Shown here in pieces: positions 1-64,000 of a stretch of 64,000 nucleotides of DNA. Numbering within the stretch: the stretch's first letter is position 1; each line of letters opens with the position of its first letter. The notes under the pieces are model-generated. The model made no database searches. It had not been told where the DNA came from and saw nothing but the letters and a program-made list of their open reading frames with translations. The DNA is from Cymodocea nodosa (Eukaryota > Streptophyta > Magnoliopsida > Alismatales > Cymodoceaceae), in the NCBI GenBank assembly GCA_036874045.1, contig CM072338.1, positions 23,396,501 to 23,460,500 of the forward strand, in the 5' to 3' direction. A program made the translations under genes and the position numbers.

Positions 1-499
1 AACAAGAGGATGGGAAGCAAGATAATTAGCTCGAGTTAATGGATGAATATGCCCCTCAAAGTTTCTATTGCCAAAAAGTACAACAATAGCAACAAGGTAT
101 ATAGTGTTAAAATTATTTAACACTATAGAAACTTGTATATTTTATCTTGTCAAAATTGTTTAACTAATCATTTATGAAATACAACTTATTTAACTAATCA
201 TTTGTTTATGTTACTTATGTTAGGAGGTAGAAATATCATCATCAATAAACAATCAACTTTATCTTTTAATTGGCAACCCAGGCTTTCTTTTGAACACTAG
301 TTTCTTAAATTTTATATTTTGTTGAAATGTGAATTTCTATGTTATGGTGTATTTTATATTATGTTCATATGTGAAACAAGATTTTGGCTCATTTGGTTAA
401 TCTAGGATGATATGTGAAACATGATTTTATTCTTATTAACGTTATTTATCAACTTTACCTTGTTCCTAAATTTTTATCACAGCCTTAATATATTATGTC

Positions 500-3130
500 A
501 ATATGTGCCTTCATAGGAAATGGAAAACAAAAAAGGTAGTGGAAGATCTTACTTTAGTTGGAGTGTTCAAGTAGATAAGATAATATTAAATACATTGTAT
601 GATGCTATTAAGGAGAGAAAAGGTAAAATTCCTGATAGAAAGATATAGGTTAATACTTAACTTAAAGTAATCGACAATTATAATAAAAAAATATGAGGCA
701 ACATCTAAAAGAAAAATATCAATAATCGAATGAAACTAAGATTGGTGTATAAAGTGGTTGGAGATAAAACTACATTCATGAACATATTGATATCTCAAAA
801 GAAGTTTGGGTTGATTTTGTTATGGCTAGTTGAATTTTTTTAAAATTAAATTTAACATCTAATTAACTTATAATTTGTACTAATATATATTTTTCTAATA
901 GATTCATCTAGAGTGTACATAATACAAGGGCAATGCATGTCCCATATATGACTGGCTTTAGATGATATTCAAAGGAAATCTTGCAATAGACTTGACTAAA
1001 ATGAGTACAACAGATCTGAGAGTAGTTGTGAACTTGAATGAAGATACAAACAACCTTGATAATATACCTTTTACACAAAATGCTATGAAATTTGAGGCTA
1101 AAACTCAAGATCCTTCTACTCAAGTTCATTCTCCTAGTTTGAATGATGTAGACTCGTATAGGAAAGGAAAATGTCTATATCCACATGATAAATCACAACT
1201 TATGGCAACTACAACGAATGATGTTGGAGTATCATTTATGAATTATTTTAGTAAGGATATAAAACAAAATATAAGGAAAATGATATATACAAAACATGCT
1301 ACACAACTACAAGAAAACATGATACCGATCTAAAAGGGAAAGATAACTTCCATAAAATGTATGAAACAATAGAAGATGACTTTCATATAACAAATAGAAT
1401 AAGAGAAGATGACATTTACACAACGTATTAAAGAAAGAAAATTAGCATACATAGAGAGAAAGATGGAATTATTAGAGAAAAAAGACTGTGAAGAATATGA
1501 TATTCTTACTATTTTACTTTTACTTACAAATCTTATAGAAGAAGAGAAATATAAGACAATGCAATTGTTGAAGATAGAATCAAAGAAAAATCAATTTAGG
1601 TGTCTACCACCAAACATGAGAACTTCATGACTGAAATTTAATTTGAAATGATATGCTTTTCTCATATCAACTTTATCACTTATGTTGGACATGTTTGAAT
1701 TTTATTCTACTTGTGTTATCCTTTAAATGTTATGGAAAATGTTGTGAACATTTTGTTAATATATGTGTTAGTTTTTTTTTTTTTAATTGTATGCTTTTGT
1801 TATGTTTTATTTATTAAGTCATAATTGATATGATGGGTACAGATGTAGGGATTGGAATTTATGAAGACCTCTATGTCCATTATTAATAAGGATGAAAAAC
1901 GAAGGAAGAAAAAAACAAAACTTATATTAGCAATTTCTATGTGGAATTACTATAAATGAGATTTAAACATTCACTACTCGCATATACAACATGTAAGGAG
2001 CAAAATCTATATAAAGATTGTTAGATCCATCATCACTATATCAAGCATACAATTGTAGGAAAATTTATCAGAAGAGCTAAAATGTGTTTTCACAATTTTG
2101 TGAATTTTTAAGAAATATGAAAGTAATATCAAATAGTAGAAATATGACTATAGAGGAAAAACTTACTATTTTCTTAGTAACAATTGGACAAAATCAGAGG
2201 TATGGAGTAACTAGAGAGCATTTTCATCACTTAGCATGGACTGTTAATGCATGTTTTAATGAAATGGTAAATGCTATATTAAAAATAGGTCATATACTTT
2301 TAGCTAAACATAAAGTTGCTATATAGTCGAATTCAGAATGACGTCAACGTTTATTTATACTTTAAACTGTAAGGTACACACTTCAATCTTTACAATAATT
2401 TTGATATTTGATATTTTTTATTTATATATTAATTGAATTTGTTTTTGGTATGAGTAGAATTGTATAGATGTTATTGATGGTACATACATTAAAGTCACAA
2501 TTTATGGAAATGAGAATGTCTGATTTAGGAATAGAAAAGGTAAATTGTCATAAAATGTACTGGTTGCATGCAATTTTGATATGAAATTTACTCATGTCCT
2601 TAGTGGGTGGGAATGTTCGGCTGCTAATTCTCAACTCCTTCAATATACAATAAGTTGATGTAATGGTTTGTAAGTGCTACGAAGTATAGTACTTATGATC
2701 TAACTTTATTTCACTTCTCAATCAAAATTGAACTTATTTTAAAGATTATTCAAATACATGTAAGTAAATTTTAATTAGTTGATGCTAGATTTTCAAATAA
2801 GCCTGAGTTTATATGTCTATTTTGAGGTGTTAGATATCACTTATCAAAATATAAAGAAAATTGATAATCAACTAATGCAATAGACAACTTTAATTATAGA
2901 CATTCATAATTGAGGACAGTAATTAAACATATGTTTGAACTAGTCAAACATCGTTTTGTAATACTACAATGATATATATCATTTTCTTTCACAACTCAAG
3001 CAAAAATAATGTTAGCATGTTTTTTAGTTTGCAATTTTATTTGTAAGGCAGATAAAATAGATTTATGTCAAGATCTTGAAGATGAACGTGATGTATAAGT
3101 TCAAAACTCTACAAATATAGAAAGACAATA
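500..3130 (+). mobile_element. Decayed PIF/Harbinger DNA transposon (Myb/SANT-like ORF1 plus HARBI1-type transposase)
   Basis: Two coding remnants lie in the order typical of plant PIF/Harbinger elements. From 521 an ATG-led piece with a Trp-containing Myb/SANT-like stretch (SWSVQVDKIILNTLYDAI) continues as broken fragments to about 1630. A transposase follows. Positions 2084-2326 encode the helix-turn-helix-like N-terminal part (FLVTIGQNQRYGVTREHF...NACFNEM). About 2465-2640 reads CIDVIDGTYIKV...NVLVACNFDMKFTHVLSGWE, the start of the DDE nuclease. About 2790-3110 reads LVDARFSNKPEF...GVRYHL...VIKHMFELVKHRF. The reading frame is interrupted many times by stops, and the second catalytic Asp and the catalytic Glu appear replaced (AANS for the usual ASDS, VIKHMF for VIERxF). 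The element is therefore dead. I could not define terminal inverted repeats or target duplications, so the ends are approximate. Family assignment rests on remembered HARBI1 motifs. Confidence 0.8.
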
Positions 3131-4140
3131 TGAAATAGTTAACATTATTGAGAACAACACACAAGAACAAAGAAAAAAATTATAGATAAATTTCGTGAAA
3201 ATATCATAAGTCTAATGTGGGATGATTATGAATGAGAGTATTACAAACATCATAACGAACATATTTATTATAATATATATTTTGTTATTTCAAATAGAAT
3301 ATAGAATTTAATAATATAATTTATCTTTTATTATTTCAAACATGTAGTACAACTAAGATCTTCTATTTCTATAATTTTTTATTTAAGTGGAATATATAGA
3401 TGATTTAATTTTATATAAAATAAATGGAATACAATGATGATCTAAATAGAATAATGATATACTTAATTAATTGATAAATGATATATAAAGATTTAATTTA
3501 ATAATATATTAATTGATTAATGTAAATAATTAATTCCTTGATTGATTTTATTTTCAATAATAAATATTCAATTCATTACTTAATTTTATTAAAAATCAAA
3601 TCTATTCAATTCTGTCATGTTCATAAACAATTGAATTTAAATTTTTGTCAAATTTCTGAACTTATACAAATACTTAAATTTCAAATTATTTTTATCAAAT
3701 TCTATAGAATTCAACTTTTACATAATTTAAATTCTAAGTACACAAATAGATCATAATTTACCTTTACCTTTTGTAAGGCATTTCCAATAATGGCAATACC
3801 AATCACAATGTGGTGTGAAATTATAAGTGTTAGAAAGTTAAGTTGATGGTATTCTTGTATTAATTAATTAGATAAAAAAATATAACAATATTATTGTCGA
3901 TTTTTCAATATATCAATCATAAAATTAATATATTGAAATTAACATAGGAAAAAATCTTATTTTGTCTTTTATTAATACGAATGGTATATCGATTTTTTTA
4001 AAAAATTATATCATATTCACTCACGTAATTGGACTACTAATCAAGTTGTATTAACATGATCGAATATTAATTCGCCCAACACAATTAAAAAAAGACCCTA
4101 GAACATCAATCAACTATAAGATTTAATCAAATTGGGCGAC
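3131..4140. other. AT-rich intergenic DNA without recognisable genes
   Basis: This stretch is very AT-rich, rich in TTAAT/AATTAA strings, and contains no reading frame with recognisable similarity. It may include the 3' non-coding part of the neighbouring PIF/Harbinger remnant. I see nothing else in it. Confidence 0.5.
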
Positions 4141-4149
4141 TAATTGACA

Positions 4150-4330
4150 TCTGTACGTGGAATGCCGTAAGGAACCGTCTCCGACAGCTTTGAGCAACGT
4201 ATGGTCGTCAGACAGACCCTGCACGTGTATCCGAGGTACCGGCTACGTCGACATTTCGTATTCATCGGTCATTGTGCACGTGGACGTGGTTGTTCGACCG
4301 TTGATCAAGTAATTAACGATAAACGTGACC
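4150..4330. promoter_or_regulatory. Cluster of ACGTG (G-box/ABRE-like) cores
   Basis: Five ACGTG cores fall within 173 bp: 4155-4159, 4223-4227 (as CACGTGT), 4278-4282 (as GCACGTGG), 4284-4288 and 4323-4327. Two lie almost back to back as CACGTGGACGTGG. Base composition here is visibly more GC-rich than the surroundings. In plants such clusters are typical binding sites of bZIP (ABF/AREB) and bHLH factors. The cluster lies 1.2 kb upstream of the BTB/POZ start codon, so a role in that promoter is possible but only inferred. Confidence 0.35.
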
Positions 4331-5474
4331 CTAACCAGCCCTGGTAAGTTTTCTCACATGTTGTCTGGTAATTAGAAAAGTGGGATGGTACCTCGCTTTC
4401 AAGATGAACTGAAGGTTGTTGCCCGGTCTTTCTTTCTTTTGATTTATTCATCGGCACAAGGGCGATCATGACCCTCTATAATATTATTATTTATCATATA
4501 GAAGATAATCTCGACTGCTCGATGATGACCCAAGGAATTCACAATTCCCAATCCCTCCTGTATCCCTGTAATTGTTTATATTGTATATGGCATGTGTTGC
4601 CTTTCGGCTTCGGTTGGTGGAGGACGATAAATGGAACGATGGTGCTAAACTTGAGAAAACCATTCATGGAGCTTTCTAGGGTTAGGAAGTCCTTGTCACA
4701 CACTAACCACCGCCCGAACACTTTCGCAATTCTATTGTTCCTATTGCGTTTCAAGTGGTTATGAAACGTCATATCAAAGGCAATTAATCCCGACAGGTGT
4801 GCTACATCGATCGACTGGGAAGCCCGTGATTAGAATACCACTCCTCGCCACCACGTCAATTCTAAGAAAAACATGCTTTCGAGTAACACGGCTTGGCGGT
4901 GCTGAAACAGGTTGACAACTCACTTCATCTGTATCTAATTTAAAACAAATATGTTTAATAAATCAACTGATAATCCTAATTTTAAATATTTTATATCTAA
5001 ATCGACCGTTTTAACATGGTTATGATACCGGAATTCGTTTAACTCTAACCTTGACATGTTTGGTAAACAATTTGACGGTTTGAACTCCCAAAGTCAAAAC
5101 CTATCTTACCACCCCTACCGTATGTATATCGACATGAGAAAGCCGACGCCAAAGAAATATCGTAGAATCAACTCATGTACGTTTTCGTGAAAAAGAGGCG
5201 TTTCCGAAAACGTGAGTCATGCTCTTTATATGAAGAGAAAGATGGGAGAAAGTTTCTCTTGTACGAAGCATGTCATCCAATACATGATTTTCGAAAAAAA
5301 TATATATATCTCTCCTTCATGTTATAATATTTTCGGGCAATACTCAACTAGGTGATGAACTTGTGAAATGTAAAGCACATTGACCTTTCAGCTTTCCAAC
5401 TTGAGAAGTTTTGTATACATTGAACAACCAATACCAAGAAAAAATATTTGGTGACAACCTTTTCTCGACTCATG

Positions 5475-5482
5475 TATATAAA
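5475..5482 (+). promoter_or_regulatory. Candidate TATA box of the BTB/POZ gene
   Basis: TATATAAA lies 75 bp upstream of the BTB/POZ start codon at 5550. This would put transcription start near 5505-5510 and leave a 5' leader of about 40 nt. If correct, it argues against the in-frame upstream ATG at 5448 being used. Confidence 0.45.
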
Positions 5483-5549
5483 GGACATTCCACCCCCCTT
5501 TGATTGGGAATCTCCTTCTTGCGTTTTTCGTTCTCATAGGTTGAAGGCG

Positions 5550-8500
5550 ATGGATTGCTGTATCTGTGGCCCTATGGCTGCAACCTACAGACCTCCAAGA
5601 AACACCATCTGCCACAGTTGCTATGAAGGAGCCAGACGGATGGACCTTTTCCTCAGAAATCTCGAGGATGGAAATGACGGCAGTAATGGTTGTAACCAAT
5701 CCAACCGGTCTCATCTCAATTCCTTCAAGGCAAGAAATTCTACTGTTTCTCATTTGCTCATCTGTTTCTATTTGGAGACTTCATTTCTGTCACGACAATT
5801 AGGAATCTGATCATCCTTCCGTTCCCATCATCATCTCAGGGACTGTCAGATGTATTCAGGTGGATGGAGAACAGGAAGGGGCTGGAGGAAGGCCTCAAGG
5901 AGAAGATTGATTTTCTTGGAGCACATTTGTTCGCATTCAGAGAAGAGATTCATACAGACATCGTTATTAAGCCAAGAACTGGCCCTCCGATTCCTGCACA
6001 CAAAGCGCTGTTGGTGAGAGTTTTAGTATTTCTCCTTTCTTTGGTAACCACAGCAAATCAAATTCATAGAACAACGCATATATTAGTTATTGCTTCGGAA
6101 ACAAGAAACCAAGTAGATTTCTCTGTGGCATAGAAAAACCGTAAGTATAGAAAACCAAACTCTAAAGAACAGTTTAGGCTCGAATTTTCTATTCTCTGTT
6201 CTAAAGCAGCTTTTTTGGAATTGGAAAACCATATAGAAGCAATGTCGTATCTACATCTTGTCGTCTTCGAATGTATGATATAGATTGGCATTCCCTACAC
6301 CTCATGAAGCCATTACTTACCTGAGTAAGAATTGGTGTTCCAGCACGTTCGGTATGATATAGGAGCAAGTGTTTTTCCTTCTGCCCATGCACAATGATTT
6401 TTCGATTAACTTAATCAAAGTAATGCATTTCAATTTTTTGCTGCTCTCCAAAATCCTGGACAAGCGGAATTCAAAAACCTAGGAGCCAATGCAAAAAAAC
6501 TCGGTCTTTCAATAAAACGCTAACATGCCCACGTTATACTTCCGCCATTACATATAGTGGTTTAGGGTTCTTTTTCGAAATCCTAAATCAATGTAGGCAT
6601 TCGAATCCTCCCTCCGGAGCAAATGAGAGGCCGAAAACCAGCACCGAGGTCGTACCTGATGAATTCGGGAACGAAGGAGAGGCCTCAACACCCCCAGGCG
6701 CCAGTGAAAAACGGATCCCTTAACCTTAGTTTCACCTCACACACCGCATCGATCCCGCTCTTCCACCCAAGCTTCCTCGTCGGAGCGCAAGACCAGGGAG
6801 AGGAGAAAGCCCTGCGCCGACCGCCTGAAGACGGCGGAGCGGTGACGCAGCAATGGGCGCCGACGGAATCGATCCTCCGTCGACCCCTTCCCGGAGGACG
6901 CGGACATGTCTGCTCGAGATCGCACCCCGAAAGGGGTGTTGGTGGTACCAGAAAGTCTTGGAGAACGAGGAAAACAGAAACTTGAGAGAAAGTATAAGAA
7001 ATTTAAAAAGATTGAAGGTGTCAGTGTATTAAAAAAATTTAAGAAATTTAGAAAATTTAAAGGTATGATTGTATATTTAAAAATAGGAAAAAATATATAT
7101 AAATTATAAATAAATAATTTTTATATTTTAATTTTTTTTAGATAATAAATAAAACTAATATTATTATAAATAAATAATTTTTATACTTTCATTCTCTTTT
7201 CTTTTATTATATATATTATTTATTTATTAATTTTTCCTTATATCGATTATCGAACCTTCACGTGTGTAAAAGAACTTATCTATATAAACTTTGTAGAAAA
7301 AACTTTTTTCTTAAGTTTTCAACCAAAATGTTTAGAAATCTAGATAACGAGTCTAAGAGGTACCTGAACACTAGAAGAAAAAAAAAATTTCCCTTACTTT
7401 CTTTTTCACTTATTTTACTCTACTTTTTTATCTACACTAACCTCTGTCTAAGGCATATTGAGCATGTTGTATAATAAATTAAAAAATTATTTTATTTTTT
7501 TTATCAATCACATTTAATCAAAATAAGTAAAAATATTATTATAATATTTCAATCGATCTGATCTCATTTCTTAAAAAGTTAACGTGACAACACTCTCTGT
7601 CTTAACTGAACCACACCCTGTCGTGTATTTCTTTCATATTTTATTCTGTCGGATAAAATCATTTTGACCATATTTGAAAACACTTAAAAACAACATGTTT
7701 ACCAAAAAGGTATTCTGAATAATACATTTTTTATTAATAATATAAGATGTTGGAGTTCAAATCAAAATTACATTTTGAGATCACACATTTAAGTCAACAA
7801 TTTGATTTGATAAAATAAGAAATCCAACCACCTTTTGTCGGAGTTACTACATTTTTAAATACCTTTAAATACTATGTTATGTTTTTCTTGTATAAACGTA
7901 AAAAGTAAAACCTAGATTGAAAAATACAATTTTCTAAACTTTTGTTACGTTTAAAAATATTTTCCAATATTTTTTAGTATTTCCTTTAAAAAATTTTATT
8001 TAGTTTATCATTCATTTGAAATAGATTTGGACCATTGTCCTTAAAAACTATGTTATAAGATATAGATATTTTATATTAACCATAGAATCCTTAAAAATAT
8101 TAATCCTTTTAAAACTACATGCTATATATATATATATATTCTTGAATATGATAGTTGATGAACACTCAAATAACTTAGTGTACATTAAGAATATCTATGT
8201 AACTGATAACAGGTAATACTTCACGAATACTCAAACTTGATATACACCAAGAATATCTATGAAGTTAAAAACTTATAAAAATAAGCTTTCTTAGGTACCT
8301 AGAAAGATAATCTCTTAGAATTTGATTTCATGTACCACATACTTTGTCTCTCAAACATTTCTAATTAGTCAAATGTACCTAAATGGTCTCATTCACTAAT
8401 TCAATCAAAAGTTTTGATAGAGTCAAGACCTACAATGTTGATACATAATTTTTAGGTAGATGCATATACTTATTGTTTGCATATGCTTAAGCATAACCAA

Positions 8501-9446
8501 TACTATTACTTATAGATAATGCACAAAAACTTTTTAAATGATCATTCATCTTGATTTTATTATACTTAAACATGGTTAATTATAAAATTCTTACAGAAGT
8601 AAGTATTTGATAATATGTGTAAATGCACACACACACACATATATATATAACTACTTCAAATCAGTTAAGTGTACAAAAAATAATAAAAAAGATAAAAAAA
8701 GAAAGAAAATAGAAGTGTCTTAAAATTTTGTGAGGGAGAATAAAAGAAAATTATATAAAGAAAAATGGTAAAAATGTATTATTTATATGATGTATCAATA
8801 TAAATAATCAGTGATTTAAGTAGATTGTATTGCATCGATACATATGTATATATATAAACCTTTAATATTCAAAAAAAAAAAAACAATTTTTAAAAACCAT
8901 AAGATATCGATATACATACATCAATATTCTTGTCAAAACTTTAATGCGTGCGTACTTTATTTCTCGTGTAAATGGCAGGCAACGAGGTCGGAAATATTCA
9001 GAACCATGCTGGGATCTGACGACTGCAAGGCTCCGGCCGAAGACACGATCGGCCTTCCGGACCTGAACCACGAAGAGGTCCGATGCCTGCTGGAGTTTCT
9101 CTACGCCGGGACGTTGCCGGAAGAGCTGGCGGAGGCGCAGGTGTATACCCTGCTCCTGGCCGCGGACAAGTACGAGATCCCTCCCCTGAAGAAGCAATGC
9201 GAGCGCCGGCTGCTGGGGTCGCTGAGCCCGTCGAACGTGCTAGACGTGCTCGAGGTGGCGGCGGTCTGCTCCAGCGCGACGCTCAAGCAACACGCCATGC
9301 GCGTGGTAGAGAAGCACGCCGACGACGTCGTCTTCTCCGGTGGATTCGAAGGCTTCGCTCTCAAGAACCCGCATCTGTGCGTGGAGATCACGAGGATGCT
9401 GGTCAGGGACGAGAACGACAAAAAGAATGGTGGAATATTAGGATGA
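5550..9446 (+). CDS. BTB/POZ domain-containing protein (At3g56230-like)
   Basis: I assemble three exons: 5550-5729, 5840-6013 and 8979-9446, giving 273 residues. The N-terminus (MDCCICGPM...RPPRNTICHSCYEGA) carries a Cys-rich signature of this small plant BTB group. Residues about 80-200 form the BTB/POZ fold (EIHTDIVIK..GPPIPAHKALL, ATRSEIFRTML, LEFLYAGTL, LLLAADKYEIPPLKKQCE). The C-terminus has the BACK-like FSGGFEGFALKNPHLCVEI stretch. Such proteins usually bind CUL3 as substrate adaptors of E3 ubiquitin ligases; the substrate is unknown. Intron 1 (110 bp, 5730-5839) uses a GC donor (AAG|GCAAGA) with a TCTCAG acceptor, and both flanking exons are in phase 0. Intron 2 is 2,965 bp, splits the BTB domain between HKALL and ATRSEIF, and holds a GC-rich patch near 6600-6960. 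The last exon is much more GC-rich than its surroundings. The ATG at 5550 is chosen by family similarity; an in-frame ATG at 5448 also exists. Confidence 0.88.
6600..6960. other. GC-rich orphan patch inside BTB/POZ intron 2
   Basis: Within an otherwise AT-rich 3-kb intron, about 360 bp has a GC content like a plant first exon. It is open on both strands: MSASSGKGSTEDRF... on minus from about 6907, and MGADGIDPPSTPSRR... on plus from about 6853. Neither product is recognised. It could be a captured gene fragment carried by a transposon or a former exon. No function is assigned. Confidence 0.35.
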
Positions 9447-10122
9447 CGCTGTTCAAGTAATATATATATATATATCTGTGCATCTGCTGTGGCATCAAAC
9501 TTCCATATTATTTCAATCTTTAATAGAAAAAGAGGGGCATGTGCTCCGGTGCATTTGTCAGCCGAAATGAATTGAATGGCGTGTCCATATTAACGAAAAA
9601 GGCAACTCGTTATTTCAATGAACCATTTTCTCAGACAGGAAAATAAATATTCTGTAACCACTTGTTCCAAATCTTATTCCCATGCATGCCATTTTTTCAA
9701 TTCAATAAGACACTCGCCATTTAATTAAAGTGTTGAATTCTCAGAAAAAATGAAAAAGCCAAAAAATTTAAAATTAAATAAGTATCTATCCTTAATTTAT
9801 TGTTTTTCGTTAGAAATTGACCAATATCTTTAAAATAAAAATTTCAACAAATAAAATTTCGATTACGTTTAAAAGGTAACATAGAATAGATTATAATATA
9901 AATTGATTAATTATATAAGAATATTTTAAGTTTAATAATAAAATAATTTTAAAAAAAAGATGTTACCAAAGAAGAAATTGTTGCCCGTTTCAAAACCGAG
10001 AGACGGCTTTAACCCGACTCCCTTTCTACGACGCCAGCCTATTCCGACGGGCAAAAAAAACCTAGCGCTTCTTTCTCGCCGCTTTTTCTAGCTCTCCACG
10101 GACGGTAGCGGCGGCGGCGGCT
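9447..10122. other. Intergenic spacer between BTB/POZ and NOP53
   Basis: This spacer holds the BTB/POZ 3' flank, with a short TA repeat at about 9460-9473, and the promoter and leader of NOP53. The last 100 bp before the NOP53 ATG is GC-rich with a GGCGGCGGCGG run, as is common in 5' leaders. No other gene is seen. Confidence 0.5.
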
Positions 10123-13100
10123 ATGGGGAAGAAAGCCAAGGGCTCGCGGAAGGGGAAGAAGGCATGGAGGGCCAACATTAGCACGGACGACATTGAGGAC
10201 TACTTTATCAAAACAACCAAGGACACCCTCACCGGCGGCTCCCTCACCTCCGTCCCCGACGACTCCCTCTTCTTCGTCGACAAGTCCAAAGGTTTCGTCC
10301 CTTTCTTTTATGTTTGAAATAACTGCAAAATTTGATAATTTTCCATTCTCTATAGAAATACCGGTCAAGCGGAAGATCGAAAAGTACCGGGAGAAGGTGC
10401 TTCACTACGAAAGCGTGTTGCAGGGCAATCCGTTCGTCAAACCGATACCGTCTTCTACGTCCAAGAAGGCGAAGCGGAGGAAGAAGAAGGACGTGGTGCT
10501 GCCGACGCAGAGCAACGGAAAGAAGGTCTGGGGTAGTCGCTCGTAAAAGTCCTTTTTTTTATTCTGGTTGCCCTTTGCTCTTCCTTTCTGAATGCCAAGG
10601 TGTTTTTTTTCTTCTGGCCGTGACTTTTAGGATGCTGGGAACGAGTCGGACGTGGGACTTCCCGATATTTGGGATGGAAAAGGTTTCTTATTTGCATGTT
10701 TGGCTACAATATTGAATTATTGATTGTGTTCGCGTACAAAATATGTTCACTTTTTTTGTTTGAATTTCAGACGATGATGGAAATGCGCGTGAAATAAGAA
10801 AGCCGGTAGCCGCTCATATTCCAGCAGTAGAAGTTGAACCCCTTGGATGCTCATTTAATCCACCATTTGAAGCTCATCAGGCATGATTTGTTTCATTACA
10901 GTCCTACGGAGTATTTTCCGAAGGTTTGATCTTAGTTGTTGGACGTTATTGATTAATTGCAGGATACACTAGCTCAAGCTGTTGCTATTGAAATGGAAAA
11001 ATCATACAGGAAAGAACTTGGACCACAGCCGATTCCATCGGTTGATCCAGGTGAACCAATTGAAGAAGAAGATGTGAGTTTATTGGTTTCACATACATGA
11101 TCGACATCCTTTATGTGCTTCTTACATGCGTTTAGGAACTTAGATATTTGTTTTAAGCATAAGCTAACAATACACCTAAAGCAAGTAAGAAACCAATCTA
11201 CAAGTTTCATGGTTCAAAATGATCACATGAAACTCTTGCTATCAGTTTGATGTATATTTGATTATCTTACAGTTGACCATACCTAGACGCCTTTGTTGGA
11301 ATGTGTACGGTGCTTTAGTTTGAGGGATTGCTTTTCCATGGAAATCGATCTTCAAATTGGTGCAAAATAGAAATATGCATATAGGGATCATCTAACAATT
11401 GTCGTTTATTGTAGAAAGATACAAATTGTAGTTTATTGTTCAAGCAAATAAGAAAGATGCAAGATGAATATTAGCAATTATAATTCTGAGAACAACAACA
11501 ATTCAAGTCATAATCTCATTATGTGTGGTCGGCCATAGTTTTTCTAAGTATTTCTGTCTATTTTTAAATCTTCAGTTAAATTATATAAATTTAATTTTTT
11601 CTTATAATTCCTAACTAAGTAGTTTTAATCCTATCTTTACTTCTTTTAGTTTTTTCTACATTAATTAATTCTCCTCTCCTAATTGGTGCATTTATTGGTC
11701 TCCTAAGGATATGGCTAAACTACCTAAGCTGATTTTTTATCATCTTATTTTCAATAGGTGTAACTCCTACTCTCTTCTTAATGAAATTGTTTTTTTGCTT
11801 ATCCCTTATATTATTACTACTAATCCATTTAAGCATACATATCTCAGCAACACTAACATTTTTCTTATAATCATGTTTTATAGTCCAACATTCTAAGTCA
11901 TAAAGTATAGTTAGGTGAATGGCAGTTTTATAGAAGTTCCTTTTAATTTTAAGGGTATCCTCCTATCACACAACACTCTACAAACATTTCTCCACTTCAT
12001 TCAACCTGCTTTAATCCTATGAATTAATCCATAATATTTGTTTTGTAATATTTTACCTGTTTCTCAAACTCTTAGTTATTAATTATTTAATTTATTAACT
12101 ATTTCTGAGAAGAATACGAAATCATGAGATCATTATTTGTGACTTAGGTTATTTCCTATGTATGGGATGCAATATACTAAAAGAATAGGGATCTATACAT
12201 GGATTCGTATGTAGACTTGCCAATACCTTTTATGTTTGCCATTTATCTTTAGCACTTATCTCTAGCATTCGTCTTCAACACTTTGTTTAAAGTTTCATCA
12301 ACTGGCATGCACGGCTTGTAATTGACTCTTATATAATTATGATAAATATACATAAAAATTACTTTTAGAAGCAGTAGATACTAGTTTTACCTGTCACTTT
12401 ATTAGTAGCAACATGCAGAAATATAGCCAAACATGAGTTTTTGCGGGCCCACATGCGGTGAACAGTTTATACCATTATTTAAGAGAAGGGTTAGTTATGG
12501 ACTGGATCAACTTTTGTGATTTCTTGTAAATGCCCATAGTTCCATAAAAATTTCTGCATGTCCCAAGTCTCATGCATTTTTTCTCCCCATGCATGTGATT
12601 CTAAGTGCACTTGAATAGGTGTTGCACAAATTTTAAAAAATTTCATGAACAAGAAGATTCAAACGTGGGTGTGGTAATGAATCAATAAGAATGGAACCAC
12701 ATTGCTATTTAACATCGTTGTTATGTTTAGAACTTTAGGATTGCATATTATATATATTATAACTAAGTTTCACCATTCAAATCTCCCATCCAGCTTCCTT
12801 TTTAATCTTTCACTTAAATTTATAGTTGTCTTATATTTTACTTTTCATGTTTTAAATCATATATCATTCAATTTGCACGTGCTTTATATGAGTGGTATTT
12901 AATTTAAATTGGCAAACATAAGTTATCATGTGAATAAAAGTTTATTGTTTTATTTAACTCGATCATCATCACTAATGATGTGGGTAAGATTGTCATTGAG
13001 TGAACACAATTACAAAGGAGAGGAAATTTGGAAGTTTGGTACCTTTCCTAAGGCCTGGTTATGATGGAATAACCTAGTTTTTGGTTCAATGATCCCAAAA

Positions 13101-16100
13101 AGGCCTAGATTTATTTTTGGTGATGGCTGGGGATGAAATTGACAGGTCCTGCACTGAAATGGAAAAACTTGTTCTTTTGCTTCACGTTGACACCATGTTG
13201 ATCACTTGTAGTATGAGGATGGAAGTTTGGTGGAAGGGAATATTGGAAGTTTAGGTTGGCAATAACAATGCATAGTAGAATTTTCATTGTTTAGGTTGGC
13301 AATAACAATGCATAGTAGAATTTTCATTGTTTATGTTGGATGCATGCAGTAGATGTGCTGAACATGCACAGAAGCACGTGGAATGTGTACAGTGGGGGGG
13401 ACACACTAATTCTTCCATTGGTGTATGAACATGCATGTTATATTAGAGTAAGTGGATATGCAAGGCACTCAGCAGCACATGTTAGGGGATCATGCTGCTA
13501 CCACAATGAATGAAGTTATAAACGTGGGTTTGTTCTCTCACTCTTTTTTTGCTTAAAACCGAAGTTCTCATTCCATCTTAAGAGAATAATTTTTTAGATT
13601 TTTAATGACTAAATGATATGTCCTTAATATATGGGTACAGGGCATTAGATTGATAGAAAGGCATATAATGATCTATGAATCTTATTATGCTCGACATTTA
13701 TCTCAAATACTTATTTCTGATAACTCTAAAATGCTCAATCACCCAGCTGACTCATCTGTGGCGTGCAGTTTGCAATTTTTTAAAGTAGGTTTTTGCATTT
13801 ACAGTGAGAAGAGGATACTGCCATTCTATACTCGGTTCCTTCTTGCATGATTTTTTAGTAATGTTTAAAGTAGGAGATCGATGAATTTTACAGGAAGAAG
13901 GAATATGGGGGTATTTTTAACACGTGGGAAAAGTGAATGGAAACAAATTGTTCGTTAGACATGGATAATTGTGCATAATGTGGTATGGTGGTGCATGGCC
14001 TGAGGGTAACTAGAGAATTTTCTCATGATGCCTGTAGGGTTGATGATGAGTTAGCTTGGACATTTGTGGAATCAAAACAGGGTGATTGGCGTGGAGGTTG
14101 TGGTGTTAAGTTTTTGGATCAGATAACTTGTCATTAAACTCGAGGATAACTTGTAACTAAGATTATGTATTTGATTCGGGCTTTTTCAGTGTTATTCCTT
14201 TTTTTGTTTCACTTTTTACTCTTAGTCAAGGTAGATGATGTCTCCTGCTATTCCTTTCTTTGTTTTAACCTTTGTTTGATTGGTCATATATTTTTTATTT
14301 TTTTGTTACATGCTGAGGGAAAATTTTGATTCTGTAAGATGGGTCTTTTTTAATGGGTTATTCTGTACAGAATCAAACAAAAAGTCCAATATATTAGTAG
14401 ATGTATATTGAAACTTAACTGCATTCACTACCCAGAAATATTTTCTCGATGCTGAATATGAAGATGAAGTTATGAATGAGGATGATAATACGGTTACTCT
14501 TGTGGATGAGGAGGGCAATGTAATACCTCCTTCTCAAAGGTACGTGATTAATTAAATCTCTCAGCACTTGTATTCCTGAATTTTGCATTACTATTTTGCT
14601 TGTTTACAGAAGATTATTTGCAAATTTCTCGGGTTCCTGTTATACAATCTTATAATGGACTCAGTTCAATAGTGCTTCTTACCTCTTGTGAAAAGTAGTG
14701 GTTTGTAATCTTAACATGGAGGAAATCTGCATAGCCTAAAAGTCATAATCATCATGCTTAAACAAAGTCTTACTCCTTGTTATTTTTCCACAGAATGTAT
14801 GTCCTTTTTTGCTATATAGTGTACCTTTATCTGAAAATCACACATGAATGCAAATTATGAAGGGAAGCTGGTTTGCTTAAGGCTGGTCGTCTGTTAATTT
14901 AGTTTTATTTTCAGTACTAAAATCTGGTGGAATACTATTTCTTCATGTCAGATTTTTTTAACGTTACTTCAGTAACTTTTACAGTTGACTTGTATGGGGC
15001 GTAAATTTTTTCTGCTTTCATTTGCATGATTTCTTGTTGTAAACTATTGTAGAACAAACAAGACAAAGAGAGTAACAAGGGTAGAGTTAAATCGTAGAGC
15101 TAGGAGAAAGGCTGTACTGAAAAAAGAGGAAGAGATGAAAAAGGTGGAAAAACTTTCCAAGGAGATTGACAGGTAATTAATTTATTTTGATCACCTTTAG
15201 GGAAGTGGTTTATTTCTTGGAGACGTGTTAATTTGCTTCTTGTTTCCATTTACAACAGCCTACCTGATATAATGAAGGAAATAGCCAAAGATGAAGAGGA
15301 AAAAAGCAAAAGACATATAAGACGTGTTTTAGCAAAACAGGAGCGGCTCAAAATTGGTCCACCTCGTCTCGGGAAGCACAAGTAATTACAGGCTTATTGG
15401 ATTTGCAAAATTTCCATTTACTGATTTTGTTAGTAGATTACTATCTTGGTCATTCCAAGATAGTGGTTACAGAGCATAATGGTTTGACAATCACAAATTG
15501 GTATCGTTTAACAATCAAAGCATAATGAGTTCATGTTCAATTATTGAACATTGAGCAGCACTCTGAGTCTCTAATTTGACTGATGCTTCTGATAGCTAGT
15601 CTCCAAAGAAATTGAATTTTTTAAGAGAATCTCTTTTCTGCTCTCCTTTTTTCCCATTCTTTTTTCTTCAAACTTATTTTTCGGTCCTCTTGTCTGATAT
15701 GATCCTTGCTTAATTGTGGACTTGCGTAAGTGTATTTTTCCACAGTGATAGTGCAAAGGAGCTAGATTGCCTAGGATGTTATTTGATCTAATAGGACTTA
15801 ATCATGTTATGCTGGTTATTAGTGTTACATCGCATATGATGGGGTTGGATGGGATCCTTTCTTATTCCATCAGTCTGTTTATTCTTAATTTTTCTATGTT
15901 GGCCCCTTTTTACAAGGGTTAAAGGCATCCAATATTCTTTATTACATTTAAAATTACAGGTTTCAGCCTGCACCACTTCAAGTTCTGTTGTCTGAGGAAA
16001 TTTCTGGATCTATAAGAAAGCTAAAGGTGAGCTATACTGTTGTCTTTGCTGTTGCATGTGAATGGTACACTTATTTCAAATACTTATACCTTGTCTTTGA

Positions 16101-18403
16101 CATTTTGTTAAGGGTTGTTGCACCCTAGCTAGAGATCGCTACAAGAGTCTAGAGAAACGTGGACTACTCGCACCCATGGCTAAGTGCCCCAGGTTAACGT
16201 CATCCCCCTCCCCAATCTTCAGACTTCCTAATTGCATGACCTCATTTTAACGAAATGGTGTGTTCTTTGTGGCTTCTAACCATGTTGTAAAAATATGTAG
16301 CATTATATGGATTGAAAATTAAAACATTTTTTAAAGAATGTGATTTAAATGGCCGGCTTTAAAAAATGGTATTAATAAAATGAATATATATATATATATA
16401 TTTCAAAATGTACAAGTATCACAATTATCATAATAATTGAATAAAATAAATTAGAATTCAATTATAATACAAATTCAAAATGTATTTTATATATGTAGTT
16501 CTTACTCAAGAATAAATACTTAAATTCAAAACATAAATAAATATATAAACAGTACAATTAAAACTTCAAAGGATAGTGAAATTATATCAATGAAAACAAT
16601 TCAAAAGATGAAATCTCAATAATTTTTTAAAATGGCCATTTAAACAGACAAAAATGGCCGTCTAAAAGGAAAAACGGCCTTTTTCCCAAACCCGTTTTTC
16701 TCCTTTTTCAAAATTGAAATGGCTTGAAGTGAAAATGGTTTAAATGGTCGTTTTTTTTCATTTTTTGCAACAATGCTTCTAAGAAACAGTGTAGGTGTGC
16801 GGAATTGTCTTAACTCATTTTGCTAACATAACGCCATCCTCACAGGAATGGCTAGATGTATATGTTCTACCACTATGCTCTTCTGTACTTTAATTGTAAA
16901 TTGTAATACTGCATGGATTTCGATAGTTTTCTCCCATAATCATTGGTTAAATTTTAAATAGCGATCTTGTCAGATTTACCACACCTTAGATTCCTAATGC
17001 ATCCTGTTGGTTTTGCTTTGATTGGGAAAAAATTAAAAGACTAGGAAGTTAGGAATCTTTGGTGGAAGACATAATAATGATGAATGTATTAGAATATGAT
17101 CAACAATTTAGTTTGATTATGGTGCAAGATATTCTTTATTGATGTTCATAGTATTTTTAGTTGTGTTCAAATCTAAGTTTTCCTTTCCATTATAAAGTGG
17201 AAGATTAAGTATGTCATCTGCTGTTAATTCATATGATATTTTTTCATAAGTGAATCGTGAATCGGTTTAGCAAACCAGTTTTTAACGGATGTTTAGTATC
17301 TCGCTGAAACTAACGGCTGTTTGGTAATGATTATTTCAACTAATGTATGGAAATACGTTAATGTTTTTCAATAATTGATTCTAAATATTTTATTTACATG
17401 TCCGTTTATTTTAACGAAAAACATTAAATGAGAAAAAGTTGTATTTTTAGTTTTTTTTTTTGAAAATGTGAGCTTATTTTTATATGTTGATTAAAGTAAT
17501 CATTGCCAAATGGATCCTAAGGATTACTGGACAAAGGGAAACAAGCCCTCTGCCAAATCTTAGTTTTTGCCCTGTAAAATCTGATTGAGACGTGGACTTT
17601 TACATCAGAAGATATATAGAGGCACCCCATTGAGGAGGTGTCATTTTTGTAGCAGATGTCAAACAGGATTAAGAAATCACAAAATATTTGTTTTGTCCAA
17701 ATTATCGCATTTGTTTAAGTCGTAAATTGTTGCTCTTTAGATGAGTGGACGATGTTACAAAGCAGTAGGTACTGGGAGAAATCAATGAACTATATAACTA
17801 ACGTAGTTGAAGTTCAGTTCCAAGAGATGATTCTTACATTTTCTGAAAATTTCTCATAGATTCTATTACTGATTATCTTACCTAACAGAACATGAAACCT
17901 GTGTTTTTTGCGAAGTAGTCGTGGTAAGTGCTTGGAATTGTGCAGTTTGTTTCTTATGGTGATTGACTAGAGCACACAAATTGATTATGTTTTAGGCCTA
18001 TAAATTGTTTTGGGGCTTTCGCTATGCAGCAAGTACATCGAATTCATGTACTACATTTGTTTTTATCAATTTCAGACTCTGGATGGATGCTTATATACTT
18101 AAATTTATAGATGTCTTTTCCAACTATGATCATGCCATGTTGAAATATTGACAGTAAGTTGCAAATAAAAATACTAAAGAATGGAGAGTTCTACATGTAA
18201 AATCACAAATCTTGCCCAAAATTGCTCCCATTTTTAATGCAAATCTATTCAATTATATCGTGTTGTCTTTCTTCTGTAATGAAAAGCTTTATAGCTGTGA
18301 TTATTGTCGTTCGGTGTGTGTAATTTACACTGTTTTGCTTAACTCGGGAAAAGAAGCGTTTTGTTTCTATGTAATGATGTTTCCTTTCTTGAACAGGAGG
18401 TGA
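10123..18403 (+). CDS. NOP53: Ribosome biogenesis protein NOP53 (GLTSCR2/SMO4 family)
   Basis: Eleven exons join in frame to 370 residues: 10123-10291, 10356-10525, 10631-10682, 10771-10880, 10963-11073, 14436-14539, 15053-15172, 15259-15381, 15960-16026, 16113-16192 and 18397-18403. The N-terminus (MGKKAKGSRKGKKAWRANIS, then DIEDYF) and the later blocks (PVKRKIEKYREKVLHYESVLQ, EVEPLGCSFNPPFEAHQDTL, KRVTRVELNRRARRKA, IGPPRLGKHKFQPAPLQVLL, RDRYKSLEKRGLL) match plant NOP53. This is a nucleolar protein needed for 60S subunit maturation and for recruiting the RNA exosome. It is strongly basic, with an acidic block encoded by exon 6. Intron 4 (10881-10962) has a GC donor (CAG|GCATGA). Intron 5 (3,362 bp) contains LINE debris. 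The last exon is a proposed 7-nt coding tail encoding only the end of Arg plus Arg-stop, after a 2.2-kb intron; reading through or using a nearby acceptor would change only the last residues. The protein is somewhat shorter than I recall for Arabidopsis NOP53. Confidence 0.92.
11700..12025 (-). mobile_element. LINE (L1-type) reverse-transcriptase remnant in NOP53 intron 5
   Basis: On the minus strand the sequence reads KAG-MKWRNV, LCDRRIPLKLKG, then after a frame change LYDLECWTIKHDYKKNVSVAEICMLKW and IRDK. This follows the characteristic C-terminal part of plant non-LTR reverse transcriptases (the ...YGSECWA.K..H...VAEMRMLRWM..TR.DKI region). Several stops and at least one frameshift show it is inactive. 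It lies antisense to NOP53 in a 3.4-kb intron and probably accounts for part of that length. Ends are approximate. Confidence 0.75.
13250..13329. repeat. Perfect tandem duplication, 2 x 40 bp
   Basis: The unit beginning TTTAGGTTGGCAATAACAAT is repeated exactly at 13250-13289 and 13290-13329, inside NOP53 intron 5. Perfect identity suggests a recent duplication or an assembly artefact. Confidence 0.9.
16281..16775. mobile_element. Candidate MITE in NOP53 intron 10
   Basis: About 495 bp of AT-rich DNA is flanked by imperfect 17-bp inverted ends: CATGTTGTAAAAATATG on the left, and CATTTTTTGCAACAATG on the right, whose reverse complement is CATTGTTGCAAAAAATG. The right half carries repeated AAATGGCC/GGCCGT/CGGCC motifs that could fold on themselves. 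There is no coding capacity. No clear target-site duplication was seen, so the call is tentative. Confidence 0.4.
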
Positions 18404-20205
18404 ACTGAAGGTGGCCTACGTAATAATAGCCTTGCGACAAGTAGACATGAAAAGCAGAAATTTCTGGATGGACTATCTATTAATTCTCTATACCATTGTC
18501 AGTTTTGACTATTTCTGGATTGGTTCCCCGTGTTTTTCTTTCGCATATCGTAATCGTAAATCATATGTGCCGACTATTTCACTTGTTTACAACTCGTTCT
18601 TTTGTGCAATATGAATAAGATAGTTGACTCTTCGTGGCGTGCAGGTCTCGTGGCAAGACTAGAGACCTGCTTTTTAATAAAACGTTTAAGCGTCTCTTTA
18701 TTTAGTGTATGCGATAAGTTACAGAGTAAAATTACATCCATACAACATTGCAGGCATTCTAGTTAAGCTGATGTGTTGAATATTATTCAAAAACAAATCA
18801 TTCCATTTGGAAATTTAAGTTATTAATTGAATGTAACATAATTGAACGAATGTGCTAAATGTAGTAATGCCTATGACAAGTTATTTTTCTCAATTATAAT
18901 ACGGTATTTTCATGTCACAATAATATGACAATTACCTAACATTTTCAAATTATTTTATAATATTTTTCGCAGATACACTTTTTTAAAAGTTCACGTGTTT
19001 ATTTGATGTTTGCACACGCATGGTGTAAATGGTTAATGTTGTAGCGAAGATCATGGAAAGGGAATGAGTGATATTGATTTTAGTCGTTCATTCTTAATAT
19101 TTACATCGATTTGAGTGTAAACTTCTGCATTTTATATTTTCTATTTTTAAAATATTGATATAATGAATATGATTTTATTTTAGCATAAATGGATATGATT
19201 CCTACCCTATTCAACAAGATTAAATTTATTGATACCAGAATGAGTACAATTAACTTATTTTAATGTATAGTATCAGTAAAATCTGTGCGTAAACATCATG
19301 TGCAGAACAATTAAATTTTAAATCACACATAAAGTTCAAAGTACAAGTGAAAATCACAAAAATATCTTTTAATTTCATTTATTTTTCTTTCTTGTAGTAT
19401 GTGAATTGAAAAAAGTTACAGGTGGATTTGCAAATAAATGGAAATTAGGAGAAAAGACATTGTAAATAAATACAGTAACGAAAAAGAACTGACCATTTGT
19501 GCTGGTGGAAATACTAAAAAAATGACAAAATATTTTGATATTAATGAGAAATGAAAATAGCAAGAAATGACTTTTTTTTAGAGTGTTTGTGTATCTTGAA
19601 AAGTGATAAATTTCGAAATTTATCATTTATATAAATGTTAAAATTTGAAAAAATTAAAATAATAAAACATATGATTGACCTCAATTTTCATATTAATTTG
19701 AAAATAATAATTACCTTTTATGTAGATTATTTTTATATTATTGTTTTTACATTTCAAAATAATATTTATTATTTTCATAAATTAATCAAACAAAGTACAA
19801 AATATTATAACATTGTGAAATGTATTTTTTTTTTAATCACAAATTTTTATTATATTACATAAATAACATAATTTGTTCACACATTCATCCTTAGAAGACC
19901 AAAGAATAAATTAAAGGTAAAGTTAAAATTATTTAGTTATAAAAGAATGATATTTACGTATTATAAATTAATTTCGAATAACATGCACGTGAAAATCTTT
20001 TTTCAGAAATTGGAATAACAGACCGTAGATATCGCGGTGCGTAGTATTAAGTTGAATTTTCAAAATTTGAAAAGATGATTTTTGCATTAATGAATTAAGA
20101 AAATTATCAGTCCTCTTGATGTGAAAGTTCCCACGGGCGACCAAGATTGCGCGCTTTGGTTTCACTTCGTTCTTCCGGGTGCTTCCTCTCTTCTCGGCCG
20201 CGGCG
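18404..20205. other. AT-rich spacer between NOP53 and RDM4
   Basis: This holds the NOP53 3' flank, AT-rich DNA with no recognisable reading frame, and a short GC-rich leader just upstream of the RDM4 ATG (about 20130-20205). No transposon domain was recognised. Confidence 0.5.
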
Positions 20206-23200
20206 ATGGCGGCGTCGTCCATGGCGAGGCCGGTGGTAGTCAGGGTTAAGAGGAAGCAGTTCCAGGAGCCCCTCGACGCTTTCTGTACACACCATCCCCT
20301 CTCCCGCTTAACGCTCGCTACATTCTCGTTTACCTGTTCGTTTCTTACCTTCCTCATCATTAGGGTTAGAGATCAATGAAAGACCACTCAAACGGCCCTT
20401 TCTAGAGTTCGCGCGCTTGTCGATCTCGGATTCTGCTGGAAATGGTGGGTGTTACCTAAATCCTTGTTACTTGGTTTCCGTTCTTCTTCTTATTTGTATA
20501 GTTTTTTTTCTTCTTTTGTACAGATATCGTTGACGAAGCGCAGAGCAAGAAGGTCTTCGTGCAACGTATCGAGACCGTCAGTAGCGCCAACTTCACAAAA
20601 GATGTGTTGGAGTCTTTCCTGGTAAATGTTTTTATTAATACGCAGCTATTCAACGATTTTGTACAATATGATTTTTGTGCTGAGTACCGCTTGCTGTCTT
20701 TAAAAACAATATTGGTTTGGACAAATTCCTCTATCTCATTCTCTAACACTAGTGCTCAGAACCGCATGCTGCCTATATGATTTTCTAGGATCCTATAATT
20801 TGAGGTATGTTTTGGTGTCCTAATGGTTTTTTTTTTTTTAAAAAAAAATAACAGTGTCATTCTGGTGATATGGGTACATTTAGGAAGAAGATTGAGGAAC
20901 GGAAGCACATGCATAAACGAGATAATGTAAGTTTGCTATCTTGTCGAACTTTTATCACGTGCGAGGAAGTAAACTGTAGCATTTTCGTACTAGCAATCAA
21001 AACATTCTTTTTTATTTGGAGAAGCACAGAAAATGCCAATTGTTGGCATATATTGATTTAGTTCAAGGCCGCAAGGAACTTGGCAAGCTCTCCACATTCT
21101 ATTAAGTTTTATTGGTTGATTGAAATTGCTTTTGCATGGTATTTTCAACAGTGATAGAGGCAAATTTGCTTATGTCATAAATTGGCTCCTCTTATTTTTG
21201 TACCTTTTTTATAGCAGGACTATTGATAATCTTTCATGGATATAAAAATTCAACATGTCCAACAATGAATTGATCTTGATCTTAAGATATGTTATCAATT
21301 ATTCTTTTGAAAATACTACTACCTAGGAGGGATAATAGATTGAATGTATCCTATACTATATTTGTATTTTTATTTTTGTTGATAAGTGGTAAGGGTGGAA
21401 TAAAGAGTGTTATTTGAAAAAATATTACTCTTATAATTAATAGGAAAATTTGATGGGACATCTATTCACCTAGTTATATTGTGTAGTATAGACTACAGAG
21501 TATTAAACTGTTAAACTTGAACGTGTACAAAAAATTATTGCAATAGAATTATACAAACAAGAATATTAAGATGGATGAATGATATTTTGATAACAGTATA
21601 ATAGATGAGTCAAGGAATGATTTCATCTGAAATAGGATAGGATTTGCCATCTATCGAGGATAAAATAAGAGAATCATCTAAGATGGCTTAGTCATAATTG
21701 TAGAAAGCCTATATATATGCCTATAGGGAAGGGAAATTAATTTATTTAGATGAAATCAAAAAAGGTAGAAGAAGACTAAAAATTTCTTTGCTCTAAATAA
21801 TGTAAAAGATTTAAAATTACTTAATTTAAAGGAAGATTTAGTGAAGGATTTGTATACATGGTATGGCAAGATTCATATGGTTGACCTAACATAGTGGGAT
21901 TAATTCTATGATTGTTGTTATTTGGTTAAGGGTGAAATCTTATTCAAAAATGAGTTTCATCTAGAGGGATGAAGAAAGTAGTATATAGAGGAAAGATGGT
22001 AGAACCAAAGACAATTACAACACAGTTAAATTGGAAGCCCAAAATGAAAGAGGCTGCAAGAACTCCAGCTCAAGTCCTCTGGATTGCATTTCTCCTATCT
22101 GAATATCGCAGCCTTCATTGGTAACTAAATACTCCAACCTTGGTAGGCAGGAATTGCAAGAAATGTTTGCTTAGCCACCGTTACCTTTCCTTTTACCGGG
22201 AAAAAGATGCCATTGCAGAAATCAATCATGATTATTCATGGGAAAGCCACCCCAAACCAAGAAAGGTGTCACTCCTGTGGAGACTTTAGTTCCATAGTTG
22301 CAGGAGTAAAAAAGATGACAGATGTCTTCATCATTGCCTATAGAAGCTCAAGCTTTTCCTTCTTCCAACTACCATATTTTCAACTTTCTAGATTTGAGTT
22401 TCTTACAGTCATTTTGAAAGTGGGAACCAAAAGCTATGACAAGGAACTCATAGCCAAATGCTTTTCAAAATCTTTATCAAAATGGGCCTTAGGTACTGTT
22501 GGGCTCCTCATGGGGATGGTAATGGATAAATACATACTGGTTTTTGTTGCTACTTTATGTTTTCTTTTTCTTATCTGTGGACACCTTTATTATAACCAGA
22601 AGTCTTAGTGTTGCAAGGCATGTATTTTGATTCATGATTGCGAATTTTGCAGTATAAATTTGCTTGGAGTCACTATACTGTCATAGTTCCTCCACTGGAA
22701 TTATACTAATATCTTTGAACTTTGGCATGTTACCTTTGTTGAGACATATCACCGATGCATGACTGTAGATTATATGCACTAAGAATCTATATTGAACCCT
22801 AATAAATGGTAAGATGACAGTGAACTATAAGGATTAATTTTTCTGAGATGTGAGTTTTTTCAGTTTTACATTATGGGCACACACCTTGTGTAAATTCCAC
22901 TAATGAAATTTCGTTCACATTATCTTTCTCAGGGGAAGAAAGATCATCTGAGATCAGCAGCTGTACAAGATCGTCAGGTAATAATTCTTTTGACATTTTC
23001 ATTTCAAGTTTCTGTTTTCACATGACATCCCCTATTGGATGTAGATATAATTATGTATATATAATTAGGAGAACTTTAGTTAAATAATTTCGTATTTTAT
23101 TGCAGTTAACTGCCCAAGTTGAAAACAACCGTATATTTTGGATACTTAAATAATTTCATAATGAAGATTTTTTCTACCGTTGGAGTGTGCAATTGCAGTG

Positions 23201-25466
23201 GGATGTTACGGAACTGCACCCATATGTTGTCTGTTTTGAGATGATATTATTTGGTTGTCATGTTGGGTTGACCTTTTTCTAGATGGTTGAGATCATTGGT
23301 ATATGACCACAGCTATGGTGTAGCACAAGATGCTGATATCTTTCAGAGCTAAAGCTTGTTATCCAACATGTTTGGCACAAGGAGATGTTTGTAAGGGCTC
23401 GTTAGCTTGCCAGAAATGTTGGATGTTCTTCATCACTGCAATCCATGGTGGGTTGTTTGTGTGGGCTTTTAAGCCAAGGATCTGCTTTCAGTTGAGGTTG
23501 TAGGCCAATCCATAGTTTACCTGCTTCGTGCTCTCCATATCACTCTGAACTTTTAGGCTTGTTACTTTCTGGAGGATGTTGTCATCCTTGGAGTCCATGG
23601 TGCAAAGGGGAGGGGAAGTCGATGGGGGAAGGGGAGGGAAGTTCTAGCAAAAGCTAGGAGGGAAATCGCCTGCTTTGGTCTTGGGAGAGAGGAAGAAAGC
23701 AGTGGAAGGACTGTTGTAGCCCTACATTGTTGGAAGTCTCATATAGTAGGTTTTCCCTTTTAGAAGCCATGGTAATATGTCATCATCCTAACATACCACA
23801 AGGAAGTACGACATGGATGCACTAACATTTGATGATGGTCCTTGTCTAGGCAAAGGCAAGATATTATAAGTATTATATTGAAGGCAAATACGGAATATGT
23901 TAACGTGACTGTAGTATGAGGGATTATTGCTTTTATGCAAGTTGCAAAGACTGCGGTATTCTTTTGGTTATTTTGGAAATTCGTAGTTCTGTTATATTGG
24001 ATGAAATTTCACCAACGATTAGATTTTCAAGCGATAAATAAGTTTGGTTTCCTTTCTCTGTTAGAATTCTTCCAGAAATGCTCGTTTCAAACAAATATGG
24101 AAGAGCAGAATGGCAGATGGGATGCAGAATGAGAATGATTTGCATGAAATATACCATGTATATGACGTTGTTCGTACTGATCCTGAAAGTAAAAGTCATT
24201 GTGAGGTGAAAGAGCCAAAGTAAGTCTCTAATTGGATATTTTTGTTTTTTCCCATTGATTCAGTTGAATGACAATAATGTTTCTTGTTGATATATCTAGG
24301 AACAGTAATTCTGACAGCACTGAATTGTCGAAGTTTCTACCTCTGTTAAAGGAGTATCTTCCAGCAGCAGCGACAGAACTTGAATCAGATCTAGAACAAG
24401 GTACGTCATTATTCTTATGCAGTGCATGTTCTATTTTATAAAAACAAACTTTTCTGATATCACGTTTATGTCCTTTTTTCTTAAAGCACATGATAGATTT
24501 TCAGTCTCAATGAACGCTGATAGGAACTTTCTGCTGTATTTGTTTTGTAATCTCATGTTAATGTTAAATAACTTATGTTGATTTGAAATTGACCTGTTTA
24601 TTAAAAAAGTTGGTAAGATTGTATTTTGGAGCATGGAAATATGAGTCTCTAGTATGGTATGACGAAGATCATTATATCTAGTTTTACCAATGTCAATTCT
24701 GACACCTTTGTTCGTTGGAGTTGTTCACCTATTCCGATTTCTGGTAGGGCTTTATGTTGATCATTTTATGTTGTGCTTTTCTGTCGTGAATGTTTTAGCT
24801 ATCAAAGGTAGCCCCATTGTATCTACTAGTACATAAGTTATAAGGAACAGTTATCCAAAAAATGGTCTGAATTGCGTAAGTTAATAATTCAAGATGTTTT
24901 TTCGCCTATTTTTGCCCATGACTCTGCATCTTACTTTTTTGCATTTATAACATGTAGACAATTTTGTGTATGACATATACACTGTTGAGAATGACATCGA
25001 CAGGAGGGATGAAGGATCGTCTAGTGAATACCCTCTGTAAGTTCGTAAAAGCTCTTCTCTTATCTTTTGTCGTTTCCATCTGTTACATCTTGCTTCTTTT
25101 AAAACATTTGCGCAATGTGTTTTCCAGGATCCAAGTCGATGATGACGCTGATTATTATGATGGCCCATGTGAGTCTGAGTATGATAGTGAGGATTCAAAT
25201 GGTATGAAACGTTGGTTGCACTCGTTTTGTACTGCTTTCTGCTTTATCGACCGCTGTCCTTACTGTTTTTGGGTGCAGCCGAAAATGGCGATCTTCATGA
25301 TTATCCTGATGAGGAATCTTCCGAGGATGATGAACGGTCTGACGTGGATGAGCGATCTAGTGAGGAAGATGATTGTGATGATGATGCTTCAGGAGATTCA
25401 TACGATGGGGAGTTTATGGGTATGACTGAAGAAGAGATAATGGATCTGAGAATGAGGTATTGTTGA
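20206..25466 (+). CDS. RDM4: RDM4/DMS4-like protein, IWR1 family
   Basis: Ten exons join in frame to 323 residues: 20206-20284, 20364-20444, 20524-20621, 20855-20926, 22933-22977, 24065-24219, 24300-24400, 24958-25036, 25128-25201 and 25279-25466. The N-terminus has VVRVKRK followed by LDAFWLEINERPLKRPFLEF. Mid-protein ARFKQIW and the C-terminal block FVYDIYTVENDIDRRDEG, IQVDDDADYYDG and SEYDSEDSN are the IWR1-domain signatures. The tail is very acidic and ends EEIMDLRMRYC. Yeast Iwr1 directs nuclear import of RNA polymerase II. Arabidopsis RDM4/DMS4 interacts with Pol II, IV and V and is required for RNA-directed DNA methylation and development. The exon 6 acceptor (CTCTGTTAG at 24064) was chosen because it alone keeps the ARFKQIW frame; the nearby TTCCAG would frameshift. 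Intron 4 (2,006 bp) holds a LINE 3' remnant. Length is close to the Arabidopsis protein as I recall it. Confidence 0.92.
21480..21910 (+). mobile_element. LINE 3'-end remnant in RDM4 intron 4
   Basis: The plus strand shows broken pieces of the C-terminus of a plant LINE ORF2: ILRWMND, PSIEDKIRES, KKGRRRLKIS, then VKDLKLLNLKEDLVKDLYTW and YGKIHMVDLT followed by a stop. Just after it comes GATTGTTGTTATT, resembling the TTG-type tails of such elements. Frameshifts and stops separate the pieces, so it is inactive. It is in the same orientation as RDM4. Confidence 0.75.
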
Positions 25467-26100
25467 GGTTGTTGACCTTATGATTTCTGGTGGCATGGCT
25501 CTCTTTCGCACACTGCAAGATGCAAAGCAATATAAATTAACCGTATACCCCCATTCTTTCTGTATAAATTACCGCTTACCCTGTTAAGCTGATTTCTGCA
25601 AGGTCGTGTGATGTTTATTAATCTAGGTCTAAATCGATAATTATGCCTGGTGGAATGTGTTGCACCGTGTCCAAGTAGAAAGAGGTAACTTAGGGATGAC
25701 CTACAGTCTACGATTCATTTATGTTAGTGATAATCAACAACGCGATTTGATTATGTTAAATCATATTTTCATACATAATAGATTACATTATTGATATGTA
25801 AATCGATACATCATTTATAAGTTTTAATGCATATTTTTAAGTTTTATAGATTTGATATATTGATTCTACATGTTTATAAATTTTATAAATATTTTTAATA
25901 TTACATTTTAATAAATAATATATTGATTTTAGAAAAATTTACTTTATCGTTTGGACTTGTATTGGTATTGGACTTGTTTGCATGATGCACGACGACATAA
26001 TTTGATCTGTGTCAAACCAAATTGACATAAATGTACCTGATCTAGTTGATATGCTTACGGAGGTGTATTTGCTCGATATGCTTGGAAGCTGTAGTATTGC
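25467..26100. other. RDM4 3' flank and AT-rich spacer
   Basis: The first 200 bp is probably the RDM4 3' untranslated region. The rest is AT-rich and has no recognisable gene. Confidence 0.5.
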
Positions 26101-26480
26101 GGCCGGTAATGGTAAAGTCGCAGCAACCCATTCTTTCCCAACTATAGGAATCTGACCGATGGACCTCAGGCGTGCGATCTTTGGTGAACTGGTGCCGAAA
26201 ACATCCGACTCCCTACTTCGCGAATGTGATCTGTTGTTGTTAGTTCCGAACCCCGGTCCTCAAGTGGAGACCCACCCCGTCCGGTCGTCTCGGATTTCGA
26301 AGGAGCAGGAATAGGTGGAGATGGTGACGCAGAATGAATGACAGCGTTGATGGGGCTTTGAGCGTATGTCGATATCGTACGATGATGTTCGTGGGACGGT
26401 CGAAGCTCTGCCACTTGCATGCATTCTTGTCGTCCGGTAAGAAGAGCTCTCCGGTTGTCAGAAGTTGCAGCCTCTGTATT
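26100..26480. other. Unidentified GC-richer patch
   Basis: Composition shifts to about half GC. A plus-strand frame runs MDLRRAIFGELVPKTSDSLL... from 26160 to a stop near 26313, and a second open piece (ERMSISYDDVRGTVEALPL) follows in another frame. The minus strand is also open. I recognise no family. It may be a decayed gene piece. Confidence 0.25.
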
Positions 26481-26862
26481 TTAAGAAGAAAAGGAATATC
26501 GGCAATAACTCGAAAACAGTATGCATTCACTGTATCTAGGTTCTCTACAGAAACTGATAGGTTTTTGAAATTAACAAGAATACGTGATGACCTATATTTA
26601 AATTCTGGTGGACAAAATGAAATGACATGATTTTAATCCATACAAATACTGAGAAAAAGTGAAAGTATTTACGATAAAAGGTTCAAAAACGATCGGTACA
26701 TTAACGATAGTAAATTATTTCCTGCAATGTATGTGCATCATGCTTTGTCTTGATTCGACGATCATGATAAGCTAGAAGCAGTGCCTTTCGACTTAAATCT
26801 CTCGATGCGCACTTTTCAAATCTATTAGATCTTTGAGCAATCGATGGGAGGGAATGGATTAT

Positions 26863-27540
26863 TTATTTACGCTCGCAGACCCTCGGGCGCTTGGGTTGAT
26901 ATTCTGCTGTGTTACTCACGGCAACCACCTGAACATCATTTACTCTAGACCCAAATGAGATTTTTGATGCTGCAGTGGTCTGGTTGCAATCGCAGCAATT
27001 GCTCCTGAGTCGATTGAGTTGTGCTTTTGCCAATGGCCTGGAAGCATTCATAGATGGTGTGCAACCATAGATCACGTTGACAGGAGGCACGAACTGCTGA
27101 TGGGTGGTCGAGGGGGCATTGCTAGCATGCGAACTAGAAGCTGTTGGCCTTCGTGGAGGATAGGCTGGAAGCCGTGGTTGTGGCTGCCACATGGGTTGAG
27201 GTTGAAGTTTACTGAGCCCAAGATGCAACGTAATTGTTGTAGGTCATGTAGATGACGAGGGTTCTGAAAATGTTCTTGGGTTTGCTGGTGGCAAACCGTT
27301 GGGGATTCTAACGATACGCTTGAGTTTGCTGGGAAGCATGTGGATGGGGATCCCAAGGAGACACTCTACAGTTTGAGAGGTAACTGGTACTAGAGCATCA
27401 CCTCCAACAGAATTTGTCGCAGGAGTTTGGGACGGTGATGGATTTGTCTATGGTGTGATGGTTATGAGATCAATAGGATCATGCTCTATTGTTTCTCACA
27501 GAAATGCTTTCTGGACTACATTGATCTGTCAATGAAATAC
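26863..27540 (-). pseudogene. Unidentified Pro/Gln/Ser-rich coding remnant with in-frame stops
   Basis: A single minus-strand frame stays coding-like from about 27520 down to the stop at 26863 apart from in-frame stops. One is a TGA at 27246-27244; upstream there are a TAG near 27450 and TGAs near 27500-27530. Pieces include TSQTVECLLGIPIHMLPSKL, KRIVRIPNGLPPANPRTF, a low-complexity LQPQPMWQPQPRLPAYPPRR stretch and a C-terminus ending PKRPRVCERK. Composition is GC-richer than the flanks. I do not recognise the family. The Pro/Gln-rich character suggests a regulatory protein tail, but that is guesswork. A broken gene or retrocopy fragment is the best description. Confidence 0.45.
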
Positions 27541-28690
27541 CGATAGGATTAATTCAGGGAATTTTGGTACCCATGATAATTATGCTTCTGACAAGGCCCA
27601 AGTACAAGAACATAACAATTGCAACCAGACCAATTAACTGGTAGAGCTAACAAAAAGAATGATTTTCTTTTGGCTGGAACGACGCAGACTGATGAGATCT
27701 GCATTCACCTCATCTTTTGCAGCTTGACAGAAAAAAGGATAAAGTACTGCTAACGTTACAGTAAAAGGCAATTTTTTTATGTAAAGCACAAAGAAACCAG
27801 AAGGGAATCCCATACATAATCCAAACGCACTTGTAGATATCCAATTTGTGAATCAAAAAAGATCTGCAAGAGATTGTCAATAAAACTTGAATCTGAACGA
27901 GCACTCAGACACAAAACACGATGTGACAGGAAAGTGAAAATGGCAAATCTTTCAAAAAGGGTATACAAACAGTAAGGAGGTTGGTGATACACTTGAAATG
28001 ATTATGACCAAAAAAATCAAGTAACTTTCATTCAATCAGCTCGTTCTACATTAATATGAAATTCAATAGTTACAACTGATACTACAAGTGCTAAAATAAT
28101 CAAATACAGAGACAAGGTATCCACGGTACCCAAAAAGAACGTTTGTAATCCTTAGAAAGGATTTGCACAGTTCATGGAGTGTCTGATGTGATCGGCGTTT
28201 AAACAAATTAATAAGTTCAGTTGACATGCTGGGCATGGAGATACATTAAATACACACCCACCCTTGTTATGAGCCATATCCACGTTCCTAGATTCTGGAT
28301 TTCAATACATCAAATCAAAATGAACAAGAAATCCAGTACACATGCAGCAACACTTGTCTTAAGCCATGTCCATGCTTTTTCCTTGAAGAATGGTAAAGAT
28401 GAATCTAATAAATTAAGCTTCAGCCATGTCTGTACTTCCCAGATTCTAACTTCAACTCATAGATATAATTATATGAGTACCCAAGATCAAAACATCATTG
28501 AAGGGTAGATAATTGAATAATGGATTCACCTGGTCTACCTTATGCAAAAAAAGATGGAATTTGTTTTATTCAATAATTGAGAAAAAGATCGTTAACGAAG
28601 ACTGGAGAAAGAATTATCAATTATTAATGTTGCCTATGAATTATTAATGTTCCTGTTCTTCACCTTCCTCATCTTCGCCTTGATATGGTG
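27541..28690. other. Spacer with one short acidic coding remnant
   Basis: Mostly unremarkable. On the minus strand at about 28720-28650, a short frame reads RSIGLWHQTPYQGEDEEGEE and then stops, which looks like the acidic end of some protein. It abuts the left end of a dispersed repeat. I cannot identify it. Confidence 0.25.
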
Positions 28691-29160
28691 TCTGGTGCCA
28701 AAGACCAATACTTCTTAAGACACCTAGGTGATAAGCCATAACATCTAAGCAACACTTAAAGCACCCATTTAAATATCTATTTTTTATTTTTTGAACATAT
28801 GTTATATATTTTTAAAAATATTTAATAGCAACTATGTACATTTTTAGCTATATTACTTCCTAAATAATATTCAGATACATAAATAATCCTTAGATCACAT
28901 TAAAAAAAGGTGTAATAATACTAATATATATTTCAATAAGTTTGTATATTTTAGTAATCCTCATCAAAAATATATATATTTCATTTTTTGCAAGGAAAAC
29001 ATTTAAAAATCATAAAAAATATATTTTGTTAAATATGCCTAACAAAAGATTTGCTTAATTAAGACAAGGTGAAGCGAGTAGCCATTTCATGATCAATCCA
29101 TGCTTGGAAGCCTAAGTGCCACTTAGGTGCCTACCTTAAGAATATGTAGAGACCAAATCC
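28690..29160 (+). repeat. Dispersed AT-rich repeat, copy 1
   Basis: About 450 bp bounded by CACCTAGGTG at the left and GCCACTTAGGTGCC at the right, with a conserved interior. The interior includes CATTTAAATAT, TAATCCTTAGATCACATT, GTGTAATAATACTAATATAT, TTTTTTGCAAGGAAAAC and an AAAGATTTGCTTAATTAAG block. The same interior recurs in the same order at 39810-40205, 53360-53730 and partly at 57540-57700, all in the same orientation. There is no coding capacity. It is probably a non-autonomous transposon family. Confidence 0.7.
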
Positions 29161-30180
29161 ATAGTGGGGGATCTTTAAACCATACTCCCTCCTTCCATTT
29201 AATTATTGCCTCCACCATTACTCCCCACCCGACGCAACAAGTGATAGCATGCAGTCAACTCCAACAGATACAAAGGCATAAACCATCAAGGAGATCATAA
29301 AGCCATCCATCTCTAGTCATTCCTTCCCATTAGAGTTGAAGTAAATCCCTTGACCCAACACCTATTCTCGTATAAGATCCTTGCCGATAGGTGCCCAAAC
29401 TCGTCATTCCCTAGCTTTCCTATGAATGATTTACAATTGGCTTTCAAATTTAGATTTTTTTTTATATTCTAACAAACTCATTGGATTAGATATGATATTG
29501 ATTCCATCCAAATTTTACGTTTGGCATGTACAATTTTTTGAGAAACATGTTCTTGACATAGTTTTTACATGTTAATTTCATAAACATTGTGAATTAAAAA
29601 ACAAGTTTTAAAATAAGGGGGAGAAGTAGATGGATGGAGAAGGAGAATGAAAAAAAATAGAGGTCGAAATAAAAAGGAAAGAGAATACAGGAATGGGTAA
29701 AAAAAGGTGGAGATTTGAAAAGGAGGAATGAAGAATATGGGAAAATGAGAGAAAAATTGCATGCTTCCGTTAAAAAGAAAAGGGATTAGATGACTAAAAA
29801 GAGGAAAAGGTTCTAGTTTGCACAAACGCGATTGACTTCTCTCTGTGTTTACAAACAATGTGATTGATCATCATTCATGCTTGTTTGCTGTTGTCAGTTG
29901 TCACTATTGCTGCTATTACTACAACTACCAATGTTCCTGTATACTTGGTGTCTACTGTAATTTCCTACTTCCGTTTGAAGTTATTTCCTTGTTTCAGTCG
30001 ATTTAAGTTTGTTGCAAGTCATGCATTTTAAATGATCTAGGCAGTGTTATAACAAATAGAACATCGTATAGATCTGGTTAGGTCACCTGTAGGTTAAATA
30101 ATTGGTTTCTTATCAGACAAGGAATGATTATTCTACTTATACTCTTTCAAAAAGTAGAAATTACCACTGGTTGGAATTAA
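29161..30180. other. AT-rich spacer
   Basis: There is a purine-rich tract on the plus strand near 29600-29800, which produces a spurious Phe/Leu/Pro-rich open frame on the minus strand. No gene or element is recognised. Confidence 0.4.
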
Positions 30181-30181
30181 T

Positions 30182-30448
30182 CAGGTCGCAAAACTCCTCG
30201 TTGAAGACCCAATCAGGTCCGATGAGGAGATGGCTGGCGTCCTTGCCCAGCCACCCTGCCGCCTCCGACGAAGATAACATCTCCTCCGCCAGAATAACCG
30301 GGCCAAGGAAGGAAGGATCAAAAATGCCCTAATCGATGCAAAGAAAGAAGAAGACTTGAGCCACATGATCATCTTCTCTGCCGCTAGGAAACAAGAAACC
30401 GGGAAGATTTTCTTCGATCTCCGAGGGAAAGACGTCTTCCTCTCGTGA
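30182..30448 (+). pseudogene. Unidentified coding remnant with one in-frame stop
   Basis: From a candidate acceptor (AATCAG at 30184), one frame reads VAKLLVEDPIRSDEEMAGVL, AQPPCRLRRR, a TAA at 30275-30277, then HLLRQNNRAKEGRIKNALI, DAKKEEDLSHMIIFSAARKQ, ETGKIFFDLRGKDVFLS and TGA at 30446-30448. The charge pattern and GC content contrast with the AT-rich flanks and look like genuine former protein sequence. I do not recognise the family. Sequencing error at the TAA or a real broken exon are both possible. Confidence 0.4.
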
Positions 30449-31970
30449 TGTATGCGATTTCTTTGGGCTACATATACTCTCGGGAAATGGCCCTTTCTTT
30501 CTTTCTTTTTAAGAGAAAAGGTGGATATATAATGGTAAAGAGCATCTCAGCCATATAACCGTAGTTAAGTAAAATAATATTATTATTTTTACAAAACCAA
30601 ATAAATTGAACGAAGGCGAATACAAAAGTACATCAAATTATCCGGTAAAAAATCGCGACCAAATATAAGATTTATGTCGACTGACTTCTCAAGACGACGT
30701 TGATGTTATCGTCACACTTGTAATCGTTCCAAAATGGTCGACAGTGGCAATGAACTCACGATCGATCTCATCTATTTATTTTCTACAAGGTTTTGTTATC
30801 GTCACGGGTTTTCGTTAATTTTTGATCAATATCTTGATAATAACGGATGATCTCACTGCAGACTGGAAGACTCATTTGAAAATGTTTGTATTAAATTTCA
30901 GTTGCAAATAGCGATGTCTTATTACGATTGTGATCTCAAATGAAGATGCTTCTTCTAAGTTTGATTTTTGTTCAAAAACAGGATGTTTTTACCGTTAGGC
31001 CCATGTTCTCCTGGAATCTGCAATGAGACGGACCTCCCAATCCCAAGATTAAAAGAAAAAATTTCGCAAGGTTGCTTTTAATAATAGCGATGCTTCGCCT
31101 AAATTGGACGTCAAGATCTCTCCCTTGACAAAGAATGGAAAATAAATCCAGCGCCGTTTGAGCACCACAAAGTGCCAAAGAGAGTGTTAGATAATGTAAC
31201 AATCTTACGTGAGCGGTGATGTAGTTGAATTAATATTTTATAACATTAATTGTATTTCACTGTTAATTAATATTAAGATAAAAAATATTAACGATTTATA
31301 CTACATACATATTTTTTGTAGGGATAATTGTTAGGGGCATTTTCGTACCTCCGGAGCCTAAATATTTAAAAACATTTGGCAAATGTGTTTTTTCTAACTT
31401 TAGTTAAAAACTTGCTTAAATTTTTAATTTTTTTTTTTTTTTTACACAACTTTTAGTTGTGGGTTTTCTGCTGGATCAAATCTCAGCCATACGTATTCAA
31501 ATGCATGGTTGAGATTGTCGGGAGTTATGACAATGAGTATTGTGAAGCAAGGTGTGTTGTATTTTTATAATTCGCAGCTCATGGAAGGAGAATGCTGGGT
31601 CGTGCAATCATCCCCTGCCGTCCATTCCATATCTGAAGAGATTTGTGGGAGGGAGAGGGATGATTTCAGAAGAACGATGACTGACAGACAAAAATTAAAG
31701 ATATATATATATAAATGTGTGTTCTGAGGTAGAAGGGACCTCATTCTTTCAGTATGCATATCTGAGCCTTCTCAGTTTGCTCTTGCATCTAAAATTTCAA
31801 AGCTATCAATCTACAATTTTATCATGGTGGGGAACATTATATGTATCTAATGAGGTAGCTAGATGCGCGTACCTGAATATATATGAAGATGCAGAGAGGT
31901 GCTGATCTTCCAAGTTCAGATAGATGAAATGAGGTGGAAGAAGTCTTCCATCTACCCACAAGTCAAAAAC
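30449..31970. other. Spacer downstream of MIR164
   Basis: AT-rich with a T tract at about 31426-31442. Short open frames near 31000-31200 and 31500-31730 show no recognisable similarity. Part of it may belong to the 3' end of the MIR164 primary transcript. Confidence 0.4.
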
Positions 31971-31979
31971 TACAGGCAT

Positions 31980-32094
31980 GGCGAGCATGATGGAGAAGAT
32001 GGGCACATGAAGAACCAAGAAAACCTCAACCACCGGCCGACAGCTTGAAGCTTAGACGGCAATGCACGTGCCCTGCTTCTCCATCATGCACACC
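31980..32094 (-). ncRNA. MIR164: MIR164 precursor hairpin
   Basis: The minus strand contains the conserved miR164 sequence at 32083-32063, starting TGGAGAAGCAGG and ending GCACGTGCA, on the 5' arm of a foldback. The opposite arm at 32009-31989 reads CATGTGCCCATCTTCTCCAT plus C, matching the known miR164* type. Paired with a 2-nt 3' overhang, the duplex has only two central mismatches (C9/U and A10/A) and one G-U pair. The stem continues beyond the duplex for about 11 more positions, with one mismatch and one G-U pair (GGTGTGCATGA against TCATGCTCGCC). miR164 represses NAC genes of the CUC1/CUC2/NAC1/ORE1 type, controlling organ boundaries, lateral roots and senescence. The loop is about 53 nt. 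The plus strand would not yield miR164, so orientation is clear. Which family member it is cannot be told. Confidence 0.95.
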
Positions 32095-32638
32095 TCACCT
32101 CCTTCTTCTTGTTCCTCCGGGGACCTCCCCCTCCTCCCTCTCTATCTAACCATCAATTTTGCAGAGACACCAGTGGCCTGTGGAGTGGAAGAGACCTTTG
32201 ATGGCAAGCTCCCTTACTTACAAGGCATGCCACCGACGTGCCCTTTTCTTTCCCCTCCTCCCAAAATATTTACCTTTTCGTCTGTGCGCTCCTGTTCTTC
32301 CTCTCCTTTTGTGGTTAAAGGGAAGCACGGTTCCAAGGAGAAGAGTGATGATAAGTAGCATGTGCTGGGAGGGAGGGACCTCGAAGGCTGGAAGACACCA
32401 AGCTAGCTACCTTGGAGGGACCCAACTACGCGTCATTCTTTCCACGAAACTTGCCGAGAATAATTGATTACGATTTAGATTTAAGCTTTATTTTTAGATT
32501 ATTTTCCTCATGTTAGTGGAAAAATAGCAGCGAATTTCAACGTCTATGTACATCGTCAAAAATGACAGAAATTAAATTTAAATAGTATCGTATCAATATA
32601 AATGAATTCTTTTTCAACTACAACATTCATTGTTGACA

Positions 32639-32650
32639 TTATATATATAT
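32639..32650 (-). promoter_or_regulatory. Candidate TATA box for the MIR164 transcript
   Basis: The plus strand TTATATATATAT reads ATATATATATAA on the minus strand, about 545 bp upstream of the hairpin. A start near 32610 would be a normal distance for a plant primary miRNA. A (TA)n/(GA)n microsatellite lies another 130 bp upstream. The evidence is sequence only and AT-rich DNA makes chance matches likely. Confidence 0.3.
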
Positions 32651-32775
32651 ATGAATAATAATTAAAGATTGGCCGGTACTGATTCCATTTTGTTAGCCGC
32701 GGCATGTGAGCTCATGCAGGCAATAGGTTGACAGAGGTTTCAAAATATCATGCTGTAGAATCCAACTTCTTTTCT

Positions 32776-32777
<2 letters not shown>

Positions 32778-32830
<53 letters not shown>
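32778..32830. repeat. Compound microsatellite (CT)n(AT)n
   Basis: A 33-bp CT run at 32778-32810 is followed directly by ten AT units at 32811-32830. On the MIR164 sense strand this is (AT)n followed by (AG)n, the kind of GA-rich tract often found in plant promoters and leaders. Confidence 0.9.
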
Positions 32831-32839
32831 GCATACATG

Positions 32840-35570
32840 CGTATGTGTATGTGTATGTGTACGTGTGTCTGTGCCAATTAAAACCAGATAGATAAATTCA
32901 TAAAACATCATTAAAACCAGTCCAGCACGAACGAATGTCTACGTACTGAAGATAATTAAAACGATCGCATTGACTCCAATACGTATCAGAACACATGTCG
33001 CAGCACACTGACCACACCACCCAACAATCATTAGTCAGATGCAGAAGATCTAGAGATGGTTATTTGTCCAACCATCCTACATAAACGTCAAATACAAAAT
33101 AATTAAGTTTTTAACATTAATCAATCACGGTTAACCAAAGTCATCTTGTGCAATATTTGATTGTTGAAGGCCATTCCAAAAGTCCAAAGCCCAAGCCCAA
33201 CTCGGCCGTGCGAATGGTAAACCAAGAATTCCCAGAGAAGGGAAGAGGCCGCGCCACTCTTTAAAGAAACGTTGTCATCGTATAACTTCAACTTTGGACG
33301 TTCACTTATTTAACATTAAGTAATTGAATATTCTCAGAACTTACTGTTGACTACGTAAGATTCCCGGCAAATAGTCCTTTCGTAAAAACAACAATTACGA
33401 CTTTACTACATTTACCATCAAACCTCAAACCTCCTCTCACTGAAATAGGACCACTCAAGATTCCCGGCAATTCACTGACGCTTTGCAAGGTAATCTTCTA
33501 AAGCTTTTATTCCCCGGTCGTTAAAGTAAAAATAAATAAAAAAATTTAAGATTTACACTGATGGCTGTAAGCAAACAAAGATTAAGATTGAAGATGACGT
33601 ATTAAAATAGTGAAATTCGAAATCCATAAGATACTTTACGGGGGGGGGGGGGGGGGGGGGAAGATGTATAAGAAAACTTAAAATGTGGGGTTTGGGCGGA
33701 CGACAAAAAGGCTGACGAGAATCATCGATGCGGATGCGCCCGACATGGGAGTTGCCTTTGCCTCACTGTGTCGGTTTTGGCGGACGATAGTTGGCGTGGA
33801 CGCCGGCCACAACAAGTTGGTTGTTCCTTCTCGTGAATGTGTTCGCCTTAAAAGGCAGGCCTAAAGAGCGAAAACGATGCCATTCACGAGTTTTTCCCAC
33901 CCGCCCAAGTATTTTCCGTTTCTATGAACCGCTAGTCGCGTCTTTATTTTTCAACTCTAATTTTAACTTTCAAAAACAACTTGACTAATGAATTTTATGA
34001 AGTAGAAGAATCAAGAAGCAGAAAATTCTTCTACTTCGTTATGGAAGCAGAAGACAATATGACTTGAAACTAGATTCGGGTGGTCAAACGCACCTCAAAA
34101 CGATCTCGTTTAAACGGTAAAACCAATTGCAATAATTCTTGAATCTAAATCTTGGTAAATGCGGAAATCATTGTCATTATTAAAATATAAAAAAAAACAA
34201 TAATCTTTGACCCTACGCAGCACAACAAAGGATGCCAACCAGAGTCCAGCTGCCTGTGGTCCTCTGCCGTTTAAAGAGGAAAGGAGAGTGAATCTTGTTC
34301 ATGGACAGCTTAACGGCCAACCATGAGAACACCAATGGTCCTCGTGAAGATCAAAGTTTGGCAAATTGGCATTCTTGTCACGACGATACCAACATGAAAG
34401 GAAGGATGGATGGTAATGTTTGAACCATGCGGCCAGTGTTTTGCAAGGCTCCGACCAACCTTAGTGGTGTAGGTGCCTGCACATGGAACTCCAGTTTTAC
34501 TTTGTCAATTTCATCGAACAATAGCCGTCGGCCTGCTTTCCGCCCGCCTCCTGCAAAAAGAGTATCGTATAATAGTACCACTACAACCATCCATTGTACA
34601 CGGCACATTGGATAGATTAAAATGGTGGAACGTCGTACGGTTTCCCATATCATTTTTTCTAATCGAAGCTGGGAAAACCTCTCAAGGCACGCACGGTTTT
34701 ATCTTGGGATCAAAATCTCAGTGTTTCACGTTACCACACATATAACGGCATGAATCTAGTGATCGACCCATCCAGCAAGGTTAAAGAGATAATCATGCAG
34801 GTTGAAGACCACAAGCACTCCACTAAGGGAACGTTGATTCCAAAGGCATCCACTCATCTATATTTTGATAATTTCCTTGCATTTTTCGTGGTCGTGTCTC
34901 TCAGCCTTTTCCGTGATCCTCCTTCAACGGCGATCCTTATCTTCACGATAAATAAGATTGTTTTTCATTCTTTTTTCCCCTCTGGAGTATGGAAATAACC
35001 CTACCTGGCCGTCAAGCTCCTTTTTGCCGAAGTTATTTTTTGGGAAAAACTTTGAAATGATTTAAAGCGATAACCAGCATCCTGTGGTAGAAAAAAAGAA
35101 GATGAAACCGACCAAAGTATGAAGTATATTTTATCATGGCATGACCAGGCATTTCCTTATGATCATTTCTGGACAAACAGTCGAGATATTTCCATACCTA
35201 CAAAAGATTTAACAAAAAAAGATAAATAAAAAAGGCACAACCATTTTATATTTCGAGATGCCAGACTCAAACATTTTGGTTAAAAAAATAGAGAGCCGGA
35301 TTCCTGGTTGCCGGCAAAAGAACCATATATCACATTTGGACTGCTTAAAGAAAGTTTTCCCAAAAATCTTGCTGGAAGCAACTCCTGGTCCACGTACCTG
35401 TTGATTTGATTATGGAAAACCAAATAAACCTTGAATCAGGGGTACACATGGACGCGAAAATCAATGGCTGAGAAATCAAAAGGTATAGCACAAAACAACA
35501 AAAAATCTGAGAAAATTTACAACTTACTTTCTCTAAAATCTATGTCAAACAATCTTCCGAATCAACTGGA
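32840..35570. other. Gene-poor spacer between MIR164 and mS29
   Basis: No recognised gene. Contains a run of 21 G at 33640-33660 and moderately GC-rich pieces near 33690-33930 and 34400-34700. Open frames there (for example a minus-strand frame 34653-34378) have no recognised similarity. Confidence 0.4.
33640..33660. repeat. Homopolymer run of 21 G
   Basis: Twenty-one consecutive G residues lie in AT-rich DNA. Such runs are rare and length-unstable. On the plus strand it could form a G-quadruplex. An assembly artefact is also possible. Confidence 0.9.
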
Positions 35571-35578
35571 GATCACGA

Positions 35579-38500
35579 TCAGATGAAAGGGACCAACCAC
35601 CTCATCTCGGAGCCATTTCCATTTGACACATAAAATATTCTTTTCCACTTCGACTCTGAGAAGGATTCACGCCGTATAAGCTTCTGCCTGCCAAGGAAGT
35701 TAGATTGTTGATGACATTAGAATGACACTCCCAGCTGAAGGTTTCATATTGAAACAGAATACAAGTTTGACTGGACACGTCTGAGTTGCCAGGTAGAAAA
35801 TGACAGGCAAAATAAACCAAAAATTAACCTTTCTCTTCAAATGATAATATAGGTACAACTTAATTGTTTGATGGACTTGGTCAGTTAAAGATATTAGAAA
35901 TACCTGAGGTAATAATGACAAACAGCTGCAGCCTCTTCCAAGCTGTAGCGTGGTAACTGAATACGAGCATCAAGTGGGACATCTGGCAGCTCTTGCCGGA
36001 GTTTGCCAACTGCTGTGGAATGAGAGAAAGCCCCTACCATCATGTCCTCATGCATCATGGATCTGTATGCATTAACCTACACGTTGAAGAAATAGAAATA
36101 TCTTCGATGACAAACAATTATATGTTGCTTAGGAAAGAGAGCATATAACTTGTATATTTGATATTGAAAGCGTATAATTTAAAGATAAATTAATAAGACG
36201 TATATTTCGAAAAAAACAACTTGAAAATATAGTGAACTGCATGTAACAGTATAGAAAACTTTCCATGGCAAGATTGAAAACTGAACATAAGCACACAACA
36301 TCTTAAATTCTTCAACTTCCTCGTTTTCATAGAACTAATTGGTTAAATTTGGCAAGTCTCTATGGTTAAAAAACTGCTTACATGCAAGAGTCATAGTTGT
36401 ACCTCCCAAGATCAATGTTTGCCAAAAAGCCCCATCAATCAGGAGACAAACTCGTATACCTACTGTGTACTTCATTTAACCAAACATCCATCCGTTACAT
36501 GAAAAATATGAAACATTTACAAATTATCAGATCCATCTTATATTATCTCATATAGTCTTCTGATGTATACAAAAGTTGCAGTTGTGTTTCCCTTTTTCCC
36601 AAACTACACGTCAAAGAACTCCACCTCAACCATGTTTTCCCATATTCTGACCCTAAAACAGTCACCACTTCTCGTTTCTCCATTGGTGTTGGGATTTTGG
36701 GCATATTTTCCACCACCTATACTTCTACTCTTTTCTCCCTTGGTGCTGGTGAACAGCATCATCAACGTCCAAAAGCAAATCAAAGTTGTTTTGACATGAT
36801 TTCTCTATCTAGTTCTTGACAGAGTGATGACATGGTTGGAATTGTGGGTTGGGTTTGGGAGCCAATCATTCCCATTGTGATGGTAGGGGTGGCTGTCTGA
36901 TGAAGCCTTGCACCTTTTACCAGCAGTGGCCAGCTTGCACAGCCTCCATAAAGTTCAAGCACAATTCATTAACTCTGATTTGCATTTAGCATATTGAGTG
37001 ATTCCCTGCTTTTAGTTTTCCTTCTATTCCCAATTACTATTCTCTATCACCAGTTCACCTCATGCCTTTTTCCTCATCATTATCCTTCCCTTGGTCCATC
37101 TCCACTGTCATTTCTTCTACCTTCACATTTGTGGAAACTCCTTGCCTTGCCACATCCCTATGGATCTAATGATGTCGATGATTTTCTAGATCAAGGCCAT
37201 TAAAGCGTCAAGCTGTCATAACTAAATATGTAAGTGAGCCTTTCATACTCATACAAATGCACTATGGAACTAGTATAGAATATGATACATATTCCATGCT
37301 TTGTCATTTTTCCCCTGCCATTTTTGCTTTTCTAATTTTGTCTGGTATAAGTTGTAAATTAATAGGTGGAATATCTATATGTCTCTACAAAGAAATGTCA
37401 ATCCCAAAATAACCATAGTCACTCTCTCCGGGCATAATAAGCACCAAGTCACCAAACCAAGGCAATGGAGTTGGGCACTTTGGATGCCTTGGGCGCTTAG
37501 GCAACAACTAGGTGATACCTTGAAACCAAAAGTAAATCAAATAAAAAATTCAGATATATATTTAAAGAAATAAAGCATTAACAAATTGCACATAACTATT
37601 CTAAAAGAAATAAAACACCAATTAACATTGTGAAGATGTAAAACACAGAAGAATCAGCTTTCAAAAAAAAATGCTGAGTTTGAAAAACGGCTAAAACCAT
37701 ATTTCACACAAGTGACTAAGCAGCACCTAAACACCCACCTCAATAACCATGTTTAGATCATGACCACCGCAACCACAATAGTGCATGATTTTTTAATACA
37801 TTGACGATTTCTAGTCACATTATTGTTCTCTTGCCAAACATTGTGTCAATGATTCTCCATGCTTATGATGGCCACTTTTGAATGGTAAAAAAAAACAAAA
37901 TATTTCAGCACTCATATCTTACATCTGCAAATCTTCTAGGAAGATTTTTTGGTTAGGCATATACATGGAGAAAAAGATGGTAAATGATGTTGTGAGCGAT
38001 AAAATTGTGTTAATTTCAAAATACAACTTTACCCACCTCTTATAATTTGACCTAACAACACTAATGGCAAGCAACACAACAACAAACAAAACTTTCCTCT
38101 CTTGCTTCTCGTCCCCAACAAGAGTGACTCCCTCTCCTTACCATTCAGGTAGGGTTCCCTCCCTCCCCTTCCTCACAAACCCCTCCCACAACCTAGAACT
38201 TTCCTCTATCTCTTCCACCTTGCACAGCTCTGAGATTTATCTCAGCCCAACCATACCTGAGACCATCTCCCAACTTGACCACCACTCTTCCCACACACCT
38301 CTGAACATCATGATGCAGTTGAAAGTGAAGGATAGGATTCTGTAGCCAAACTGGCGAGACTAACAACAATAGAGGACTATGATTATTTTGATTCTTGGCC
38401 TCCCAGGAGACAAAAAATAACTCAATTTGATCATAAAGACTTACTGTTGATAGGTACTTGGCATGAACCTGTCGTTGTGAATGAACAGTGACTTGCTCCT

Positions 38501-41500
38501 TGAATTCACTGAATGTAAACCAGCTATTGTACTGGATTAGTAAAAGCACAAAACAGACATTAATTTTCTTAAAATCACAATCTCTATTTTGGAAATCTTC
38601 GAACTGATACTAAATATAAAATTTCTAGATCTTGGCAGCACCTGATCAATTCCATGCAAAAAAAAAAAAAACAGCACCTGATCGATTGCAAATAAAACGG
38701 GAATGTCTTTCACCAAGGATAACTCCTTCCTTAGACGAACAACAGCCCCAACAGAAGCTTCTTTGTAGCCAACCCCAGACTGTATCAGATCGAACAGAGT
38801 AGCACCTTCGGGCAAGGCCATTAGACCACCCTTTGCAGCAGATCCAGCATCTTCCCCACCCAATAAAATAGGGTCGCTAATTTGGCACGGCAATTTCTGT
38901 AAGCTAGTACTATTGTATTTCAAGAAATCCTGCGGGCAGAAACCAATCAATAAGAAAGCAATGTTTTATGGACCTGATTGAACATTAAAACATGGTTGTA
39001 AGTTGCTTCTGGACATCACCAAAGATAAAAATAACATTTTATTTTTGTTTATTGAAGAACCTGCAAGATTTTAGAAGCCTGAAATGGCGTATCAAACAGA
39101 TTGGTATCTGGATTTCTATAAAATGAACCTCCATGGGTCCACTCCTTTGCTTCTGGAACATAAAAAACCAGCCATCCTTCACTGCGAGCCCAGTGAACAA
39201 GCATGGCAAGTGCAATACTCTTTCCACAACTAACAGGACCATCCAAAACTATTTGCCTCCGAATCTTTGGACCTAGAGAAAAGAACAAAAACAATCCAAA
39301 AAATTCTCCATGACAAAATTGATATGCTAAAAAAATTGATAGCTACATCCAATAAATTGTCAAGAATTAAAAGCTTTGATGTAATAATGGCCACAAATTG
39401 GTAGACAGAAAGACACAGAATTCAAAACAGCAACTAGGAAACAATAAATAATTGTCATCAATTGAAACCTTTTCTTGAACATTATACAATTTTTGAACAG
39501 TAAAAATGATAAATTAATTGTTTTTAATATAAAAAACTTTTCCAAGAAGTCTGATTGCAGTATGGGGACATAAGCTCCAAAAATATATTACTGATGTGAC
39601 AAAAAAATTTCAAAGAAAATGGAATGCTTAAGGAGTTTTTGATGGTTTTCTACCTGGGAAGTCTCCATGATTCTCTACAACCAAATTATTAGGCCACTAT
39701 GCACCAACTATGATGATTCTTTCGATATTTTTCTTTGTGCACCATTTTAATTACTACATCTGCAAATGTAATGTTATAGATTATTGTTACTCTTAATGCA
39801 TACTTTTAAGGTTCCCATTCAAATATATATTTCTTTATTTTTAATTATATATTCTATATATATATACACATTTAATAATACTTATGCATAGTTTTAGCTC
39901 TATTATTTCTTAAAAACATTCAAACACATAAATAATTAAGATAACACCAACAACTGAGGTGTAATAATGCTAATATGTTTATTTCATTCATATATGTAAT
40001 TATATATTTCAATAATGTGTATATTTTAGTAGTATTAAATCAAAAAATTTATATTTAAGCTTTTTTGCAAGGAAAGGCATTGAAACTTAAAAACAATTAA
40101 ATGAATCAGACAAAAGATCCACTCAATCAAGGCAATGCAAGGGGAGCTAATAAGATGTGAACAATTCACTCCTTGCCACCTAGGTGCTCACCTTAAAAAG
40201 CATGGATAAATTTGAGACCATCCCTGATTTCCATCCGTAATCAACTTTACAAGATCTTACAAAGAAATGGAAGTGTATGTGAAATTGATATGACTCTAAG
40301 AAGTGGGATAACCTATCTATCTTTCCATTACATCCTTCTATGTTGAAAGCTGCATAGAGGCATAGAGCAGGACGTTTCACTTGACCTCCATGCCATTGGT
40401 GAAGTCAGAAAAACTTAAAGGATGGGTCATGAAGTAGCACTAAAAAGTAAATTACTTGTAAAACAACATGCATTTGGTAATAAAAATAATTACTAACAAG
40501 TATAAATTAAAATGATAAATAATAATAGCTTCACCCACATTGCAAAATCTCATGAAGAGATCATGTAATGTAAGAAAAAATGCATGTTCGAAATCCCACA
40601 GTGATGTTTAAGTCAGTGAGGTTAGGGCATTATGACAGGCAAAGGAGAATGTGAAGACTTGTTGGCTTGAAGATTTGAGGTAACAGTGATGATTGATAAT
40701 TTAAAGGTAACCAATTGGAGCAAGGCCAACAAAGTGTGACAGGAAATTATTTGGGGCTTTTAGTTTTAAGATTTGATTTTGATTCCTTGAAGAAGCCGAT
40801 TACACTTGAATTGCAGAATTATTAGGTGTGAGATTTACATGTAAATTCAAATTATTCTACCTATTAGTATAATTTATTTCTTTAGTTATTGGTTTACTTT
40901 TGTTGTTAAGTTTCATGTACAAGGACTATAGGTAGGTCATGTAATTTTCCCAAATATTACAACTTAACACATATACGTATATAATTAGGGCTATTTCGAA
41001 AATGGGGTGGATCATATGACCCACCCTCCTATAATGTAAATCTGCTATTGCCAGATGCTAACGAAGTGTGGAACAGATATTTTTCCTAACAATGTACAGG
41101 ACATTGTGTAAATGATGTCCGTCGGTGATACCTTATCTGAGACCACTTATCGCTTCCACCTGAGAAACAAATGTTTTACCTGTTGTCATCATGAGGAGAG
41201 ATCTGACAAAATTGGAATGACACAGATGCTTTTTCTAACGTTAAAGACATTAAGGTTATGACTCAAGGACAAGTTGATCTATAATATCAATAAAAAACAA
41301 ATTTCAATATTTAAATCTAATAATTAAGGATGAAATATAGGTGAGAGGAGCAATTCAAATGAGAAGAAATTGTGGTTCAGTGGTTTTTTCTTTGAGCGAG
41401 TATTTTCGGTGGCTTTCAATAAAATGCATCCGATTCACTCATTAACAGGATCTTCGACTAATTTCATGAACATCTTTTTTCTAATTGGCGAAGATATGAA

Positions 41501-42266
41501 CACCTTTTTATTCATGAACCACTAAAGAACCACAAACATAGAGAGATAAAGTGGTTTAGTGACACAGATCAGTGAAAAAGAGCAGCTTACTTTTCGGACT
41601 GGTATGCATTGGCGGGTCAACGATACGCCGATAATTATCCCTTAGCTCCAAGAAGTTCTTCCTCACCAGCAATGCACACCTCCTCGTCTCCTCAATCTCC
41701 TTCGTCATCCCCATCGGAAACCCCTCTGGCAACTTCTCATTCAAATCCTGCAAACTTTCAAGAACTCGACAAAAACGCATCACCAAACCAGTCCAAATCT
41801 CAATAAAAATAATAATAATCAAAGCGCCACCCTACCTGAAATCAATATAGGTGTTCACGTCCTCCCTCTTAAGGAGCGAGATCGATCTTCGCTCAGTGAA
41901 CAGAGGATCTCCGTTGGGACCGACGTCCAGCACGGGGTCGTATCTGTCGGGGGCGGGAACGACGGAGAGTCCGAGTTCTCCGGCGTCCGAGGCTGCTCTA
42001 CCACCGCCACCTTCGTCGGCGGGGTCTTCACGGTTGTCACGAGATTTCCCTCTCTTCATGGCCTTGCGTTCTTTCTTCTTGCCCTTGGCCTCCCTCTTCA
42101 CCCGCCTGTCGGCGTCGACGAGGAAGCTGAAATGGGAGAGCGGGACGGTCAAATGCGGCGGAAGAGGCGAGGGTGAGGTCAAAGGGAGCCGCCTTGCGCC
42201 GACGCCGACGATGGTGGTTGCGGTGGCGGCGGCGACGAGGGCTCGCCGGCGAATAAGTCCCAGCAT
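35579..42266 (-). CDS. DAP3: Mitochondrial small ribosomal subunit protein mS29 (DAP3)
   Basis: Seven exons on the minus strand join in frame to 475 residues: 42266-41836, 41754-41591, 39272-39061, 38929-38678, 38531-38445, 36076-35904 and 35687-35579. The N-terminus (MLGLIRRRALVAAATATTIV, Arg-rich, no acidic residues) is a typical mitochondrial presequence. It is followed by a charged linker rich in Lys, Arg and Gly. The GTP-binding P-loop is GPVSCGKS at residues 210-217. Downstream blocks LVHWARSEGWLVFYVPEAKE, VRLRKELSLVKDIPVLFAID, SMMHEDMMVGAFSHSTAVGK and RYSLEEAAAVCHYYLR follow plant DAP3 closely. mS29 is a GTPase-like core protein of the mitoribosome small subunit. Intron 2 (2.3 kb) contains a dispersed repeat and intron 5 is 2.4 kb. 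The exon 4 donor is duplicated 36 bp downstream in frame. The gene is head-to-head with the wound-induced-like gene, with about 1.1 kb between start codons. Confidence 0.93.
37465..37620. repeat. Possible partial copy of the dispersed repeat
   Basis: The left part, GCCTTGGGCGCTTAGGCAAC then AACTAGGTGATACCTTG, resembles the CACCTAGGTGATAAGCC start of the copy at 28690, but the interior is not clearly shared. It lies in mS29 intron 5. Weak call. Confidence 0.3.
39800..40205 (+). repeat. Dispersed AT-rich repeat, copy 2 (mS29 intron 2)
   Basis: It shares the ordered blocks of the copy at 28690: CCATTCAAATATATA, TTTTAGCTCTATTATTTCTT, AAACACATAAATAAT, GGTGTAATAATGCTAATATG, TTTTTTGCAAGGAAAGGCAT, CAAAAGATCCACTCAATCAA and a right end GCCACCTAGGTGCTCACC. 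Its plus-strand sense is opposite to the host gene. There is no coding capacity. Confidence 0.65.
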
Positions 42267-43356
42267 TTTTCGTTTTCGTCTTCCCTCCGCTACGAAAACA
42301 ATTGTACTGTGGTGTTGGACGAGAAGCTGCGAGCAAGAAGGGTTTTTCTTGATTGAGAGGGTTTTCTGCCAAAGGATTTAATAGATAAAAGGGGGAAGAG
42401 TGTAACGTTAAATCGGTCGAATTTTTTTTTTATCGACATAATAAATTTAATCATAAATAATAACATAAAATTCGACATCATATCTATACTTATATTTTGG
42501 AAAAGTCGATCTTTATCGTAGGGTGAAGTTTTGAAGCGGTGCTTGGTTACATTTCTGCACATTAAAATATTTTTCGGTAGAGTACCTGAGTGTTATAACA
42601 TCGTGTAGAAATAAATAAATGAAGCAAGTAATATTAACTCAAAGCTAGAGTATTCACAGATAAAGAGTCCATGATAATTTTGGTAACACATGAGAAGATA
42701 TAGAATCGTTAGGATCGATGATGACATTCTTAGCCAGCAACAAATAAGTAGAAGATGATAATATGTCAGGTAAAAAATTTTAAATATAAAAGGACGTGAA
42801 AAATGAAAAGAGTTCAAGGAGACAGAAACAGCTGCTGATTTCAGCAACTCTTTAAAATAATCTTAAATGAGAGAGGAGTTGCTCTTTGTGTGTTTGCTTG
42901 GACTCGCGGAAACTTCGAGAAAATAAAGTTCAAAATAAAAGCATCTTTAACTAACTATTGATTCATATTCCGATTTATTGCAGTCAATTTAATAACCATG
43001 CTTTTCATTTTCGTTTCGTTTAACTTAAAAATACTCCATTTTTCTTGCAAAGTTAAAAATTTCTCACTGATTTTGAATCTAATTTTTTTTTTACGGATTT
43101 CAAATTTGCGATTAAAGAAATGGACGCACTGTTTGTGTGATTGCACAATTTTATATATAAATATTACAAAAACAGTTACATAAAATACCTAAAAATGATG
43201 ATAACTCCACGAGGCACGTTTCCAACAAACTCGGACGGTGGACTCCACGCAATCGCCGGTGTAATTATTCATCTGCCCATCCCGTTCTCTGTAATTATAT
43301 ATAAACACCCCCCCGTCCTCCTCCCTTCTCCCTCACGTCTTCCCTTCCATCGGTCC
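42267..43356. promoter_or_regulatory. Divergent promoter region of mS29 and the WUN1-like gene
   Basis: About 1.1 kb separates the two oppositely directed start codons. The middle is AT-rich. On the plus side TATATATAA at 43296-43304 sits 53 bp before the WUN1-like ATG, a good core-promoter match. No equally clear TATA box was seen for mS29. Confidence 0.5.
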
Positions 43357-43896
43357 ATGGAGGCTTCCTCACCGGAACTGGCAAACACCATGGCGTCCCC
43401 CACCCTGCCGGATACCGAGCTGGAGGAGGAACGAAACAAGTGGGTGGTCGGAACCCTGTATGAGGCCCTGAACGCCCGCGACGTGGAGACGGTGCACCGC
43501 CTGCTGATCCAGGACATCGAGTGGTGGTTCCATGGCCCGCCATCCCGACAGCACATGATGCGGCTGCTCACCGGCCTCGACGAGAGCTTCGTGTTCTCCC
43601 CCTCCTCCATCGCCGCCTTCGGTTGCCTCGTGGTCGTCGAGGGCTCCGCCGGAACAGGGTCCGTGTTCTGGGTCCACGTCTGGACGGTGGGCGCGGATGG
43701 CATAATCACTCAGGTCAGGGAGTACTTCAACACCTCCCTCACCGTAACCAGGCTCGACCCTGTTTCTCCTCCTCCTTCTGCCTCGCCTTCGACCTCCGGC
43801 TCGAGATCGTCCCGGAGCTGCGTGCCGCTGTGGCAGAGCAAGCTCGCCCGTGCCCAGGCGGGGAAGTCCGTTCCCGGCTTTGTTCTGGCCATCTAA
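43357..43896 (+). CDS. Wound-induced protein 1-like (SnoaL/NTF2-like fold)
   Basis: A single-exon gene of 179 residues. The core VGTLYEALNARDVETVHRLL, DIEWWFHGPPSRQHMMRLLT, FSPSSIAAFGCLVVVEG, VFWVHVWTVGADGIITQVRE and YFNTSLTVTRL is the signature of the plant wound-induced protein 1 / SAG20 family, small NTF2-like proteins of unknown biochemical activity. Members are induced by wounding, pathogens or senescence. The first 25 residues are Ser/Pro-rich and acidic and not conserved. The C-terminus has a Ser/Pro linker before a conserved CVPLWQSKLAR...GKSVPGFVLAI tail. The ATG follows a TATA box at 43296-43304. The open frame extends further upstream to 43141, but that part overlaps the TATA box and is AT-rich, so the ATG at 43357 is preferred; a second in-frame ATG is at 43390. 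The coding region is very GC-rich. Confidence 0.9.
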   Translation: MEASSPELANTMASPTLPDTELEEERNKWVVGTLYEALNARDVETVHRLLIQDIEWWFHGPPSRQHMMRLLTGLDESFVFSPSSIAAFGCLVVVEGSAGTGSVFWVHVWTVGADGIITQVREYFNTSLTVTRLDPVSPPPSASPSTSGSRSSRSCVPLWQSKLARAQAGKSVPGFVLAI

Positions 43897-46800
43897 TTAT
43901 ATACACATACACACGCATATAATTCAATAACATTGTCTTCTGGAGTATGGCTGTTGGGGTTTAAGATTGACGACTATCTGCGTTTAATTTGGTCGTCGGT
44001 GCTTGATTTCGACGGACGTCGTCAGCGTCGTCGACCGTCGACGTTGGCCGGAAGAGGAGGAGGAGACGATACGCGTGTCGTCCGTCGTGACGTACATTTG
44101 GCGTCCGATTATTAATCGCTCCAAAATATTTAAAACAAATAGAGATAATTTTTAAATTATTTATTAAAAATTACGAAAAAAGATTTGAATTTATGTAATT
44201 TAAAAGAATATAAACGAAAATACAACGATAGATTCAACAAAAAAACATAATAGGAGCAGGGGACGTAGAAGGAGCAAAGCTTTTTTATAATAATAGTGTT
44301 TTAATATTTTTGGCATTAAAATCTTAAGAAAAAAAAAAACAAATATTATTGTTATATTTAACTGAAGGATGCACTGGGGTGCGTCCAAACCGAAAAAAAT
44401 AAAAACCTTAAGATATTATATATATCTGTATATTCTCCAATATTTCTTAAATTACTTTTTTTAACAAAAACTTGCCTAATTTATGAATTAATTCTATAAA
44501 ATACAAAAATTTCAACCAGAGCTCACTCTGAGATCCAAGAGTGATGAGAAAATCCAAATCATGGACAAGCCTTTGTAATATTGTTTGATGAAAACCCAAG
44601 TTCTACGGTTGAAGGTAACGAAACATTTAAAGGTATATTTTAGTGGTATTAAAAAACTTTCGTTATTAATGTACATTTGAATCTTTAAATTCGTATTTAC
44701 GATTGAATTTCTTAACTTAATATTTTTTTTTTAAAAAAAAAAAGCAATGAGATCCAGCACAGCCTTCCACTTTGCAGAACCCGATCGACCGCATGCTTTT
44801 CTTACAGAGACCAGCCGCCGGCCGCCGGTCGCCGGTGGCAGAATATATAGGAATGGAGAGAGATGGTGGTTCTGGGCACGGAAGAGGATGAAGTGTCGTC
44901 CGAGCTGGCAGTCGTCGGAGGAGAAAAAGTTTCCACGACCTCAAAAAATCCTGCTTTCAATGAACATCAACTGAACTTCAAAAGTTCTTAAACTCGGGGG
45001 CGGGGCAATTATAAAAATTTCATATATTATCATATAGCAAACATTATAAAAATCTACAGTGCTTATAAATAAATAAGGGAGAAAATATCTTATTCTTTGA
45101 AAAGGTAGATCTGGCACTTGATGTTTATTTTCATGAGGTGTGGTTTCACGATGAAGTTGTTATTCGTTTGCCAAATATCGGTACATTAATTGAGATAGAA
45201 AATGGTTGAAATTAAAAAAGATGTTTCTTTCTAGCGGATATTGTTAAAACCTGGTTATGAAATCAAATGGAATATCGTTAATGATGTAATCGTCCAACTT
45301 TTCCAAAACCATGAAATTTCATCAAGACAATTTTTTTGTTGTTGGTCAATTGTACTTTTGATATATCAAAATTGTAAACTCTTAATTTTAATTATTTTTA
45401 TCACATAAATTGAAATTTCCATATTTGCCCCTGGCTACAACTCACACATCATACAACGGTTGAGCCGAAATGTATTTATTTTCTTCTTTTTTGGTGATGA
45501 TGCATTCGTTTACTTGGAATATTATTACCATGCTTCCTACAGCATTGCACTTATTTTTCACTAATTATTTTAAAACAAACTTACATGGATTCTAATCTTA
45601 ACAAAATCAAGATTTGATTTTCACTTTAAAAATCAATACCAGTCCCTTTGATGGCGACCCATTCCAGAAAAAACTATCTTTTGACTGAAATCCGAGAATT
45701 GTTCATGCTACGTCTCTTCGGACACACCTGATAAAATTTGATGGGACGTTCATAATCAAATCTGTCTGTACCATTGTTTAAAACGTGAACTGAATCGTCC
45801 GTGTCGGTTGCGTTGCCGTTCGGTAGTCTTGTTTTACCTCTCTCTCTCTCTGTTACGTACTTTATGTGCACTTTATTACACTTACTTTTGTTCTTAAACA
45901 CTTAAATCATATAATACTAGTGAACGTTTAAGATCAATTTCGATAAACCGTTGAAAGGGGCCGGTCTATTTCACTGTTTCTTGTAACGAGATAGAAATTT
46001 TAACTAATCCGAATATTAGAATTCTTAAGTGTCCATCACAAAAGAGAATCTCTACCATATTATTTTCAGTGTCGACCTATTAGCGAGATACAATCTTAGT
46101 TCGATTGGAAAGACAAAAAATCCCACCATTGCCACAAACGAGTAAGGTCCTCTTCGACATGCGTAGTTCCAGCTGAAGTATGGATTCCTGGGGTATATTT
46201 TAAATCTACCAATTACAGAGAGAAGTCTCCACAATCAAAATTTTAACCAATTATAAGATTTCCGTGCTGCTTATTAAAATTTAGAGAAATTTCAATCATT
46301 TAATTTACTTAGGAATCTGAACTAAAAATGATTTTACATAAAGTTCAATAATACCTAAAATTGACCTAACAATAGTCACTTCATAAAATGTGCATAATCT
46401 CAACTGTGCAAAATTTAAAAATTCCAAAATCTAACCAAAAAAGGGCCAAATGCTATGAATATCTTTATTTTTGAATTAAATAAAAGTACGTAAGTATGCC
46501 ACGCTTAATGATAATTCTCTACAAACTTCATGACGAGTCGTTTCTATGGAACTAATCTGGACTATGAAAAGGTCCATTTTTTTTTTTTTTTTCACTTCTT
46601 TTAAATTTTATGCAGATTACACTCTAGGCAACTCGGTCCTCACTTGTGTTGTGGAAGACTGACTACATTTGAATTCTAGCGTCTCTTAAGCTGTCAATAG
46701 ACTGAAATAACAATTTGCTGGAAACGTGTGATAGGAAAATGTGGTTGACAACTCGATAGGAAAATGTGGTTGACAACTCCATGTATTAAATGTTAATAGA

Positions 46801-47210
46801 AAAGGAAGGATAAACAAAGTCAAATAATAAAGTTTCAAACTAAAATACATATTTCGAATATCGCAAAAAAAAGGGGTCCTACAATGTTCTTTGTTCAAAG
46901 TTTCATACTGAAAGTGAGAGTGACTAAAACACCTAAGTCATAAGAGATATCTAATCTCCGTTCATAGGCAGTAGTCAAATACGATTTTTTGGGCAAAGTA
47001 CAAGTGCATCCTCTCAATCAAAAAATAAATTCATGGGTATTTCTTGAAAAATATCACAAGCGAAAAGAAATGCTGAACATTAGAAGTGGAAACAAGGATT
47101 CACACATCCATATGATAAAAGATATCTTCGCTTATAGTTGATTTTAAGTTAAATATCTCACATTTCTAGACTACCATTCAAATTTAGAGCTCTCTCTATG
47201 ATCAGGACTA
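43897..47210. other. Spacer with short GC-rich orphan pieces
   Basis: The WUN1-like 3' flank at 43980-44110 is GC-rich and rich in CGTCG motifs. A second GC-rich patch at 44755-44980 opens the frame MVVLGTEEDEVSSELAVVGG followed by EKVSTTSKNPAF and a stop near 44993. It looks coding-like but matches nothing I know. The rest is AT-rich. Confidence 0.4.
46730..46779. repeat. Perfect tandem duplication, 2 x 25 bp
   Basis: The unit starting GATAGGAAAATGTGGTTGAC is present exactly twice, at 46730-46754 and 46755-46779. Confidence 0.9.
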
Positions 47211-47214
47211 TAAA

Positions 47215-47451
47215 ATGCCATTGGTAACAGACAAATCGTCAAAGGAAGATATTCAAGATATATATCATATATATACATGTGAATCTGAAAACGTCGTATA
47301 CATAAAACCCGACCAACTTTGGAAGATTCGTGAGCATCTCAATGCATGTTATAATTATGTTAAAAGAGGGAAATTGAGTGTCAAAGTATTGAGAGGAAAT
47401 CAAGTTTTGAGAGAACTCAAGCAATCTGTTGAGTCTACCAATCATCAATGA
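47215..47451 (+). other. Unidentified 78-codon open reading frame
   Basis: This ATG-started frame encodes a mixed hydrophilic peptide (MPLVTDKSSKEDIQDIYHIY ... QLWKIREHLNACYNYV ... LRGNQVLRELKQSV) with no low-complexity bias, which is unusual for random AT-rich DNA. It lies 85 bp beyond the PIG-H stop codon, on the opposite strand. No family is recognised and no adjoining exon was found. It may be an exon remnant. Confidence 0.25.
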
Positions 47452-47535
47452 TAAAAAATATGGTATTGTTGGTACAATAAGTTGAAAGGAAAAGTCACAC
47501 CTTGGCCTCTTTTGAACATCATTTAGGTTCAGAAA

Positions 47536-50500
47536 TCATTTGTCATTTTTTGACTCAGTCACAGCACACAATGCCCTCCAGACAGGAATTAGCATCTTAA
47601 CTGGAATCCTTGTATTCTGCAATGTATAGACAGTAGTTAAGATCTATTCTGTCAGGTAGATGACAGCACCATTGTCTTATAAGCAAATACTGATAATAGA
47701 ATCTTACTTCAAAAACTAACATAAGTTCATTCTCATCACGTAGAACAAGGGCCAGACTCCAGTAACAGGTAACCGGAGTAACACATTCATTCAGCACAGG
47801 CTTGAGAATCTTCCCCGTGGATACAAAGCGCCTTCTGACTTTGCCACTTACAAAAATTGCAAAAAAAAAAGAAGAGACACTTTAATCTGTCACTTAAAGC
47901 TGCAGTATTTACATTATAATTTGCATATCACAGGCAACCAACAAAAAGAAAAGCGTTTTAAGGCATTGGTCGAGATTAGAGGCGCAAAACAGATTGAATG
48001 TCATATTTGTATTTGTTTGCATTTTTCAAATACAAATATATGTCAGATCTGAAAAAATAAAATTATATTTGAAATCAATTCAGATAAAAATACTTTTTAG
48101 ATATTAGCAAATATCAAACAAGAATAGAGATGAGTACAAATAATTGAAATTAATATATTAGAATATATATCAAACAAATTTTGAATCGATAATATTTTAG
48201 AATGAACAAATATCGAAACTGCATACTATATTTGTAATAGTTTTCAATTTGTGAATACTTATATAATATATATGTGTCAAAATGTGATTCTCTTTATATG
48301 AAAAAGATAAAGTTAAGAACCAAATCTAAGTATAAATTTAATTTCATCAATAAAAAAAATTAATAATCAATCATGTAATATTATATCAATTAACCTTAAT
48401 TTAGTATATTTATTTGAAATGATCATAATAAAATTCGATTATAATAGTAGTATAATAAATATGTCTTAAATTAACATGATTATGGTATTGGTGGAGTGAT
48501 TAAGGCTTCTAAAGATCAATATCCATCTTCGGATTCGTATAGTTGATATCTGAAATTGGAAAATTTCAAACTGTACCTTGATAGACTAGATTTGTATTGC
48601 ATTCCTATCTCAGACACATTCAAATTAAAATTATATATAACAACTAATACAAGTAATAAGATATAACAATATGATTTTTTCTAGAAGTAATAGTATAATG
48701 CAATAATGCTTCAAAATTATTGAACTGAGATTCTAGCTTGACAGTATCAAATAGACATCAGATTCAAGCATATTCTCCTTAAGCTTCAGATTCTCGTTAA
48801 AATAATATCATACTCGATTCTGATATGCTCCCTCTTTTCAGTAATAATTGCAAAACCTTTAGGTGAAACAAATGATCAAACAGGATAATTTAAAAAAGCA
48901 AAACCAAATGGCAGTTCTAGAGGACAGAAAGAGAATGGAAACACCAGCCCAAAAAAAGTGGTACCAAAAAGTAACAAAGGGGACCATAACTCCGTAAGTA
49001 GCAAACTAAGAGGACTTTGTCCTGAAATCTCTAGCCTATTCTGTGTATTCCAAACAAAGATTCTTAAAACTAGAAAATGCAGGATCATATGGTTCCAGCG
49101 ATTGCTAAAGGTAGAGGATATAAAGATCTAGATTTGACTCAAAAACCAGTCCTGCCAGAATGTCAAATGTCAACCAAGGAACCTCCCAGATGTGATCAAA
49201 CATTTGAACCGCTAACCACACTCTTGTCACAGGCTGTAGAGATCAAGGTTCGACCCTTTGTACAGCCCAAACAGATGACCTGGTCTTGCTGAATTAACTA
49301 GGAACCGTCCAATCCTGTGGACAAGCTGACTCAACTACAAACCTCCCAGATTTTGAGATTCTTTTCCCAGGCATGGGGAAAAAAATCGTGCACAGCAAAA
49401 GTGGGTAGCTAGAATATGACAACTAGAAGAAAGCAACACATGTGTGTTATCTTGCATAACGAAGCCTGTCTGGATCTGCGATTCTTCTTCACAAGGCAAA
49501 AGAAATGTCTGTAATTCCCCAGAAAAAGAGAATATTGGAAAATATAATGCAGAGGAACAGAGAAATTTAGGTAGCTTCTCCTATAGCATAATGCAATTTG
49601 TTACCCAAAGCATTTAAAGTATTTTTTTAAAAAATAAACCTTTCTAGAATATGATAGCCAGCTAAGGCAAGGTACCTCATCATATGGCGTTGCTGCCAAA
49701 ATAACCTTGATAATATAATTATATACAATATAATCCTGCATTTATTCATCCATGCCCTCCTCCTCTTTCTATGTTCTGCTTGTTGTGCCACTATATCACC
49801 AAGAGCAACCAAATCATTGGCAAGGCGTACAAATGGATGTATCACCAAGAGCAACCAAATCATTGGCAAGGTGTACAAATGGATGTACATCATTTATGGG
49901 GGATTTTCTGTTTTGACACATAATCTATTGCAATGTAGAAAGCCCAAAATTTGAGATAGAGGGTCATTAAGCAGTTTTTGTGGGTGAAACTCATTAAGAA
50001 AATGATAAAAGCACAATTGTGATTTTTTCTGAACACTGCTTAGGGACACAAATAGAGCAGAAGTCACTTTAGATTCAGATCTATGGTCCTCCTGGGCACA
50101 GGGAGAAATCTTCTTTCGTCTATGAACTTATTTCGATTGGGCTTCTTTGGAACCATCCATGTGGTCCTTGGGGACCTCAACTACATTCGGTGCCTAGAGG
50201 ATAGATCTATGGGATGGAAACTCACAGCTGAGAAGAGGCAATTATTTGATTGGATTGACAACAATGCCAATGCCCTACTTGACCTTCCAGTTGCTAGACA
50301 CTCCTTCACTTGGTCTAATCTTCAAGATACTCCTACTCTCTGGATTAGATTTGGTCTTAGTGGACAGGAATCGGGAGTCAGCACACCCAAAAGTGGTGGT
50401 TAAGAGACTTTCTTGGGCAATGTCAGACCGCTCACCAGTTAGCAGCAGGACATCAACTTGAATAAACAAAGAAACAATACCATTGCATATATCCAGTGGA

Positions 50501-53044
50501 TTGATCAGGCTAAGTTGAGACACATTTCTGAAGCTGAAAGGAAAGAGAGACAAACTGCTAAATCTGGAGTTTTTGCTCGAGTTAGAGATTAATTGGAGAA
50601 GGAACATGATCTCAAGAGTGAAGATTGATGGCCATGTTTTGGATGGGAAAGAGGCTGAATTAGGTATCTCACAATTCTACAAAAATGTATTAAAGAGAAA
50701 GGGGGCTGGTTGACAATAAATAAAAATACTTAAAAGAAAAATATTCATTTGACTGGCTTCACGTAATGACATTATAACTTGAATTGTTGTTGTTGTAAAC
50801 AAAGGGCTGGCATCCACATTGGCAGACATGTTCACTCCTGCAGTTGATGATGGTAGACCAGGAAGGTTTGATTGTGGAAATCAGCTCGAATAAAATTAAG
50901 AAAGCAGTTTTTGAGCTGTTCAGGGATAAGTCCCTTGGATATTTTCTGGGAAATTTTAAAAGATTAGCTATTTCACAAAAGCTGGTCAACATAACTTCGC
51001 CACATGCTATAATTAATATATCATCATATATTAATATATAATTAATATATGATGATACATGTTTTAGAAGCTATGACACTTGTCCAATTTCATACAACTT
51101 CTAACATTGACCAGAAGCTACCACCGAAAAGCTAAGTGAAAAGCTGACCTAAACGGATCTCAAAAAGGCAAAACAAACTTCAGATTTTTAGAATTACCAT
51201 ACCTCCAATAATGTGCTTCAAGTTGCACCCCAAGTGTTGGCAAAATCACAACAGACTCTGCAAGAAAAGAAGTCAGGCAAATGAAAGATATGTTAAATTA
51301 TATCACAATGAATTTGCTTAATAAACTTATCCAGAAGCAAAGTAGCTAGATGCAAAGTTGTGCCACACATGAAAATATAGAAATATGCATCTTATTGATA
51401 AAAATACCCATATATATATATATATATTAAAACAAGCATTTATGTCATCAGAAGTAATACTCTACCCATATGCATGCACTTTAAAAATGCCCATATTGAT
51501 ACAGGTATCCATATACGTACCCAAGCATCACAATCCATTATGTTATAAAATTTTCAAAGTTTCTTTTAATACACTTGGATAATTAGACTGTTGTTAACTT
51601 CTGCTTACAAGTTAATTTGTGAACTTTTAACAGTTTATTTACTTTATTTGTTGTTAAATATTGTGGTTTGCATCTTCACAAAGTTATTTGATATTTTCTT
51701 CAATTCAAAGTAGATATATTAGTACATGATACTTGCAAATGCTTCATTACTTTAAATAAAAATATAAATAGATGTCTGGAAATCTAACAAAAATAAAAAA
51801 CCACATTAAGATTTATGTAAATGTAAGAAGATGGAGACTTGGAAAGTTGAAAAAAGCATAAATAGCAATAATAGCAACTTTGAAAGTGATAACAACAAAG
51901 GTAAGGCATTGATGACATCTACCAACAAGGTCTAAGTTAATTATGACAAGACAACAATAGTTGCAAGCTTGTAAGAGGGAAACAATAAGAAAAAGAGAGA
52001 CAAAAAATGAGACGTGGAAATATATTTTTGGACTTGTACAAAAAAAGGACCCATGTCGACCAACATTTACCACTACTAAGCAATATGTTACAAACTATGC
52101 ATCTTAGATACTTCACCTTGAGGGAGTGTTAAAGTAATTAATGTAATAAATAAATCCTTACATGAATCCATAATTAAGAGGTCGAGATAATAGTCCAATA
52201 TAGGAAGTTATGTATCCTACTTCACTATGTAACCTCAGCTATAAAGAGTCATCATGTACAGATAACAACATTTTCTCTTATTACTCCACTTGACATTCGG
52301 CACTAGATAAATTACCCATTCAAGCCCCATTTTTAATCAATCAATTGACACAGGAAACACGATGCATTTGATTAGAGAGTGATTCAAAGCCACCAAATGA
52401 TTCTGTGAAAGCACATTTAAGATTTTGAACTAGCACTTAAAATCCATGTAAAGAATTCCTAATAAAATTTGGTAGGCAGAAAGACAGCAATTACCTTTTT
52501 TGATCTGCGTCCCTTTTAAAAGTACTATGGGTATGGTGCCCACAAGACAGACCCAGAGGATAGAAGTGTTTAATTGTTCCTGTGGATAAAAAGACATAGA
52601 TTGAAAACCTCAATTAAAGCTACCATGAGAAGTATAGCAAAATTAATTTAACAATAAATGAAGGTAGAAAGTTATTTTAAGTATAAGGCAGCTTCTAACA
52701 ATTTAACAAGCATCAACAAAAGTACAGCTAACAAGTTTTAGTTCTGCAAAGGCTTCAAGACAACAATTTGATAATCACAAACATGAAGATGGTCATGATA
52801 CCAGGCACATGAATGAGCTTCAAGACAACAATTTGATAATCAAAAAACCAAGGTTATTGTTTACCTTTGTAAATAAAAGGATACAGAAGCTCGTAATCAG
52901 CAAAAGGATGCACAAGCATAGAATAAAGACTCCTGCTTTGCTTTTGGCAAAGAATATATTATGAACATCAACAGTTTGAGTAGGATCGATAATTTCCATA
53001 TGACAGTACATGTATCTGCCATCAGATATCACAACCTCTGGCAT
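47536..53044 (-). CDS. PIGH: GPI-GlcNAc transferase subunit H (PIG-H)
   Basis: Five exons on the minus strand join in frame to 179 residues: 53044-52865, 52579-52495, 51257-51203, 47846-47708 and 47616-47536. Residues about 36-58 (AGVFILCLCILLLITSFCIL) and the following TSILWVCLVGTIPIVLL stretch form the two membrane segments expected of PIG-H. The PIG-H domain follows: ESVVILPTLGVQLEAHYW, then RRRFVSTGKILKPVLNECVT and PVTCYWSLALVLRDENELML, ending with PVKMLIPVWRALC. PIG-H is part of the ER complex that transfers GlcNAc to phosphatidylinositol, the first step of GPI-anchor synthesis. An in-frame stop lies just upstream of the ATG at 53044, supporting that start. Intron 3 is 3,356 bp and contains a LINE remnant. 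An untranslated first exon further upstream, near 56150-56560, is possible. The protein is slightly shorter than the roughly 190-200 residues I recall for plant homologues. Confidence 0.9.
49795..49886. repeat. Tandem duplication, 2 x 46 bp
   Basis: The unit starting ATCACCAAGAGCAACCAAAT occurs at 49795-49840 and 49841-49886 with a single C/T difference, in PIG-H intron 3. Confidence 0.9.
50080..50990 (+). mobile_element. LINE (L1-type) endonuclease/RT remnant in PIG-H intron 3
   Basis: The plus strand encodes an endonuclease-domain fragment: HVVLGDLNYIRCLEDRS, RQLFDWIDNNANALLDLPVA, RHSFTWSNLQDTPTL and, after a frame change, LVLVDRNRESAHPKVVVKRL followed by SWAMSDRSP. These match the C-terminal half of plant LINE exo-endo-phosphatase domains. 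Further on come RNMISRVKIDGHVLDGKEAE and IKKAVFELFRDKSLGY, which correspond to the linker and the start of the reverse transcriptase. Stops and frameshifts show it is inactive. It is antisense to PIG-H. Ends are approximate. Confidence 0.8.
51019..51057. repeat. Perfect 17-bp inverted repeat, 5-bp loop
   Basis: TATCATCATATATTAAT at 51019-51035 is followed by a 5-bp loop and then its exact complement ATTAATATATGATGATA at 51041-51057. It lies in PIG-H intron 3, just past the LINE remnant. It could be a MITE footprint or a cruciform-prone site. Confidence 0.85.
52750..52845. repeat. Imperfect direct repeat with about 65-bp period
   Basis: GGCTTCAAGACAACAATTTG followed by ATAATCA occurs near 52751 and again, nearly identical, near 52816, in PIG-H intron 1. 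Confidence 0.8.
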
Positions 53045-53359
53045 GATAATGACAAATACAAGGATTCAAATGGCTTCATGCTCATTTCCTAGCATGATTA
53101 GAACTTGTAGATGATAAGCTTTCATAAGTGTTTCTATTAAAGAGCCCTCCTGAAAAAGTAAAAAAGTAAAAATAAAGGACCAACATTTTTTTTGAAAAAA
53201 ATAATGTGCCTCTCATTAATACAAGTCAGTAAGTTATATCCAAGAAAGACATAAAACAAAATGGGTAAACCAAGACAACAAAAAAAGAAAAAAAAAACAG
53301 AGCAAGCTTTTCCAGAATTCCTATAATATGTATTATTTATAAAGGTGCCAATGTGCCTT

Positions 53360-53735
53360 GGACCCACAGTCAACACCTAGGCACCCATTTAAATATCCTT
53401 CCTATTAATTTTTCAAACATATAGAGAGAGAGTAATTATGTATACTTTTAGTTTTATTATTTCTTAAATAACATTGAAATACACAAATAATTTTAAGATC
53501 ACATCAAAATACAACGTGCAATAATACTAATGTGTATATTTCAGTAATATATACAACTATATATTTCAATAATATTTACATTTTTTGCATAAAATATCTT
53601 ATAAACATATATTTAATTAAATAGATCCTACAAAATATCTGCTTAATTAGAACAATGCGAAATAGAGCATTCAAAGCATGATCATAGCATGCCTTGTTTC
53701 CTAGACAGCACCTAGGCACTTGGCTTGGTAAGTAT
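53360..53735 (+). repeat. Dispersed AT-rich repeat, copy 3
   Basis: It begins CAACACCTAGGCACCCATTT and ends near CAGCACCTAGGCACTTGG. The interior carries the family blocks TTTTAGTTTTATTATTTCTT, CACAAATAATTTTAAGATCA, GTGCAATAATACTAATGTGT, ATATTTCAATAAT and AAAATATCTGCTTAATTAGA in the same order and orientation as the copy at 28690. Confidence 0.7.
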
Positions 53736-53739
53736 GTTA

Positions 53740-54180
53740 GAGATAGTTCATGAAAATTTTTTTGGCTGATGTGTACCAATTGTTTCAAGAGTTAAAACAA
53801 CGGGTAAAGGTAGGATTAGAAAATATTTCCATTGAGGAGAACAACCAAAATAATGTCAAATAAATATCATGGATTCAAACTACACAAAAAGCAGAAATAT
53901 TTGCTATGAAAAGGAATATAAGATGTAAGTTCATCTGAGGTGTGAGGTGCCATCTCTCAAACCCAGTAAGCTATGAGCCTATGATTTGTAGTTAACAAGC
54001 AAAGCATGCAAAGAAGATAGTATGCTGGACACTCCAAAAGCCAATTGATGTTGTTTGATGCATGACCTGGCAAAAGGCAATCACCTAACCCTCAATATAA
54101 GGAGACAAGTGCTTGCAAATACTTTAGTCAAACAAAGAATTCAATGATTAACAAATTTTGGAAGAAAGTATTTCATAAAG
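53740..54180. other. Spacer upstream of PIG-H
   Basis: AT-rich with no recognised gene. If PIG-H has an untranslated first exon near 56 kb, this would be intron. Confidence 0.3.
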
Positions 54181-54850
54181 AATTACCTCTCTCTTTTGTG
54201 ACAAGATGCCCAGTGTTGCAAAGTTAATCAACAAGGACGGTTGATCAATATATGTGTACCATGAGCCTCTGACGAAGGTCAACAATGACAAGCAAACAAA
54301 GAAACCAATGGGAGTGACAAAAGGGAACCTATTGAGAGCAACATCAACTTGATCAACTCAACAGAAATGCTTCCATTGCCTGCATGGGCTAGGAGACACC
54401 ACCTAGTCCCCCCAATTTAACTAACCCTTCCTCCATGGGCAGACAAAATCATGAAAACTCTACTTGGCTAATCAAGAAAGATCTCATGTAACATCTTAAT
54501 TCTACTATTCCTCTGCAACCACCTTCTCAATCAAAAAACACAAGGAATAGTCCATATTTTCTTCCTAACTTTATCTTGCCCACCCTTACCCACCCATGTC
54601 TCCAAAAAGGACCACAAACCCAAATGCATTGGGTATTCAACCCCATCCATGAGAACTACTATCCATGCATATAAGGATAAGCAAATAAAAGATGACACTG
54701 ATCTTCTTCTTGAAAGCCACAAAACCTGCAGATGCTTGCTAACGTGTGTCAAACCTTCCAAGCAAAAATTCAAACTTTGATAGGAATCCAGCTCCACCAA
54801 ATGTGCTTCAACTCCTTACACAGCTACACATGACTCCAACATAAGTCAAT
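54180..54850 (-). mobile_element. LINE 3' remnant with zf-RVT-type domain
   Basis: On the minus strand one frame reads KELKHIWWSWIPIKV-IFAWKV followed by HTLASICRFCGFQEEDQCHL and LFAYPYM. This is the zinc-binding region that follows the reverse transcriptase in plant LINEs (W..PIKV..F.W ... C..C......HLL..C). A neighbouring frame reads KKIWTIPCVF-LRRWLQRNSR, matching the usual terminal W.ERN.RI motif. Several stops interrupt it. Confidence 0.65.
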
Positions 54851-55559
54851 ATCTGGTATAGTCATCTAACTGTAAAAAACCTTGTTGTTAATTGCCACAC
54901 ATGTGAAGGACTTTTCTAATGAGATAATAGAACAGTGAGTACGAAGGAAAGAGAGAAGTCAAACAATATCTAATGATTTTGAATCACTCAGGTTCTTTAA
55001 GAATCAAGCATCCCTTGATATCCCTACCTTGAAACACTCAATACGCACTCACCTAGGTGGAAGGTGCAATGAACAATATAACACTTGGAACTCAAGAGTT
55101 AAGGGTTTCCCACTCATCCAAACATCCCCACAATAGCTAATCTTTCTCTCATTTTCTAAATGATTGAAATTTTGTAAAGTATGTAACTGACCATTTGTGC
55201 AATTCTCGTTGGGAAAGCACGGAGACTAGAGCCATAGGGATCATCACTCATGGGTCATGTACCAAAATGTAACAAAGGAGAGGCGAAAACTCCAGGCTAT
55301 TCAAGGCACACATTCTGTTGGAGACAATGGTAGTACCCAAAACATGGATAGGCGGGTACCAACAGTGGACCTACTTAAAACTAGGTTGGCCATGCACCTC
55401 ACCTAATTTTCTGGGAAAAAAAATTATATAATACATATAATCAGAGATATCAATGTATAAACAAAGATAAATATGCATTGATTTGTATTTGATATTTTTA
55501 ATATAATAGTCGATTTGTTATTGAATAAGTCAAACGATTAATTTAATAAAAATTGCTAA

Positions 55560-56010
55560 AATTTTCTATGATGGATGCCTTACTACAAAGTTTGAATTTA
55601 TTTCTTGATAAGGGAAAATTGCAAAGTCTCGTTCAACATTGTCTTGATGATTCTTTAACTACCAATATTGGAAAACTTAATATACAACTCGATGCATATA
55701 TTTTGGATACTCTTTAAGATCAAACTTGTGACGTAAACAATATTATTGAATTCTCATACAAACTTGTAAAATTAAAGTGGCATAAGATTCATCTTTTGTC
55801 TATTAACATTTGTGATCAACGTTCACTAATCATTACCGCTTTCGTGAAAACAGTTGTCTTAATAATGAAATTTGTAAATAATAAGTTACAAAGTAAATAT
55901 AAGAAATAATTTACAGAAGAGTTCCTGCAATCAATGTGATTTTGTTGAGGATGTTGGAACCATGAATTAGTTTCAAGATATACTTGATCGATAAAGTATT
56001 CCTTGAGTAA
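55560..56010 (+). mobile_element. Decayed hAT transposase C-terminal fragment (probable)
   Basis: The plus strand reads DALLQSLNLFLDKGKLQSLV, LNIQLDAYILDTL, IIEFSYKLVKLKWHKIHLLS and VVLIMKFVNNKLQSKYKK followed by FTEEFLQSM, with stops between pieces. The order and wording resemble the C-terminal dimerisation region of TTF-type hAT transposases (LDTYI.D, KLV..K....Y, S.MKFVKNKLR.). Similarity is by memory and moderate only. Confidence 0.5.
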
Positions 56011-56149
56011 CTGCTGTAATTCTACTATAATATCATTTTTATTTATTTTCTTTCACTTATGAACTTTGAATATTTTAATTTTTATATTGATACTTTTATG
56101 CGTTTTACATTTTGAGTATAATAAAATAAGATCCCGAATCCGCCACTGG

Positions 56150-56560
56150 TACTGGGAATGCAGAGCCTCTTTGCACCCAATTCACATCCAAAAACACAGA
56201 CGGCGATGGGGGAGGACGCCAACAACAAAGACATGATTTCCCATACTCAACTCACGCCCTCTATCATGAACGAGAGGAAAGAGCTAGGAGCGCACCTCTT
56301 ACTCTCCCGAACTTAGAGGACCGGCGTCGTAGCTCTGGTCAGCGCCGTTGGGTATCCCACTCCTCGCTGTCCAAGATTTCACCGATAGCCTCTATTCTGT
56401 AAGGGATTAGATGCAACCTGTGAACTTCACCAGTACTCAAGGCCAGCGGGCACCCGATCCGCCGCCCCAAGCTCACGGCCAACTGCGCTGCCGCCCGTGG
56501 AAGCCACCTTCGGGAGGCAAACGTGCGGAACGTAGAATGGAAAGCCCGCCCTTTCCCCGT
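56150..56560 (-). other. GC-rich patch, possible untranslated first exon of PIG-H
   Basis: About 400 bp is distinctly GC-rich, unlike both flanks. On the minus strand it lies directly downstream of a TATAAATA box (56587-56580) and contains a strong donor-like GGC|GTGAGT near 56260. No long open frame with recognisable similarity exists on either strand. A 5' leader exon of PIG-H spliced across 3 kb is an attractive explanation, but a captured gene fragment fits equally well. Confidence 0.3.
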
Positions 56561-56579
56561 CGCTTCTTTTCCATCTTGT

Positions 56580-56587
56580 TATTTATA
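56580..56587 (-). promoter_or_regulatory. Candidate TATA box, minus strand
   Basis: TATTTATA on plus reads TATAAATA on minus and sits at the edge of the GC-rich patch, which would then begin about 30 bp downstream. It would be the PIG-H promoter if the leader-exon interpretation is right. Confidence 0.35.
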
Positions 56588-56599
56588 CAATAATTGGGC

Positions 56600-58380
56600 T
56601 CGCGCCCACATGTCCTCTACCACATTTGGTTTCGCCCATAATCAAGTGGGCCGATAACCCAACCCATAAACAACAAACCAATAAATTAAATTATAATATT
56701 GTTACATAAAATTTTTTCCCCAATTATTTTGATTTATTTTCAATTAATTATTTAATTTGTTTAATATTTCTTACAATTTTTAACTATATATTTTTAAGTC
56801 TACCTTTACCTTTTTAAATTTCTTTTACTATACTGATACATTTCTTCAAGTAACTCAACTTATCGTCACATGTGCGTCTCTATTTAGACCTATTTTAATT
56901 GAAATTCAAGTATTTTTCATATTAAAAAATTTAAAGAAAAATTCATTTATTTTATATTAACAAATAATCTAATGACGAAAATGGGTATATTTTGATATTA
57001 ACATTCTATCCATAACATAATATTGTGAAAAATTTTAATATTAATTTTTTAATAACAATATTATTATTACATTGTTATTTTAATTCCATGTTAGCATGAC
57101 AAATAACATTTGTTCATTTAATATTTTGCATTGTATTAATATTTTAAATTAATTTTAATCACATGAAAATAGTTAATTTATAGAGAAAATATCAAACAGG
57201 CAAGCATATAAACCTTTATAAATATTTTCAAATATGCTTTGGTATTAATAACTTTATCTTTGAATGGTTCAACTACCCTGCTTTTAACTAGAATAACTCA
57301 AACAAATTTAATGTTGGAGAGTAGCTCTTAAAGTTAAAATTACGAAATTAAAAGTATTACTTGTTTTGTAATAAATCAATTTGAAACAGTGAAGTAAAAA
57401 CATATCTAAATTTGGGAATTACCCTTAACATGGAAAAAAAGAGAAAAAGAAAAAAAAAAGAACTAGAAGAAAATGAAAGAGGAAGGAGAGAAAAATAATA
57501 ATAATGACAACGTGTAGTTTTTATTTTTTATCATTTGTTAATAACATTTAAATTCATAAATAAACTTAAAATAATGTCAACATGTGAGGTGAAATAATAC
57601 TAATATATATGTGTTAATAATATGCATGATTATATATTTTATTAAAAAAGTTTATATGTAAATTTCTGTAAGGAAAAATATTTTAAGATGTTAGAAATAT
57701 GTATATTTTAAATTAAATAAATTTAAATTTAAAAATAAACATTAATCTCTGCTAGTCTTTTTCTAAGGAACAAAATAATTATTTTATAGTTAAAAACAGC
57801 TTCAGTGGAAAGTGTCTAAGTAGTTGTTACACAGCTACTTTAATAAATAATATGAATAAATATTATTTATTTAAATATAAAGTTTAAAACTGTTCCAATT
57901 AAAAATAAAACAATTAAAACGGTCAAACAAACAGGACCTAATTTCCAAAGATAAGCGGAAGAAATTGAACAAAAAGGTGGACAATAATTCCTTTCCACAT
58001 CCTTTTATTTCTGCTTTCCTTCTCTTGAATTGTTGTATCCTACGGTACGATGCTTGTAGAATAATCGAACAGGAGAATATAATCTAGTAGTAGATAACAA
58101 ATTAGTGGAAGACACGTTCGTAAATAAAGGTTGTACACGTAAATAACTTATTTATAGTGGAAAATTAAATTGATCAAATAAATGGTAAATTTCTATAAAG
58201 ATTGAAAACGTAAGGTCATAATCATAAATTCACACGTTCAGAAGCAGAATTTTCTCTCCACTAGAGAAAAACATCTCTCAAACATCTTTTATATTATCTT
58301 TGAAGGGAATCGGCATTGACAATAATAATTATTAGCTCTCTCGATCAGAGCAGCATTTGAATTCGAATCCTCGGCGGAAG
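56600..58380. other. AT-rich intergenic region upstream of the PPR gene
   Basis: No genes recognised. It includes a purine-rich tract near 57425-57500, a partial copy of the dispersed repeat at 57540-57700, and presumably the PPR promoter. Confidence 0.5.
57540..57700 (+). repeat. Dispersed AT-rich repeat, partial copy 4
   Basis: It contains ATTCATAAATAAACTTAAAA, GAGGTGAAATAATACTAATA and TCTGTAAGGAAAAATATTTT in family order, but lacks the CCTAGGTG-type ends. Confidence 0.5.
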
Positions 58381-58382
58381 AC

Positions 58383-58391
58383 ATGGGATGA
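58383..58391 (+). promoter_or_regulatory. Minimal uORF overlapping the PPR start codon
   Basis: The string ATGGGATGA contains an upstream ATG-GGA-TGA reading frame (Met-Gly-stop) whose stop overlaps the main ATG at 58388 by two bases. Ribosomes starting at the first ATG would terminate exactly on the PPR start codon, so expression could depend on leaky scanning or reinitiation. Its use is inferred; the transcript start is unknown. Confidence 0.5.
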
Positions 58392-60460
58392 CTTCTCCAT
58401 CCCTCCCGCTCTCGAAGGCCGTGGAGCTGAAGAACCTCATCCTCCTCCCCTGCCGTGGCGAGGAATGCGGAACTCTGAGACGACGTCTCACGTCCGTCCA
58501 CGCTCGCCTCATCCGCCTTGGCCTCACCCAGGACCAGTACCTTGTCAATGCTATCCTCAAGTCCTACTTCGACTTGGGCAGCCCGGATTCCGCTACCGCT
58601 CTCTTCCGCTCCACCCGAGATCCCAACGTCCATCTCTGGAACACAATGATTCGCGGGTTCGCCGCCGTCGACCGCTTCGTGGACGTGGTTCGTTTCTACC
58701 GTCTCATGCGTCAGGATGGTCTGTTACCGAACGAATTCACCTTTCCTTTCGTTACGAAGTCGTGTACTAGGATTAAGGACCTTGCAATGGGCAAGAAGAT
58801 ACATACCCTTGTTGTGAAATCAGGTTTTTCCGAGAATTCATACATTGCGACTGGGTTGGTTTGTTTATACTCGAAGTGTGGGTTGTTGGATCATGCGCAG
58901 AAGTTGTTTGACGAAATGAGTGAAAGTAATGTGGTCTCATGGAACGCAATTATTGGTGGGTATATGGACGAGGGGAGATTGGAAGAAGCCTTGGGTTTGT
59001 CTTGGAAGTTTTTGGATATGGATCTGAAACCTGATAGTTTCGTTCTTGTTCGGATGTTGACAGCTTGCTCCCGATCGGGGGATTTGAAAACTGGTGAACG
59101 GTTGTGTGGATACATACAAGGCAAAGATATGGGTGGGAATGTTTACGTGGCTACTGCTATTGTTGATATGTATGTCAAGTGTGGAAGCATGGAGAAAGCT
59201 TGTCACATCTTTGATAGGATGGTCGAGAGGGATGAGATAACCTGGAACACCATGGTTACAGGGTATGCTTCGAATGGTCTTCCGAAGGAGGCATTGACAC
59301 TGTTCTCACGGATGCAGGAGGAAAGTATGCATCCCGATTGCTATACCGTGGTTGGAGTTCTTTCGGCTTGTGCAAAGCTAGGAGCTTTGGACTATGGTGT
59401 CAAAGTGAGTTGTTTAGTTGGAAGAGATGAATTTCTTTATAACCCAGTTTTGGGCACAGCATTGATTGACATGTATGTAAAATGCGGGAGCCTTTCTAGA
59501 GCATGGGCGATTTTTGAGGCAATGCGTGAGAGAGATATTGTGGTTTGGAATGCAATGATATCTGGACTTGCAATGAATGGTCATGGCCGACTGTCCTTTG
59601 CACTTTTTGCTCAAATAGAACAGTTGGGGATACTACCAAGTGGGAACACTTTTATAGGTCTTCTGTGTAGTTGCGCTCATACTGGTTTAGTTGATGATGG
59701 GCGTCAGTATTTTGACAGCATGAGCAAGGTTTACTCATTGATTCCCAGGGTAGAGCATTATGGATGTATGGTTGACATGCTAGGCCGGGCAGGCTTGTTA
59801 GAAGAAGCTCATCAGTTTATCAAACAAATGCCAATGGAGGCTAATGCCGTTATCTGGGGCTCTCTCCTCAGTGGTTGTAGAACATATCGTGATACCCATC
59901 TTGCAGAACATGTATTAAGGCAGCTAATTGTGCTAGAACCCCAAAATTCAGGAAATTATGTCCTTTTGTCAAACCTGTACTCGTCAGTTGGCAGATGGGA
60001 GGATTCTGCACAACTTAGACTAATGATGAAAGAAAAGATGGTACAAAAGATCCCTGGTTGTAGTTGGATTGAAGTGAATGGCCTGGTCCATGAGTTCGTC
60101 GTGGGAGATCGTTCTCACCCATCCAGTGAGAAAATATATCTGAAGCTTGATGAGCTTGAGCAGAAACTGAAAGTATTTGGATACATGCCATCTACAGAGG
60201 TAGTATTGTTTGACATAGAAGAGGAGGAAAAGGAGCATTCTCTCGGACAACACAGTGAAAAGCTTGCCATTGCATTCGGTCTTATAAGCTTGCCACAGGG
60301 TGAACCTATTCGAGTTGTGAAAAATCTACGAGTGTGTAGAGACTGCCACACTGCTATAAAACTCATGTCGAAAATCACACAGCGAGAAATTATTGTTAGA
60401 GATAATAACAGGTTCCATGGATTTATAGATGGTTCATGCTCATGTAATGACTATTGGTAA
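58388..60460 (+). CDS. Pentatricopeptide repeat protein, PLS-E/E+-DYW class
   Basis: An intronless 690-residue protein, as usual for this family. Residues about 30-480 are a run of P, L and S-type PPR motifs (for example NVHLWNTMIRGFA, NVVSWNAIIGGYM, EITWNTMVTGYASNGLPKEA, IVVWNAMISGLAMNG, VEHYGCMVDMLGRAGLLEEA). Then come E and E+ motifs (NYVLLSNLYSSVGRWEDSAQ, KIPGCSWIEVNG) and a complete C-terminal DYW deaminase domain. That domain carries the zinc and catalytic signature H622-S-E624, C650-R-D-C653, then H677 and C684-S-C686, ending in DYW. Position 678, commonly His in the FHHF motif, is Gly here. Such proteins edit specific cytidines to uridine in mitochondrial or plastid RNA. The closest Arabidopsis protein I recall is At3g08820 (PCMP-H84). 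The target site and organelle are not evident. A two-codon uORF abuts the start. Confidence 0.95.
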   Translation: MTSPSLPLSKAVELKNLILLPCRGEECGTLRRRLTSVHARLIRLGLTQDQYLVNAILKSYFDLGSPDSATALFRSTRDPNVHLWNTMIRGFAAVDRFVDVVRFYRLMRQDGLLPNEFTFPFVTKSCTRIKDLAMGKKIHTLVVKSGFSENSYIATGLVCLYSKCGLLDHAQKLFDEMSESNVVSWNAIIGGYMDEGRLEEALGLSWKFLDMDLKPDSFVLVRMLTACSRSGDLKTGERLCGYIQGKDMGGNVYVATAIVDMYVKCGSMEKACHIFDRMVERDEITWNTMVTGYASNGLPKEALTLFSRMQEESMHPDCYTVVGVLSACAKLGALDYGVKVSCLVGRDEFLYNPVLGTALIDMYVKCGSLSRAWAIFEAMRERDIVVWNAMISGLAMNGHGRLSFALFAQIEQLGILPSGNTFIGLLCSCAHTGLVDDGRQYFDSMSKVYSLIPRVEHYGCMVDMLGRAGLLEEAHQFIKQMPMEANAVIWGSLLSGCRTYRDTHLAEHVLRQLIVLEPQNSGNYVLLSNLYSSVGRWEDSAQLRLMMKEKMVQKIPGCSWIEVNGLVHEFVVGDRSHPSSEKIYLKLDELEQKLKVFGYMPSTEVVLFDIEEEEKEHSLGQHSEKLAIAFGLISLPQGEPIRVVKNLRVCRDCHTAIKLMSKITQREIIVRDNNRFHGFIDGSCSCNDYW

Positions 60461-62054
60461 AAGTGAAAGGTATACCGCTGGAAAAACCACATATTACAGT
60501 TCAATTCATATTACCTACTACAAATAGTATAATTGGTAATTTAATCCTCTCATAAAGTCTGTGAAGAAAGAAGATTTTGTATTCAAGTGCATGCAAAAAC
60601 TTGAATTCAAGTATGTGCAAAAATACCACCAGTATTCAAATCTAAGGTTATGTTTTTTTGTGTCGCATGATTTTTTTTTCTCTACTCAAACCCAAGAAAA
60701 CTACTTCACACCATGTTCGATAAAAACTTTTTCAGAAAACCACAAACAGACCTCAATTCGATCATCTTTGGTATTAACGAGGAAGTGCGACTTCTCCGGC
60801 ATTTCTTCTTGGGAAGTGCAATTGCCAATGCTATCTGCTTAAAAGTTTACGTTCTTTTGTTGGATTTTCTTCTTGCCATTGGATTGGCCGTATCTAATTT
60901 TCAGGACTAGCTAAAATCTAAAAATCCACCTCTGTTTTTACAATCATTTTGCTGGAATATCTCTGTGATTGCAAGTTTCTTGGCTAACACTATCATCAGG
61001 TTAGGGCTCATGCATTACATGTGTTATGAAGTGGGAGAGTCCAGATATTGAGGAAACGTGGGCTGTTCACAGGAGAGACAAACGCAAGGTGAAAAGCCAC
61101 GTTCTTCTTCTGGAGGAATCAGCAGAAGCGAAAACAAGATGTTGCGAGGATTGAGATTGCAAGACAACACTTGTCGCTTGTCAATGTTATGGTAAAGAAA
61201 TATGTCCTTCAATGGTGATGGTGTGTATTCTACGGAAAAGAAAGAGGTATGGCCGTTGTCACTTTTGTATTCTGCTGTCATTAGTATTGGTATTTCTGCT
61301 GTCCTCAAACATTCTCATTTATTAAATTCATGTATCATTTATTGTATTCTGATTGATATATTGAGGGAGAAAGTCGTTATTTTCATGCTTGTTTCTTGGG
61401 ATCCTTTGCAAGTATTCTTCTAACTTTGCATTCTGGTTATGCTCAAGTCACTTGAATTTAAAAGACCAAAACCCAAACAATTTTTTTAAACTGAACATGC
61501 CTAAAAAAGTTTAACATTTAGAAAAAATCATTATCAAGCAGTCCGTAGCTCTTCTAACTAACCGGAGAAATTGCATTTCCATTCAAATATTATATCGAAA
61601 TTTTTGCCAGCATGCAAAATAGAGATACTAACCAAATAAATCAAGCAGTTGTGTATCTTTTGAATTTTCTTTTCTTCTTTTACTTAATATTTTTATGTAT
61701 TTATATATTTTGTAGATTTCTTTTATATGTTTATTTCAAAAACAACTCAAATTTTTAAAAAGATCCTAGCAAAAATATTAGGATAAGATACATAATATTG
61801 TGTATTAGGATGAAAGGGTAGTCTTCTAACATTTCTTTAATTTTAAGTTTGAAACTCGTAGGAATCAAGATTTGAAAATTAAGGAAAAATATTAACTTTA
61901 TAAAAAATATTAAAATGTTATTCCAGATAATACGAGGGGTGTTATGAAAAATCCCACGATACCGATCACCACGACTCCTCCGACAAGTCCAAACTGAGAA
62001 TACCGTACCCCAGATCATATACCTCTGCCTCTCTCTCTGCGTCTGGTGTTGTCA
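60461..62054. other. Spacer between PPR and FolD genes
   Basis: This holds the PPR 3' flank and AT-rich DNA, with open frames near 60560-60900 and 61020-61420 that have no recognised similarity. The last 120 bp, pyrimidine-rich with CTCTCTCTCT at about 62028-62038, is probably the FolD leader. Confidence 0.45.
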
Positions 62055-63212
62055 ATGGCGAAGATCATCGATGGCAAGGCCATAGCTCAAACGATCCGAA
62101 AAGAGATCGCCGACGAGGTTCGAATCCTGTCGGAAACGTACAACAAGGTACCGGGGCTGGCGGTTGTGATTGTGGGCACGCGGAAGGACTCCCAGACCTA
62201 CGTTTCGATGAAGAGGAAGGCGTGCGCGGAGGTGGGGATCAGGTCCTTCCATTTCGATCTTCCTGAGGATGTCTCCGAGCAGGACCTCATCGGGAAGGTC
62301 CATCAGCTGAATGCCGACCCAGACGTACACGGTGAGGATTTCTATTTGTTCTTTGCAGTATGTGTGTGTGTTTTTTTGCCGAAATGTTTCAGCTTTCCTT
62401 AGTCAACCGACAGTGTTTCCCCCTTTTTGTTTTTAAGTGCTTATTTTGCCGGAAGTCTAGATATTGGGTAGTTTAGTTGTTGTATGGCTTGATGTTGAAA
62501 ATTGTTAGTAATGAGATTTCAAATTTAATTTAGCTACGATTTTAGTTTTCAAATATTTGCAATATTAAATTGAGAAACATGACAATTTTCAAATGTAAAT
62601 GGTTGCACACTCCTATGATTAGGTCGTCTCATTGTCACATATAGTGTTATAGTGATGGTCATTCCTTGCTATGTACCTCTCTTTGGCAAAAGACAATTCT
62701 CCCGAATTCCGGCAATTGTGGTTCTATATCTTACCAGTCTTTTATGATAGGAATCTTGGTTCAACTTCCCCTTCCAAAGCACATAAATGAGGAGAGGATA
62801 TTAAATGAAATCAGTATTGAAAAGGATGTCGATGGATTTCATCCACTGAATATTGGAAAGCTTGCTATGAAAGGGGCGGAACCGTTATTTATCCCTTGCA
62901 CTCCAAAGGTACCAATATGTCATTTCATATCAAACTTCATAATGGAAAATGATATTTTATAACTCAATAAATACTAAGGAACACTATATTTATATACAGG
63001 GATGCCTTGAACTTTTATCAAGGAGTGGCATAAGTACAAAAGGCAAGCGGGCTGTTGTAGTTGGCCGTAGTAATATAGTTGGATTGCCTGTGGCTTTGCT
63101 GCTCCTCAAAGCAGATGCAACCGTAACAATTGTCCATTCACGTACGAAGGAATCAGAAAGTATTACCCGTGAAGCGGATATACTTATTGCTGCAGCTGGT
63201 CAACCAATGATG
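62055..63212 (+). CDS. FOLD: Bifunctional methylenetetrahydrofolate dehydrogenase/cyclohydrolase (FolD), 5' part
   Basis: Three exons are visible: 62055-62331, 62751-62908 and 63000-63212, giving the first 216 residues. The gene continues past the right edge; 63213-64000 is intron. Motifs are those of FolD: the catalytic YxxxK (Y49-VSM-K53), QLPLP beginning at Q97, DVDGFHP, IPCTPKGCLELL, and the NADP-binding [18 protein letters not shown], followed by TVTIVHSRT and ADILIAAAG. The enzyme interconverts 5,10-methylene- and 10-formyl-tetrahydrofolate, supplying one-carbon units for purine and formate metabolism. The protein starts directly at [14 protein letters not shown] without a transit peptide, which points to the cytosolic isoform. 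About one quarter to one third of the protein is missing here. All three visible introns have GT donors and AG acceptors where seen. Confidence 0.93.
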
Positions 63213-64000
63213 GTAATCTTGAATGTGAAAATCAAAATTTCACTGCATCTTTATATAGATGTTGTGATATCATATGGTCGCATTTAACCATTATATCACT
63301 AAATGTTTATTTAACTTCAACTAGAAATTAGAGAGAAAGTCTAGACATCATGGTATAGTGGTGTCTAGGAGAATAATCTATATGAATGTAGAAAGAAAGA
63401 GGACATTATTGCTTTTAAAAACAAAATTGAATGATGGTACATACTTTTTTTTAATTTTCTCAAAAAAAAAGACTCATGAGTTTTTTTTTGAACCATGAAA
63501 ATTCTCATTAAATTGCTATCGATACTCATGAATTGGTTACAATATCTTTCCTTAATAAGTAGAAAGACTTGAATTGTTTGAGAATATCAAAAACAATTAC
63601 TTTCTTAATCAACTCTAATATTCATATTAAATCAATTTCTTGTCTCTCTCAATATAACTGAGGCAAATCTATTACATTAGGCTTCAACACTGTAGAGTTT
63701 GAGGATCTAATTTTATATAGTCATCTCTTAGGATTTAAATGTGCCTTCTAAGTCAGTGGAATAACATCATAATTTACATTGAGATTTGCCGTCTAACTCA
63801 CAATCATAATGTAGGAGAAAAAATTATATGAGATTGTTACTAAATTAACATCTAGAGTCTTATGAAAATTATTGATTTGATGTTCCTGTCATTCACTTAA
63901 AATTAAAATAAAATGATTTTTGCTTATGTGACGTATCTTTTCTTCATTCTCAATGTAATCAAATATGTATATAAATGTAGTTAGTCTTTCCACACCTTAG
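63213..64000 (+). other. FolD intron running off the window
   Basis: AT-rich sequence follows a GTAATC donor. No further FolD exon (the expected WIKPGA...IDVG block) was found before the window ends, so this intron is at least 788 bp. Confidence 0.7.

Follow-up and report, generated by a model that had tools for sequence, protein, structure and literature searches.

The exact 21-nucleotide sequence of miR164, UGGAGAAGCAGGGCACGUGCA, lies on the minus strand of the window, the stretch of 64,000 nucleotides of Cymodocea nodosa DNA analyzed here (G000:C6:23396501-23460500, within a genome of 374.6 Mb in 28 contigs). With a probability of about 96%, this locus is a minus-strand MIR164 gene, one of four exact copies in the genome, whose non-coding transcript would be cut by DCL1 to yield a miRNA guiding cleavage of a few NAC mRNAs. 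This identity, proposed earlier by a sequence-only reading, is supported by the concordance of arm, strand, duplex geometry, like-built paralogues and predicted in-frame sites in NAC genes. The locus is an ordinary further copy of a thoroughly known miRNA family. The gene content of the DNA is of plant type, with NAC genes in the genome and, in the window, a gene for a DYW-type pentatricopeptide repeat (PPR) protein and a WI12 gene.

In plants, a miRNA and its star strand are expected on one foldback, pairing with few mismatches and leaving 2-nt 3' overhangs. The miR164 sequence was the sole match in the window when up to three mismatches were allowed, and none was obtained in 100 shuffles. 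Folding of the minus strand from 31960 to 32110 gave −74.2 kcal/mol (z −7.68), a value equalled by none of 200 dinucleotide shuffles (mean −46.1, s.d. 3.7), and the good foldback described earlier was thus recovered, with a stem extending slightly past the interval 31980–32094. The plus strand folded less well, at −50.0 kcal/mol (z −4.37), 24 kcal/mol less stable. Sequence match and minus-strand fold agreed in placing miR164 on the 5' arm. The star was derived from the fold by taking the bases facing miRNA positions 19 and 1 and adding 2 nt, so that the 2-nt 3' overhangs are given by construction and the length of 21 nt is an outcome; its coordinates on the opposite arm reproduced those proposed from the letters. 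The duplex has a single symmetric 2×2 internal loop and no asymmetric bulge: miRNA positions 9–10 face two unpaired bases, which are the two central mismatches already noticed, and a G-U pair at position 17 had gone unmentioned. Below the duplex, a lower stem of 17 nt containing two 1×1 mismatches ends in an open loop. Coordinates are collected in Table 1.

Table 1. Features of the MIR164 locus and its upstream region (window positions)
Feature	Position	Strand	Basis
MIR164 precursor foldback including 17-nt lower stem	about 31974..32100	−	Fold, stem anatomy
miR164, 21 nt, 5' arm	32063..32083	−	Exact match
miR164*, 21 nt, 3' arm	31989..32009	−	Computed from fold; 20/21 letters equal to MIMAT0015138
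53-nt terminal loop region, divergent between paralogues	32010..32062	−	Comparison of copies
Upstream block common to L002, 79% over 52 columns	32158..32207	−	Alignment
Second block, 2.3 kb upstream, common to L002 region, 75% over 68 columns	34353..34416	−	Alignment
WI12-type gene, open frame	43141..43896	+	Pfam PF07107, E 3.8e-31

The genome contains four copies of the exact 21-mer (the window locus, L001, L002 and L004), against 0.00017 expected in random sequence of equal base frequencies. All four lie on the 5' arm of a foldback with a 21-nt star, an identical 2×2 loop at positions 9–10 and a lower stem ending at 17 nt, with pairing at 13 to 15 of 17 positions. Two types of star were found, CAUGUGC[C/U]CAUCUUCUCCAUC in the window, L002 and L004, and CACGUGCUCCCCUUCUCCAGC in L001. 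Members of the trio agree in the miRNA at 21/21 positions and in the star at 20–21/21, while the loops share 43 of 83, 32 of 53 and 33 of 83 positions in pairwise comparisons (counts from an aligner with free end gaps; figures of the same alignment for the 200-nt flanks were not used). This pattern of a constant miRNA and star with a divergent loop is, judged from sequence, the signature of a miRNA precursor. L001 shares with the window locus the mature miRNA, the 2×2 internal loop and the lower stem ending at 17 nt, but its star matches at 16/21 positions only, its loop measures 35 nt instead of 53, and out to about 10 kb from the miRNA the match between both regions is confined to a stretch of 24 bases around it. 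On contig C5, about 383 kb separates L001 from L002, which represent the two types.

Comparison with the part of a published miR164 family list available in PMC6567921 placed both types among listed entries. The mature sequence of the window equals MIMAT0000185, listed there as miR164, at 21/21 positions, in a comparison made on mature sequences alone. MIMAT0015138 agrees with the stars of the window and L002 at 20/21 positions and with that of L004 at 19/21, in keeping with the earlier assignment of the opposite arm as a miR164*-type sequence, and MIMAT0015319 agrees with the L001 star at 20/21. The occurrence of two star types both in this genome and among the listed entries suggests an old split. 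In a search of literature text, no occurrence of the full-length star letters was found; a 16-letter star core was found in the portion of PMC6567921 retrieved.

The control of NAC genes by miR164, invoked in the sequence-only reading, was assessed by a genome-wide search for the miR164 complement with an A facing the last miRNA base and up to three mismatches. Ten places were retrieved, versus four for a reversed control pattern; they comprised the four MIR164 genes, four NAC genes with putative target sites, and two places elsewhere with worse penalties. The sites in NAC genes (L005, L006, L020 and L021, on contigs C2, C16, C15 and C21) have a match to the NAM domain on their own strand, 0.3 to 2.4 kb upstream, the NAM search having listed at least 113 matching segments, which are segments and not genes. 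All four are read in the same codon phase, as PHVSCFSN, EQVPCFSS, DHVSCFST and ERVPCFSS (HVSCFS or VPCFS), and share an open frame with a W-V/I-x-C-R-V motif, which marks the end of the NAC region; they lie downstream of the NAC domain. Under a penalty scheme for target sites, they scored 2.0 (L005), 2.0 (L006), 3.0 (L020) and 2.5 (L021). This list covers sites with up to three mismatches and may be incomplete. L005 and L006 had also been retrieved as miR164-like sequences with two mismatches, and were discarded as miRNA genes on being recognized as NAC target sites read on the opposite strand. L022 and L023 (three mismatches) were rejected as NAC targets, having no NAC motif, no listed NAM match nearby, and penalties of 4.5 and 6.0.

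Precursors of miR164 are processed from base to loop. According to the passages of PMC8688358 consulted, base-to-loop processing begins at an internal bulge 15–17 bp below the duplex, and 14 families, miR164 included, are processed in a conserved mode, which these passages leave unnamed for miR164. The lower stem of 17 nt in the window falls within this range, and its recurrence in all four copies fits base-to-loop Dicer processing. A non-coding primary RNA would be transcribed from the minus strand; judging from the stem anatomy, DCL1 would first cut at the duplex base, about 17 nt up from an internal loop, and then again about 21 nt further on. By its 5' U, and as is general for such miRNAs, miR164 would be loaded into AGO1 and would target a few NAC mRNAs for cleavage at the sites found downstream of the NAC domain. 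For Arabidopsis MIR164C, a mismatch near the second cut is reported in PMC7577975 to reduce miR164 output. Searches for a TATA motif, in the form used, returned none within 561 nt upstream of the window miRNA or within 800 nt upstream of that of L002.

The surroundings of the gene had been described as gene-poor; among the open reading frames scanned (14 of the 35 of at least 120 aa, and three of the 29 of at least 70 aa overlapping 26–38 kb), no clear Pfam match lies nearer than the WI12 gene. The nearest matches among those frames are weak and under the cut-off, one lectin-like (26240–26632) and one DAP3-like (38537–38965). The window further contains a DYW-type PPR gene as a single open frame of 699 aa on the plus strand (58361–60460), and near-perfect short tandem repeats at 13249–13339 (period 40), 46730–46779 (period 25) and 49794–49887 (period 46).

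The WI12 gene is situated 11 kb upstream of MIR164, in divergent orientation. A paralogue with 66% identity is found on C5, likewise divergent, about 43 kb upstream of L002, and a third relative (57%) is located on C2, away from any MIR164 gene found. Window and L002 have in common two upstream non-coding blocks, one next to the stem and one 2.3 kb upstream, with their order kept. The first probably belongs to the primary transcript or to its promoter; the second is a possible regulatory element. Shared blocks together with a divergent WI12 gene are what would be expected of an old segmental duplication. The gene is a member of the paralogue trio, in which the window and L002 copies likely arose by segmental or whole-genome duplication. 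WI12 is the one gene on which collinearity between both regions is based, together with short non-coding blocks. A genome search with the 2.3-kb upstream block retrieved the window's own copy only, without that of L002, at E 0.001, and no copies of the BTB and DAP3-like neighbour genes were found near other MIR164 genes, which gives no support for collinearity. For L004, in the 20 kb read around it, the DNA match to the window is limited to the hairpin, and an origin by segmental or whole-genome duplication is only plausible.

Other resemblances were noted between the window and the regions compared. A PPR-like frame near L004 has 19% identity with the window PPR gene and was not counted as collinearity, the PPR repeat family being large. 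A match of the L001 region to window positions 6958–7441 (561 columns) was rejected as collinearity since this segment is a dispersed repeat, with at least 52 matching pieces in the genome including its own, the others being 69–86% identical (best 40 of 162 candidates scored). The L005 region has a short match to positions 2529–2614. Between the WI12 paralogue and L002, at about C5:23183700-23187800 (L014–L015), frames judged by eye to resemble those of a Copia-type retrotransposon were observed.

The near-identical star of the trio and the upstream blocks shared by the window and L002 raise the possibility that star strands from precursors of this type have a target of their own and that the paralogues were retained for different expression domains, an idea that we consider unlikely. 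It is also conceivable, though quite improbable, that the window locus is a silent paralogue left over after duplication, intact in sequence and no longer transcribed; such a loss would be tolerable with three other copies carrying the identical mature sequence, but in comparison with L002 the loop has diverged, whereas the star, the lower stem and an upstream block have been kept, a pattern pointing to continued selection on processing.

The locus was also scored with the Rfam model of the family, RF00647. The sequence-only reading had anticipated that protein-oriented gene prediction would overlook MIR164, a fair judgement, and an Rfam scan of the window at gathering scores returned no match either. 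RF00647 scored 29.1 bits on the minus strand and 31.2 bits on the plus strand, short of its gathering score of 64, with full-length matches over model positions 1–68 on both. With relaxed thresholds, 14 matches were obtained over 301 bases: besides MIR164 on both strands, these were 12 weak ones with E values of 0.079 or higher. In a genome-wide search in which the best 63 of 36,482 candidates were scored, none of these exceeded the cut-off. The best was L001, with 61.7 bits antisense versus 38.7 sense, still under 64; L004 reached 35.3 bits antisense with no sense match listed, and L002 was absent among the matches listed. The strand opposite miR164 was thus the better-scoring one at all three MIR164 loci among the matches listed, including the window locus (31989–32085). 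At a loose threshold, RF00647 also matched in five of 14 control genomes, never over the cut-off.

The slight preference of RF00647 for the plus strand, and a plus-strand open frame of 100 aa (32056–32358) containing the miR164 complement, could be taken to place the function on the plus strand, in the form of an antisense hairpin or of a target transcript in antisense. This reading is highly improbable: the plus-strand fold is much the weaker, the miR164 listed as MIMAT0000185 in PMC6567921 is the minus-strand sequence, and the preference itself is explained by the model, whose consensus 3' arm equals the miR164 reverse complement over 19 letters and whose 5' arm departs from miR164 at three of 19. 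RF00647 seems to be modelled on the strand antisense to the precursor, and its gathering score is the detection threshold of such a short, apparently antisense model, with no bearing as a biological feature of the family. No relevant title was present among the matches listed in a literature search on strand errors in Rfam microRNA models. A chance inverted repeat or transposon-derived hairpin would account for the symmetric arms and nothing more, and is extremely improbable given the excess of exact 21-mers over expectation, the restriction of exact copies found to four, the absence of overlap between the window's tandem arrays and MIR164, and a conservation pattern that is that of a miRNA.

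Rfam at curated thresholds thus misses the window MIR164 gene, and at lower thresholds assigns the better score to the wrong strand; a correctly stranded locus, its paralogues and four candidate NAC targets are given here for the Cymodocea nodosa genome. miR164 acts in organ boundaries through CUC genes. By analogy with other flowering plants, in Cymodocea nodosa it very probably lowers a few NAC developmental regulators.
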